Shown here one piece after another: positions 1 to 64,000 of a stretch of 64,000 bases of DNA. The stretch lies in NCBI GenBank assembly GCA_013368315.1, contig JAACJM010000341.1:1-64000 (forward strand), written 5' to 3'. The number at the start of each line of letters is the position of its first letter. Position 1 is the first letter of the stretch. The notes beneath the pieces are model-generated. The model saw only the letters and a program-made list of their open reading frames with translations, did no database searches and was not told the origin of the DNA. Both the position numbers and the translations under genes were made by a program. Origin of the DNA: Tetrapyrgos nigripes. Taxonomy: Eukaryota > Basidiomycota > Agaricomycetes > Agaricales > Campanellaceae.

Positions 1-686
1 TTGCCCAGCTGGACTACCATGACTATGAATATCCTTCCGAGTTCATCGTCACCAAAGCTGTAGTTTCTGCTACTAGTACCGAACTTTGGAGTCCTTGAAC
101 TTAAAGCCACTCCACTCTGGTATCATACCTCTGCTGCCGTCACCGTTGTAAGACCCTGTGCTGGTTGGAGTTCGCTTGTAGCTTGGCATCAAGATTTTGT
201 TCATCTGCCGTATACGTGATAGAGTTCAAACTGAGTCGATAGCATTATTAGCTCCGGAGAGATCCTCTTTCTCTGCCAAGAAATGCTAACCGATGCGATG
301 TACCTGCTGATCGCCCCCTCAAATATAGCTCTCGGTGAACTCTCCACGTCTCACACATTATTCCCGCTACCTCTATAGTATGTAGTGGTCTTGGGGTAAC
401 TTCCTATTCGCGACATTTTGTGCGGCTCCAAAAATTCCGCTTATCAATCAAGCTCCGACTCGGTTTTGTCCGACCATGAAAGCTGTAAGCCGCGATCGTG
501 ATCGAACGGCATGTCGGACCACATACGAGTGCGCATTCAATCAATCCATGGCTAGTCTCTATGGTTCTTTCTTGGGGGTTTGCACATTTTTATTTTGGCC
601 AATAACAATCCGCTTACAAATTCAGCTCCTACTTCTCTGTCCTTATAGCAGCTGTAATGACCACCAGGCTAAGATGTCCTCAGGAT
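1..686. other. Intergenic sequence with an old repeat fragment
   Basis: I see no convincing gene here. Short open frames lack recognisable motifs. Bases about 241-345 resemble 8178-8296 (shared words include TTCTCTGCCAAG and AATATAGCTCTC), so this is a fragment of a dispersed repeat. The copia element starts at 692 with its target duplication at 687-691. Confidence 0.6.
241..345 (+). repeat. Dispersed repeat fragment, copy 1
   Basis: Runs parallel to 8178-8296 with scattered substitutions and small gaps. Both contain TTAGCTCCG, TCTCTGCCAAG, TGCTGA and AAATATAGCTCTC in the same order. The family is not identified. Confidence 0.6.
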
Positions 687-691
687 GTGCT

Positions 692-925
692 TGTTGGAAT
701 TAAATGATAATGATCAAGTTACTAAGCTATTATGTATACGGCATAAATCAGGTACTGCAGACATACGGTCAAATGATCATACGGATATACTTAGACTATT
801 TATATTGTTATACTACTCGATTAATGATATATACTTGAGAGTCAAGCGAGATACGTTCGCACGCTCTTACCCCCCAACTTGTGACTCTCGCTAAGACTAT
901 TCGCTAAGATAACCTAAGTCTAATA
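692..925 (+). repeat. Left LTR of the copia element
   Basis: Starts TGTTGGAAT and ends CTAATA. Nearly identical to 5512-5746. Preceded by the GTGCT target duplication (687-691). Confidence 0.95.
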
Positions 926-1203
926 GGTTATGGGGCCCCGCCTAGCTTGCTATAACTCTGATAAACACTTGTTCTACTCTGCTTTACTCTCTACTCATAC
1001 TCTGTTCCTGGACTAGTATATGACTAGTCGACAAACTCGATCTCAAGATCAGCCCCAGATATCCCACTTCCTACTACCAGTCGCCACTCTAGTGCACACC
1101 CCTCTGGTACCCAAACTCCTACTCCGCCCGTATCATCTACTTCGCAAGCACAACCACCTGATCCTCTCTTCCAAAACCTCTTCCATTCCCACTTGATCCC
1201 ATT

Positions 1204-1993
1204 ATGTCTGATGCTGGCGAAAATGCTAGGACTGATGTCCGGGATACTGCCCCTACTCCACCATCATCTCCTCCATCTACCTCTACTTCGTCGGTCGCAT
1301 TATCTATGCCCGAAAAACACAAACCCCAACTACGTGATGCCGCTCAGCGACATCAACAAAAGCTTTTTGATTCCCTGACAGTTCTTACTGGCAGTGAGAA
1401 TTGGAAGATGTGGTACTTCCACATTAATAACGCTATACGGGTGATTCGTCACCAACACTTTAAAAGTTCCGGGTTACATCCTGGTAATACTGTCAAACTA
1501 GCCTGTTTTAACGCTATTACAGGCAAGATTGATGATAAAATCATGATCCACTACATCGAAGAGTTGGATGCGATAGAGCTTATCAACAAGCTCAAGCAAT
1601 GTTTTCGACCCTTCATCCACAGTTCAAGAGTCTAACGAGCTGTGGAAACTCTTCAACTTACGTAAACCAGTCTGGGAGTTTGATAAGCTCCTCGACGAAG
1701 CTCAGGATCTGTGGGCTTCTATCAAGAAGAGAGACATAGATGTCTCAGATCAAGTCTTTTACTCAGCTCTAGTGGGGATTATTCCTCCACACTATCACTT
1801 TGTTCGCAGTTCTTACGAAGCAACTGTGGACGCAGCTGCAGCTACATGGGATGCCACTACTGCAGCTGAAGGGGAGAAACCCGTATACAGAGCCGTTGAC
1901 CTCATTGCGCGGCTAAAGAAGGAATTCACTAACTATCGTTTTGAGCAATGCTCGAACATATCCTTCGAAGAAGTCCGACAAGAAGTCCGGTAG
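1204..1993 (+). pseudogene. gag: Copia gag, N-terminal part, frameshifted
   Basis: The capsid-like region begins at an ATG at 1204 and is open to 1635. The same protein then continues in the next frame from about 1622 (residues ...ESNELWKLFNLRKP...) to 1993, where it passes into the third frame that carries the zinc knuckle and pol. Residues such as GSENWKMWYFHI and the NKLKQCF stretch fit copia gag proteins. Two frame changes within 400 bp are more than programmed frameshifting would need, so I treat them as indel damage. A sequencing or assembly error at either site is an alternative. Confidence 0.8.
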
Positions 1994-4900
1994 CACTAGT
2001 CAAGGCGGCGCTCAACGATCGGACAAGTCAAAAGGGGAACGCGCTAACGCCGCAGCGCCATTCCAGAAGCCTTCTGATGTCAAAAAGGATCAGAAATGCT
2101 TCAACTGCAACAAGATGGGTCATACGACCCAGACGTGCCCAGAACCTTGGACTGAAAAGTCCAAAGAAGCTATGAAGAAGAAAGGGATTACTAAACAATC
2201 CAACAAAGGCAAGACTAAGGAGAATGCATCAGTTGCCATCTCCATGCCTACGTCTTCTTCTTCTCAAATTGCGACTACGTCAACTTCGCAATCGGACTGG
2301 GTACAGTCGATTTCTTCGGGCGACGTTGAGATGGAAGACTCAGAGACTCCGGTGAGTCATCATATTTCCCTACCTGCTTTTACCGCGATCTCTGACCAAG
2401 ATCATACGCATATCATTGATTCTGGTGCTACTATACACTGTACACCGTATCTTAACTTACTTTTTAACGTTCATACTACGCCTGCCATAACTTTAACTGT
2501 TGCCAATTCAGAGCATCTAGATCTTCGATTAGCAGGCGATATGCGGGTAGAAATTAGGAAGGACAATGGTGAGTCTTCATCGATCACTCTTAAAAATGTA
2601 TACTATAACTCAAAACTTCCGTTTACTTTAATCAGTATTTCACAAAAAGCGGACTATACTTTTACTTTTCATGATCATTTATGTACAATACGTAATGACA
2701 AGGACAATTTCATTGGCGTTATACACGAGAGCGCCAAACTTTACTCCATCACAACTAAAAAATTGAGTGATAACGTTGCTACTTTAAGTTTATACGAACT
2801 TCACAAACAAATTGGTCATATGAGTTATACAAATCTAAAAACATTACTAAAAACAGATAAATCTATTATTACAATCATTATTGATGATTGGACAGAAACT
2901 CAATGCGAAGACTGCATCATCAATAATATACACAGACTTTCTGTTCCGAAACAACGTACTTCAGAATTAGCAGAAAACTTCGGAGACCATTTTCATATTG
3001 ATATATTTGGTCCATTACGAACTGCCTCTATTGAAGGCTACAAATACTGGTTAACCATCGTCGACGACTGTACGCGTTGGTTAATATTATCTCCACTTAA
3101 AACAAAAGACGAAGCCTATACCCAATGGGTTACATTTACTACTGAACTATTTACGCAATATGGTATCAAAGTTAAAATTCTACAATCAGACAACGATGCT
3201 GTATTTACTTCGGGTGCATTCAAAAACTACCTGAAAGCACAAGGTACAATTGCACGTTATACAGTTCATGACACGCCTCAGCAAAACGGAGTTGCTGAAA
3301 ACATACATCAACATATCATGAATGGTATTCGTGTTAATCTGCATACTGGAAAACTACCTAATCGTTTATGGTGGCATGCAGGACTTTATACTATGTACAT
3401 ACTTAATAGATCTCCGAAAACTGCATTAAAAATGCAAACTCCCTATTTTAAACGTTACGGTGTTAACGCAAACTTAGACAATCTACATAGCTTTGGTACA
3501 CCTTGCATTGTATATGACGAAGCAAGAACTAGTAAACTAACTCCTAAAGGAAAACGTGGAGTTTGGTTAGGCTTTGACGATCATTCAAAAGGCCATTATG
3601 TCTACTTTGGTACTAAAGTGAATGTAGAACGCAACTTGCAATTCTTAACGTCCAAATCGCAAGTTGAAGGGGAGTTACAAAACAAAAATTTACAAAACAA
3701 AAATCAAGAACCATTAGAAACTACAGAAGAAAATACAACTGAAACTCCAACTTCTCAGGAACACGAACCTGAACCAATGGATGTCGACGAAGACGAAACT
3801 AAACAACCTGATGGCCCAAGACGATCAAAAAGGATCCAAGAAGCCAGAGGTTTACTCTACGATGAAGTTGAACAAAACATTGCTTTCTTCTTAACAGAAT
3901 TCAATGTTTACTACGCTGATAACGTTGGCGATCCAATTTCATTCAAGGATGTACTCAATCATCCACAACGTAATGCATGGTTTGATTCCATGAAAGCTGA
4001 GATAGAATCTCTAGAAAGTCTAGGAACCTGGGAATACGTCAAACCTCCTGCTGATGCAAATATCATTGGTTCCAGATTTGTCTACAAAACTAAGTACGAA
4101 CTTGGCAAACAGACCAAATTGAAATCTAGACTAGTAGCACAAGGCTTTAGTCAACAAGAAGGCATTGATTACTACGCAAATGATATCTTTGCCCCTGTAG
4201 CACGCATGAGCAGTACACATTTTATACTTGCTCTTGCAGCTTCATTAGACTATGAAACTACTCAGATTGATATTAAATCTGCCTATCTTTACGGAAACGT
4301 TACTGACGAGGAAACATTATACCTTCGTCCACCTCCGGGTAATTTACTACCTAATTTACCTGAAGGCTACGTACTTAAACTCAGAAAGATTCTATATGGA
4401 TTGAAACAAGCTGGTCGTCGATGGTATGAAAAATTATGCAATATTCTCATAAAGTTACTAGGACTTAAGAAGTCTACTTACGATAATGCGGTATTCTACC
4501 GATATCATGAGAATAAACTCATTTTAATACTATCTTGTCACGTCGATGACATTACTTTATGTACTATCAACAAAGCTACTGCACAAGCTTTTGTTACTGC
4601 ACTTAGTGGATACGTCCAAGTCACTGACGGTGGAGAAATCCACTGGATTCTCGGTATGGAAATTCAACAAGATAGGAATAATCATACTATTAAACTCCGT
4701 CAGAAACATTACATTGAGAATATTCTCAAACGATACAATTTTGACCAATTACATACACGCCGTACACCTATGCTACCCGGGCAAAATCTTAGCCCTAGAC
4801 CTGGGAGCGAACCGCAACGGGACGCCGCTGCTATTAAACACTATATGTCACTAGTCAGTGGTTTATGATATGTCGCTGACTGTACTAGGCCAGACATTGC

Positions 4901-5504
4901 ATATTGGACTGGTCAACTAGCAAGATACCTTAATGATCCAGGTGAAGAGCATTACGCTGCAGCTAAACAATGCTATCTTTATCTAAAAGGAACTTGCGAT
5001 TACTGGCTCAACCTAGGGAGCCCTACTATTACTTCTACTTATGGATTTGCCGACTCTGATGGTATGTCCACGTATGGCAATAAACCAATGATGGGCTATG
5101 CATTCAAATTTGCTGAATCGCTTATTTCTTGGTCAAGTAAGCGAGGCACACTGGTAACTTTATCAGTTACTGAGGCTGAACTTTGCGCACTCGCACATGC
5201 CTCACAAGAAGCTATTTATTTGAAAGGTTTTATAGAAGAAATTCTAAATGCCGAACAGGAGCCAGTACTTATCAACTCAGATAGTGCATCTACTTTGGCA
5301 ATTATACGTGCTCCTGAAGAACAACATACTCAGAGAACTAAGCATTTCAATATCCGTAAAAACTTCCTTACTGATCGGATACATCAACGATACATACGAG
5401 TTAAACATGTGTCAACTAATGATCAACTTGCGGATATACTTACGAAAGCTCTCTCCGCTGATAAGATCAAGCGTTTCTCCCGATTACTAGGGATATCCGC
5501 TTGA
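1941..5504 (+). pseudogene. pol: Copia gag zinc knuckle plus pol (PR-IN-RT-RH) with one in-frame stop
   Basis: One frame is open from 1941 to 4865 and continues from 4869 to 5504 after a TGA at 4866-4868. In order it shows the CX2CX4HX4C zinc knuckle (about 2098-2140), the aspartic protease motif DSGA (2418-2429), the integrase HHCC region (about 2800-2930), the integrase core with DIFGP, QSDND and NGVAE (3000-3300), RT with DIKSAYLYG and HVDD in place of the usual YVDD (4539-4550), and RNase H with ADSDG, SVTEAEL and DSAS. The TGA falls just before YVADCTRPD, a conserved RT C-terminal region, so about 200 residues including RNase H are lost unless it is read through. An original Arg codon CGA is plausible. 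Confidence 0.92.
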
Positions 5505-5511
5505 AGGGGAG
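5502..5511 (+). promoter_or_regulatory. Polypurine tract of the copia element
   Basis: The run TGAAGGGGAG lies directly before the right LTR, where plus-strand DNA synthesis is primed in LTR retrotransposons. Confidence 0.8.
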
Positions 5512-5746
5512 TGTTGGAATTAAATGATAATGATCAAGTTACTAAGCTATTATGTATACGGCATAAATCAGGTACTGCGGACATACGGTCAAATGATCAT
5601 ACGGATATACTTAGACTATTTATATTGTTATACTACTTCGATTAATGATATATACTTGAGAGTCAAGCGAGATACGTTCGCACGCTCTTACCCCCCACTT
5701 TGTGACTCTCGCTAAGACTATTCGCTAAGATAACCTAAGTCTAATA
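5512..5746 (+). repeat. Right LTR of the copia element
   Basis: 235 bp, nearly identical to 692-925. Followed by the target duplication GTGCT at 5747-5751. Confidence 0.95.
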
Positions 5747-5939
5747 GTGCTTTCCACGAGGCTGACTCTAAACTGTGACATTAATTCTTGCTACATACCT
5801 CTTGTTCCGTGCGCATCCCATTGTTAACCTTATTGCAAGCTGTGTCCAACGTAGAGTCGCCATCTGTATGCTGCATGGTTTTTTTCGTGTTAGTGTTAGG
5901 ACCAAGTTAGGACCATGAGCAGTCCGGATCAGGCCACCA

Positions 5940-6015
5940 GTTTTTCAAGCTACTAGTCAAGCTACTAGTCAAGCTACTGTCAAGCTACTGTCAAGCTACC
6001 ATCAAGCTACCATTA
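5940..6015 (+). repeat. Minisatellite cluster 1 (11-bp unit around CAAGCTAC)
   Basis: About six copies of CAAGCTAC separated by TAGT, TGT or CAT. Confidence 0.9.
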
Positions 6016-6936
6016 GCAATTTCATATGGATAGTTCACTTTAATATACAATTCATTTGAGTACATTTTGTGCGTGTTTCTAGTACAAAGGTCAAACATTG
6101 TTTATGGTATTTTTGCTGGTAGGACGCGTCTGGACCATGTGCATCATCCCAATACAGTAAGTGATACAAAGCTGTTCACACGCCTGTAGACCTTCAGGAC
6201 TGTGGCTGAACGCTTGAATAAACTGATATAGCGAACTAGGAAATGATTGCATTCCGAACGTCTTCACAAAATCCCAGTCATGCATCTACGACACTTTCCA
6301 CCCTTGTCTCTCTTAACATTGTTGGTAGGCAGTACTTTAATATCATCGTCTGCTAAACTTATGTATGCATAGATTACAAACCTTGCCTGAACAAACTAGG
6401 GAACCTCAGAATGCTGGTAAGTTACAGCTGAATTGTCAAGCCTTGATAGATTGATTCAATATCATTTTCACTGAGGCAAAACTCAGACAGCGACTCGCTA
6501 GCTTCATTGATCCTCAACGAAAAAGCCACCTAATACTAGCCCCGAAATTCAGAGAGCTCCTTCCTCAGTTCTACCAGCACTCACTTCCAGTGCTCCCTTT
6601 CCTGGAATCATCCCCCAATGCCTTACGCTAACTATATGAATCCACCACAGAGGATATTTACGTGTAGTTTATGACTACTTTGAGTATGTTTTGTGTAGTT
6701 TCTAGCTTATAGTTGGATGATTTTTCAATGAAAGTAGTTTTGGTGCTCAGCCTACTCTGGCATGTGCAATTTCAATAATAGTAAGTGACATGTCAATTTT
6801 CACACGGCTGCAAACCTTCAGGATTGTGGCTGAACACTTGAACACTGGAAAGTACTTCTTCTCATCAACAAAAAATACTATTTCATGGTAAGTAGTATGA
6901 GCTAACTGAGTAGATATTATATACATACTTAGAGAA

Positions 6937-7110
6937 CTCAAGCTACAGTCAAGCTACAGTCAAGCTACAATCAAGCTATACTCAAGCTACACTCAAGCTT
7001 CTCAAGCTACAGTCAAGCTACAGTCAAGCTACACTCAAGCTATACTCAAGCTACACTCAAGCTACAGTCAAGCTATACTTAAGGTACCTCAAGCTACTCT
7101 CAAGCTTCCT
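6937..7110 (+). repeat. Minisatellite cluster 2 (11-bp unit around CAAGCTAC)
   Basis: About fourteen or more units, mainly CAAGCTACAGT and CAAGCTACACT, with a few truncated units (CAAGCTTCT). Confidence 0.9.
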
Positions 7111-7497
7111 CCAACTACTTTATATGCCCCTAAAATGCCTTTGATATGCACTAATTCTAGACTATTTTTTGGCTTGTAAAATGATTGACATTGCCTTTGT
7201 ATACTAAAACCTCATTCATATGGATCTGCATGTTCACTCTAGGTCACCATATTCACAAGACAAGCAGTCTAATACAGTTGGGAACATCTAGCTAAGACTT
7301 GCACAAAACAAGACTGCAATTTTAAAGTGTATGTACTTGACTCAGTAGAAGCTCAACCAATTTGCAATGAGGCATGTGGTGTCTACAATATACATCTCCT
7401 TAATGAATGACCCTTCCAATGTGAGTAACTTGTTGTGAGACGAAGTGTAATGAAGTTGATTACAGTAGCATAAGCACAGCCACACCCAAAAAGGAGA

Positions 7498-7605
7498 GTC
7501 AAGCTACACTCAAGCTACTATCAAGCTACTATCAAGCTACCGTCAAGCTACACTCAAGCTACACTCAAGCTACTCAAGCTCAGGTAGCTTGAGTAGTAGC
7601 TTGAA
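7498..7605 (+). repeat. Minisatellite cluster 3, ending in an inverted unit
   Basis: The same unit as clusters 1 and 2. At 7583-7605 the orientation flips (GTAGCTTGAGTAGTAGCTTG), forming the right boundary of the putative element. Confidence 0.9.
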
Positions 7606-7689
7606 AAACCAGATGCCCGTCTGGATCTACTATTGCTTCCAATCATTGCCAAAGATCTTTTCGAATGTCCCCTTTACTTTTCCAATCGT

Positions 7690-7872
7690 TGCGAAGGCCA
7701 ACGAACATCTGGATGCAGAGATGGGGAAGAGTCCTCAGTGTATTAGAGGCGTCCAGCAACCCGTCAATTCGAGAGAACTGTATCAAATGATCTGTATTGG
7801 AACACATCACAATTCAGCTCTTCGATTTGTCGATTAACATTAACTGTAACCATATACTAGTGTGTCTCAATA
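7690..7872 (+). repeat. Diverged direct repeat, copy 1
   Basis: Parallels 8690-9012 (shared words: GAGTCCTCAGTGTATTAGAG, GAGAGAACTGTATCAAATGA, GTGTCTCAAT). This copy lacks the 140-bp insertion found in copy 2, so it shows the empty site of that MITE. Confidence 0.8.
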
Positions 7873-8177
7873 GAGGTGACAACGCCCATTTTTGCGTTTT
7901 TGGAATTCTCCGGACGTTCTAAATGCCATTGTCTGGGTCGGAGGCTTAGATTGTGCTATCCCTCCTACACTCTTCTTGGTTTTGGTGGTCACAATGCATT
8001 CTGAACATATCTAGGGGATGTGTAGCAAGTTTTGAGACTAAGGTATGAAGGATGCATAAACTGTGGAGGCATACCAAAAATTGTCAGCAACTGTCTTAGT
8101 AAGCACCACAGAAATGGAATCGCGTTTCGTAGATAAAAAAAAAGTGCTGCTAATCACCTCTAATGAGAACGAATTGC

Positions 8178-8296
8178 ACTATTAGCTCCGAAGAACATAC
8201 CTTCTTCTCTGCCAAGCAAATGTTGACTGATGTGATATATCTGCTGACGCTTTCCCCCATTTCTGCTCAAAATATAGCTCTCAGTAAACTTCAGGT
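8178..8296 (+). repeat. Dispersed repeat fragment, copy 2
   Basis: Related to 241-345, see that entry. Confidence 0.6.
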
Positions 8297-8524
8297 TGGT
8301 GTCATGACATCTATATTTGGTACTATTTATTTCTTCTTATTTCTTCTTATCTCCGTATCCTCAGATCTTTACACCATTTGACTCTTGTTCCACATGCTAC
8401 ACACCGGACCTTTCATTTCTCTGATACAGCTTCGATACAGTGTCTTTACAGCTTTCTTTACAGCTTTACTTTTACATATATAAACCCTGCCCTGACACCT
8501 GGTTCCCCATCTTGACCTCTTCGT

Positions 8525-8622
8525 TGTTGGGACCAGTTCCAGTACTTACTGCTGTCTGTTAGGTATTTAATACATTCGTCGTCGTTAGGACCAGTTCCAG
8601 TACTTACTGCTGTCTGTTAGTC
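8525..8622 (+). repeat. Short direct duplication
   Basis: A segment of about 37 bp containing GGACCAGTTCCAGTACTTAC occurs at about 8526-8562 and again at about 8586-8622. It could be a local slippage or tandem duplication. Confidence 0.85.
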
Positions 8623-8689
8623 AAGTCAAGCCCGTAGCTCCTCATTATCGCTATCTAAGCGCTCACCTCTTTGTGACAGTTGGAGCATC

Positions 8690-9012
8690 AACGAGCATCC
8701 GGATGCAGGGATGATGGGGAAGACACTGGAGGTGGGTTCATAGGAAGCCACACCCTTTGCTGCCGCACGGGAAGCCTGCACAACTGGATTGAACTGAATT
8801 GAATGAGTGAGGCTTCCCGTGTGGCAGCCAAAGGGGTGGCTGCCCATTGACCCACCTCTGGTGAGAGTCCTCAGTGTATTAGAGGTGTTCAGATTTGAGA
8901 GAACTGTATCAAATGACCCATATGATGGACTTGGAACACTCCTCACAATTCAGTTCTTTGATCGAGGAATTGCTCTATTAACGTTAACAGTAACCGTATA
9001 GTGTCTCAATGA
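8690..9012 (+). repeat. Diverged direct repeat, copy 2, carrying a MITE
   Basis: Homologous to 7690-7872 but interrupted at 8724-8863 by a small inverted-repeat element flanked by AGA. Confidence 0.8.
8724..8863. mobile_element. 140-bp MITE with CAC-type ends and AGA target duplication (CACTA-like)
   Basis: The left end is CACTGGAGGTGGGT. The right end read inversely is CACCAGAGGTGGGT. Inner arms also pair (AGGCTTCCCGTG against CACGGGAAGCCT). AGA stands at 8721-8723 and 8864-8866. The related copy at about 7730 reads GGGGAAGAGTCC, the expected empty site with a single AGA. CACTA-type (EnSpm) elements have CAC-starting ends and 3-bp duplications, which fits. Confidence 0.85.
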
Positions 9013-9137
9013 GAACGAACTTGCTTCTCCGGAATCCACATATTAGCGGGCTTTGAATCCCTCGATTCTTCGCATGTGGAGCTCACCAGCGCTGTAGCTA
9101 AAAGTATAGCTCAAAGACTCTCACGCTTCATCCACTT

Positions 9138-9312
9138 ATGGGAAGGAATACTTCTCCCCCTAAACATCAGCGGTCCCTTCCTTTGAACACCATAATGGAT
9201 CCTGGTACGATTCAGAATGAAACCGCTGATCAGATTGGTTACGATGCATACTTTTTGCTCATCAAGATCCAGAGCGTTAGTCTGGCGTATGGTTCGTACG
9301 ATGAAGAGGTAT
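9138..9312 (+). pseudogene. Multi-pass membrane protein gene, 5' part of exon 1 (cut by the 5.2-kb element)
   Basis: Open from ATG at 9138, with a second and perhaps better start at 9195 (MDPGTIQNETADQIGYDAYF). The text IGYDAYFLLIKIQSVSLAYG looks like the first membrane segment of a family expanded in Agaricomycetes with no known function. The frame runs to GTA T at 9309-9312. If the inserted element and one TAT copy are ignored, it continues without a break at 14507 and splices in phase to the next exon at 14634. That continuity is the main evidence that both parts are one gene. Product and function are unknown. Confidence 0.65.
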
Positions 9313-9891
9313 CACTGGAGGCAAATCCCTGTAAATCATCTGCCATACAGAGGTATTACAGAGAGAAGAATTTTCCAGAGCAATGCTGTAAGACTGCTGT
9401 AAGACAAGTTGTATTACAGAGACATTTCAGAGGGCAAATCGCTGTAGATCCGGTGCCCTACATAGGGATTACAGCAACCTTACACCAAGCCATTCAACAA
9501 GTATTCTGCCTCGGATTACAGAAGTATTACAGAAAGAAGAAATTTTCAGAGCAATGCTGTAAGACTGCTGTAAGACAAGTTGGATTACAGGAACATTTCA
9601 GAGTGACATGGTGTCACAGTAATACATTAGGTAATACAGCCAAGAAATACAGAAGTATTTCAGTGTGACAAAAAGTCACAGTATATCTTCCAGTAATTCA
9701 AGTCTGTATTACAAAGGATTTACAACATTCAGGTATACAGTAAATCTAGAGTGATGGCAAATGTTTTACAGGAGACTTACTGTGACATTTCAGTCACAGT
9801 AATATTGGGGTAAGTCAGCCAGGATTACTGAAACATTACAACAAAAAGGAGAAAATATATATGTAAAATTAAATGTATTGATGGAAAATAT
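9313..9891 (+). repeat. Left inverted arm of the giant element
   Basis: Inverse copy of 13864-14503. It lacks about 58 bp present in the right arm, bounded there by two AGAGGTATTACAG copies. That fits a deletion between direct repeats. Contains many ATTACAG motifs and paired words such as GTGACATGGTGTCAC. Confidence 0.92.
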
Positions 9892-10389
9892 GCACCATGG
9901 ACACAACTTGCGCGCACTCTGGACGCAACCTGCACGCACTCTGGACGCAACCTGCGCGCACTCTGGACACAACCTGTGCGCACTCTGGACACAACCTGCA
10001 TGCACTCGGGATGCAACCTGCGCGCACTCTGGACGCAACCTGCGTGCACTCAGGATGCAACTTGCACGCACTCTGGACACAACCTGGACACAACTTGGGC
10101 ACACTCTGGATGCAACCTGCGCGCACTCATGACGCAACCTGCGTGCACTCATGACGCAACCTGCGCGCACTCTGGACGCAACTTGTGTGCACCCTGGACG
10201 CAACCTGCACGCACTCTGGATGCAACCTGCATGCACTCTGGACGCAACTTGCGCGCACTCTGGACGCAACCTGCGCGCACTCTGGATGCAACTTGCACGC
10301 ACTCTGGACGCAATCTGCGCACACTCTGGACGCAACCTGCGCGCACTCGGGACGCACCATGGACGCAACCTGCACGCACTTTGGACGCA
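9892..10389 (-). repeat. 22-bp satellite block A
   Basis: Tandem units read CACTCTGGACGCAACC plus a variable hexamer such as TGCGCG. About 22 units by length. This orientation is opposite to block B. The repeat switches strand at about 10390. Confidence 0.95.
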
Positions 10390-12010
10390 AGAGTGCATGC
10401 AGGTTGCATCCAGAGTGCGCGCAGGTTGCGTCCAGAATGCGTGCAGGTTGCATCCAGAGTGCGTGCAGGTTGTGTCCAGAGTGGCGCGCAGGTTGCGTCC
10501 AGAGTGTGTGCAGGTTGCGTCCAGAGTGTGTGCAGGTTGCGTCCAGAGTGCGTGCAAGTTGCGTCCAGAGTGCGCGCAGGTTGCGTCCAGAGTGCGCGCA
10601 GGTTGCGTCCAGAGTGCGCGCAGGTTGCGTTCAGAGTGCGCGCAGGTTGCGTCCAGAGTGCGCGCAGGTTGCATCCAGAGTGCGCGCAGGTTGCATCCAG
10701 AGTGTGTGCAGGTTGTGTCCAGAGTGTGTGCAGGTTGCGTCCAGAGTGCGTGCAGGTTGCATCCAGAGTGTGCACAGGTTGCGTCCAGAGTGTGTGCAGG
10801 TTGCGTCCTGAGTGCGCGCAGGTTGCGTCCAGAGTGCGCACAGGTTGCATCCAGAGTGTGTGCAGGTTGCGTCCAGATTGCGCGCAGGTTGCGTCCGGAG
10901 TGCGCTGCATGCAGGTTGTGTCCAGAGTGCATCCAGAGTACGTGCAGGTTGCATCCAGAGTGTGTGCAGGTTGCGTCCATGGTGCGTGCAGAGTGTGCGC
11001 AGGTTGCGCGGTCCAGAGCATCCAGGGTGTGCGCAGGTTGTGTCCAGAGTGCGTCCAGAGTGTGTGCAGATTGTGGTTGCATCCAGAGTGCGTGCAAGTT
11101 GCGTCCAGAGTGCACACAGGTTGCGTCCAGAGTGTGGCAGGTTGCGTCCAGAGTGCGTGCAAGTTGCGTCCAGAGTGCGCACAGGTTGCGTCCAGAGTGT
11201 GTGCAGGTTGCGTCCAGAGTGTGTGCAGGTTGCGTCCAGAGTGCGTGCAGGTTGCGTCCAGAGTGTGTGCAGGTTGTGTCCAGAGTGTGTGCAGGTTGCC
11301 TCCAGAGTGCGCGCAGGTTGCGTCCAGGGTGTGCGCAGGTTGCGTCCAGAGTGTGTGCAGGTTGCGTCCGGAGTGCGCTGCGTGCAGGTTGCGTCCAGAG
11401 TGCGTGCAAGTTGCGTCCAGAGTGCGTGCAGGTTGTGTCCAGAGTGCATGCAGGTTGCATCCAGAGTGCGTGCAAGTTGCGTCCAGAGTGTGCGCAGGTT
11501 GTGTCCAGAGTGCGTGCAGGTTGCATCCAGAGTGTGTGCAGGTTGTGTCCAGAGTGTGTGCAGGTTGGGTCCAGAGTGCGTGCAGGTTGGGTCCAGAGTG
11601 TGCTCAAGTTGCGTCCATGGTGCGTGCAGGTTGTGTCCGTGGTGCACGCAGGTTGCGTCCACAGTGCGCGCAGGTGGTGTCCAGAGTGCGTGCAGGTTGC
11701 GTCCAGAGTGCGTGCAGGGTGCATCCAGAGTGCACGCAGATTGCGTTCAGAGTGCGCGCAGGTTGCGTCCAGAGTGCACGCAAGTTGCGTCCAGAGTGCG
11801 CACAAGTTGTGTCCAGAGTGCACGCAGGTTGCGTCCAAAGTGTGTCCATGGTGCATGCAGGTTGTGTGGTTGCATCCAGAGTGCGTGCAGGTTGCATCCA
11901 GGGTGCGTGCAGGTTGCATCCAGGGTGCGCGCAGGTTGTGTCCAGAGTGCGCGCAAGTTGCATCTGGACTGTGCGCAAGTTGCATCCAGAGTGCATGCAA
12001 GTTGCGTCGC
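10390..12010 (+). repeat. 22-bp satellite block B
   Basis: Units have the core GGTTGCGTCCAGAGTG followed by a hexamer varying among CGCGCA, CGTGCA, TGTGCA, CACGCA and CATGCA. About 74 units by length. Occasional partial units and CCATGG variants break the register. Confidence 0.95.
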
Positions 12011-12548
12011 AGGTTCGCACTCTGGATGCACTCTGGATGCACTCTGGACACAACCTTTGCACACTCTGGACGCACTCTAAACGCAACCTGTGTGCACTCA
12101 GGACGCAATCTGCACGCAATCTGGCCGCAACCTGCACGCACCCTGGACGCAACCTCTGCCCACTCTGGACGCAACCTGGACGCAACCTGTGTGCACTCAG
12201 GACGCAATCTGCACGCACTCTGGCCGCAACCTGCGCGCACCCTGGACGCAACCTCTGCCCACTCTGGACGCAACCTGGACACACTCTGGACGCACCCTGG
12301 ACGTAACCTGCATGCACTCTGGACGCAACCTGCGTGCACTCTGGATGCAACCTGCACGCACTCTGGACGCACTCTGGACACACCCTGCGCGCACCCTGGA
12401 CGCAACCTGCGTGCACTCTGGACGCAACTTGCACGCACTCTGGAAGCAACCTGCGCACACTCTGGACGCAACGTGCCCGCACTCTGGACGCAACCTGCAC
12501 GCACTCTGGACACAACTTGCACGCACTCTGGACGCAACTTGCACGCAC
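12011..12548 (-). repeat. 22-bp satellite block C
   Basis: Same unit in the orientation of block A, about 24 units. The switches lie near 12011 and 12548. Confidence 0.95.
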
Positions 12549-13830
12549 GCATCCAGAGTGTGTCCAGAGTGCACGCAGGTTGTGTCCAGAGTGCGTCCAG
12601 AGTGCACACAGGTTGCGTCCGGAGTGCACGCAGGTTGCATCTAGAGCGTCCAGAGTGCAAACAGGTTGCGTCCAGGGTGCGTGCAGGTTGTGTCCAGAGT
12701 GCGTCCAGAGTGCACACAGGTTGCATCCAGAGTGCGCGCAGGTTGCGTCCACAGTGCATGCAGGTTGCGTCCAGGGTGCGTCCAGAGTGCATCCAGGTTG
12801 CGTCCAGAGTGGGCAGAGGTTGCGTCCAGGGTGCGTGCAGATTGCGTCCTGAGTGCACACAGGTTGCGTTTAGAGTGCGTCCAGAGTGTGCAAAGGTTGC
12901 GTCCAGAGTGCATCCAGAGTGCATCCAGAGTGCGCGCAGGTTGTGTCCAGAGCAGAGTGCGCACAAGGTGCGTCCAGAGTGCGTCCATGGTGCATGCAGG
13001 TTGTGTGCTTGTGTCCAGAGTGCATGCAAGTTGCATCCAGAGTGCGTCCAGAGTGCACGCAGGTTGTGTTCAGAGCAGAGTGCGCACAAGTTGCGTCCAG
13101 AGTGCGCCCAGGTTGTGTCCAGAGTGCGTGCAGGTTGCGTCCAGAGTGCGTGCAGGTTGTGTCCAGATTGCGCACAGGTTGCGTCCAGAGTGCGTGCAGG
13201 TTGCATCCAGAGTGTGTCCATGGTGCGTGCAGGTTGTGTGGTTGTGTCCAGAGTGCACGCAGGTTGCGTCCAGAGTGCGTGCAGGTTGCGTCCAGAGTGC
13301 GTGCAGGTTGCGTCCAGAGTGCACGCAGGTTGTGTCCAGAGTGCGCGCAAGTTGTGTCCAGAGTGCGTCCATGGTGTGTGCAGGTTGTGTGGTTGTGTCC
13401 AGAGTTGGCGCAAGTTGTGTCCAGAGTGCGCGCAGGTTGCGTCCAGAGTGCGCGCAAGTTGCGTCCAGAGTGTGTGCAGGTTGCGTCCAGAGTGTGCGCA
13501 GGTTGCGTCCAGAGTGCACGCAGGTTGCGTCCAGAGTGCACACAGGTTGCGTCCAGAGTGCGCGCAGGTTGCCTCCAGCATGCGCGCAGGTTGCGTCCAG
13601 AGTGCGTGCAAGTTGCGTCCAGAGTGCACGCAGGTTGCCTCCAGAGTGCGTCCAGAGTGTGTCCAGCATGCATGCAGGTTGCGTCTGGAGTGTACACAAG
13701 TTGTGTCTGGAGTGCACGCAAGTTGTGTCCAGAGTGCATGCAAGTTGCATCCATGGTGCATGCAGGTTGCATCCACCGTGGTGTGCGCAAGTTGTGTCTG
13801 GGGGGGGTGCATCCAGAGTGTCTCCCAGCA
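12549..13830 (+). repeat. 22-bp satellite block D
   Basis: Same unit in the orientation of block B, about 58 units, ending in diverged copies before the right arm. Confidence 0.95.
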
Positions 13831-13863
13831 TCCAGTCCTCTTACTGTCACTTAAATGTGACAT

Positions 13864-14503
13864 TATATATTTTCCATCAATACATTTAATTTTTCAAATA
13901 TATTCTTTCCTTTTTGTTGTAATGTTTCAGTAATCCTGGCTGACTTACCCCAATATTACTGTGACTGAAATGTCACAGTAAGTCTCCTGTGAAACATTTG
14001 CCATCACTGTAGATTTACTGTATACTTGAATGATGTAAATCCTTTGTAATACAGACTTGAATTACTGGAAGATATACTGTGACTTTTTGTCACACTGAAA
14101 TGCTTCTGTATTTCTTGGCTGTATTACCTAATGTATTACTGTGACACCATGTCACTCTGAAATGTTCCTGTAATCCAACTTGTCTTACAGCAGTCTTACA
14201 GCATTGCTCCCAAAATTTCTTCTCTCTGTAATACTTCTGTAATCCAAGGCAGAATACTTGTTGAATGGCTTGCTGTAAGTTTGCTGTAATCCCTATGTAG
14301 GGCACCGGATCTACATCGATTTGGCCTCTGAAATGTCCCTGTAATACAACTTGTCTTACAGCAGTCTTACAGCATTGCTCTGGAAAATTCTTCTCTCTGT
14401 AATACCTCTGTAATACAAGGTGGATTACTTATTGAATGACTTGTTGTAAGGTCACTGTAATACCTCTGTATGGCAGATGATTTACAGGGATTTGCCTCCA
14501 GTG
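13864..14503 (-). repeat. Right inverted arm of the giant element
   Basis: Inverse copy of the left arm and slightly longer. Ends in the inverse of CACTGGAGGCAAATCC, followed by TAT. Confidence 0.92.
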
Positions 14504-14506
14504 TAT

Positions 14507-15688
14507 CGCCTGCTGCCCTGACACCATGCCCCATAGGACTCTATGTGCCCGTTGCTGCAGCTTCATTTCAGATCACCTGGTGTGTACCCCGCTGCAATTG
14601 AGAGCCCCAATGACCGCTTAACATCGCATTTAGGCGACGACACGTCGGCCGTCGAGCCAAACGCACACCCATGAGATGGCTTCTAGGTTTATTCACTGTC
14701 ATATTCTTTTCCACAACTGCTTGGTTCTCCCTCGTCACCATCCAACAATATCTCAATTTTCAATACATATATCACCCAGTCAACAGCAATATGCCGTCAT
14801 TGAACGAACGACTGGATGCTGTGGAGCTTCTATTCGAAAAGCTATTTTCTGTTACGCCTTTTCTTCAAGGAATAAATGCAAGTTTGCATCCCTCTCTGAT
14901 GTAAGTGAGAGACTAACAGATACTTGACCACAATAGTTCATCGCAGTAGATTCCATTGTCATATGGCGTGCCATATCTCTGTGGCCTCAAAAGAAGTATC
15001 TTAGATACATATTTGGCTTCTGGATTTTCGCGAGTGCAGGTAAGTGATGTTTTACTGATTGGCTTGATACCGCTCCTTAATTTACGCACACACAGTCATC
15101 GCTCTTGCGGATGGATTCAACACCGTTGTAATCAAAATCCGCGCCGCAGGAGATGCGTCCAAGGTCGACAGCTGGCAGAGACTGGATTCCTCTTCAATGC
15201 TTGTGTCCCTCTCCATTAATGTTGCCGCAACGACTTTCATTCTTGTCAAAGCTTGGTAGGCTATGTGTCGAGCCAAAACCATACTTTCCGAACTACTGAC
15301 GGAATCATTTTCGCTCACAGGCAAACCCGCCAGACGTGGGGAAACACAAACTTGGGGGGGTCTATGCCTTACCGAATCCTCATCTCCCTTATTGAATGTG
15401 GCTTCTTGTTCTGTGTCATCCAGGTGAGCTTGTCAACGGGGCGTGTACAGCTCACAATATTCATATTCTGTTATCTATAGGCAATCAATGCCTCTGTCGC
15501 CCTACACAACGGAAACTCATCATCGCTTGGTACCCTGGAGATGTTTGTACAGTCCTTTGCCGTCATGACGCCTATTTTTGCGGTGAGCCTATAGTTCGAT
15601 GTGTTGATTCTACAACCAAGAACCTGATGAATCGCGCTCCGCATAGGGCACCTATCCATCCATCGTCCTCCTCATCGTCCAACAATGA
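14507..15688 (+). pseudogene. Multi-pass membrane protein gene, remaining exons (family of unknown function)
   Basis: Continues the gene begun at 9138. Exons I can place: 14507-14579, 14634-14900 (end uncertain), 14937-15039, 15096-15255, 15321-15423, 15481-15582 and 15647-15688, with GT..AG introns. Hydrophobic stretches include LLGLFTVIFFSTTAWFSL, FIAVDSIVIWRAISLWP, LVSLSINVAATTFILVKAW, ILISLIECGFLFCVIQ and YPSIVLLIVQQ, fitting a protein of about seven membrane segments. Most junctions keep phase. The one at 14900/14937 does not, which points to an indel or a missed intron. A TGA at 15686-15688 follows QQ, while the frame stays open with a plausible cytoplasmic tail to about 15920, so it may be a nonsense mutation. 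With the 5.2-kb insertion in exon 1 the gene is very probably dead. Confidence 0.7.
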
Positions 15689-15689
15689 T

Positions 15690-16500
15690 CTGCAATCGAC
15701 GGTGAAACCGATGTCGTCATCTTCGAAACTACCATACCCACCCCCGAATACACACAGCACGGGCATGGTACTGCCAATGGGCACAACCTCACTTCAGTCA
15801 TCAGATTGAAAACTTACCAGGCTAGTGACCTTGAATCAGGGAATGGGAATTCAACGACTTGTGGCAAAGAATCTAGAGGGGTTGCAAGTAATAAAGATAA
15901 TGGTAGGTCCCGGCCAAAATAATTGGGTGCTTAAACAGGCGCTCATTTGAAAATACTCAAAAAAAGTGGCAAGGGCGAATAAATTTTGAACCGTGCTTTA
16001 TCTGACCTAGCTTCAAAGAACAAAATTGCTTTGAAAGGTCATTAAAGCAAAGTTACTAGTGTTTTTTTCTGCAAAGAATAATTTCAGAATACTTATTGAA
16101 GATGGTGGCTTTTCACAGTCTGAATTGTAGCGGGCCCAGATGCTCATCTGTTACATCCCATATTTACATACTTCTACATGTACTTATATGTCAATTATAT
16201 GTATTTGGATCCTTCGATGAATCAATGCAAGTTCAATATTCCCCAGTATCCAGTCCTTATCCAGCCCTTGCCCCATATAAGTACACAGTTCACCAATAAT
16301 ATATGATATTCGCTGCATTCCCTGCAGAGTCATTAGCTCGCCTGATCCTATCGGGATTCGGGACTTGGGAAGATCGTTCATTTTTTGCCGAAAAGATAAA
16401 ACAACATAGAACATACTTATGTATGTATACTAGCAGTAATGACTGGGCCCCTCTGCGAGCTCGATTCCACCTTCAGGATGTCCCCCCATTGCTCTCCATC
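15690..16500. other. Downstream tail and intergenic sequence
   Basis: The possible tail of the membrane protein runs to about 15920. Beyond that I see AT-rich sequence with no supported gene. Confidence 0.5.
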
Positions 16501-16539
16501 GGATTCCGATTCTCCAGATCAGGTATACATATATACAGA

Positions 16540-17073
16540 ACGTCAGTGGGATTCTTGCCATTGAAAAGCTTCCGACGAATATTCAGGTTGTAGAAGATGC
16601 AATAGGCAAATATCAAGGTGACTTCAATCCAAAAATTTCATCAAGGCCAAACGTCAATGTCCCGTGCCAATGAAAATGAGGGAAGAGAGGATAGGACAAG
16701 GACATACCATTACTCTGGACATCAGCCACAAAAGCTACAAGAGTAAGCACTGCAGTCAGAGCAGTGAAAGAGCCAGTTTTGAGTGCGAGGATTACTAGAC
16801 GGCGATTAGTAGGTCTGCCACCATTCCGGTTGATAACCACAAACTATCGTAAGGAATAACAGGATACATTTGTGAGGTACGAGACACCATACAGGACCTG
16901 AAAGTACTTACATCATGAAAGGGGTGTGGGCCATTGCCGAGGCGTAGCAAGATAGAGGCCATCACTAGCCAGAATGATAAAGTACATATTATTGTTATAC
17001 TTTTTACCCTCCCCGGGACCCCACCCAGCTTGTAGTACAAGAAATCAGGACTTTTTACAAATGTATGATACAT
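16540..17073 (-). pseudogene. Fragment of a second multi-pass membrane protein (DUF6534-like relic)
   Basis: On the minus strand a segment ending VADLLIAV is followed in another frame by NRRLVILALKTGSFTALTA and VLTLVAFVADVQSN. After a probable intron comes LIFAYCIFYNLNIRRKLFNG. The order and the RRL...TGSFTA..A pattern resemble the C-terminal half of basidiomycete DUF6534 proteins (membrane proteins of unknown role). About 20 residues that normally join the two segments are missing, and the frame changes there, so this is probably a relic. The family call is tentative. Confidence 0.45.
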
Positions 17074-17600
17074 TTGCCTTGTTACTTACTGCATACTGTC
17101 TTGAAGCATATTCTTCTGTCTGTTCATCAATCTAGAGTCTTTACTCGAGATTTCTATGCTGTTTATGGAACAGTTGCTTGTTTACTATTGGCTCTGACAA
17201 TTTTATCCTTTCATAATAGTGTTACATCAACTCATCAGTGTACCCACTTGTTGATATTACGATCACTTTTCTACAAGCACGAATGCTGCACGATTTCGTG
17301 GTGAAACTCAACTCAATCAGTCTGTGCAGTGATTTTTACCAGGAGAGGAGACACTTGCTTTGAATTTGAAGTTTGTGATTCTGTTGTCCGACCAGGTAAA
17401 GAAGAGGGTACTTAGAACTGATAAATTGGGGAAGATTTTCGTAGCAAGAAGGGAACCAATTGAGTTATATGTACTTGTATGACTTGGTGTTTCTGGTACA
17501 AAGAAGTCTAACAAAATAATGTGTACATTACAGGCTTGAAGTACTAGTGCTAGGTCCTCGTACTCGCCACGCGTTAGCGCTAGCCCACAACCACTTCATG
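17065..17600 (+). repeat. Dispersed repeat related to 61.9-62.95 kb
   Basis: CACTTTTCTACAAGCACGA (about 17263) matches CACTTTTTTACAAGCATGA (about 62127). ATTACAGGCTTGA followed by TACTCGCCACGCGTTAGC (about 17531-17577) matches 62892-62935. Copies are strongly diverged. Type unknown. Confidence 0.5.
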
Positions 17601-18135
17601 AAAGTAATTATACCGTCCATATAAATCCTAAAGTATCCTAGGATGCAATAAAAGAAAATCAATGGAAAAAAGCAGCATATATATAGTCAGCACCCACCCT
17701 CAGATCCTGGATTCCTGTCCTCCCCAACTTCACCTTCAATTCCTTCGTCCCCTCTTCCTTCGTCCCTTCTTCATTCATCCGATACTGTGAAGGAATCAAA
17801 GATAAGCACCAAAAAAAAAAAAAATACCACACCCAGATTACTTATGACTCGGAGTGCAGAAGCTGTTACAGCAGGAGCATCATGATCCTTCTAATTGCTG
17901 CGCCTTCTAACGTGAGTCAAGAAAAATCAGGCGAGAAAAGATATAGGCAGATTCGCGACAACCCTGAGAGGCCGCCCGTACAATAAATGACATTAGGATA
18001 AAAGGAAAGGGCTATGGAGCTATGGAATGGGAGGGAAGGGAAGGGGAAGGGGAAAATTTTTTTTTTTTTATAGTTTGGAAAAGGGTCGAGAACAGCCACA
18101 AAAACGATGACAAGCAGGTGAATCAAGAAAAGCCC

Positions 18136-18208
18136 AATGCCCTGAAACAGCAACAGAGGGAGAAAATTATAGAACAAAAGTCCAATGCCCTGAAACAGCG
18201 ACAAAGGA
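18136..18208 (+). repeat. Short tandem duplication
   Basis: AATGCCCTGAAACAGC occurs twice about 44 bp apart, each followed by a purine-rich stretch. An A+T-rich homopolymer run precedes it at 18055-18070. Confidence 0.8.
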
Positions 18209-18222
18209 TTGAGAAATAATCT

Positions 18223-19115
18223 TTAATGAGCCGGCCGACCAAAAAGAAGAGAATGAAGCACAACCAGATTCTTACGAATATAAATTTCAAAGGTACGAGA
18301 ACTCCAACATCCAGCTGCCTGAATTAAATGCGGCGAAACACCAGCCTGCGCCATTGAAGTGGCACCCCCTGCACGCATTGAATGACCTGAGATGTTGGCA
18401 TCAGGAAGAAGCATCTTCAACTTCTTGATAAACCAATCACGAGTGGGAACTTTGCCGTTGGATCTGATCCAAAGTTCTGGGCGAAGGGGGAATTGTTCAT
18501 CTCGTGAGTCGAGATAGGAAAGAAAGTGTGGAGTGGGATTGGATGGACGGTTGGTGGTTTGAATGACAACGAGGTTGCCCTCAAGAAACGATCAGCTTTA
18601 TTTCCAGGCAGGAAAAAGGAGTACTGGTTTGGATCAGCGATATCTACAGAATGCCGCAACATAGTTTTGTGTCGATTGATGAGTTGTTTTTTTGAAGGAT
18701 CTGTGATTTCCTCCAAGCGAAGCAACCCATGGAACCCCGTTAATACCATCGCTTTGAATAGGAAATCGTCATGTGATTGGGAGGAGGAGAGGGAATGAAT
18801 GATAATGTCGAGTTGGTCATGGGACAGGGGAAGTTTTCTGTTAATGGGAGTACCCCATCGTCATAGACAACTAGTCATTGTGCGTGTGACGAGGGATAAA
18901 TTTCGGGCTTGACGAACCTCGGGGTAGTGTACCTCGAGTTCACTGGCAATACCGGAGAGATAGTTGTTGATGGATCAAGGATTGATATGCGCAGACATGA
19001 AAACTGCGTACATGCTGAGGTTCTCGGGAGTAGGAGTGATGAGGAAGTCATGAATCTTGCAGAACGTAAGGTAGGAATTTAAAGCAGAAGAATAAGAAGA
19101 AGAAGTATCAATAGA
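18223..19115 (-). pseudogene. Tyrosine recombinase (DIRS/Crypton type), broken
   Basis: The minus strand encodes a tyrosine recombinase: an N-terminal SAM-like part (YLTFCKIHDF, ENLSMYAVFMSAHI, NNYLSGIASELE), then GFHGLLRLEEIT with the first catalytic Arg, GHSMRAGGATSMA with HxxR, and WSSRTFEIYIRKN with the nucleophilic Tyr. Two in-frame TGA codons lie in the N-terminal part (after HINP and before RWGTPINRK), and a frameshift lies near 18583 (KADRFL to GNLVVIQ). All catalytic residues remain readable, so the damage looks recent. Such enzymes integrate DIRS-type retrotransposons through a DNA circle. No reverse transcriptase is next to it. Cryptons are the alternative. Confidence 0.85.
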
Positions 19116-19718
19116 AAAACTGAGACAAAATGTCGGAAAAATCAATTCGGCCTGATAAGCGCTCGCAACGGGTTACAATGGCTGGATCTGGGCGAGGCAT
19201 TACAATGCATCACCGGCAAGAGAAAATTTAATAAGGAGAGGCGGATGCCGTGCTTGTAATGGCTTATGACACTGTGGGGCTTGCAATGGCAACAGGGTTG
19301 TGAGGGACGCCCAAACTTGCTAGGCGATGCCAAAATAATTAGTTAGGCGATATTCAATGTAGATCGTTCACTTAATCTAATGAAGGATTGCCATTTGAAA
19401 GGCTTGAACCCGTGTCGGACCAGTAATCTAATAGTCGCCAGTGACAGTAATGATTAAGACAGCTAAGCCATGGTTCTGTTATTATACGTAGGGAACAAGC
19501 TCATCATATAGAGCTACTCGTGTCTGATGTACTCAGTGCCGCTTTCCCCTTGTTCAGTCAAAGGCTCATGTAGGCATGATATCTCTTTGGATTTGATATA
19601 TACATGTTTGTTGTCATTGACACGTAGCAAGGAATCAGTACAAGCATTGTAGCTATCAAAGTAGTAGACAGTAATTGGTGTATGTTACACTGGAGATCAA
19701 TGGAGACATCAACAGAAA
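19116..19718. other. Intergenic sequence
   Basis: No gene supported. A tRNA-like pair of A- and B-box motifs on the minus strand (about 19384-19470) does not fold into a tRNA. See the rejected list. Confidence 0.5.
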
Positions 19719-20740
19719 TCATTTCCTTGCAGCTCGCTTTCCACGTCCACGTGGCTTTGGATCAGACATATCAGCAGACTCAGCTCCAACTTCTGCAGCA
19801 GTCAGTGCTATGCGTCGGCGGCTAGCACGAGGTTCCACGGGTTGGAGTTGGTTAGACAGATTAGACGCGTTTGGCTGGATGATCTGGACAGATGGACCAG
19901 GTTCGGATACGATGGGAACTTCAGGCACAACAGGATGGACAGATGGACTAGGTTCGGATACGATGGGAACTTCAGGCACAACAGAATCCATCTGTGACTC
20001 CGCATGCGCGATACTGCTGGGAATTGCCGGGGTAGATGGGTGTTGCGATTGGGGTGTTCCGGCTTGGATCCGTCGTCTCATTGCTGCCATCTCGTCGAAT
20101 TCTTCATCATCTAGTAGCTCTTCAGTCTCATCATTACTTGCTACAGATGAATGTCCCGCAAACATGTGTTTGTCGTAAAACGCGAATAATTCCTTTGCAA
20201 AACCATCACCCTTGAGCTCGCTCTTGACGATGAATTTCCTGAACAGATAAAAATCCTCTCGGTAGTTGTTCTGGGTTGCTGATCCCTTCTCCGAAAATAT
20301 AGGATCCGAGGATAGAAGGAATTTCAACTGTAGCCAAAACTCGTGGGTAAGTTTTTGGAGAAAGAAATGCATCTATTACACGCACTGTTATACCAGACCA
20401 CGCAATCAGTGACGCGTTGACATTCTTCACTCCCCACTGCATACCCAACAGTCGGCCTTCAAACTTGAATTTTGGATTTTTAATGGAAGACGGTCCGAAG
20501 AGCGCTACACGAATCATCTGAATGATAATCAACAGTAAGTACTAGGTAAAACACAACGCAGATCTTGAGACTTACGGCAGGCTGAATTTCATTCATAAAG
20601 GGTCTTTTGCTTGTGTCGCAATCAGGGAAGAATATAGGAGAGAAACGATTCTTCTTTCTGATTACGAGGCCTTTAGGCTGAGTTAACTTAGGTCGACCTC
20701 GAAAATGTTCCCAGGGGTTCAGTCTCCCACCCCTTTTCAT
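19719..20740 (-). CDS. Uncharacterised Agaricomycete family protein, 3' part (DUF6698-like)
   Basis: Minus-strand exons read MKRGGRLNPWEHFRGRPK up to MNEIQPA, then MIRVALFGPSS to SLIAWSGITV, then LKFLLSSDPIFSEKGSATQ to the stop at 19719. Introns of about 50-60 bp have GT..AG ends. The order RVALFGPSS, AWSGITVLKFLLSSD, DFYLFRKFIV, AFYDKHMFAG resembles a family expanded in mushroom genomes, which I believe is DUF6698. The C-terminal tail is low complexity, with a tandem duplication of VVPEVPIVSEP and a basic end (RGRGKRAARK). Upstream homology resumes at 22060-22917, so the two may be one gene split by other DNA. Function unknown. Confidence 0.55.
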
Positions 20741-20870
20741 CCGGTCTCTACCTTCCCGACAACCAAAATGTGTCTAGACTCGGTCTGGACCGGGTCCAAT
20801 GACCGCTGATGACGTCGACAACCCATGCTAGCGTGTCGAGCGTGTCGACTCGTCTTGCTCGCAGCTCATC

Positions 20871-21050
20871 ATGTTTCCCCCCACCACAAATCCCTCTAAA
20901 AGCAAACCAGATCCAATGGGGAAAGTATATATATTGGTCAACAAGGACCTCAACCGCTGGGAACTGTCGCTTTTGAAGAGATACTTAGAAGGAAAGGCCA
21001 GAGAGAAACTGAAACCTTTTTCTATGTATGTCTACATTGCGCCTATATAA
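20871..21050 (+). CDS. Small hypothetical ORF (59 aa)
   Basis: MFPPTTNPSKSKPDPMG followed by KVYILVNKDLNRWELSLLKR. It is open to a TAA at 21048-21050 and could instead be a first exon, with a donor GTATGT near 21033. It runs opposite to the neighbouring family gene. I do not recognise it. Confidence 0.2.
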   Translation: MFPPTTNPSKSKPDPMGKVYILVNKDLNRWELSLLKRYLEGKAREKLKPFSMYVYIAPI

Positions 21051-21063
21051 GTATACTCACTCA

Positions 21064-21522
21064 CAGTGCTCTCCTTAAGGCCTTATTTAAGGGCGATCCC
21101 AGGACTTACGCCTTAAATATTTAATAATGGTTATTAACTAGAGTTTATTTAAGGCTTATTTAAGGGCAAATGATTTTTTTTACTACAAGTCTACTCTTTA
21201 TATTCATCCCCAGAACTCTCTAACACTCCATCATCTAGTACCTCATATCATACTTGATGCACCTGAGACAGTGAGCCCTTGAGTCAGGCTTGTTTGACTT
21301 TTCTCCTTTTTAGATGAACTTCCAGAGTGGTCCCTTGTCACAAGCTGTGGCTTGAGAGAAATAGAGTGTATTGCTGAGGAGTACTGTACTTCAGGCTTCA
21401 CAAAAAGTTATGTGGCTATGTAGCAACATATGTATATTAAGGCTTAATTAAGGCTTAGATTCCTCCTGCTCCTCAGTAAAGCCTTAATTATTTTTCATTT
21501 TAAGCCCTTAGGGAGAACACTG
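21064..21522. mobile_element. hAT-like MITE, 459 bp
   Basis: The ends are CAGTGCTCTCCTTAAGG and, inversely, CAGTGTTCTCCCTAAGG. The flanks CTCACTCA (21056-21063) and CTGACTCA (21523-21530) match at 7 of 8 bases, the duplication length of hAT elements. The interior is rich in TTAAGGC/GCCTTAA motifs and has no coding capacity. Confidence 0.75.
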
Positions 21523-21530
21523 CTGACTCA

Positions 21531-22059
21531 CCTATCTTCACAGGTGCATTCGACTACGCCCATAGTTCCGACGGTACCTTCTCGACTCACCATGGCAACC
21601 TTGCAACCCTCCGCTGCCTGCACATCGTTGCACGCATGCTCGACCCCACCAACACCCGTTCCCTCTCTACTAGGCATCTGGTACCCCTCTCCCACTCTCA
21701 TTGCTCCTCTTGGTCTCCAAAGTATCTTTGTTTAAGATGGCTCACTCGCCCCAACGCGTTCTGGTCTTCACCTAAGTCAGGCGTTGCCATTGGTGTTGAC
21801 ATTGATTTCTCATGCCTTTATGTGATGGGTGACTTGGTGGTTAGATTGGGCTTTGTGCTCTTCACTGCGTAATTGTTGTGTCGACATGAAGCTAGAGTTG
21901 AGTTGGATTTAGCCGTTGCGTTGGGTGTCTGGCAGCGCGTTGATGATCTTTGGATGTCAGTTTCGATTTTTTCCTCCTTAGCACATACATACTTAAGCTT
22001 ATTTTGCTCATACTACTTTGTAAGTAATTGCTATGTAGTCAATACAAGAGTGAAATTTT
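21531..22059. other. Unassigned sequence between the two parts of the family gene
   Basis: Plus-strand text such as GAFDYAHSSDGTFSTHHG (from 21543, after an AG acceptor) hints at an exon, but I cannot join it to anything. Confidence 0.3.
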
Positions 22060-22917
22060 GGTATGATCTTGTTGAGGAGGGCCTCGTACCTTGCCATGCG
22101 AAGCAGTGGCACCTTTCCCCAGTTGGGTCAAAGAGAAGGGCCTTGAAGCGGTCGGAATTTCCACGTTCGGATGCAGCGCCGGCACTCCAGATGCGCAAAT
22201 TTGGGTCGATGTCTGCAAAAATGATTGGTGCGACATGGCGAAGAGTTGTCAATGACTGCGATCTTTCGTTACCAACGTGCTTGACAAACTACAATAGTTA
22301 GACAATCAGTAACAAAGTCTATGTATGAATATGAGCAATTTTACGCACCAGTGGCCCAAAAGCCTGAACATCTTTTGCAAGCTTTGATAAAGGTGGATAT
22401 GCGGAAAGGTAATGATGGAGCTCGAGAAGATTTCCAGATTGATAGGTGGCATAACTCTCAAATCGTTCAAACGAGATTGCGCCCGAGGTGTCCGAAGGAG
22501 GTTCTTGTTGAAAAAGATTACTGTTGATCCACAGTTCAACCATGAGACAGTATTTTTTCCTGATGTCAGTGATCCGGGCCTCGTAAACGCTTAGCTCAGT
22601 GTCGATGTTGGACTTGGACTTAGGCTTTCGTCCCGGACCATTTTCGTACATCTGAAGGGAGGCGGTGAGAGTGGCATTAGCAGTTCGGAGCTCTGTGTTA
22701 CGATCCTTTAGCGTTTGAATCTGTAATTGGCATTTCTTCAGTGCCTTAGATTATTGGAAACGATGGCGCTGTCAGCCACGAGGCAATCTAAGACATAGAT
22801 GCCAAAACATACGTCGTATAATATAGTGGGATTTGCAGTTTGAGCAGGGAGTCTAATTGGTTCGAGATCATTGTTGTTGGTTTGGTCTTGGATTTCAGTA
22901 GGAGGAGTGGATGACAT
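22060..22917 (-). CDS. Uncharacterised Agaricomycete family protein, 5' part (DUF6698-like)
   Basis: Start ATG at 22917-22915. Exons 22917-22813, 22744-22349 and 22288 to about 22080, with in-phase GT..AG introns. The N-terminus (MSSTPPTEIQDQTNNND) leads into a coiled-coil-like stretch (CQLQIQTLKDRNTELRTAN) and then RITDIRKKYCLMVELWINSN. This layout (coiled coil, then KY..M..LW) matches the beginning of the same family whose end lies at 19719-20740 on the same strand. I infer one ancestral gene, now separated by about 1.3 kb that includes a hAT-like MITE. The exact break and whether any product is made are uncertain. Confidence 0.5.
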
Positions 22918-23299
22918 TTTGAGATATTAGGAGGAGTAGTAGTACTGATGGTTGAGGTTTATGGTTGAGTCAGAATCACCTTGAGGCGCGTATGTAAGTT
23001 TTAGTCTTGGTCCATGTTTTATTACCTCTTAAGCTTCATTTTCCATGGACTAAGCTGATTTCTGTAATGAGTACGTACATTAGCCCTTCCAGAATCTTTG
23101 TGCGAGACGACACCAAGAGGACACTTGGTAATGATGAGACGGCAGTAAATCTGTCCGTTATGGTAATAATCTGGTATCTTTCTCACGCCATCGATATGTA
23201 TGAAATTCAACACATGTCTCGCAGTCTCATATCTAGGTCTCCTAATGGGTCGGCTTCAGATACCAATGCGTTCGGATGGATGTCCCAAATGTCCAGGGT

Positions 23300-23455
23300 G
23301 TCCGGACACTCAGGAGACCGAGTCAACGTCTGAGTCAACGTCAGAGTCGGTATCCAAGTCAGCGTCACAGTCTGAGTCATGTCCAAGTCAGTGTCCAAGT
23401 CGGTATCTGAGTCAGTTTACGAGTCAGGGTACGAGTCGTAGTACTGGGTCAGTGC
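23300..23455 (+). repeat. GAGTCA-type simple repeat
   Basis: Repeated hexamers of the kind GAGTCA, AAGTCA and GAGTCG give Ser/Glu-rich frames by chance. Confidence 0.8.
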
Positions 23456-24087
23456 TAGGTCAGGCCTGATAGCTGCCAGGTATTATGTAATCAAAGCTTG
23501 CTGATGATTCACGGTGACAACTACTGTGCACCACCAGCAAAAATCGGTGTCAAACAGACTTTGGCAGTACATAGATATAGTATAGTTACACCACTCTAGA
23601 AAATATCGTGGAGAATTATGATCTCCCCCGGGTACAGTACCCAAAATAAAGTTTTTTGCAGAGCTGCTGTGATCAATGTTGCACAGTTCGCATTTTCAGC
23701 ATGGATGCACTGGCACAGCTGCTTTTTTGGTCCTATCTTATCAAAATCTAATTTAATCTACTAAGTATTGTAATTATACCACATGTGTGACATTCTCATG
23801 CTTTCCCTTAAGCTGGTTCTTTTGGCTTTCTTTGCACATTTGCTGAAGAAAATATACTTATATTACAGTAATAATGTGGGTACTTGTATGAGTACCCTTG
23901 GCCTCCAGTGCCTTGACCCATGACCCACCAAGGACTTGTGGGAAAAGGGTACTCCTGTCCAAGGGTTTAAGACTCACAGGTAATGAGTGGATCAACCTGT
24001 GAGTACCCACCAAAGACTCAGACTTGTGCCAGTCTTTAATTATTACTGTTAGCGTGTATCAATGTATATACATAAAATGGCAAATTC
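23456..24087. other. Intergenic sequence 3' of the transposase
   Basis: No gene. GTGGGTACTTG...GAGTACCC and GTGAGTACCCAC (23877-24010) form loose inverted pairs. I could not define the left end of the Plavaka element here. Confidence 0.4.
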
Positions 24088-27000
24088 CTAAGATACTACA
24101 GTGTACTCTGGATACATACTCTTCATCCGTAGAAAAATATCACCATCTACAAGATCAAATATGAAACGGTCACTGGATAGAGGATCATCATCGTTAACTG
24201 CAGGTGCCAAAATTCCACGTATAATCAAGGCTACAGGGATAAATTCAGATCTTTGATCTTTTCGAAGACGAATGAGTCCTAGTCTCCTGTCTCGTGCAGG
24301 TCGCTGGTTGACCACTTTGTATGGCTGAATAAAAGCGATTGCATAGGACTTCTCCTCGATAATTGTAGTGAATAGGTACAGCAACTGTGCAAAGTTGAGC
24401 TGGTTTTCTGCCTTTTGAAATAGCACAAAATCATATCTTTGATTGTGGTGGAAATCTGGATTACATCACAAGTAATCAGTGGCTTCCCGCCACGTTTCCA
24501 TGGATTCGTAGTTGACCTTCAAAAATTGAAATGGAGTTATCTATATTGTTGTTGCCCTTTGTTAATGCATTAGGAATATGATTAAGATATGACTTACAGT
24601 ATCACTTGGACTGTATCTTACTGGCTGATTTCGTGGCAGGTGGATGTGATATGCCGATAGGAAGGCTGTCATATAAATGCCCAATTCAATTCGGAATCTT
24701 GAAAATAATGATTTGTTTGATTCAATGCTTCAAGTTCTTGAAGTGAAATGGGTTTCTTTTTGGAGCCAATATGGAAATGGTGGCTTCCAGGTCCTTCTTC
24801 TGAAGCATTGACTTCTTCTGACTCTTCATTATTGACTGTGCTGTTATGTTCATCCAATAAATCCAACTGTGTGCAGATAACTGTGGCAACCATGAATTGG
24901 TGTTCAATTCGTAGTATCTGAAGATTACATACTTGAGTATTGCTTGCAAAAGAAAATAGTGAAAATGTGACCTGATCTGCAACTTCTTTGAAATTTGTCC
25001 TCTGGTGATATATTTTTCGGAGTGGCCCATGCATTTTTTCGTTAGGCTTTGTCCCGTACACTGACTGCACCCCCTTTTGCTGAATTTCATCAAAGACATG
25101 CTGATGGTAATGCATTTTAGGAAAATTCCATGACTTATCACCAAACTCTGTATCTTTGGCAAGTGAGATATATCTCTGAAGAAAGGGTTATTCTAGTATA
25201 CAGATCAAAAGTGAAAACTATACTGACTGAGATCATGGAGTTGAAAACCAATACAGCAGCTCTTCCTTCCCATATTCTACCTTCTGTTTGGACTGCCAAG
25301 CCTGCATACATAGTCATATTTTGGTAGGCACGCAAGCATCTCAGCAGCTGGAAGGCGGCATCACCCTGCTCAAATACATCATGGGCAGCAAACAAAAATA
25401 TCTAGAGAACATGTGGATTCTGAAAAGTAAAGTCAAATAAGACACCAACCTTGGAGATATCACGATGTTTGGAGCCATCATTGAATGATGTATTGGTGAC
25501 AGACCTGAAGTGATTGAGTCCTCTCCACCCTGGCATTTTACTGAACCTAAATAAAATAAATCTGATTTAATACTCTTGAATCAAAGATCAATTTTGAATA
25601 CCTAGTATCAACTTTGGCAGAAGCTGCCCTTCCTACAGATTTCAAGTGTTCTTTGAATTGCTCAAACAAATGATCACCCCATAATCCACTGCTGTCAAAA
25701 TGCAGCTCATCAAAGGAGCAACCAAAGTATGGATCCATATGTGCCAGCTTCCAAAAAACATTCTGTGAACAGTATTATTTATTGATAGTTGATATTATAG
25801 CTGTGACTTACTTCAACAGGCCGTAGTCCCTGTTCCTTCAAAACACTCTCTTTATCTGACTGTCTCGAAAATGTCCTAATTTCCTGGAATAATTTTTTGA
25901 TGTCTTCTGGAGTCCGTAGCTGGATATTGGCTGAAAGGTTTGACTGGTCTTCTTTTCTGACTAGGCATTTTGGGCAGGGACAGAGGCCTCCAAGACCTCG
26001 GATGAGTGCCATTACACACCTTATAATACAGATATTAATACCAGTTGATTCAAGAAATGAAGTTTAAAATACTCACTGTTCCTCATAGTCAGCTGATAAG
26101 ATAAAGGGTATAGGAAAGAGCTGTCTTTGGATCCTGTCGCCACATAATAGAGCACCCCCATGTTCCAAATATGGAATGATTGACTCGATAATTTTCTCAA
26201 ATGCTGCATGCCATACTGCATTCTTGAAATTGACAAAGTGAGTTTTACCAGACTGGGCTGGATCTTCTTCGACCTAGAAGCTTACTTCAGAAAATATGAC
26301 AGATCAAGAAATGAACACAGCCTAACTATAGGAAGCCATCCCACAACACGACCACCACCGATCCCAACACCGTCGCGTATGTGAGATGGTAAATTTGCAC
26401 AACGGGCTATGACAGGATAGCCTTTCTGAGTACCAAATGACGAGAGCTTGTTTTTATCCGCATATAGAATGATGAAAAATGGTTTTCCATCTGCTGGAAG
26501 TTCAGACTAAAATAATCACTGAAATTAAATTATATTAATTGAGGCTATTCTCTGAACTTACCTGAATACGCCACCAACCATCAGCAGTCCAAGCCTCTTC
26601 TATAAAAGGCTCCCATTTATCACCATCAAATTTTGAATATCTTCAGGCATCCCATTCAATTTCTGAACATAGCTCAGAATTACTTGCAATTTCTGTCACC
26701 CAGTCCCACAAAGGCCTATAATGAACATCAAATTCTCCCTTGTGCTCATGGTGAAAAACAGAAATCTGGGACTTTGTAAACTTTGGAAGAAATATATAAT
26801 GAGTTATAGAGACATATTCACAAAGTGCAAAATGGAAACTTACTGCAGGATATTTGACTGAAGCCAGGCTCCACAGTTTTTGCATCTCAACAGCAGTGTG
26901 AATAGTAAATTTGTCAGTGTGCTTAGCGGTCTTGTTGAGTAAATCAATAAGATCACTAGTAAGCCCTTGGTTGAGTCCAGCTTTGAGTGCAAATTCAGAA

Positions 27001-28179
27001 ACCTCGTAATCCAGTCTTGTCCTAAAGGGTTTCCAAGGCTCAAAGTCAGTTGGTACTTCATAATCTGGCAATGGCATGAATCCAAATTTTTCAAATGGTT
27101 CTATAATCACAGGTTTTTGGCTTTGAGGATGAAATTCTGTTCTGATATCATCAACTTCAGGGTCTGCTGATTGCCTGGAAATTGACTCGTCCTGGGGCAT
27201 GAGATCATCTGGTAAGAACTGGTCCTCTTCATGGATGTCTAGTAAAATATAGAAAGTGAATCAATTGCCAATGCAAAATTTGCTTACCCTCATTCCAGTT
27301 TTCTAGACCAGGATCTGGCTGAAATACACAATATTTTTTAAGAGTTAGCTGTGTTACTACACAACGAAGATGAAAGAAAATGATCACCTTGATGAGGTAC
27401 TAGTAATGTACTACTTGTCATGAATCCCTTCATGCCTTCGCTTCTAGACCCTGTTCTTTGTTCTCCTTCCATCATTCTTCTCCCTTCCATCATTCTTCTC
27501 CCTTCCATCATTCTTCGCTTCTTTGGTTCTAGATCATGTTCCTTGTACCTATGGCTTCCATCTTCTTTGATGCATCATTTCTCTGATTGACAGATCATAT
27601 CTGTACCTGTTACACATATTGACATCACTTAGATACCTGATTATCATTCCTTGATTGTTTCCATCAGTACCTACTGATCTAATCTTGTTCTCCTTCGCAC
27701 TTTTGTATATATACTCCAGGGCTTTGTAGATAGTTCCTCAGTCTGTCCACTTCTGTCCCTCTGATCCATACTGCTCAGCATTGTCCTCAGTACTATGTAG
27801 ACTCTGGCCCAGTACTGGCTTACTCATCTATACCATCTATTTGCCTTATTGCTTCATCTTTGGTTCCTGTGTGGTGGCCTGAGAGGCATCCAGTCCCTAT
27901 CTGAACCTGTTCTTGACACTACTTGGAATGGGTAGAGCATTGCGAATGTGAGCTATTTAATTTGCACAAATTTTAGTAGAAGATTACTTGGTAAAACAAA
28001 AAAAAAAGCACACCGTCTTGAAGATTCACAGCCGCTATGTTGTTCTGTAACTCGTTTCGTTTGCGGGCCTCACAAGCTTTTTGATGCCGGCTAAAGCCTT
28101 GTGAACCAATCCACTTTTCACAAAAGTCGCAGTATTTCTGTTGTTTATTGTCTGCAGTGTACCGAGTTTGAGGATCCAT
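24088..28179 (-). pseudogene. Plavaka-type transposase, broken
   Basis: A long minus-strand gene with about a dozen introns. ATG at 28179-28177 starts a C2HC-like zinc finger (YCDFCEKW...RHQKAC). Later exons read FEPWKPFRTRLDYEVSEFAL, HYRPLWDWVTE, FGTQKGYPVIARCANLP, GIGGGRVVGWLPI, LIRGLGGLCPCPKCLV, FDSSGLWGDHLFEQF and GTKPNEKMHGPLRKIYHQRT, ending YTVVS at 24088. These match fungal Plavaka transposases, which Repbase groups with EnSpm/CACTA. Two lesions are seen: an in-frame TGA at 26645-26643 (EWDA, stop, RYSKFDGDKWEPF) and a 503-bp solo LTR inserted between the zinc-finger exon and the next (27416-27918). The rest is still readable. I could not define the element's terminal repeats. Confidence 0.85.
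27416..27918 (+). mobile_element. Solo LTR (503 bp) with CTACT target duplication
   Basis: Starts TGTCATGAATCC and ends TTCTTGACA, giving inverted TGTCA/TGACA ends. CTACT lies at 27411-27415 and 27919-27923. It contains a TATA-like GTATATATACTCC, as LTR promoters do, and a three-fold CTTCCATCATTCTTCTCC repeat. No internal retrotransposon DNA remains, so recombination between two LTRs has removed it. Confidence 0.88.
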
Positions 28180-28760
28180 TAGAGTACTTATTATAGTATG
28201 AGTAGTCATAAATGTAAGGTTGAACCATATATAAAGAAGAGGAGACATACACAATGGTAGGCAGTACAAGTATGTGACAGGGGAAGGAAGGGCGACTGCG
28301 CAAGCTGAATCAATGATGAACAGTTATAAGAGTACGCCTCTGTGAATTGTGTACTGGATAAGCCAGCTTCTTATTAAGCGGCAATTCATATTACCGGCAG
28401 TTGTAATGACCAGCTGATCGTTGTGAGATCCTTACAATGACCTCATAAGGCTTACCTCATTGTAAGGCCGAAATGAAATTTCCGACAAATGGCACGTTCG
28501 TGTATTAACTTCTCCAAACTCCAAGGCTCACGAACAGGTTGCCTGGAGTTTGGCGAAATAGAAACCATTGAAACAAAGCCACCAGCGTCCATCGAGGGGG
28601 TCTAGTAAACATGCATGCAGTCATTGAGTAATAATCAACAGTCCAAAAAGAAAAGAAAAGAACAAAGGAAAAGAAATTCAAAGAAAAAGTCCGTTTCGGG
28701 AAGCAAATATCAGGAAGAAAAGGAATAATAGAAAGAAAAGGGACGGGAAAGCGAGCGAAA
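28180..28760. other. Intergenic sequence between transposase and gag-like gene
   Basis: Contains a small inverted repeat, CCTTACAATGA and TCATTGTAAGG, at 28430-28468. Pyrimidine/purine tracts near 28630-28740 could belong to the retroelement downstream of gag. No reverse transcriptase is visible. Confidence 0.45.
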
Positions 28761-30173
28761 TTATTGACGGGGAGGGACATTTGATGGAGGAGGTTTGGCG
28801 GGAAGAATGGAGGAAGGGGGAGTGGTTTTGTTGGGAAGGAGGGGACATTTAGAGCTTCTGTGAGAAGGGAGCTCGCAGACATTGCAAATATGAAGACGTG
28901 TGCAAGTACTCGCGGAGGCAGAGCAAAATCCCATGTTCCAATTGTTACAAGGGACTCCGGATTTGGTAGGCGTGGTGCGGTTAGATCTCTGGGGAGCTTC
29001 ATCAACACATGATCCTGTGTCGCTGATGTGAGATTCTCTGAGATCAGAGAAGAGGCTGAAATCGGTGAAACGGATGGAACGGGAATTAGCGATGCGAGAG
29101 CGGACAGCTTTGTCGAAATGAATGACTCGGGGATAGAAAGTCTTCTTGACAGCTGCGAACTGCCGATGAATGTATTCCCCATAAGCCCTGACATCCGACT
29201 CGAGATGAGGAAAAATGCGAGTATAAGCTGTCGCAACTTTATGCCACACCACGCCCCATTCGTTGGAGTCAGTGATTTGCTTTGATGGGACCTGGTTCCC
29301 AAATCTGATCTGGATTCCGTCTGCCAGGTCTTCTGTTCGATCCTCCGTGTACGTGTTTGAGTACAAAGAGGTGAAGACCACGTCGAGATTAACTGGTTTA
29401 CTGAGCAGAATAGCTTTAAGCTCAGATTCGGGGAGGTCTGGGCAAAGAGGAGACAATTGGAGGGAGCGGAGAGCTTTCTTGGGGTCTTCAAGATTCTTGG
29501 ATAGAAGATGTAGAGTTTGACGACAGATAGGGGAAAGATCGTCCATAGCAACTGCTGACAACAGATTGCCCCTGGACCAGGGATATTCTGTGTCGTCCTC
29601 CTTCGATGCCTTCTTGCTTGGGAAAGGTGAATCAACAAGGGGATCGGGAGTGTCATGATTGTCTGGCAACTCATCTGGACTGCGGGCTCTTTTCTTCCCT
29701 CTACTAACTGCTTCCTCCTCTCCTTTATCTGTGTTATCCGGCATCTCCAAGAATGCAGCCAAGCCACCTTTCCGATCCTGATCTGACATCCCCTGAACCA
29801 TACGTAATTTCTCCTGTATTTCCAAAACTGCCCCAATCTTTGAATGTTGGTGTTTGCGGTAACGATCGACGATTGTGTTACACTCGGCCATTGTAATCTT
29901 TGGAATGAGCACCTTGACCCGAGTGCCACTACTAAGGGGTGAAGCGGTGGATGATGAACCTCCACTAGCGTTGGCTGCGGTCGAGTTTGTTGAAGCAGGG
30001 TTAATTGTGGAAGTGGATGTGGCGGTGGCGGTGCCTTGGGTAATGTTATTGGCAGTTCCATCAGAACCGGTAGGAACGTTGGCAGAAGTGGAGGGATCGC
30101 CACCAGTGTTCGAGGTGGGAGTGTTGGCATCACCAGGGTTCGAAGTAGAAGCATTATCATTGGTAGTGGCCAT
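28761..30173 (-). CDS. Gag-like zinc-finger protein (probably of a DIRS-type retroelement), 470 aa
   Basis: Intronless. I chose the ATG at 30173 because the 73 residues upstream look like translated 5' UTR, and a TATA-like box lies about 110 bp upstream. The N-terminus is low complexity (Thr, Ser, Asn, Gly). The middle has a helical domain (ITMAECNTIVDRYRKHQHSK) and a conserved-looking region (WHKVATAYTRIFPHLESDVR). The C-terminus has a CCCH-type finger (CNNWNMGFC...CTRLH) followed by CNVCELPSHRSSKC. This arrangement is typical of gag-like proteins of fungal tyrosine-recombinase retroelements. A domesticated gag is possible. It is the only complete retroelement frame in this region, and its partner enzymes are missing or lie 9 kb away (recombinase at 18.2 kb). 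Confidence 0.6.
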   Translation of the reverse strand: MATTNDNASTSNPGDANTPTSNTGGDPSTSANVPTGSDGTANNITQGTATATSTSTINPASTNSTAANASGGSSSTASPLSSGTRVKVLIPKITMAECNTIVDRYRKHQHSKIGAVLEIQEKLRMVQGMSDQDRKGGLAAFLEMPDNTDKGEEEAVSRGKKRARSPDELPDNHDTPDPLVDSPFPSKKASKEDDTEYPWSRGNLLSAVAMDDLSPICRQTLHLLSKNLEDPKKALRSLQLSPLCPDLPESELKAILLSKPVNLDVVFTSLYSNTYTEDRTEDLADGIQIRFGNQVPSKQITDSNEWGVVWHKVATAYTRIFPHLESDVRAYGEYIHRQFAAVKKTFYPRVIHFDKAVRSRIANSRSIRFTDFSLFSDLRESHISDTGSCVDEAPQRSNRTTPTKSGVPCNNWNMGFCSASASTCTRLHICNVCELPSHRSSKCPLLPNKTTPPSSILPAKPPPSNVPPRQ

Positions 30174-30278
30174 AGGGGAGGGAATGGAATGATGTAGAGT
30201 GATTTGAGCAAAAAATTTCTCGAGTGAACAGCGAGTGAACGAGAGAAATAAACTAAGGGGAAAGAACAGAAGGGGAAA

Positions 30279-30288
30279 GTATATATAA
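30279..30288 (-). promoter_or_regulatory. TATA-like box of the gag-like gene
   Basis: On the minus strand it reads CCTTATATATAC, about 110 bp upstream of the chosen ATG. Confidence 0.5.
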
Positions 30289-30419
30289 GGTGAATGATGG
30301 AAATATGAAAAAAGATGAAGCATGTGGAGAAGGGTGTAAGAGGAATGTTTGAGGAGGATGTTTGGAAGGATGTAGGAGACTAGCAATTTCACCGAATTGT
30401 GATCGGATCACAAACTGCT

Positions 30420-32727
30420 AGTAAGGAGGGTCCGATCTCAATGAGATGTATGAACCAAGATGGAGGATAGGAAAGGATAAGAAGTGGAGGAAGTGAGAAT
30501 GCAAGACTCTGTGAAGCACTCGCAATTAGACTATATTAAAGTAAACATTAACCACGAAACAACGTTATCTGCCCTTGTCATCTTCTCTAATCCGTTACGT
30601 CATAACAGTGACGAAGAAACCCATTCCTCGCAGCAGCCACATTCTGCATCTTCAGCAACCGTAACCTGTACCTTGATTTACTGGACAAGCTACAGTTTAC
30701 AGACTGGCAGTCGAGTACTCATTCAAAGTACGCTACGCAGTAATTACTAACACAGTGAATAGGAAGAGTAAGAAGAATGAATGATTTAGCAAGAAGAGCT
30801 AGTGTACTGAATGTAGTAGTATGTAAAGCGAGTAAGTACAAGAAAACGCGTACGAAGCCAATCAAGGCTAACGCAAACAACCCAGCAAGTAAATTTAAAA
30901 GTGGGTGGGCATGCACGTATTACCATGTATACGTATCATGATAAATCGATAATGCCCGAGTCCCCATGGCCAATATGTTCGATAACGCCCAGCCCAACCG
31001 GTCCAACCCAACAACAGGGTCCTATAAGTATGCTATAGTAAGTACTTCTCAGTCTGACACGAAGATAGAGAGATAGATAGACGTATAAACAGACAAACAG
31101 ATAGGAGACAGATAGACAGACACACAGATAGTCTATGGACAAAGACGACTTGAGAAAGGCGAGCGAGAAAAGGTGTGACCGGCGTACGGTCCTGCTAATA
31201 AAACATATAGATAAAGCAAAGTAAAAGTAAAAAGTAAAAAGTAAGTATACATATAAGTAAATGTAAACGTGAGTTGGTAGATACGTAGGTCGAGTAGCTA
31301 AGGTTGAAACAGTGAAAACAATCAAAACGTGAAAAAGTCGTCTGTGTATATATCAATATCATTCGTTTCGTCCGAATCGTCCGTTGGTCGGTTTTGAGTT
31401 CGGGGTGATCATAAAAGGGAGGAGCAGGAGGAGGAGGAAGAGGGAGGAGGAATGAAGTGAAGTGAAGTTGTCGTCATCAAAAAAGGGAAGAAGCGTATGT
31501 AGGAGGAGGAGAGGTGGTATATCACCAATAATCAAAAGTAGGTAAACAATGCTAATGCCAATGCAAAGCAAAGCAGAGAGGAAAGAAGAAGGTAAAGGGT
31601 AAGAAGGAAGAAGGTGAATTGGTGAATAAAGTGGGGGGGGGGGAGTTCCGAGGTAACGTACGCATACGCATCTACGCCTGCGCATCTGCCTGTATCATAT
31701 CCACTTCCTACTTCCATTCATCTACCGCATCTTAGTACCACGTCCACCAGCCACCAGCTCATGTGCCGACCTTGGTTGGTTGGTTGGTTGGTTGGGTAGT
31801 ATCTTGTCAGAGAAGGCAGATGTAGAGTTGGAGGAGAACTTGTTGTCCAGTCCGGTCCCAATCCTCCTAGTACATCCCTTCACCAAAACCGAGTACTGAG
31901 TATCAAGCACTGAGTGGCGGGTACCACGTAGCACGTAGCGCGTACTTCTACGTCGTCTACGAAAACGGATACGGATACGTGTAACGAGTACCCGAAAACC
32001 GTCACGGAGGGAAAAGGGCCGGTGGTTGGTGGGGTTAGCGTAGGGCGTAGGGCATGGGAAATGGAAATTGGGAATGGAGAGGTATGATAGTAGGCGCAGG
32101 ATGCATTGTGGATAGTCGGTACGTCGGTAGCGGGTACAGCGTGGACATCGACATCGACATCGACATCGGCATCGGCATCAGCATGGACGGGCTTGAGACG
32201 GGTACGACTGAAACTGAGACTGAAACTCAGACGGACGAGCCACACAGACACCGGCCTCAGACGAGCTCACGAGCCAGACACGTCAAGGGTACAAAGAGTA
32301 CAGAGAACAGGGTACAGCCAACAGACTCACCACCACCACCCCAGCCTCTCGGCCATCCACATCAATGTGCACGTCCACATCTCTAAATCCACGACGATCA
32401 TGAGACAAGGGACAATGGACATTTTCGGTTACGGTTTTCGAGTGGCGTGGGGTAGCATGGGGTAGCATCTACCAAAGGAGGCGAAAGGCGAAGACGATGC
32501 GATTTGCGTGGTCGGAAAGTGGTCGGGAAGTGAAAGTGAAAGCGAAAGTAATAACGAAAGAGCAGCGACAAGAGCGAGTGAGCAAGAAAGGGAGGAGAGG
32601 AAGGTGGGCGAGATGGGTGGGTAACGCGGGTGAGGCGGGTCAAGGTAACGCTAAGTAAGGCCTGTATGCGTTTATGTATTTATATGTTACTACTACTAGT
32701 GTGATCAGTGACTAGTGATCAATGACA
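30420..32727. other. Intergenic region with simple repeats
   Basis: No gene supported. Contains AGATAG-type repeats (31060-31130), a G+A-rich tract (31415-31520), GGTT repeats (about 31773-31796) and a GACATC hexamer run (32143-32175) whose repeat translations only look like proteins. Confidence 0.6.
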
Positions 32728-34365
32728 CTAGTAATAAGGCCCCGCATCGTCCCATGTTTCTGTGTAAGATAAGATAAAGCAAAAGAACGGTTAGCGCATG
32801 AGCCAAGACAAGCGAGACAAGTACAAAGAGACAGACAGTAAAACAAAGCACGGGGAGAAAATGAAGAAAGAAAGAAGCGAAGATGAAGAGAAAGACAATA
32901 AAGTTGAGAAAAGGCGTTGTGGATTGCCGCTGCTCAAGGACCGACCGACGAAGACAAACAAAACAAAAGCAGAGGAAAAAACAAAAACCACCCAATCAAC
33001 CAACTCTCACGCCCTCTCTCGAAAAAACCCCCCAAACTCCCAAAAACCAACCAATACCCCCTCCAAAAACCACCCAAACCCAAAAACCAAACTGCCAAAA
33101 CACAAACCGCCAAACCGCAACATAAGAAAAAACCCAGAAGAAAAGAACTCACCCTCTGTTATACTCCTCCACGCCCAAAACAACACCACTACCGATGCCG
33201 TTTCGAGGACTGTGGCTATGAAGGAGGAGTCTAGTTTTCCGTTTGTGTGCTGTTTGATAAGGATAAGAATAGAGTCAGTATATGAGCAGACACGGATGAG
33301 AGGAACAGCACGAGAAAAACACAAAAACACAGAAAAACTAACCTGACAAACCACCCTCCCCAACAAAAACCACGCCGCCTGACTCAGTACAAACAACACC
33401 GCACTCCCCAAAAACAACGCAAAAGGTTTATACTCTCCCAACATTCTCAACACGATATACGTCATCAACACAAAGTACCCCAAAGCACACAATAGAGGCC
33501 ATATGGATGTTAACACGAATAGAGCTGGGTTGTTTAGTCGGACGATGTCCCCTACGTCCCCAGAGTTGGGAGCAAACCCATTCGTAAAGGCTAACCCGGT
33601 GTCGAGGGAGATATAAGTCGTAGCGACGAAAAAAAGGAGAGAGACAAGGCTCATGGGGGCGAGTGATTTGAGGGTTCCGTCGTCGACGATTTGGGTAGAG
33701 ACAAAGGCGTTGAAGAAGAGGATGGTGAAGAAGGCGGGGATGAGGCCTGCGTGGATGGAGGTTAGGACGGTTAGGGCGGTGGTGCCTTGGGTGAGGAGGG
33801 AGGTAGTTGTTAGGATCTGGGGAAAGACAAGAGGGTTAGTGGCGTGATAAAGGTGAGGAAGAGAAGGCGGAGAGTATAACGCGAAACAAAAGCAGTCGCA
33901 ACCCACCTGAAACACCAACGTCAACCCATACACCAAAAACAACAACCTCATCTCTACCCTTCCCACCGCCGCCTTCCTCTTTTGCACGAAATACAATACG
34001 GCTAATATCACCAGTATCGAAAGCCCACAAGCCAATATATTCGCTATATTCCCCAAGGAGGAACCTGAACCCCAGTTTATGGAGGGGTAGGCGTTGGAGA
34101 AGCCGAACCCATTGCCATTAGATGAAGACGAGGACGAAGACTGAAGAAAAGCTCCCAAAGAACCTAAATCTGCCGAAACCTTTGGTATCCCGCATTTGGG
34201 GTTAAGACCCACTGGAGCGAAGGAGGGAGAGGAAGAGAGACCGGGAAGGAGATTGGTTGTTGTTGAGGAGGAATTGAGGTCTTTGAGTTGGCGGTAGAAG
34301 AGGTTACACCATGTATATGAGGGTACATTGGTGCAGAGGGGTTCAAAGTCGCCGAATTTGGGCAT
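32728..34365 (-). CDS. CHS7-type chitin synthase export chaperone, 353 aa
   Basis: Four minus-strand exons: 34365-33907, 33816-33343, 33249-33153 and 32759-32728, all in phase with GT..AG introns. The protein begins MPKFGDFEPLCTNVPSYTWC, as CHS7 family members do, and has about seven hydrophobic segments (ILACGLSILVILAVLYFV, MRLLFLVYGLTLVFQ and others). It keeps the family signature KAAVGRVEM before the second segment. The end reads HTNGKLDSSFIATVLETASV then SITEETWDDAGPYY. CHS7 proteins reside in the ER and help export a chitin synthase, so a role in cell-wall synthesis is likely. A Ser-rich insert (SSSSSSSNGNG) near residue 90 is unusual. The last exon is tiny (32 nt) and sits behind a long 393-bp intron. 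The family also has divergent paralogues, so orthology to yeast CHS7 is not certain. Confidence 0.78.
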
Positions 34366-35172
34366 TTTTGGGAGGTGGTGGGGATAGGATGGCGGGAGGT
34401 ACGAAGAGAAGGTGAGACCGGTAGACGCTTCCGCAGATAAGTAGCAGAAGAGGGCTTTTGGTATCGCCTATAACGAGCGGGCTGCAGTGGGCGGGACGGG
34501 GCGGGAGGTACAGCGCCCAAGTACACAACGTCGGTGGTGACGACGGTGAAGAGGTCTGAGAGGCAAAAAGATTTAACGTTGGTTCAAGGAACGCCGGTGC
34601 GCCCAGTGGGAAAAAAGTTGTAAATCTGGGAATTAGGGTCAGGTGATATGACGTCTCGCGGAAAAGATCCACGAGGTGAACGCGTGGTGGTCAAAGCTGG
34701 TAGAAAATAGCAGCGAATTGGAGAAGACACGTAGGGGGAAGAAAGGAAAAGGAAGAGAGGACGGGTTGGAGTGAGAACGTGGGACGGGTACCTTCGCAAC
34801 AAATTGGGTACTTTGATTCATTCCATGCACAGGCTTTGTGCTGAGAATGGATACATTACTATGTATGGCGCTTACCTCACGATGAAGCAAAAGTATATCT
34901 CACTTCAACCGGGATCTTCTGTGTCATCAAGTGATCCAAGACACAAGACAGATGCGATGACCGACTACGCCGGCTGGCTGGAAGCCAGATCAACGAGGGC
35001 TGGATTTGAAAACGGAGGCAAAAGCATACAAGTTTCATATTTCATTCCGCTTCCGCTTGATCATCGCATCTTCGATCACCACTCACCTGTACCATTTCAG
35101 CCTCTGATTCTCTGTCGTCTTCCCTCCTCTAAGCTCAAAGTTGGGGGAGGATCCCAATCACTGCAATAATAT
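34366..35172. other. 5' flank of the CHS7-like gene and start of the tRNA-linked repeat
   Basis: No gene supported. The stretch from about 35000 (CTGGATTTGAAAACGGAGGC) is the 5' flank of the tRNA-Val repeat and recurs at 35868 and 39175. Confidence 0.5.
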
Positions 35173-35430
35173 GGTTCGATGGCGTAGTTGGTTATCGCAT
35201 CTGTCTAACATTGTTGATATGTTGTGTGAGCACAGAAGGTCCCCGGTTCGAGCCCGGGTCGAATCATTTACCACTTGAAGACATGATTTTGGCTCCTTGG
35301 ACTCCAAACTTCAACGTCTTTCCTTCCCTTTTTATGCAGGCCGTTGACATCCATTCGTCCAGCACCCTCAACGCTAGTACTGCAGCATCTGGGCCTCCAA
35401 CTTGCGCCAAAACCGATAAACAGTCAATAG
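34995..35430 (+). repeat. tRNA-Val-centred SINE-like repeat, copy 1
   Basis: A 5' flank of about 175 bp (CTGGATTTGAAAAC, GCTTCCGCTTGATCATCGC, CTCTGATTCTCTGTCGTC), then the tRNA, then a 3' flank with TTTTTATGCAGG. The same order recurs at 35849-36230 and 39156-39720. Confidence 0.75.
35173..35266 (+). tRNA. tRNA-Val (anticodon AAC) with a 20-nt intron
   Basis: The acceptor stem GGTTCGA pairs with TCGAATC (one G-T pair). The D arm is GCGT...TCGC with A box TGGCGTAGTTGG. The anticodon stem is TCTGT/ACAGA with loop CTAAC-A-C. The T arm has B box GGTTCGAGCCC. The intron 35211-35230 sits one base 3' of the anticodon, the normal position. The mature form would be 74 nt before CCA. It looks functional, but it lies within a repeat family that has decayed copies. 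Confidence 0.88.
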
Positions 35431-35848
35431 GGGCTCTGCACGATCACGCGATCACCTACAAGTTGGTCTTGGACCCATAGACGCATTGATTCTTGTACTT
35501 GAATCAGCAATGAGCATCAAACCTTGGCCCTTCAGTCAAAGAGGTAGCTTATTCAGTCTTTGCACTCAGGTATCATTATCATGCATCATGATTCATTCCG
35601 TAGAAGGATCTAGCTGCGGCTACTGCTAGATGTAGTAAAGCAGTGCTTACCTCAAGATATTAATAATACTTAAGCAAAACGATAGACTGAACATGCATAT
35701 GCAGTAATATGACATATGTAACAGGATAAGTATGTTCAGGTAAAGCCTGAGGCCTGCCAGAGGGTTACACGTTACACACGAGCAAAGATATATAGATACA
35801 TAGATAGATAAATATGTACACAACGTATTCGACGCCAGAAAGCTACAA

Positions 35849-36230
35849 CGAAGCCCCTATCTATGTACTGGATTTGAAACGGAAGCAAATTTCAAGCAGA
35901 TGTCAAAACGGAGGCAAAAGAACACTAGTATATTGATTCATATACATTGAAACATTCTGCTTCCGCTCGATCATCACTTCGTCGATCAGCTTCCAGTACC
36001 ATCTCTCCAACATCCACATCTCCCTCAGTCCCTGACTCTCTGATTCTCTGTCGTCTTCCTGTACGCTCAGCCTGGCGGGAGGATTCTGGCCACTACTAGG
36101 GCACGGTTCGATGGCGTAGTTGGTTATGGCATCCCCGACTCTCTTTCAGAGAGAAGGGCCCCGTGGGGTCAAAACGTCCTCAAACTCCCACACTTGAGGT
36201 CCCCAGTTTGATCCCAGGCTGAACCAATCA
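35849..36230 (+). repeat. tRNA-Val-centred SINE-like repeat, copy 2 (tRNA decayed)
   Basis: Shares the 5' flank. The tRNA-like part (36105-36226) keeps GGTTCGATGGCGTAGTTGG and CCCCAGTTTGATCCCAGG but has lost the anticodon arm to unrelated sequence containing a short hairpin. Confidence 0.7.
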
Positions 36231-37015
36231 TTTTGTGTTGTTTTTTCGCTTCTCCGCATCCCAAACGGCGCAATTTTTCAGCACTCGTTGATTGCTTACT
36301 TTTTATAATCGATTTTCTATGCATATTTTAGATAGTTTTGTCACCAAAAAGTTCAAATTTATTCAAGTACCGTTTGAGTACCGTTACCCTAATCATACCA
36401 TTCATCTCGAAAAGGGAGACACCATCATTTTGGGCTTAGTAGCTTCAACATTTACTCATGCTAATTCCGGTAACCCCTAATTCCAAATGATGTCTTTACC
36501 CACATATGTATATTATTTAAAGTGGGTGTGCATCGTTCGTTTCCTTTTCTTCCCCTGTTGTATCCCTACAAATTTTTCATCAAGTTTGTTTTTGCACTAT
36601 TAAAGATGGGTAACTGCAAGGGTGAGCTTTGGTGTGTATCTGTGCTCGTCTAATGTTGTTGATTGTTACTCTGTCATATTAGATGCCATGGTTTTGGTGT
36701 CAGATGGGGCTGCTTCTTTGGTGTTGAGAACTTTTCAAAAGTGCAAAAGTGCTAACACAATGTGTGTATTAAAACAGGGTTCATCTAGTGCTGCATAAGC
36801 ATATATAAAACAAACATAAGCAGTGACATCACAAAGAGACAAATTGATAGATATGCAAGAGTATGCAAGCATACTAAGATATGTAATGTGTTCTTGATTT
36901 AGAGAGTCGGGGACTGCATGCACACTTGCAACATGCTAGAATAACATAGTATGTATGTGTTACTGACTTGTTCTCGGTGAAGAGTTGTCTGAGGACTTCA
37001 AATCTGGCTCTGGAG
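36231..37015. other. Intergenic sequence
   Basis: No gene supported. Short frames only. Confidence 0.5.
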
Positions 37016-37019
37016 TTCT

Positions 37020-38495
37020 CATGTGAGACCCTGCCTCCCCTATGCTTTGGAACCTATATCTATCTACCTTCTCTCTTCCTTCCCATCATCACAACATCAC
37101 CCTCAACAGCACCAGAATCTCCCACCTAGAACATGCTGACAATATGGTCATCATTTCCTGTTCATCTCTCAGCCTCCAACACCACCTTGATGCTCTAAAA
37201 CAATGGTGCTATGACAACTTCCTCACTCTTAGCCCCTCCAAATCTGAAGTCATGATCTTTGGAGACATGCACCCTTGTGTTGCTGAACTCAACATCATTG
37301 ACTACATCATTGGCAACCTTGACCTTTCTGCTCCCTCACACTTCACTGTTAACAGCCACACCCTATGTCTCACTGACCACTTTAAATATGTTGGCATCAT
37401 GTTCTGTTCCATCAAAATGACATCTTCTCAGTAGTCTACAATGACAAGTCAAAGCTGCCACATCCTCTCATGGAATCCTTGGAACCAAACACTTAGTTGG
37501 CAGAGGGCATCTCCCTCTGAAATCAGTGAAACAGCTTTACACTGCTCTTGTGGACTGCCACCTCATATTTGGCTGTGAGGTAGTACTTGACATCACTGAC
37601 TCAGCTGTCCATCACCTTGAGAAAGCCCAACACACCTTCTGCCACATCCTTGGCCTCTCCAATGACTCAATCCTCACTCCATTATATACTGAAACTGGTA
37701 TACATCCTATACATGTTCATCATGCAATCTTGGCTCTGTCATACCTTCAATACCTACTCGAACTCCCTCTCAACAAGCTTGCCTGTGTTGCCCTAGAAAT
37801 CCTTCTCCTTCTCCATTCTCATAATATCCTCTGCTGGCTCTCTGACCTCGACTATGTCATACACCATCTCCCCCACCACCCTGATGATCCAAACAGCCTT
37901 CTCAATCCTTCCAATGTGACCGCCCTAATCAAAAACATTAACAGCCACTCCAGCAAATTCCTCTGCTGGCAGATCGAATGCTTCAGCTGCCTCTCCCTCC
38001 TTAGGGGCCATGTAGAACCCACAGACCCAAACAGTGATTCCAGTCCATCATCTCCTGTCATATTCCTCTGCCATTATCTTCACTGTGTCCACAACCACTG
38101 TCATTGCAAATCTCTCACCCATTTACTGTGTGGGAATGTATCCCCAACAGTTTTTCATTGCTCTCCTGGTAGATCTCCTTGTGTTGACAATGACATACAT
38201 TCTATGATCTGCTGATTTTGTAACTCCTCCTACGAAACACTGGAACATGTCCTTGTCCAGTGTCATCACCTTCCCCAGATCACCAGCATTCACACTATAT
38301 TCTTTCATCCCTCAACCTTGATCCACTCGCCTCCTGGTCTAATGGTCACACTCTGGAGCTACTAAAGTGCTGGATATTCAACTGGAACCTGGTTCCCAAT
38401 ACTGCCACGTTTATTCACAACACTGTTATTATTTGGAAAGATAGATGTGGGATCCCAAGGATCGATAAGATTTGGTCTGATGAACAAGAGTAATA
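37020..38495 (+). pseudogene. LINE (non-LTR) reverse transcriptase C-terminal fragment
   Basis: The first frame (37042-37434) reads ISHLEHADNMVIISCSS, then LDALKQWCYDNFLTLSPSKS and EVMIFG, the RT core around the DD motif (here ADN) typical of basidiomycete LINEs. After a frame change near 37440-37520 it continues to 38215 with FGCEVVLDITDSAVHHLEKA and LYTETGIHPIHVHHAILAL, the region after the RT. A trace of a zinc-binding tail, YETLEHVLVQCHH, follows near 38228-38270. The N-terminal endonuclease and RT fingers are missing, so it is a 5'-truncated and frameshifted copy. Confidence 0.85.
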
Positions 38496-38930
38496 TGTTC
38501 CTTTCAATGCTCATTTCTTTTCATGGCCTCTATTAGTATTTCTTATAGTATTTCAGTACTACATCTGCTGTACTTGACAGTTTCCTCTCTCTGCATCTAC
38601 TTTCACTAACCTTCTCAGTATGTTTTGTTATTCTCCTGGGTCCTATCCTGCTCTGTGTCAAGGCATGTCATACTGTCTCCACACCTTCACATTGAGACAT
38701 TGTCATACCATCTCCATGTCATACCAGTGCTTTAGAGCTGTAGATGCCCTACCATGCCTGTGAGGATGATTGGCCCTACATCTCTGTTGCTTTCCCTGCA
38801 GCATCCAGCAATTGGGTCCACATAGTAGCTCCTTGTAGCTAGTATGGTGCAGTGTAATTCTATCTATCTATCTATCTGTGCTCCACTGTTACACAGAAGG
38901 TCCCCAGTTCAAACCTGGGTCGAACCATGC
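38496..38930 (+). repeat. 3' piece of the tRNA-Val SINE-like family
   Basis: 38720-38880 resembles 39420-39540 (TAGCTAC.TGC..TGTATTGTAGCT type text, TATC repeats here in place of CT repeats). TTACACAGAAGGTCCCCAGT at about 38889 and the B-box region to about 38928 are the 3' half of the tRNA. The 5' half is missing or very diverged. Confidence 0.6.
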
Positions 38931-39155
38931 TTGCTCCAGCAAGACCTCACTGTGATTTTTTGGTCGCACAGAGAGTACTCACACTTACACTTGTGTGGAA
39001 CCCAGTTCCGGTTCATTAGGCCAAACTATGGGATGGTATATACATACCTTAAGAGAAAATCAAAAGTAAAGGTCACCCTGAGTGGACCCAAGGAGGGCTG
39101 AGTGGAACATGTGAGGAGGAGGAGGCAGAGGAGATCAGTGAGGGAGGACAACAGT

Positions 39156-39496
39156 GAAGCCCCTAAGCAGTGTGCTGGATTTGAAAATGGAGACAAAAGA
39201 GCATTGATTCAACTGAAAAATTCTGCTTGACTGCTTCTGCCTGATCATTGCATCTTTGATCACATTATATATAGACCATCTCAGTCTCTGATTCTCTAAT
39301 TCTCTGTTGTCTTTCCTCCTGTGCACTCAGCCAGGCAGGAGGATTCTAGGCAGAATTAGAGCACAGTTTGATGGCATAGTTGGTTATCGCATCTGTCTAA
39401 CATTTGGTGTACTGAGCCTTTGCTTGCCATGCTAGATCCAGCAAGTGGATCCACAGATAGCTACCTGCCATGTATTGTAGCTGTATGGGGCATGTA

Positions 39497-39540
<44 letters not shown>

Positions 39541-39720
39541 GGAAATGGTACACAGAAGGTCCCCAGTTCGAACCCAGGTCAAACCACTGTGAGATTTATC
39601 AACTCTTTTTTTACTTTTTTTATGCAGGTCAGCGGCATACATTGGCCAGCAGTGTCAACAGGCAGTTTCTCAAGTTGCATTGAAGCATCTGATCCTACAA
39701 CTTTGCGCTGCAATGAATTG
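39156..39720 (+). repeat. tRNA-Val-centred SINE-like repeat, copy 3, with an expanded tRNA intron
   Basis: 5' flank as in copy 1. The tRNA halves (39365-39409 and about 39549-39586) are separated by about 140 bp at the position of the normal intron, including a CT microsatellite (about 39502-39540). The first acceptor pair is lost. A box TGGCATAGTTGG and B box AGTTCGAACCC remain. Confidence 0.75.
39502..39540 (+). repeat. CT dinucleotide microsatellite
   Basis: An uninterrupted CT run inside the split tRNA-Val copy. Confidence 0.95.
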
Positions 39721-40228
39721 GTTCCCAGTTTCAGCGATTCAGCGATTCATAGGGGTGATACACCATCACATGACCATGTCCAAGTTGGGCAGTGTTGTAT
39801 ATTTCCAAAGATCTCTGTGCAAACTTAAATTTCAGATTTTTCAGTGCCATTTTTGCTTGCCCATGTTTACTCTTTATGGGACCGATTTGAGGCCGAACAG
39901 CCATATGGAGTAGCTCCAGCACCAAGCATATGTCATTTATGTTTGCCCAAAAGATCTTTCCAAATATGCATTGCCACACAAGGTGACCCAGATCCTGGCA
40001 GAGTGGTGGCAATCATAGAGTTTCAGATCTTTGTCGTCTCTATAACTTTAACAGACCCTCGTTGGTGCCAACTGACAGATTAATATACTACAAGTCTTCA
40101 CAGAGACTCAGCAAAGGAGTTTATCATCTTGGCATTGGACTGCCCCTCTACTTCGAATCCTACAAATATTTCAGCAGTCATTGACTGTTATCAGAACTTG
40201 TTCCTTCCCTGAATGTATCTGACACTTA
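39721..40228. other. Intergenic sequence left of the Tc1 element
   Basis: No supported gene. GGACTGCCCCTC (about 40137) has an inverse partner GAGGGGCAGTC (about 41617), outside the Tc1 ends on both sides. This could be the remains of an older element into which Tc1 jumped. Confidence 0.4.
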
Positions 40229-40263
40229 CTCATTGTCACAGAAAGTAATAGTCCCGTGATCCA
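40229..40263 (+). repeat. Left terminal inverted repeat of Tc1
   Basis: Begins CTCATTGTCACAGAAAGT. Pairs with 41479-41513. Confidence 0.9.
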
Positions 40264-40324
40264 CATCACATCCCTCACATAGAAAGTAGTTTGTTCATTT
40301 TGTACATTACACAACTATACAGCT

Positions 40325-41356
40325 ATGACCCGCATGCAACACTCTAGTCCAAAGAAGAATAGACTCGTCAGTGCCATACAGGCTGGAAAATCCATCTCCC
40401 AAGCCACTGAAATCACTGAAATACCTTACAGAACAGCAAAGAAGATTTGGGACAGATTTCAGAAAACTGGCTCAACAAAAAACAGACAGTGTAGTGGACG
40501 ACCACCCAAAGTAACCAAGCGCATGCACCGGGAGGTTGTCAGACTGGCTGTAAAGGATAGGAAGATGCCATTTCAGGAGATTGGAAACCTTGTAGAACTG
40601 CACCTGAGCACAACGACTGTTGGAGAACACTTAGCCGAGGAAGATCTGCACAGAAGGGTTGCTAGGACAGTTCCTTTCCTCAAACCTGGTCAGAAGCAAA
40701 AGAGATTGGCTTGGGCAAGGGAACATGGGGGTCAGGACTGGGAGAAAGTGATTTGGTCAGATGAGTGCTACATGTATTTGGGTGACACAAAAGGGTGGGT
40801 CTGGATAACACGTCGTCCTGAAGAGGAATGGGACGAAGGCTGCTTAATTCCAAAATTCCAACAGTCCACCATCTGTGTCATGGTCTGGGGGTGCATTATG
40901 AAGGGGAAGAAGGGGCTGTTGGTGGTGCTGGAGTACCCAGGAGGGAAGGGAGGTGGTATGAATGCAAAAAGATATATAGAGCAGGTACTGGAAGGGAAAC
41001 TTGAGGAGTTCTATGAAGACATGAGGTCAGACAGGGATAGGGTAGTCTTCCAACAGGATGGTGCACTAAGTCACACTGCAAAATCCACGAAGAAATGGTT
41101 GCATGACCATGGCATTACTCTGTTCCCACACCCACCATCTTCCCCCGACATTAGTCCCATTGAATGTGTTTGGTGTGAGCTGAAAAGGCTTGTAAGGGCT
41201 AGGGAACATCCCCCTACATCGACTGAAGAGCTCATTGCAGCAGTGAAAGAGGCTTGGGATACAATAGTGGTCGAGGACATTGACAAGTATGTAAACAGGA
41301 TGGATGACATTGTTGATGCTGTCTTGAAGGCAAAGGGTGGTCACACAAAATATTGA
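40325..41356 (+). CDS. Tc1/mariner transposase, DD34E, 343 aa
   Basis: An intronless, unbroken frame of the usual family length. The N-terminus carries helix-turn-helix domains (LVSAIQAGKSISQATEITEI, TAKKIWDRFQKTGS) followed by the GRP linker (SGRPPKVTK). The catalytic triad is complete: D146 in VIWSDECYM, D245 in VVFQQDGALSHTA and E280 in SPDISPIECVW, with 34 residues between the second and third. It binds the element's inverted repeats and cuts and pastes it at TA sites. With intact ends and gene, this copy could be active. Confidence 0.93.
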   Translation: MTRMQHSSPKKNRLVSAIQAGKSISQATEITEIPYRTAKKIWDRFQKTGSTKNRQCSGRPPKVTKRMHREVVRLAVKDRKMPFQEIGNLVELHLSTTTVGEHLAEEDLHRRVARTVPFLKPGQKQKRLAWAREHGGQDWEKVIWSDECYMYLGDTKGWVWITRRPEEEWDEGCLIPKFQQSTICVMVWGCIMKGKKGLLVVLEYPGGKGGGMNAKRYIEQVLEGKLEEFYEDMRSDRDRVVFQQDGALSHTAKSTKKWLHDHGITLFPHPPSSPDISPIECVWCELKRLVRAREHPPTSTEELIAAVKEAWDTIVVEDIDKYVNRMDDIVDAVLKAKGGHTKY

Positions 41357-41478
41357 CTGGGCAATAGCTTTGGGTTATGTAGAAGGATAAGAATACAGAG
41401 TTTGGTTGCAGTACATAGAGTATATCATAGGATAATGATACTTTTTGTTGACAAGATGACACTCAAAATTTTAGGTCA

Positions 41479-41513
41479 CAGATCACAGGACTGTCACTTT
41501 CTGTGACAATGAG
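41479..41513 (-). repeat. Right terminal inverted repeat of Tc1
   Basis: Inverse of the left end, with a few mismatches beyond the first 18 bp. Confidence 0.9.
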
Positions 41514-41515
41514 TA

Positions 41516-43308
41516 CAGTTACCTTACTTTCATTGAAACGTTTGAAGATCATGATGGGCTGGAGAACAAATCAACACCAGCATTTGTGATCTCCCTCCTG
41601 TGTCAGTAGAAGATTGAGGGGCAGTCAATCTCTCTCTATGTGTCCTCCATAGCAAAAAGGACTGAGAGCAGCAGGTATAGCAAGAAAGCTGTCATGGTTT
41701 AGAGGAGGACTTGTACTATATACATTATTCAACTGTTGTTTACTTGACAAATCATATCCTTAAGCCCCAAGGTATGTGAACTACATAGAAAGAAAAAAAC
41801 AAATAGAAGGGACTTGAAAGGACTTCAGCTTCAGTTGTGGAACTACTGAGAAATTTTAGTCAGATTTGTATCTGAAGACTCCTATAAAATCAGATCAGAC
41901 ATGAACATGGCATTCACAGTTCTTCTGCCAACTCAGCCTTACTTAAACATGGTCAGAATCCTCATCTTGCTTGATTTCTGCAACTCAATTCATTTCAATG
42001 GCAATAACCCTACTGTTCTGAAGGGCTGTTAGGAATTTTGAAATGAAGATTCATTAGATAACTTACATCAACTGTGGAAGCCTGTCTGAATGATTCTTCC
42101 ACAGTAAGGTTGATCTGATCAATATTGGAAAGAAAATTGGCTATTTTATTGCTATTTTCAATCTCTCTCAATATGATCCTTGAATTCAGGCTGTTCCTTG
42201 TGAGCACAGAGTTAAGAGCTGAGATGTGTCTATTACTTACACAGCCAGGGCTGAATTGGAATATACTGAACCAAAAGACATTGATAAAGGTTTGCTTCCT
42301 GGATATTGATTAAAGACTGAACTCACATTGTGACAAGAAGAAAAATAACCCAATCCAAACAGCTGAAGTAAAAGAAGTGAGTGTAGAATCACATTAATTC
42401 AAGAAAAGATAGCTACTGTTGTTTGGTGCTACAAGAAACTATTGGCAACTGTCAAGGTGTTGCAAATGCTGCTTGGCAGAAGAAGAACTTACTGCTATAG
42501 TCACAGCAATTTCATCAGTGCTAAAAGTGATTTAATGGTCCAGAGATGACTTTCACAAATGAGATCCCAAACCTTGTGACAACACCAGTTTCTAAACAAA
42601 TAAAAACAGTCATTCCCATTGGGAAGTGGGGGTTTTGATGGACTTGACAGAAGCACTGTCTCTTCAACAGCTCAAATATGTACTCTGAGTCAGCTAGTCA
42701 GTTGCACTCTCAGTTCTGGCAATCAATACAGACAAAAACACTGGGCGCCCAGATATCGTCCATGATGGTGGAGATAAAATCAAGACTAAAGACTATTACA
42801 CAGAGGCTTATAGAGTGCTTAATGCCTATGCTCCGAGTCCTGTTATTTGGCTTGTCCTGCCTTTCCATGCGGTACTAACACCAAGCAGGTACCTTATACA
42901 AGCTTGTTGGCAGTGGGAATTAAGTGGGAATCAAAGTCCCAGATAAGATTCATCGCCATCATAGGTAGTACTGTACCATTTCGATCAATTCGTCAGGGGG
43001 GTGTGACTGTGACTGCACAAACGAAATAAAATTTTGGTCAATCGCTAGTGGGACCTGTGATTACCACAGATTTTCTGCTGAAGGCAACGAAAAATTTCCT
43101 TTTTTGGGCATAAATCCAGGTGTCATCGCCTGGACAATTTGTCAATGGCCTTTGTGACCTGTGACTGGCCCAAAAATTTCGTCAATTTTTAGGCCTGTGA
43201 CCTGTGACCAGACAAATTGATTGAAATGATACAGTACTAGTAAACGTAGACCAGGGTAAAATCATCTTAATTAGGGAATATCCTGATGTAGTTCATGGAT
43301 AATTGTAC
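41516..43308. other. Intergenic sequence
   Basis: No gene supported. 43120-43220 has repeated CCTGTGACCTGTGAC-like text. Confidence 0.5.
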
Positions 43309-43431
43309 TGTAAGGGTCACGCCCTTACTCCATATATAGAGCCTGCGACGGTATTCACACGTACCGAATATTGTGGCCTTTTGGTCCAGTTGGAGGTTGG
43401 GTCTCATCGCAGGCTGACCTAATCCTTTACA
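43309..43431 (+). repeat. Left terminal direct repeat of the TRIM
   Basis: 123 bp, TGTAAGG...CCTTTACA. Confidence 0.93.
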
Positions 43432-43634
43432 GAATATTCGGTACTAACGGTCACTGGTTCGATCCTCGAGGAACTCCCCTTTTCATAGGGCCTCGGGATT
43501 TCGCCCTTCACGGAACCAGTGGCTGAGGATCGAGACTGGCATGGGAAACCAGAATTGATTCGGGGTCTTCTATATAAGGACACCGATCTGGGCCTGAGGA
43601 ACCCAGAAAGGAGATTGCCTCGAAGGGGAGGTAA

Positions 43635-43758
43635 TGTAAGGGTCACGCCCCTTACTCCATATATAGAGCCTGCGACGGTATTCACACGTACCGAATATTG
43701 TGGCCTTTTGGTCCAGTTGGAGGTTGGGTCTCATCGCAGGCTGACCTAATCCTTTACA
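43635..43758 (+). repeat. Right terminal direct repeat of the TRIM
   Basis: 124 bp, with one extra C in the CGCCCCTTAC region compared with the left copy. Confidence 0.93.
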
Positions 43759-43763
43759 TGTAC

Positions 43764-44650
43764 GTTGACCTACACTCTATGCCAGCTACATCTGAGGATG
43801 CAGATGAATACAATGAAGTAGTTAGCCCCCCCCCCCCTCCCCAAGCTGATTGCCCTCTTCTGCTAACCGAAGGGCCTTCAATAGTACTTTGTTCCTTGGG
43901 GACGGAAATGGGCACGGAAATGGACACCCAGTCCCACTTCGCAGTACTCAGAACTAGGTGAGCAGCTATAGAACTGGCTCGAAGAGCAGGTAGTAAGCAC
44001 GATGTTTATAGTCAATCGGAAGGAATGCACGTCCGAGTACTTGCCCGTCAAATCTCCCTCACTTTCAGCTTACTGACTCATCCGGCGGATGCGGATTGGG
44101 ATTTGCACCCATCCGAGCGGATGGCATCCGATACAATCCGATCCGATAGGAGCCCTATTACTGAGCGGCTAACTCAGAGTTGATATAAATAGCTTCCAGC
44201 TTACACAGGCTTCTTACTGAGACTGGTATAAGCGACTGTAAACATACCGCTTCAATGCCTGAAGAAAGCTGAAGTCAAGGAGTATCACCCGGAAACTGCC
44301 CCCAAAACCCCGGATAAAGGCCACGTGGACGGAATTCCGTTTGACGCGTACACGTTGGTGCACGGTCTTTCTTCTTCTCCTTTCCTCCGTCTCTACCTTT
44401 GACGACTCCGTAAATCCACGGAATATGGCCCTATTGAAGACTGTAACGTACCGGTGAATTGAAAAAGTGCAGCCTCTCTCAAGAAATGACAAGGTGTCTA
44501 GGAAGAAATGCGTCGGATGCTTGCGAGCCCTCCAATTCTGTTATTCTCCGTTGGGTATATCTAGCCGAGCTGCTGAAGAAGAAGCTTAGCTTAGGTCATG
44601 AAACATATGGATGGGTAAGCCAGTACAATTGCCCTGAAGTGGATGTATCA
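43764..44650. other. Intergenic sequence
   Basis: A run of about 14 C lies near 43827-43840. 44085-44150 repeats GGATG/ATCCG motifs. No gene supported. Confidence 0.5.
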
Positions 44651-44659
44651 TTGACATTC

Positions 44660-44669
44660 TATATATACA
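44660..44669 (+). promoter_or_regulatory. TATA-like box of the nitronate monooxygenase gene
   Basis: TCTATATATACAG, about 70 bp upstream of the ATG at 44735. Confidence 0.55.
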
Positions 44670-44734
44670 GTCAGCGGACCTCACTTGCCAAGGTACCCAC
44701 AAGAGTTCTTGGTTCCTACTGTGACTTTCTTGCA

Positions 44735-45995
44735 ATGAACGGAAAAATTACTACTCGTATCACTCAGCTACTCAGTAAGTCCTTTCATGCTACTTGCCCC
44801 TATTTCACTTCTCATTCTGTATTCAGATACCCGCACCCCAATCATGTCGGCGCCTATGGCGTTCGCTGCTGGTGGAGAGCTAGCTGGTGCTGTAACTGGA
44901 GCTGGTGCCTTCGGATTCATTGGCGCAGGTGAGTGAGCTGTCTGTTATTATCCCATCCAGCTTTCTCATACAGCCGTATCTGCAGGATTTCTTTCATCCG
45001 CTGACCTCAAAGCCAACCTCTCGATGGTTCGCAAAACCCTCAACATTGCCGACGGAGCATCTCTTCCCGTCGGCATTGGATTCATTAGCTGGATCTTGGC
45101 CATGACAGAGAGTTCAGATGACCCTCGTATATCGGCTGTCCTGAAAGAAAAACCACAGGCGTTATGGTTCGCGTTCGGTGATGACCTCGGGAAATACATT
45201 GCGCAGGTTCGCGAATACGACTCCAAACGCGACCACAAGACCGTCATTTTCGTCATGGTTAACTCATCAGAGGAGGCTATACGCGCTGCGAACGAGTGGA
45301 AGGTCGATGTTATCGTTGCCCAAGGTGAGTAATTACGAGCTTCTTTTGGTATAATTTAGGCCTCTTACAACGAACTACAGGAATCGAAGCGGGCGGTCAC
45401 AGCGGCTCCGAGGCGCCATCTCTTCTCACTCTCCTCCAGGCCATCGTCAACGCAATTCCGCCTGATGGTCCACTCGTCCTCGCTGCAGGCGGTATCACCA
45501 CCGGTTCCCAGATTGCTGGCATCTTAACTATGGGCGCATCCGGAGTCGTCGTCGGGACTCGCTTCCTTTTCACTCACGAATGCATTTATAGCCAGGACAA
45601 GAAGGATGCACTAGTTCAAGCAGGTCTAATCAACTCGACTAGACGTACCTTGGCCTTTGACGAAGTCGGCAGAACAATGGGTTGGCCAAATAAGATTGAT
45701 GGCAGAGCTTTGGCGAATAATATAATCAAGGATTTGGATGAGGGTTTGGAGTTGGAGGCTCGGCTTAAGAGGTTCGATGAAGGTGCTGCTTCGGGTGACA
45801 AATCTCGCTTGATTGTATGGGCTGGAGAAGGCGTGGGTCTTACGGACAATATTTCATCTGCAGCAGTGAGTGCTTGTCTCTTTTTTTGGGTTATCGTTCT
45901 TCTGGCTGATGCAAACACAGGATGTCGTTCAGAAACTCCACAATGAGGCTGTATCGGCTCTTAAGTCAGGGTTTAAGCTAGTACAGGATTCATAG
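44735..45995 (+). CDS. Nitronate monooxygenase (2-nitropropane dioxygenase family), 346 aa
   Basis: Five exons, 44735-44774, 44827-44928, 44986-45324, 45381-45865 and 45921-45995, all in phase with GT..AG introns. An FMN-dependent TIM-barrel enzyme that oxidises alkyl nitronates to carbonyl compounds and nitrite, probably cytosolic. The N-terminus has ITQLLNTRTPIMSAPMAFAA and GELAGAVTGAGAFGFIGAG. The middle shows DVIVAQGIEAGGHSGS with the conserved His of the active-site loop. The C-terminal half carries the FMN-phosphate site, VLAAGGITTGSQIAG then MGASGVVVGTRFLFT. Length is normal for the family and the frame is intact. Role may be detoxification of nitro compounds such as propionate-3-nitronate. 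The substrate cannot be read from sequence. Confidence 0.93.
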
Positions 45996-46096
45996 AGCAG
46001 TATCATCGGAATAGGAAGCTAGTCTTCAAAATGAACTGATTATCGTTACAATTTTCCACTTCAAAGCATCTATTCAAGCATGCCAGTCTGTCGGCA

Positions 46097-46350
46097 ATGT
46101 CTATAGGTATGCATCTCGCCGCTGATGACAGGAAATCAGCCAAAAGCTTATTTCGTGACGCGCTCATGGTGAGTTGTATCATATCTTATAGTAGCCGCAA
46201 GTGTTCTGATCATCTATGTAGGAGTCTGGTTCCAACAAGCCTACTGGACACTGATTGGAGGCCATGCATTGATGGCAAAACGTGGAGACAAGATTCTTTA
46301 TGCGCTGGGTTTTCCCCCAATGGGTCTGAGCGAATCATTGTGTTACCTTG
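46097..46350 (+). other. Short exon-like segments of unknown nature
   Basis: MSIGMHLAADDRKSAKSLFR runs to a GTGAGT donor at 46169. After the acceptor at about 46222, VWFQQAYWTLIGGHALMAK is open. I cannot assign it. It may belong to the esterase relic downstream or be chance. Confidence 0.25.
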
Positions 46351-46730
46351 AAGATGTCTTTCATCACCAGCAACTGCGATGACGAAGGAACGTAAGTCGG
46401 AGAGGATGGTCTGTTGGGAACTGCCGCTGATTGCTTTGGTCCGCACTAATGCAGAGCCACTGATGACGATATGATTGAGGTGCAAAATGCGTATCCTGAA
46501 GATCCTACCCTAGAGTTCCCTGTTCGCCAAACAGTAGATGTCCGACTGTTCTTTTCTCGATGAAGAGCTTTTCATTCAACACTGGAACCAATAACAATAT
46601 CTCGTAACGTGCACTCTTGGTTCTCTACTGAAACTGTCGCAGTCCTGAATACAAGCGGGTGGCTGCCATTACCGGTGATCTAATCTTCCAGGGCACCGGA
46701 AAACTACTCCAGTATGCATCGCAAATTTAA
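46349..46730 (+). pseudogene. Carboxylesterase (type B) C-terminal relic
   Basis: FITSNCDDEGT (46355 onward), then after an apparent intron TDDDMIEVQNAYPEDPTLEFP, and after another, PEYKRVAAITGDLIFQGTGK. In type-B carboxylesterases these correspond to the GNxxDEG region, the YPDDP motif and the KRxAAxxGDxxFQ motif near the catalytic His. The segments between them are shortened and the N-terminal two thirds (including the nucleophile elbow GESAGG) are absent, so this is a remnant. Confidence 0.65.
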
Positions 46731-47486
46731 ATGGAGAATGCCCACACACCATATACTTCTTATGTACTGGACCCCAACCTACCCCCTCTCCCAATCTACC
46801 TGTCTAGTGATATAACGGTTTAACTACGGGAAGAAGAGGTATTTAGACACCGAGAGAAGAGGATGCGATCGAAAAAGCCCCTAAAAGGATTGCAAATGCC
46901 ACACTAATTCAGACATATACATTCCGCTTCCCCCGGAACGCAAGGGGCGGTACACGATCATGTCCCAGTTGGACAGACAGCATCGGACCTTGAGTCGAAG
47001 AGGTAGCCTATTCTAGGAGCCGATCTTCTCTTTTCACTCAGGTGAAATACAGCGAATTAATAAAGAGAAACACGTATCAGTACACAATGTACAGCAGTTG
47101 ACTCTAGGGATCACTAAACCTGTTCATCGCAATGATGTGAATGCCATTCTCTCCCCAATGCTTCCCCGGGCGATATTTAAATACTTCAAGAAGTGACAAC
47201 TCCAACGGGGCGAGGGTCGTTGACCGAGAAGTCGATTCGAGTTCCAGGCCAGTGCGATTGGTGGACTGTAACTGTGTAGATCGGATCGGATCGTGAAACG
47301 TTATACCACTGTCGTGGCTAAAACTCCTCTTCGCGGTGTTTTGCTTCATGTTTATGGATACGCCAAGCATTTAGGTCTTTTAATCCGCACTTTCATTTTT
47401 CCATCTTTAACTGCTCACTCAACTTCCCTCCCATTTTCCTCCTTGTAACCTAATTCTAATTTCTCTCAACTGACAGCTGGTCTACA
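46731..47486. other. Intergenic sequence and AA9 upstream region
   Basis: 46862-47045 contains text like the tRNA-linked repeat and its surroundings (AAAGCCCCTA...ATTCCGCTTCC; GAGTCGAAGAGGTAGCCTATTC compared with 35535), so a further decayed copy is likely. No TATA box is convincing. Confidence 0.4.
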
Positions 47487-48706
47487 ATGCTCTCGACCTC
47501 CTCTGTATCTTTATCTCTCACTCTCGGACTCCTTACCCATCTCTTACCTACCGTCGATGCTCATGGTTTCATTAGCGGTGTGGTGGCAAACGGCCAATAC
47601 AATCAAGGGCCAAATGTACGTCGTCCTCAGTACCATCTATCTCCTCAGGACTTGCTCTTACTCACCGTACCGGTCACCTGTATGTAGATCTACCGCGCAG
47701 ATGACCCCGTCAACGCGCAAACTGCCATCCGTGAAATGTACGATAGTGCCAGCCCTTCTTACCTCAAGTACTGGGATTTCAACGATAACAAGTACGTCCA
47801 GTGGAGCTATTCTTCGTTCTTTCATTTCCTTTCCTTTCATTTCCTTTTCCTTAATCCTAAATCTAATATCCCTCGACATCCACAGCAAAATGGGCTGCGA
47901 AGAATCCGGCCCAGCCCCCACCTCGATCAAAATCTCTGCCGGGTCCCCACTCCAAATTATCTGGACCGGCGCTACCAGCGACCTCCTCAACAAACCCGGC
48001 ACAGGCAACACCCAAGGTCGCAACCCCTTCGTGCACGCTATGGGATCCGTCAGCGACTATATAGCTTCCTGTAACGGCCCCTGTAGCAATTTCGACGCAA
48101 GCAACGGTGATTGGGTGAAACTAGCGCAATGGGGGCTGGATTCTTCCGAGTGGGTGTCTGAGGAGCTGAGAAATACGATGGAGGGAAAGCCGGAGCCTTA
48201 TTATCCACAGGGAGAGGGGTTGTGGGGGATTGCAAAGCTGGTGCAGGATTCGAGTGTTTGGACCGTGTATGTACCGAGTGGGTTGAAGAATGGGCAGTAT
48301 ATTATTCGGAATGAGGTGCGTATCTTCAGGATTCTTCTCTCGCATGAGGTTAAAGTACTGATGACTCTCTACATAGCTCGCAGCACTCCACTCCCCCAAA
48401 AGCTCGGGCGGCGGTCCCCAACTCTACGTCGGGTGTATTCAAATCGAAGTCATTGATGGAGGATGTGAGAGTCTTCCTGCAGGAACAAAAGCTGGATCTC
48501 TCTACGGCAGCGATGGATACCTCGCCAATTATGACGTTTATTCCTCTGATTTCTTCGATGATTCACAGGCTGGTCCTGCTCGCGCCTGGAACATGGATCG
48601 TTCGTCTTGCACGTATAATTATGGTTATGATTCAGCCCCTTTCCAAGGTACGCCGAGGAGCTTGAACCAAGGGAAGAGTATGATGAAGAATAGGATTGAT
48701 TTGTAA
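47487..48706 (+). CDS. AA9 lytic polysaccharide monooxygenase, copy 1, 330 aa
   Basis: Four exons: 47487-47615, 47688-47791, 47886-48315 and 48377-48706, all in phase. Residues 1-25 are a signal peptide (LSLTLGLLTHLLPTVDA), so mature protein starts at His26 (HGFISG), the first copper-brace ligand. The second His is H128 in NPFVHAMGSVSDYIASC, and the axial Tyr is Y238 in QLYVGCIQIEV. These make up the AA9 copper site. The end of the domain shows LPAGTKAGSLYGSDGYLANY. AA9 enzymes are secreted and cut cellulose or related glucans oxidatively. Related to copy 2 at 52295-53709, with the same intron positions and an identical 430-nt third exon length. It has a short C-terminal tail ending MMKNRIDL and no carbohydrate-binding module. 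Confidence 0.87.
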
Positions 48707-49678
48707 ATGCATAAGCACTTATGGTGACGGATTGTCCTGCCCTACTAGTAAATAAAACAACTAATGCAGCATAGATAGTGATATATAATGACAACTGGTA
48801 TGCGAGACGCGAATAGGGGGCCGGCTCTTGCCGAGCCCTTACCGCTTGCCGAAGCTGCGCTTCGCCCAAAAGTTACGTAAGTACAACGCTTAAACTCCAA
48901 CCGCCATCATCCCAGACCGCTTTTCCTCCTTCAGGAACCTCAGCTATCCATGCTGTCTGCCGATAACCTAGCAGATATGCGACAATTCCCCGAAAACCTT
49001 GTCACAAGTCGAGAGACTACCAAGAAATCGCCGAGGGATGTGAAGGTTTTTTTCACTCAGGTACAATGGGGAGCTTTGGTTGTGTGACTGAGGTTTGTAC
49101 GCTTATACGACGCTCATGTATCGATGTTCCGGACATTGGAATAGGACATTCGTCATCATCAATACCAATGTTCGCAAGGTGTGTCGTCTTAGCCTATGGT
49201 ATTCGAAGGATATGCAATATAATACGAAAGACTTCTAGTTCGCTTGATGAACCGGTAGGACAGATACATGGTTCACAATTCACGATTCACGAGGAAAGGG
49301 GTAGAAGCTTTTATCCCCTGGCATGAGGCTCGCATGACCAATAGCACATGTGTACTCGAAATACTCAACTCTCAAGATGCTATCACGAGCGAACGAGTAT
49401 TCATCGTTGATTGGGCTAACGGCTCTCAAATCCGCCAATCTGAACGAAAGTCCGGAGGTGCGCATGCCTTCAAGGATAATAATAGGCCACCTGCAGGGTA
49501 TGGTACGTTTCTCAAACATGGTCACGTCATGAATTTCAATTACTCAAAGGTTCTCCTTTCCTTTTCTTTCTGTCCCTTCTCATTCACTCACTGACTTAGC
49601 GTCATCTTCCTCTTCTGTTAGGCTGTTTTGGAAGAACGCCCAGTCTCCTCTTTTTGGCCAACTCTCCCCTCCTTCCTT
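48707..49678. other. Intergenic sequence
   Basis: No supported gene. A G+C-rich hairpin-like stretch (GCCGGCTCTTGCCGAGCCC...GCTTGCCGAAGCTGCGCTTCG) occurs at 48820-48867 and might be a terminator or repeat. Confidence 0.45.
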
Positions 49679-49688
49679 CTCTATAAAA
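49679..49688 (+). promoter_or_regulatory. TATA box of the GH27 gene
   Basis: CTCTATAAAAC, about 70 bp upstream of the ATG at 49756 and preceded by pyrimidine-rich DNA. Confidence 0.65.
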
Positions 49689-49755
49689 CGACCTTCCTTT
49701 CCTTTTCAAAAGACACAAGACTGACTGTCTGACTCTTTATCGATCATTATCCGAC

Positions 49756-51595
49756 ATGCGCATTCCTCGATTAGCTACCACCTCAGCCTCGCTCCTAGCT
49801 TCTACAAGCTCCTTTAAGTCTGGACAAGACACTTCTCCTTCTCTTTCAACTTCAAGCAGCACTATACCCCCTCTCCACTCCCTTACAATCACAACAACCC
49901 CCAACGGATTCAGCTCTTCCACTCGAGGCTGGAATTCCTTCGGTATCCAAGCCAACCCTCTTACCAACCCAGCTTTTACGTTCGACGAACAGCATGCATT
50001 GGAACAGTGTGATAATATGGCGTCGAATGAGGGGCTGAAAGCTAATGGGTTTGTTTATTGTTCGTTGGATTCGGGATGGTCTGTTGGGGATCATGGAGAC
50101 GATAATGGGAGGATTATACCCGATACCACGACGTTTCCCGGGATCGCGAGTGGGGGGATGCCGGGGCATTTGCATGCGGAAGGTGAGTGATTTCTTTTTT
50201 GCAATATCGGGAACAAAACGTACGAGGTCGAATTTTTCATTTACACTCTACTTCGCTTCCTCTTAATCGTGATTTGCTAACTCATTCTCATCCAATCTTC
50301 GATCCCCTAGGCCTCAAATTCGGCGTGTACGTCGTACCAGGAGCTTTTCTTCAAGACGTCAACAAGACCATTCTTAACACCAATGTCCGCATTGGGGATG
50401 TCTGTTCTGGGGACAACGGCCTCGCGAGATGTAATTGGGACTATGAAGCCGATGGTGTCCAGCAGTGGCACGATTCGGTCGTGGAGCAATTCGCTTCTTG
50501 GTAAGTAACTCCTTACGTTGTTTCACCATCGATACTTACTCTCCTTCATCCACACTATCACGTCTGATCATAGGGGCGTGGACTTTATTAAATTCGACTT
50601 CATCACCCCCGGGTCCCCTGACAACGGCGTAAACCTCCCCGCCAACGAATCCCTCGGCGTCATCGCCTACCACACCGCCATCTCTCGTTCCTCCCGTCCC
50701 ATGCGCCTAGACATATCCTGGAAACTTGCCCGAGATCCCCCCGACTACACCATCTGGGAATCCAACGCTGATTCCTTCCGGACAGATCAAGATATCAACA
50801 ACGCTGGTTCCAATTCCGGGGTGTTTACGCAGTGGGGGACTGTACAGAGAGCGATTGATAATTATAGGCAATATATCGTGCTTCATACGGATGATGATGA
50901 GGTGTTGAGTATTTATCCGGATATGGATAATATGTTTGTGGCGAATGCACAGGGAACGAGTGGGATTACAGATGAAGAGAGGAGGAGTATACTGAGTCAT
51001 TGGATGATGGCGGGGAGTAATTTGATTTTGGGGAGTGATTTGACGAATATTGATGGTTAGTACTTACTGCGTCTGCTTTTCTTTCTTCTTACTGGATGCT
51101 GATACGATGATTTGACTAGATTTTGGTCAATCCCTTCTCTCGAATACCTTTGCGTTCACTACCATAGCGGATTTTGCAGCCAAGAACCCTATGCGACCGA
51201 GAAACCCCGGGACTGGAGGACAAGATGCAAAGCAGCTCCAGGCGTGGATTGCTGGACCTTCAAGTTCAGGTATGTATCGTCTACGTGTAGTAATCTAACT
51301 GCATTTAAACTAACTTTATGATACTGTAACATCTTCGTCTCAAAGGACAACGCACCGCCCTCGTCCTCCTAGCCAACTACGGTCCCGACCTCGGTCAAGG
51401 AGGATTGGTTCTACGTTTAGTGGTACTCAAAATGTTTCAATCACGCTTGACGAGCTTGGCATATCTGGTTCTACTTGGTCTGCGAAGGATGTATGGAACA
51501 ATCAGGATTTGGGTACACTAAGCGGTGGGTCAGCTGTGCTGAGTAGGGATTTGGGCGAAGGAGAGAGTTGGGTGGTGCTTTTGAAGAAGGCGTAG
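49756..51595 (+). CDS. Alpha-galactosidase-like glycoside hydrolase, GH27 clan D, with a C-terminal frameshift
   Basis: Exons 49756-50182, 50311-50500, 50574-51055, 51120-51269 and 51346 onward, in phase. GWNSFGIQANP, CDNMASNEGL and FVYCSLDSGWS mark the start of the barrel. FIKFDFITPG holds the likely nucleophile Asp, and WESNADSFRTDQDI the likely acid/base Asp. SILSHWMMAGSNLILGSDL is the familiar late-barrel stretch. It hydrolyses terminal alpha-galactosyl links, probably outside the cell, although the N-terminus is a weak signal peptide. In the last exon the frame that continues from exon 4 stops at 51521. The natural C-terminal beta-sandwich sequence (GTQNVSITLDELGISGSTW to SWVVLLKKA, stop 51593-51595) is in another frame from about 51403. 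A one-base deletion or a sequence error would explain this. Confidence 0.82.
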
Positions 51596-52294
51596 GGCGT
51601 ATGTGGAATGGACTTGAACTCAAGGGACGTATGGGACGTGGGCTGTTGGTCCTGAAGAAGGGGATGGGGTAGTCCTCTTGACTGCTTTGATCTTGGATTT
51701 CTTAATGTCTCGGAACTATGGATGCTCAAGGACTTGTGTACTTATGAGAGTGATCCACATATATACACTGATGTTCCCAGCCATGGTCAAGTCGGCTAGG
51801 CATTCTGGGCCATACGCTACAACAGATCTTCGTATGCCACATGTGCCAGCGCCACCACAAAGCGAACTGAACCAGCAAAAGCCTACATATGAAACACCAG
51901 CTCATGTATATCGAGGGACCAGTAACTACTACGGTACACAGTACGGACAGTAGTACATAGTACTAATCGCAGCAGAGTATCTAGTATCTACTACTGCTAC
52001 TACCAAGTTTATCTCCTACTTCTCTGTACTCTATACTCGAAAAAGTAGGACCAAATCCAAATGAACCCAAAATGACCAAACCAAAACGCCGGAAGGTTAG
52101 AAAAATGTAAGTAAACGGAGGTAGATGGAAAGATTAAAATAATGAAGAGCGAGCGAGCAATGTGGGTGGGTATTGATCCAGTCGTTAGAAATTATCATAC
52201 ATGAATGTGATGTACGTGCCTGCGCCTGGAGCGAGGAGGGAGAAGGGGAGAGAAGGGAAGCGGATCCAACGATCAATTGCGCCATCGCTACCGT
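51596..52294. other. Intergenic region between convergent GH27 and AA9 copy 2
   Basis: No supported gene. Contains the shared 3' region of two convergent transcripts. Confidence 0.5.
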
Positions 52295-53709
52295 CTAAAA
52301 GTCCATCCTCTTCTTCATCATCTCCCTATGCCCACCCAAAGCTCTCTTCTTGTGAACCTGAGAGCCAGGAAGAGAGCGTTTACGGGCTTTGCATCGTTGA
52401 GTGGAGGCGGGAGAGGCGGCGCTGGAGGGTGCGGATGGCTTCTCGTTAGAGGACTGGTCTTTAGAGCCTGAGTCCGGTTTGGAGGAGGAAGAGTTGGAAC
52501 CGGAGTTAGAATCGCCCGTAAATGAGTTTGCGGCATCGGTGGATCCGGAGTTCTGGCTGGTGTTGGAGCTGGAGGAGGAAGATCCTGAACTCGAACCTGA
52601 GCTGGCGGCGCCAGAGCTGGAGCCAGAATTGGAGCTGGGCTTGTCATTGTTGTTCGAAGAGCTGGAACTGCCACCGCTCACGAGGTTCGCAATAGTGGGT
52701 CCGATGTCCTTGAAGACGTTGGAGGAGTAGACATTGAAGTTGGCAAGATAACCGTCGGTTTCATAGAGAGAACCAGCTTTTGTTCCTCCAGGAAGACCCT
52801 CGGATCCTCCGTCGACGACTTCGACTTGGACACAGCCGACGTAGAGCTGGGGACCACCTCCAGAGCTTTTGGGCGAGTGAACGGCTGAGAGCTAGACAAC
52901 ACGCGTAAGAGAACGTGAAAGGAAGACTAATGATTCGAAAACGCACCTCGTTCCTAATAAGGTACTGTCCATTCTTCAAACCCTGAGGGATCGTAACTGT
53001 CCAGGTACTAGACTCCTGAACCAGCTTGGCAATGCCCCACAATCCCTGCTCTTTAGGGTAGTAAGGCTCGGGCTTGCCGTCCATCGCGTTACGAAGCTCG
53101 GAAGACACAGACTGGGATTTATCCAAACCGAATTCAGCGAGCTTGACCCAATCGGCATTAGCGGCATCGAATTTGCTACATTCACCGTTGCAGGAAGCGA
53201 TGTAGTCTGTGACGGGACCCATGGCATGGGGGAAGGGATTTTTGCCTTTGGTATTACCGGTTCCAGGCTTGTTGAGCAATTCACCCGTCGCACCTTCCCA
53301 GTAGATTTGGAGTTGGGAGCCAGCGGAGACTTTGATGGTTTTGGGAGCGGGGCCGGCGCCTTCACAGGCCATTTTACTGTTGATGAGAATGAATTAAAAG
53401 AGGACGAGGAGAAAATGTCAGTGACGTACCTGTTGTCGTTAAAATCCCAGTAATTGAGATAGGCAGGGCTTGCAGCAGAGAACATCTTACGGATGGCGGT
53501 TTGCGAGTTGACGCTATCACCGTCGTAGTAGATCTGCCAGGTGGAGTGAGTTGCGAAATGATTTAAACAGTCAATGGACGACTCACATTGGGTCCAGCAT
53601 TGTACTTTCCATTGGCCATCACGCCGCCAATCTGACCATGGGCCTCGACGACAGGAAGCAAATGGGCAAGAAGCCCGAGAGCGAGGGATACAGAGACAGC
53701 TGAGAGCAT
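52295..53709 (-). CDS. AA9 lytic polysaccharide monooxygenase, copy 2, with a long Ser-rich tail, 417 aa
   Basis: Exons 53709-53587, 53533-53430, 53376-52947 and 52891-52295, in phase. Signal peptide residues 1-23 (LALGLLAHLLPVVEA) then His24 (HGQIGG). The second copper His lies in NPFPHAMGPVTDYIASC and the axial Tyr in QLYVGCVQVEV. Exons 2 and 3 have the same lengths as in copy 1 (104 and 430 nt) and the proteins are closely similar up to GYLANFNVYSS. Beyond that, copy 2 carries about 90 residues of Ser/Asn/Gly low complexity and a basic end (CKARKRSLPGS...MMKKRMDF) whose last residues echo copy 1 (MMKNRIDL). The tail could be a glycosylated linker without a binding module. It points towards copy 1, with the GH27 gene between them. 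Confidence 0.87.
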
Positions 53710-54800
53710 TTGCGATTTGTTAGATATGTTCTTGAAGTTCCGTGACGCTGCGAGACAAATGAATGAATATGTACAGTGGATTCCCAAGAGACCAGCTGTA
53801 AAACGAGAGACGAGAGTAACACGGAGAAAGGAGGGAGGTGAGTTGGTGGAGTGAAAGAGAGTGAGGAAAGAAAACGGTCGAACCGAATAAAGGATGAACC
53901 ACTCGCTTGTTACTAGGCAAGAAAGGGCTTGGCAGAGATATTTTGTAATTCATGCGGTCTTGGTATCCCGGTGTCGGTCAGGCAGTCTCAGGGTGGCCTC
54001 CTCATCCATGTGCGCAGATAACAAATGAAGGCTGACATACGGTCCACGCTGGTCCATAGGCTACAGCTGACTCGCTGAGAGATGTTTCTCCTACAACCAC
54101 GGAAAGCCTAGCGGGGATCTCTGGAGTCTGTGACAAGTACATAGTTTCATGAGCACCACGCCTCACCACGCCTGTTGTCAACGATGCTCAGGAACATGTC
54201 GGATAGGGCGTCACACTTTTATGTAATCACGGAGGATCTGAAGGCTGAGATCTGGCGGTACGCCTTTCAGCAGGAAAAACGACACAGACGAAATCTGACT
54301 GGATGTCGGAATTTCCGAGTAGCACTGAGCTGTACAGATAGAATCTGATGGGGCAAGGACTTTTCAGAAATCCTCGGACTCGGTCAGATTGATGCCGAGC
54401 ATATCTGAGTAATTCCGACAATTTTTGGGTCCGGCTCACCATCACATTCTCTCGCGGAAAGTAGTTTCTTCTTCGTGTTCTATCTATCTATCATAGTCTT
54501 TGAATTCCTTGTCATCGCGTCATCTCCTCTTTTTTTTTTCTAAGTCCAAATTCGTTGTCGTTGTCCGGCCCAAAACCAGCTCTTCAAACTCCGCAACATT
54601 CAAGCTCCGCTTTGTGTAGTGTTGCCGCGGGTCGAGTTTGAGCCAACCCGAGCCATCGCTTATTTGGCTCGAACCAGGCCCGGGTCAGCACGTGACATGC
54701 CTAATGCGGTATCAGTTGGGTGTCAGGTATTCCAGACCCACATCAAGCCTACACTCGAAATTGGTTCAAATCCATACATACACAAGACATTAGAGTATGA
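53710..54800. other. Intergenic sequence
   Basis: No gene supported. Contains a T-rich run (54527-54538) and scattered inverted words. Confidence 0.5.
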
Positions 54801-56311
54801 TTAATAGTAAATACTTATACTACATTGTAAGATAGATGGATATGAGGGGAGCCAGCCATAGTAGTAAGGATAATTAGGGATTGGGTAGGATTGCGGAGAA
54901 TGTGGAGAATTAGAAGAAGCTGCAGTAGGGTGCAGAGGAGCAGTAGATGGGACAATAGCAGTGTCTGACATCACTAAAACCGCCCAACCCATATACCCCG
55001 CAAACTACCCCCGCCATCTAGGTTCATGGCTCGACATAATGCCGAGTGATTATACCATTTGTTCCCAGGGTTGACCAGCCCATATCATCCGTTGTCAGAT
55101 CCCTGTCATAATGACAACGAGTTGATCAGGGATGGTGAGGTTGGTCAGGAACGATGAGGATTATCATGGATGATGGAGCTGGTCAGGGGGTTATCAGGTA
55201 TGACGAGGCATATACCAGTTGGCCAGCAATATCTCATATGGTGGAGAGGATATGGTGTAGACACCAAAATAGTGCAGTTCTCCAATCAGTCAAAACGAAA
55301 GTAGAAGACCTATATATTCACATATGTACATACATAGATATATAGTACACTACGACTACGAATAAAGAGACTATAGTATCGAGACTCACCTAACCTCCTG
55401 CCTCACAGTGACCGCCGACCATAGGCGAATATAGATACATCTGCTCTGTAATAATGTGAGATAAACAAACAAAGGACTCAAGGAAACACTCACAAAAGGA
55501 CGACGAATAGCAGAGAGCTGTTAAATACACAAGGAGGGACTTGTAAGTTGCTTGTAAGACTTGAGTAGACATAGAACAAAGCGAAAGAATGGCTCACCGC
55601 AAACTGAAGATACTAAGTCTAGCGTGTTTGAAAGAGCTTAGTTGAGAATATGGCAAAAGAGAACGAGAAACTCACATTAAAAGGTGGCTGTATGCGCATA
55701 TATACACACTCCGTAGACATATTCCAGTCATTGCATGTTGGCAGTCTGAAAGAGGTTGAAAGGAAGTAGCAACATCAACGACGAGGGCAGAAAATGAGTA
55801 AAGTGGGCTTCGGATGAGCAAGGGAGGACGTACAAAAAACACATAAGCTCGCATTGGCAGGTCGGATAGCTGATTCCTGTATGTAGGATATTGGTGTGGG
55901 TGAATATCGAAAGACGAAAGCCAAAGGTAAAGGCCAGGAATGACAAGAAGACGTGAGAGGATGGTAATCCCCAAAGGCGATGAGCGGCAAGCCGAAAATG
56001 GAAAACGAAGGGAATGCAGCTACTAAGATGCTACAGGCAAATGATGAAGCGAAGACTCACCAACAGGATGAACTGCCAACCCTCTCGGCTTTCGGTTTCT
56101 CCTCCTCAGACCCTCTTGTGCAACGTCTGCTGTAGCAGACAATGGATCTGAGAATGGCGAGGTCATCCTTCAACAGCGTTGTCCACAACAGATGATCTGC
56201 AGGACTTGGTGGATGGACTGGCATAGGCACAGTGGGCGCTTGAGGCAGAGACTGGTGTTGTGTGAGCATCTGAGTCAGTGTATGCACTTGGTTTCTGGAT
56301 GACGAAGCCAA
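54801..56311 (-). other. Putative multi-exon minus-strand transcript of unknown function
   Basis: Consensus donors GTGAGT/GTGAGC/GTACGT and pyrimidine-AG acceptors follow one another on the minus strand, outlining exons of about 43, 70, 6, 24 and 57 nt between about 55860 and 55390. An upstream exon starts MASSSRNQVHTLTQMLTQH (56311) and a downstream one contains TAIVPSTAPLHPTAASSN (to 54801). The joined frame is not clean, and I recognise no domain. It may be a spliced non-coding RNA or a fast-evolving small gene. Confidence 0.3.
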
Positions 56312-57112
56312 TGCTGACGAAGTGATAGAAAAGTAAACGCGATTGTCAAAGGCGGGGAAGGCATGGGTGTCTTGCCGTTGTTGGGTAAGGTGAGTGGGTC
56401 ATTGCAAAGCTGCACGGATGATTGATGAAGGGTAGCAAAACTACAGGTGTCGTAAAAAGAGAAGGGTGGACAGAGAATAAGGGAGAGAGGAAGGAGAGGT
56501 CGTCGTCGTGGTTCGGGTCAAAGAGGGAGGAATGATGCGTCAATGCTATGAGGTTGGAGTTTGAAATTGAGCTGTGACGCCATTGCCTTACCGCGACTGG
56601 CCCCTATTCGCCAGCCGTATGTAGCAAGTACGTAGTATGTAGTTCTTTCCAGCACCGTCTGATCGAGCTGACTATTGAGCTGAAGCTTCTAAGTTATGAT
56701 TTATGATCTTGACAAAAGAAGCAGTGACAATAGCAACTGCTCAGATTAGATTTGTTTCGTAGTTCTATCTTCATTCTTTATGTACCTTTTGCTCAGCTCC
56801 AAATATCATTGTTTAGACACACCAGATCTCATATTTTAATGAGACAGGCAAGCCTTTGCTGACGCTATGCTACACACTAATCTCCCAAAGTCTACAAGTA
56901 TCTTTATGACAGCAAAATGATAATCCCTGATAAGGTCTCGTCATCTTACAAGACCTGATCACCTCAAAAAATCCTGACATGTATGATTAGCTTTCAAAAT
57001 TATGATAAATATGATAATGGTATGATATACATGTAGAACTATTACAGGTAGGTATAAGGGCTGGTCAGGTGGAATATGGGTTGGGCAGTTTTAGTGATGG
57101 AAGTGTAATTGT
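54966..57112. repeat. Inverted pair around ATATGGGTTGGGC.GTTTTAG
   Basis: CTAAAACCGCCCAACCCATAT (about 54976-54995) is the inverse of ATATGGGTTGGGCAGTTTTAG (about 57084-57104) with one mismatch. Flanking text is only loosely similar. Confidence 0.5.
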
Positions 57113-60100
57113 GAGGGAATTGGGTAGCCCAGTGAGAAGAGGATGTTGGAGGGGGATTTCCAGAGGGATCCATGGGGAATAAGGGCTGTAAATGCGTACC
57201 TTCTCAACCTTTTAATCCTCAATGTTTAGGGCTGGCGAGCGCATAAAATAAATCCAAAAGGAATAGCCTGTTGCTAGGACCAATATATTTCATAAACGTG
57301 AAACAGAAAGGACAAGGTAGCTAGCTACTCATACAGTGGTGAGACAAATAAGCTTGGAGAGGAGGATAGATGCGTCGACAGTCAATGACGCATTCAAAAA
57401 GGTCATGCACAATCATGCTGTCAAGCCACAGTCACCTCTGATCCGGATTTCCAAAGACGGTAACAGGTCTGACTCGGGCCAAGGCCACCTTTCGAGCTGG
57501 CTCAACCCGTGGCAACACTAGCTTTGTGCAATGTGGATTCTAGCGGCGCATTTCATGTGCTGGTCCCCGACTCTGAGCGCTCACATCGATACTTTATTTC
57601 CAAAACAAATTCATTTTGTTTTCTTACAGTTGGTTTTAAGGACTGGAATTGGTCTGTGATCAACTAGTATGTTACAAGTCAGGTACTTACAGATGACGAT
57701 CATTTAAACCCACAGAAATTTAGATCATCAGTATACAAGATTAATGAGCAGAATTTTGTTCATTGCAAGCGGGACTCGCAGTTTAAATATTGAGTCATGT
57801 ACTGGTTGACTTTACTGTTTATCATCACTGTTTCTGCTTCAACTTGTTTTCTGCTAGCTTGTGGTCTCTAACTTGTTTCCAGCTATTTGTCATGAACCCT
57901 CGAGCCAGGCTAACCTCTCAATGCCGAATGGGCTTGTCAATGAGGGGAGAATGCCCCAGGAGGAGTCTGGAACCTAGGAGTGGCTTTGGCAAGAGGGAGT
58001 GACACTACTCAGCCACTAACCCTAAGCCTACAAGCCCAACAATCTGAGCTGCTGGTGGATCAATCTACACACCTGTATGGTAACTGAGATGACAGCAAGG
58101 AACTAGACCAAGGAGAACGACAGATGGTGGATGTAGAACAAGAATCCCTGTAAAGGATACAAGACAACCATGACTCCTGAGAGAGTTGTCTGACTAGATT
58201 CGCTGCACACAAGTGTAGTGCACATATCCCTTGATTCACAATGCAGAACAAGCAGAGAAGAATAAGAGGAAACAACAACAAGATCAATTCTGAGGCTTGA
58301 GTACAGGAGAACACTACCTATATACAAGCAGTGGAACCAACTCCTGTATCAAGACTCCGCAACTAACTATGATGCTCCTATAACTAATATACTAAACAAT
58401 CATGAGTCTCAAACGGTAAATAGAATAAATGAATCAAATGTTAAACAATGAATATAGATGTGGAGCAATGAATGGAATGAATAATTGACATGATAAATGA
58501 AACAGAAATAGAATAGGGTGGGAGCACACATAGGTATAATTGAAAAACCCTCTGAGGGTTTCTGGGCTTAGGCACTGAATGATGTAAGAGTGACAGATAT
58601 GGAAATATGAAGGAGTGCATGGGTACAGCATGTGCTGAAGGTGTAGCTGAAGGTGGCTGAGATGAGGATTTCTGACATTTGTGGACTTGTTATAGTCTTT
58701 GTGTGTTGAACTTGTGTGCATTCATGCAAAATCCCTACCAAAACCCCCAAAAATCCTTGTAGTACAAGTGAACTGTTAAGTATTCTGACTACTTGGAACA
58801 CTCTACACTTTACAATTTGTATAAAAGTCTTTAAGTTTGTGTTTGTTCTACACTTACACAAAAGACACCTATTACCAGCATTTAACTGGTAAAAGGAGAC
58901 CATGCTCATTGTTGGAGACATTGAGCTCTAAAGCACACTATCTTCAAGATATTCCTTGTCTTTCTTTTGGAAAGGAGTCTGTGAATATGGAAGATGGATT
59001 CTGGAAAGCCTTACCTTGAATGGTTCTGATTTGAACTCATTTGAAAAGGTCAAGTGAAAGCAATGTTAGAGGATCCATTTCATCTTTACAATGTGCACAT
59101 CTATGACTTTACTTACATTCCACTGTATCCAATTGTTTCCAAGCTGAACCTAATACCTGAAGTCAACAAGAATACTTCAAATACTACCACAGAAATAATC
59201 TAGACATTTTTTATGCTGTCAATGGACAGATAATTCAAGAGCAATGATAATAGAAAAATTTGAACCTGCCCATGACATGATGTGGGTGAGTTGCTATCAT
59301 TTTCTAAAGTCCTTTTGAGAGAATTATGTGGCTGATTTGCCATCATACAAGGTCAGCTGTGCCTCCTGACACACTTTTTGTATGCTGTGCAAATACCCTC
59401 AGGTATTTTTGAGCTGAAAATACTGATGAAAACTCACAAAGGTTTGCAGATAAGGATATGTGTATGTACAAACAAGGAATGTATCACAGATTTGCAGATT
59501 CAATCTACAGTATAGACTGGATATGTAGAGTATAGAATATTTTCACCCATTCAATTGCTATTGTTTATAGCAATATTTCAGATTGTCAGCCACTACCTAT
59601 CTGTGCATGGGAAAAGACATAAAAAAGCATGTATGCACTTTATTGTTGAACTAAAGTGCCAGTACATAGTCTCTAATACTTTTGAAGATATAAATTATGT
59701 GAGTAGCAAAGTGGCTGATACTATGGTGGGTATATCAAGTTGGCATGTCAGGTATCATGTGACATGTTGGTCACAATCCTGCCTGGCTAGCGCAAGCTGC
59801 ACTGTAAGGCTACATAAGAATATGGTTAGGCAGGATAAGGTAGCTGTGCAGAGCACAGAGCCTGCACAGTGCAGTAGATATTGTGAGGGCAGGCAATACA
59901 TCAGGAAAAAATAATTGGCTATGGCAACACCAGCTCAAGATACCAGCTATCATGTAGCAAATAGCTCATGCTCCAGAGATAACGTAGTGCTACGTAGCCC
60001 CATAGCATTCACTAGCAGCTTGGTAGACATCAGTAGACATCAGTAGATCCAATATGTAAGCGACAACATTGACTTTTTTGATAAAAGCCTCACAAATGAA

Positions 60101-61180
60101 TTTCTTCATGTTACTAACATCTTACTATACTGATTGAAGATGTTGCAGTTATGTACACAGTGATTCAGTGAACACTGACGTGAGTAAGATGCCAGATGCA
60201 AACTCTCCAAGTCCATTCAAACTCCGACACACATAACCATGGCCACAGAATTACATCATCAATGTTGGTTTTCTTTTCACCATATCATTGTCAATACCCT
60301 GCCTCCTCTGCTCCCCCTTCCCTGACATGTTGCAACAGTCCCTCAAGTCCTTAAAATCATGATGTCTTCAACACTATTTTCCCCTTCAATCTGTTAGGCA
60401 GCTCTTTCAAACCACAAGACTCAATGTCATGGCAATACCCTCAACAAGTCACAACTGCGCCTTCAACACCTAATGCAACCCTCAAGGTATCATTACAGTG
60501 TCCAATCCCTCAACTTCACAAGCAGACCCTCAACGCTCAATGCCCTCAACTGTTATACTCAACCCTATCCAAGAAGCTTGTCAATTCTTCATGCAAGCCT
60601 GCACCACAGGAGTTATTCGGCACTGGTACATTGTAGTAGGTGTTTAAATGGATTTCAGTATGTATTTCCCTCATTTTTTGACTTCTCATCATTGATGCTT
60701 TCTATCTCCTTGCAATTGCACCTGGCTTATGAAGACAAGGGTTACTTATGAAGGTGAAGGTTACTGCTCAATTATGGTCGTGTATTACTGTTTGGGCCCA
60801 TGTATCCCCTATTACTGTTAATATATTGTTTGCACTAAAGGCAGCTAGAAAAAGCTGAGTGCAGGATTTCGTGTATGGACATCTGGTAGGGCCTGTATCC
60901 ACAATGCTCCAGTAGCACTCACTGATGCTACTGATGCTACGAAGATGGCCAGCTGTACTACAGGGTGCTATGTAGCACAGGATAATTGGGGACCTTACAA
61001 TGGAGCTACATGAGTGATCACTGTTATGTAGCGCTTGGTAGTAACTTAATTTTTTCCTGATGTACCATATTAAGAATTGCTGATCCTGTCTGGCTAGTGC
61101 AAGCAGACCCTGACCCACAGCTGGTTAGTGGGCATGCCATCATTGGGTTATGAGGCTGAATGAAATGAGGATGAGTTATT
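56545..61180. other. Low-coding, A+T-rich region
   Basis: No supported gene. Short repeats occur: CCTGGCTAGCGCAAGC (59780) resembles CTGGCTAGTGCAAGC (61089), and ACATCAGGAAAAAATAA (59893) is nearly the inverse of TTAATTTTTTCCTGATGT (61048). They look like pieces of one old repeat. Confidence 0.5.
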
Positions 61181-61187
61181 TACACTC

Positions 61188-61490
61188 CCTTTCTGCTTGT
61201 GGCTATGTTCTTACATTCCTGAATTCTTCCCTCCAATTTTTCCTGAAGTCAATCATACAGTCATTTTGCCCCTTTGGTTTGGCAACCAATCTATGTTCTG
61301 TTTCATTTCCGAATGAGACAGGGTTTGACATGTCTTCCTCAACAATCCTTCCTTCTTCCCCTCAATGATGTTGGCTCAGATTTCTCTGCTTCGCTGCTGC
61401 TCATCTCTGCTTTTGTGCAATTATCCTCCCTTCTCACCTCTGGATATCGGTTACAGGGCAATTTTGCCTATTGACTACAGCTCCATGTTT
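61188..61490 (+). repeat. Diverged direct repeat, copy 1
   Basis: Parallels 62538-62790 (shared: TCTGCTTGTGGCTATGTTCTT, ATGATGTTG, GCCTATTGACTAC). Followed by short CTCAATGTCGTGTATTACTT-like tandem units to about 61595. Confidence 0.75.
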
Positions 61491-62537
61491 CTCTGTTCCT
61501 GCTCAATGTCGTGTATTACCTATGGCTCAACGCTGTCTATTACTTATGACTCACTGTCTATCATCTACTGCTCAATATCGTCTCTTTATCTATCCTCCAA
61601 GCTTTACAACCTGTCTACATTTTCAACCCCTGTAATTTCTTCAATCTCACTGCTACATATGCACTACGGCTCAACCTCATCCTATGAGCAGCTTTCTATG
61701 TCGCTTCCCCCTTGTGGCCAGCTATCATATGACATTTCCAACTCTTCTAAGCTTCCTCAAGCTGAGTCTACATTCATGACTCTTACTGATTGGACAATTA
61801 GTAGTGATACGGCTTACGCTGAGACATTATTTTCTCACTCTAATTATTTATCACTTTGCTGTGCATGTCCAGCTGCGTTCTCTCTCTCTCCTGGCAACGT
61901 TGCATTCATTTTAAAATGTTTCAGGCTATTATCTCTGTCCAATACTTTTCAAAGCATTTACTAGTGTCATTGAATTGCTCACTGCATTTCTTATATTGGT
62001 CTACTTCCATGTATGAGCTTACCAATCCTTCCCCATTTTTTGCCCATCCCGAACATATTGTCCTTTTTTCTGTCCATGAGAATATTGCCTCCAATTGTCA
62101 TCTGAGCTTTTTATTTTCTATATGGTCACTTTTTTACAAGCATGATTTCTTCACCAGAGTCAGTGCAGAACTTAGAACCTATCATCATATATCCGGGTAT
62201 TACAACAGTACTCTATGCTTTCACTTGGATATTTTCTCTGTTAAAGCATTCCATGTACCATTTTCATCAGAGGCAGTTTCTGTACTCTCTTCTTACTGTG
62301 ATATGAGGATAAGGCTTATCACTTTCTTGAGCAGTAATTTAGTCACATCACTAGGTGCTCTGGTGGATTATCATACCCTATATTATACCCTCAATTTATT
62401 GCCATATTGTTATCATGTTCCACTGGAAATAGAAAGTTACTTGTCCATATATCAATCCTTGCTTGGTGGTAGAGATTCCAGTCAAGTGTTCTTTTTTCAG
62501 CATATTCAAGATTACCTACTCTTCCCTTGCCAGATAC

Positions 62538-62790
62538 TTGTCTGCTTGTGGCTATGTTCTTGTGTTTCTGATTTCTTCCCTCTGATTTTTCCCAAGGTCA
62601 ATCATCTGTTCGCCCATTCGCCCCTTGGGTTGCGTTTCCGAGTGATAAAGCTGGACATTTCTTCCTTGTTCCGCTCATGATGTTGACTGGAACTTCTCTG
62701 CTTCGTTGCGCTGATGCAATTATTCTCACCTATCAACTCCAGATATTGATTACAGGTCAATTCTGCCTATTGACTACGGCTCAATGTTGT
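62538..62790 (+). repeat. Diverged direct repeat, copy 2
   Basis: See 61188-61490. The end of this area (62892-62950) matches 17531-17600. Confidence 0.75.
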
Positions 62791-62959
62791 TTATCTATTG
62801 TGGCTTCTTGTCTCTCCACTACGGCGCAACATCATTTATTTTTTGCTGCCCAACGTCTCATAACTATGCTGTCTTGACATCGTCAACATTACAGGCTTGA
62901 GGCCTCATACTCGCCATGTGTTAGCATTGGCCCACAGCCACTTCATAATGTTGAGAGTG

Positions 62960-64000
62960 GTCCCCAATGGTCAGGTAGCAATGAAATGCATTGGGTGGCT
63001 GACTGATAGCCAAGAGAAACTGTGACATATGCCATATTTGTCAAGGTTGCTGATACACTTAAGTAACCGCCCAAGTCACACAATCAGAGAGCAGGTACAA
63101 GACGATAGATTGAACAGGAGAGATATGAGTAGAGGAAAAGAGTAAGCTGACTAGGCTCTACACTGCATAGTAGTAGTACGGAGCAGAGACAAAGTGAACG
63201 AACTAAAGGATTAGCTAGAATGTCTAGTGGTTTATATAGAAGAACAATGAATAAGTAATAGGAGAAAGACAGGGGAAACATAGGTGAAAGTGGAGAAATG
63301 TAGGGTAAAGATAGGATCAATGGAATGGAAGATTGATTTGACAGTTATTATAGAGTTTGACGGGTTCTATAAGGTTCGAAGTCAGTGATATAAGGTTTAA
63401 AAGGTTTATTGAGGAAATGCAATAGACGAATGATCAGAAAACAGATTCAATAGTGTAGTAGAAGAGGAAGGGGGACAAAGAACTGTAGCAGTTTGTGACA
63501 ATATTTTTTTGTGATGGTATAGGATCCTATAGAAGGTAATAGTTGACCTGCAGACCATTTATTTCTGTGCTGATCACGCCAAGCACCAGTAAATGGGCAG
63601 GGCATCCACTGCACTTTCTAGGGTACAGGACATCCAGCCCATAAAAGGATATCCCACTAGAGCTGCCACACTGGAAAAACACCACTGATAACTACTTTCC
63701 AGTCCTGGGCTTTCCCCACTGGTAACTGGTCACTTGACCCTCATAGGGTGGTCCCTTACCAAGCTTTCCTTGATTCTTACCTTGGTTGAGGTTGTAAAAC
63801 TGCTGCTGAAGCTCTTACAAGCAGTGTTAGGCATCTTGACAACCTTGTAGGAGACATTGAGGTACTTGCAGGACACTTATCAACACTCATTCTCATTTTT
63901 AGAGGTGTTACTTATGTCAAAAAATTTTTCAGCCCTGTCAATCATATACAGGTCATAAAATCATACCATCTCCATACCACCAGAGAGCTCAAGTACTTCA
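62960..64000. other. Right end of the window, no gene seen
   Basis: Purine-rich strand asymmetry from 63070 to 63480, then unremarkable sequence. Nothing supported. Confidence 0.5.

What the first reader, a model, noticed from the sequence alone, without database searches (positions are those of the whole stretch)
9313..14503. A 5.19-kb CACTG-ended element whose core is a strand-switching 22-bp satellite
Seen directly: inverse ends CACTGGAGGCAAATCC, a TAT duplication on both sides, long inverted arms, and a 3.9-kb core of one 22-bp unit. CACTA-type transposons are known for CAC ends, 3-bp duplications and subterminal repeats. A non-autonomous member filled almost wholly with a satellite array is unusual and may be a way in which satellite DNA is seeded and spread. 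I know of no described element with this layout.
Basis: partly seen in the sequence, partly recalled or inferred. Interest (0 to 1): 0.87.

Follow-up and report, generated by a model that had tools for sequence, protein, structure and literature searches.

The report
Jumping DNA filled with satellite repeats
A fungal cut-and-paste transposon without an enzyme gene of its own is filled with an array of one 22-letter repeat, and dozens of such mobile satellites sit across this genome, a natural case for studying how satellite DNA spreads.

Summary
Window 9313-14503 is an intact element: perfect CACTGGAGGCAAATCC inverted ends, TAT on both sides, 97% inverted arms, and about 3.9 kb of a 22-bp unit that changes strand three times. 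It is not unique. The exact 14-bp end occurs 133 times in the 98.5-Mb genome; the ends form 51 inward-facing pairs, 46 of 51 with identical flanking triplets. Uninterrupted pre-insertion sequence was found for 5 of 8 sites searched. All 27 complete copies that I read carry the array; 3 of 27 show no strand switch. Of 100 listed places (of 218) of a 34-bp satellite probe, 100 lie in copies of this element, one of them decayed. Best reading: a non-autonomous CACTA/EnSpm family. No same-armed copy with its own transposase was found; a tnp2-bearing family here has ends that share the first 12 bases. The unit matches that terminus at 10 of 12 positions, so it may be an amplified end motif. Satellite arrays inside CACTA and foldback elements are known; a family this dominated by one array is a new variant.

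The parts
9310..9312 (.). left copy of the 3-bp target duplication, TAT
   Evidence: triplet identical in 46 of 51 pairs genome-wide
9313..9328 (+). left terminal inverted repeat CACTGGAGGCAAATCC
   Evidence: exact 14-bp core 133 times in the genome
9313..9891 (+). left arm, type A, with about 58 bp missing near the end; short motifs such as TTACAG/CTGTAA repeated
   Evidence: motif counts in the L040 arm
9892..10392 (-). satellite block 1 (units point like the left end)
10393..12009 (+). satellite block 2
12013..12551 (-). satellite block 3
12552..13823 (+). satellite block 4 (units point like the right end)
13824..14503 (-). right arm, type A
14488..14503 (-). right terminal inverted repeat
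14504..14506 (.). right copy of the 3-bp target duplication, TAT

Best explanation
This is one copy of a non-autonomous CACTA/EnSpm cut-and-paste family in a fungus. A tnp2-type transposase supplied by another element is inferred to recognise the CACTGGAGGCAA ends, cut the element out and insert it with a 3-bp duplication. No transposase gene lies between the arms; a 22-bp satellite array does. The array lengthens, shortens and flips between copies by repeat recombination or repair copying (inferred) and was seen only as a passenger of the transposon. The unit may have arisen from the element's own end motif (suggestive, not shown). Shown: end structure, copy number, target duplications, uninterrupted sites, array variation, satellite found only in the element in the sample listed. 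Inferred: which transposase acts, that it still acts, how the array grows, where the unit came from.
For: Exact end core 133 times, reversed control 0; 46 of 51 facing pairs with identical triplets against 3.5% expected per pair; uninterrupted sequence for 5 of 8 sites searched; array in 27 of 27 complete copies read; two other copies at the window locus with 98.6-99.7% identical flanks and element lengths 4970 and 4993 against 5191; 11 of 32 paired ends of a family starting CACTGGRGGCRAGCTCATGGG enclose a tnp2 match, 0.36 expected; CAC..GTG ends and 3-bp duplications are the EnSpm criteria used in PMC12730594 (passages).
Against: No same-armed copy with its own transposase: the tnp2 match in C34 is a nested element with other ends and the one in C22 lies in another family inserted in the arm. 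The link to that tnp2 family is 12 terminal bases, exact in only 24 of 100 listed ends; most tnp2-bearing pairs have variants with one or two changes in these bases. 5 of 51 pairs have differing triplets. Several long copies could not be read. The unit-to-terminus match is modest evidence.
Confidence: 0.88

Rival explanations
1. The array is a working part: a stack of extra transposase docking sites built from the element's own end, which makes copies with arrays better substrates, as the Tetris authors propose for Galileo and Tetris.
For: Unit and terminus match at 10 of 12; 35 of 20,000 shuffled units do as well; best of 676 12-mers of the arm. The array is present in 27 of 27 complete copies read. 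In type A copies units point like the nearest end on the left in 15 of 16 and on the right in 16 of 16. Proposal for Galileo and Tetris: PMC4079207.
Against: The resemblance was noticed before it was tested; with gapped local alignment it is weaker (11 to 73 of 2,000 shuffles as good). Type B copies have units pointing the other way beside the left arm (11 of 11), so polarity is not conserved. No binding data.
Confidence: 0.25
2. A 3-bp-duplicating superfamily other than CACTA/EnSpm (PlavakaB or PIF/Harbinger) moves it.
For: Plavaka transposases are common in this genome (163 matches); PlavakaB elements make 2- or 3-bp duplications and canonical Harbinger elements 3 bp (PMC12730594, passages).
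Against: The same passages give ends CATCA..TGATG for PlavakaB and TGT..ACA for PlavakaA, and CAC..GTG with 3 bp for EnSpm. tnp2-bearing elements here have nearly the same terminal bases.
Confidence: 0.06
3. An ordinary satellite locus repeated by segmental duplication or misassembly, with no transposition.
For: Some copies are same-locus duplicates (C336/C516/C74, C237/C380, C270/C472, C118/C278).
Against: Different triplets at different sites, identical on both sides in 46 of 51 pairs; unrelated flanks; uninterrupted sites.
Confidence: 0.01

Closest known systems
Tetris, foldback element of Drosophila virilis (PMC4079207; abstract and part 1 of 2 of the Discussion read)
   Same: Non-autonomous, long inverted repeats holding tandem repeats, array number differs between alleles, autonomous partner not found, authors propose that the repeat came from the terminal domain.
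   Different: About 220-bp unit, 8-10 bp duplications (authors suggest Mutator superfamily), only three structurally complete copies, and free satellite arrays grew out of it. Here: 22-bp unit, CACTG ends, 3 bp, at least 46 duplication-matched pairs, and no free arrays in the listed sample.
Jozin, CACTA element of Chenopodium (PMC8978399, section 10 and passages; PMC7320549, abstract)
   Same: CACTA element holding a satellite array (5,550 bp of a 171-bp unit).
   Different: Carries tnp2; the array is a one-sided addition near the 3' end in some copies, not a core shared by the family.
Atenspm / ENSAT1 of Arabidopsis (one table row in PMC9659126)
   Same: Satellite derived from an En/Spm-like element.
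   Different: Listed there as derived from the 5' UTR of an autonomous element; not read further.
miDNA4 MITE of Xenopus and central arrays of Helitrons (PMC12628747 and PMC9659126, passages)
   Same: Non-autonomous element carrying an internal satellite of variable copy number.
   Different: Tc1/mariner or Helitron, not CACTA.
Subterminal repeats of Spm/En and other CACTA elements (PMC8978399, passages; binding by an element protein is recalled, no call)
   Same: Closely spaced direct and inverted short repeats inside CACTA ends.
   Different: Several hundred bases there; here kilobases of one unit lie inside the arms.

Membership tests
CACTA/EnSpm | termini CAC..GTG | tested here: met
   CACTG..CAGTG, 133 exact end cores; criterion from PMC12730594, passages
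CACTA/EnSpm | 3-bp target site duplication | tested here: met
   46 of 51 pairs identical; uninterrupted sites
CACTA/EnSpm | subterminal short repeats in direct and inverted orientation | tested here: met
   a 171-bp tandem duplication in the arm; TTACAG 9 times and CTGTAA 5 times in the L040 arm, no shuffle control
CACTA/EnSpm | tnp2 (PF02992) transposase in an autonomous member with the same arms | tested here: inconclusive
   None found: 2 of 51 pairs enclose a PF02992 match (C34, C22), both in other inserted elements; long copies not read. A tnp2 family with nearly the same terminal bases exists.
CACTA/EnSpm | mobilised by a CACTA transposase | not testable with these tools
   needs a transposition or binding assay
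Foldback elements (as a structural type) | long inverted repeats that contain tandem repeats | tested here: met
   arms plus inverted arrays in 24 of 27 complete copies read; 3 of 27 have an array in one direction only
Plavaka | ends TGT..ACA or CATCA..TGATG | tested here: not met
   ends are CACTG..CAGTG; criterion from PMC12730594, passages

The most novel reading that the evidence does not exclude
The satellite is the working part: a kilobase-scale array of transposase docking sites copied from the element's own terminus, so that array growth is favoured at the level of the transposon. The family is then a self-propelled satellite: each jump founds a new satellite locus, and dispersal needs no exchange between chromosomes.
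Probability: 0.25. Interest if true: 0.8.

Novelty: new variant of a known kind. Interest (0 to 1): 0.6.

Why it matters
How short satellites reach many chromosomal places is an old question. Here one genome holds at least 46 duplication-matched pairs of ends of one transposon, and in the copies measured about two thirds of the length is a single satellite. With arrays from about 0.6 to 8.7 kb read in full, two arm types, same-locus array variants and uninterrupted sites, the rate, polarity and mechanism of array change become measurable, and the idea that internal repeats feed transposition becomes testable.

Tried and rejected
Autonomous partner in C34 (tnp2 frame, 15.4-kb pair): rejected, because the tnp2 lies in an element with its own ends and AGT duplications, inside the last bases of another nested element. 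KDZ match inside the C37 pair: similar-scoring matches lie on C70, C162 and C117, where no exact satellite-family end is listed, so I take it as nested; not read. Plavaka-like frame in L047 (C98), 23.3 bits, below the family cut-off: the copy also carries a nested sister element; not shown to belong to the element. C22 pair of 23 kb: triplets differ and a CACTGGAGGCAAGC element lies in the arm; not an autonomous copy, but it led to the tnp2 family. Long reading frames across the array (up to 2,899 codons in L065): stop codons occur in several frames on both strands of the arrays tested, so I read them as a property of a stop-poor unit; coding was not excluded by a formal test. Loci L051-L053 with related tnp2 genes: no 22-bp array, only isolated matches of 16-23 bases. 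Rfam on the window: 0 matches. Blocks of higher order in L065 with the repeat finder: output dominated by the basic unit, no conclusion.

Literature: the listings of 8 searches showed no fungal CACTA family with a satellite core; open-licence PMC papers only, and I read few of the listed papers.
Full report
WHAT IS THERE. The window comes from a 98.46-Mb, 587-contig genome (window = contig C336). Neighbouring frames are fungal in kind (Chs7 chaperone PF12271, AA9 enzyme PF03443) and KDZ and Plavaka transposases are abundant (173 and 163 matches, 0 of 14 control genomes); an agaricomycete is my inference. The element runs from 9313 to 14503 with TAT on both sides, perfect 16-bp inverted ends and 546 nt of arm at 97% complementarity. 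Between the arms lie four blocks of one 22-bp unit on alternating strands.

COPIES. A search with the left arm gave 70 matches, with 40 of 483 candidates scored. A 22-base end pattern with up to 2 mismatches occurs 120 times forward and 118 reverse, 0 and 0 for the reversed control. The exact 14-bp core occurs 133 times (39 + 74 + 20). Pairing inward-facing neighbours gives 51 pairs and 31 single ends. 46 of 51 pairs have identical flanking triplets; from the base make-up 3.5% per pair is expected. The 46 range from 1,531 to 17,259 bp, median about 3.9 kb. Of the five mismatches, two are C33 copies with nearly the same flanks, probably one event, and three are pairs of more than 11 kb that may be wrong pairings (in C22 a foreign element lies in the arm). 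The 46 are not all independent: C336, C516 and C74 share flanks, as do C237/C380, C270/C472 and C118/C278. Whether these are alleles or duplications is unknown.

PRE-INSERTION SITES. Joined flanks of eight elements were searched in one query (41 rows, 40 candidates scored). Rows across the junction appeared for four of eight: L040 (2 rows, 99% and 96%), L039 (10), L046 (3) and L059 (25); 35 of these 40 rows have equal length in query and target, as expected of a single copy of the triplet. L039, L046 and L059 therefore sit in repeated sequences. The other four sites (L033, L036, L041, L042) gave no such row in this capped list. For L033 one search shows one: both its flanks match one uninterrupted stretch of C34 (92.6% and 87.7%), the two matches overlapping by 4 bases, which covers the 3-bp duplication. 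That makes 5 of 8.

THE ARRAY IN THE COPIES READ. I read 27 complete copies: 16 with type A arms (window, L031-L043, the C34 pair, L046; L043 has a degenerate left end) and 11 with type B arms (L054-L063, L065). All 27 carry the array. They include same-locus copies. In 23 of the 27 measured together, 56,091 of 84,318 bp (67%) are satellite, 30% to 91% per element. The largest array read is that of C335: 9,512 bp, two 419-bp arms, 8,662 bp of satellite. In C80 exact probe matches span 13.5 kb inside a duplication-matched 14.5-kb pair; it was not read. Beside the arms of type A copies the units point like the nearest end on the left in 15 of 16 and on the right in 16 of 16. The type B arm is the first 418 bases of the type A arm (98.8%, L055 against L040) and the array next to it points the other way (left 11 of 11, right 8 of 11); 3 of 11 (L057, L058, L061) show no switch. 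In most type B copies both arms pass into the array at the same base with the same unit start, so one side was copied to the other; in L059 and L065 the switch lies within a few tens of bases of the right arm. Left and right arms of one element differ by 2.5% on average, arms of different elements by 3.2% (24 elements, first 400 columns, same-locus pairs left out of the second figure); 0 of 5,000 random left-right pairings were as close. C336, C516 and C74 have flanks 98.6-99.7% identical but element lengths 5,191, 4,970 and 4,993; C516 and C74 are 99.6% identical with 24 gap positions, while the longest match of the window element to them is 94%. The switch pattern is therefore not fixed, as expected of repeat recombination or repair copying inside an inverted array (inference).

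THE SATELLITE WAS SEEN ONLY IN THE ELEMENT. A 34-bp probe has 218 exact matches (reversed control 0); 100 are listed, from contigs C2 to C146. 86 lie inside paired ends, 13 inward of a single exact end, and 1 (C2) in a decayed copy whose arm is 93.9% identical over 537 bp. They come from 21 elements plus the decayed one. The other 118 were not listed.

THE UNIT. The consensus of 2,667 units from 65 array segments is AGAGTGCGCGCAGGTTGCGTCC. Its two 11-bp halves match at 7 of 11 (144 of 20,000 shuffles as good). On the other strand it contains CTCTGGACGCAA, 10 of 12 like the terminus CACTGGAGGCAA; 35 of 20,000 shuffled units do as well (42 for a variant unit), and no other of the 676 12-mers tested in the arm reaches 10. 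With gapped local alignment 11 to 73 of 2,000 shuffles are as good (all). The resemblance was noticed before it was tested, so this is mild evidence. CpG positions depart from consensus at 29%, others at 7.4%, which suggests decay of methylated CpG (inference).

WHAT MAY MOVE IT. 2 of 51 pairs enclose a PF02992 (tnp2) match out of 117 in the genome. The one in C34 (E 1.6e-18) belongs to a nested element with ends CACTGAGGAACC../..GGGCGCACAGTG and AGT duplications, in the last bases of a nested sister element with CACTGGGTGCAA ends and TAA duplications (the ends and triplets read by eye). The one in C22 lies between two ends of a second CACTA-like family, CACTGGAGGCAAGCTCATGGG, inserted in the arm. 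That pattern with up to 3 mismatches occurs 120 times (reversed control 1); of the 100 listed, 24 are exact and the rest differ in one or two bases, mostly within the first 12. 32 pairs form; 11 of 32 enclose a tnp2 match where 0.36 are expected, and 7 of 36 unpaired ends have one within 15 kb inward. Of the 11, C22 and C119 have exact ends on both sides and so share all 12 terminal bases with the satellite element. This family is the best candidate source of transposase, by inference only.

COMPARISON. PMC12730594 (passages) takes CAC..GTG ends with 3-bp duplications as consistent with EnSpm and gives other ends for Plavaka. Tetris (PMC4079207; abstract and part 1 of 2 of the Discussion) is the closest layout, and its authors also propose repeats born from the terminal domain. 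Jozin (PMC8978399, section 10) shows satellite arrays inside CACTA elements. So the kind is known; a CACTA family in which the copies read are mostly one satellite, on both strands and not seen elsewhere in the sample, is a new variant. The listings of eight searches showed no fungal case.

LIMITS. Current transposition, protein binding and the cause of array change are not shown. Calling it non-autonomous rests on the copies read.

Noticed in passing
L044:2818 to about 6905; L047:6765-8000: A sister element with ends CACTGGGTGCAA, inverted inner repeats and a simple-repeat core (TAA duplications in L044), nested in copies of the satellite element; its arm is about 75% like theirs over 140 bases.
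   Followed up: partly
L044:3712-3990: A 279-bp insert with ends CACTGGATGCAA / TTGCACCCAGTG inside the sister element, absent from the matching stretch of L047: a short MITE-like relative with an empty site.
   Followed up: no
C22:397123-409616 and similar pairs: tnp2-bearing CACTA-like family with CACTGGRGGCRAGCTCATGGG ends; 32 pairs listed, 11 of 32 with tnp2, also short pairs of 0.5-1.9 kb that look like its own non-autonomous copies.
   Followed up: partly
L042:1953-2827: An 875-bp non-satellite insert inside an array, with A+T-rich ends that look like inverted copies of each other.
   Followed up: no
window 5945-6010, 6936-7106, 7499-7573: Three short arrays of a different 11-bp unit (about TCAAGCTACAC) a few kilobases left of the element.
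   Followed up: no
L054 flanks (C262:89290-91420): This copy appears to be inserted in another repeated sequence (CTGGAATGCACCTAGAATGCATT-like units, read by eye): a satellite element inside a different repeat.
   Followed up: no
window 40325-41356: Open Tc1-like transposase frame (343 aa; PF01498, PF13358).
   Followed up: no
window 1941-4868: Open Copia-type polyprotein frame (RVT_2, integrase core).
   Followed up: no
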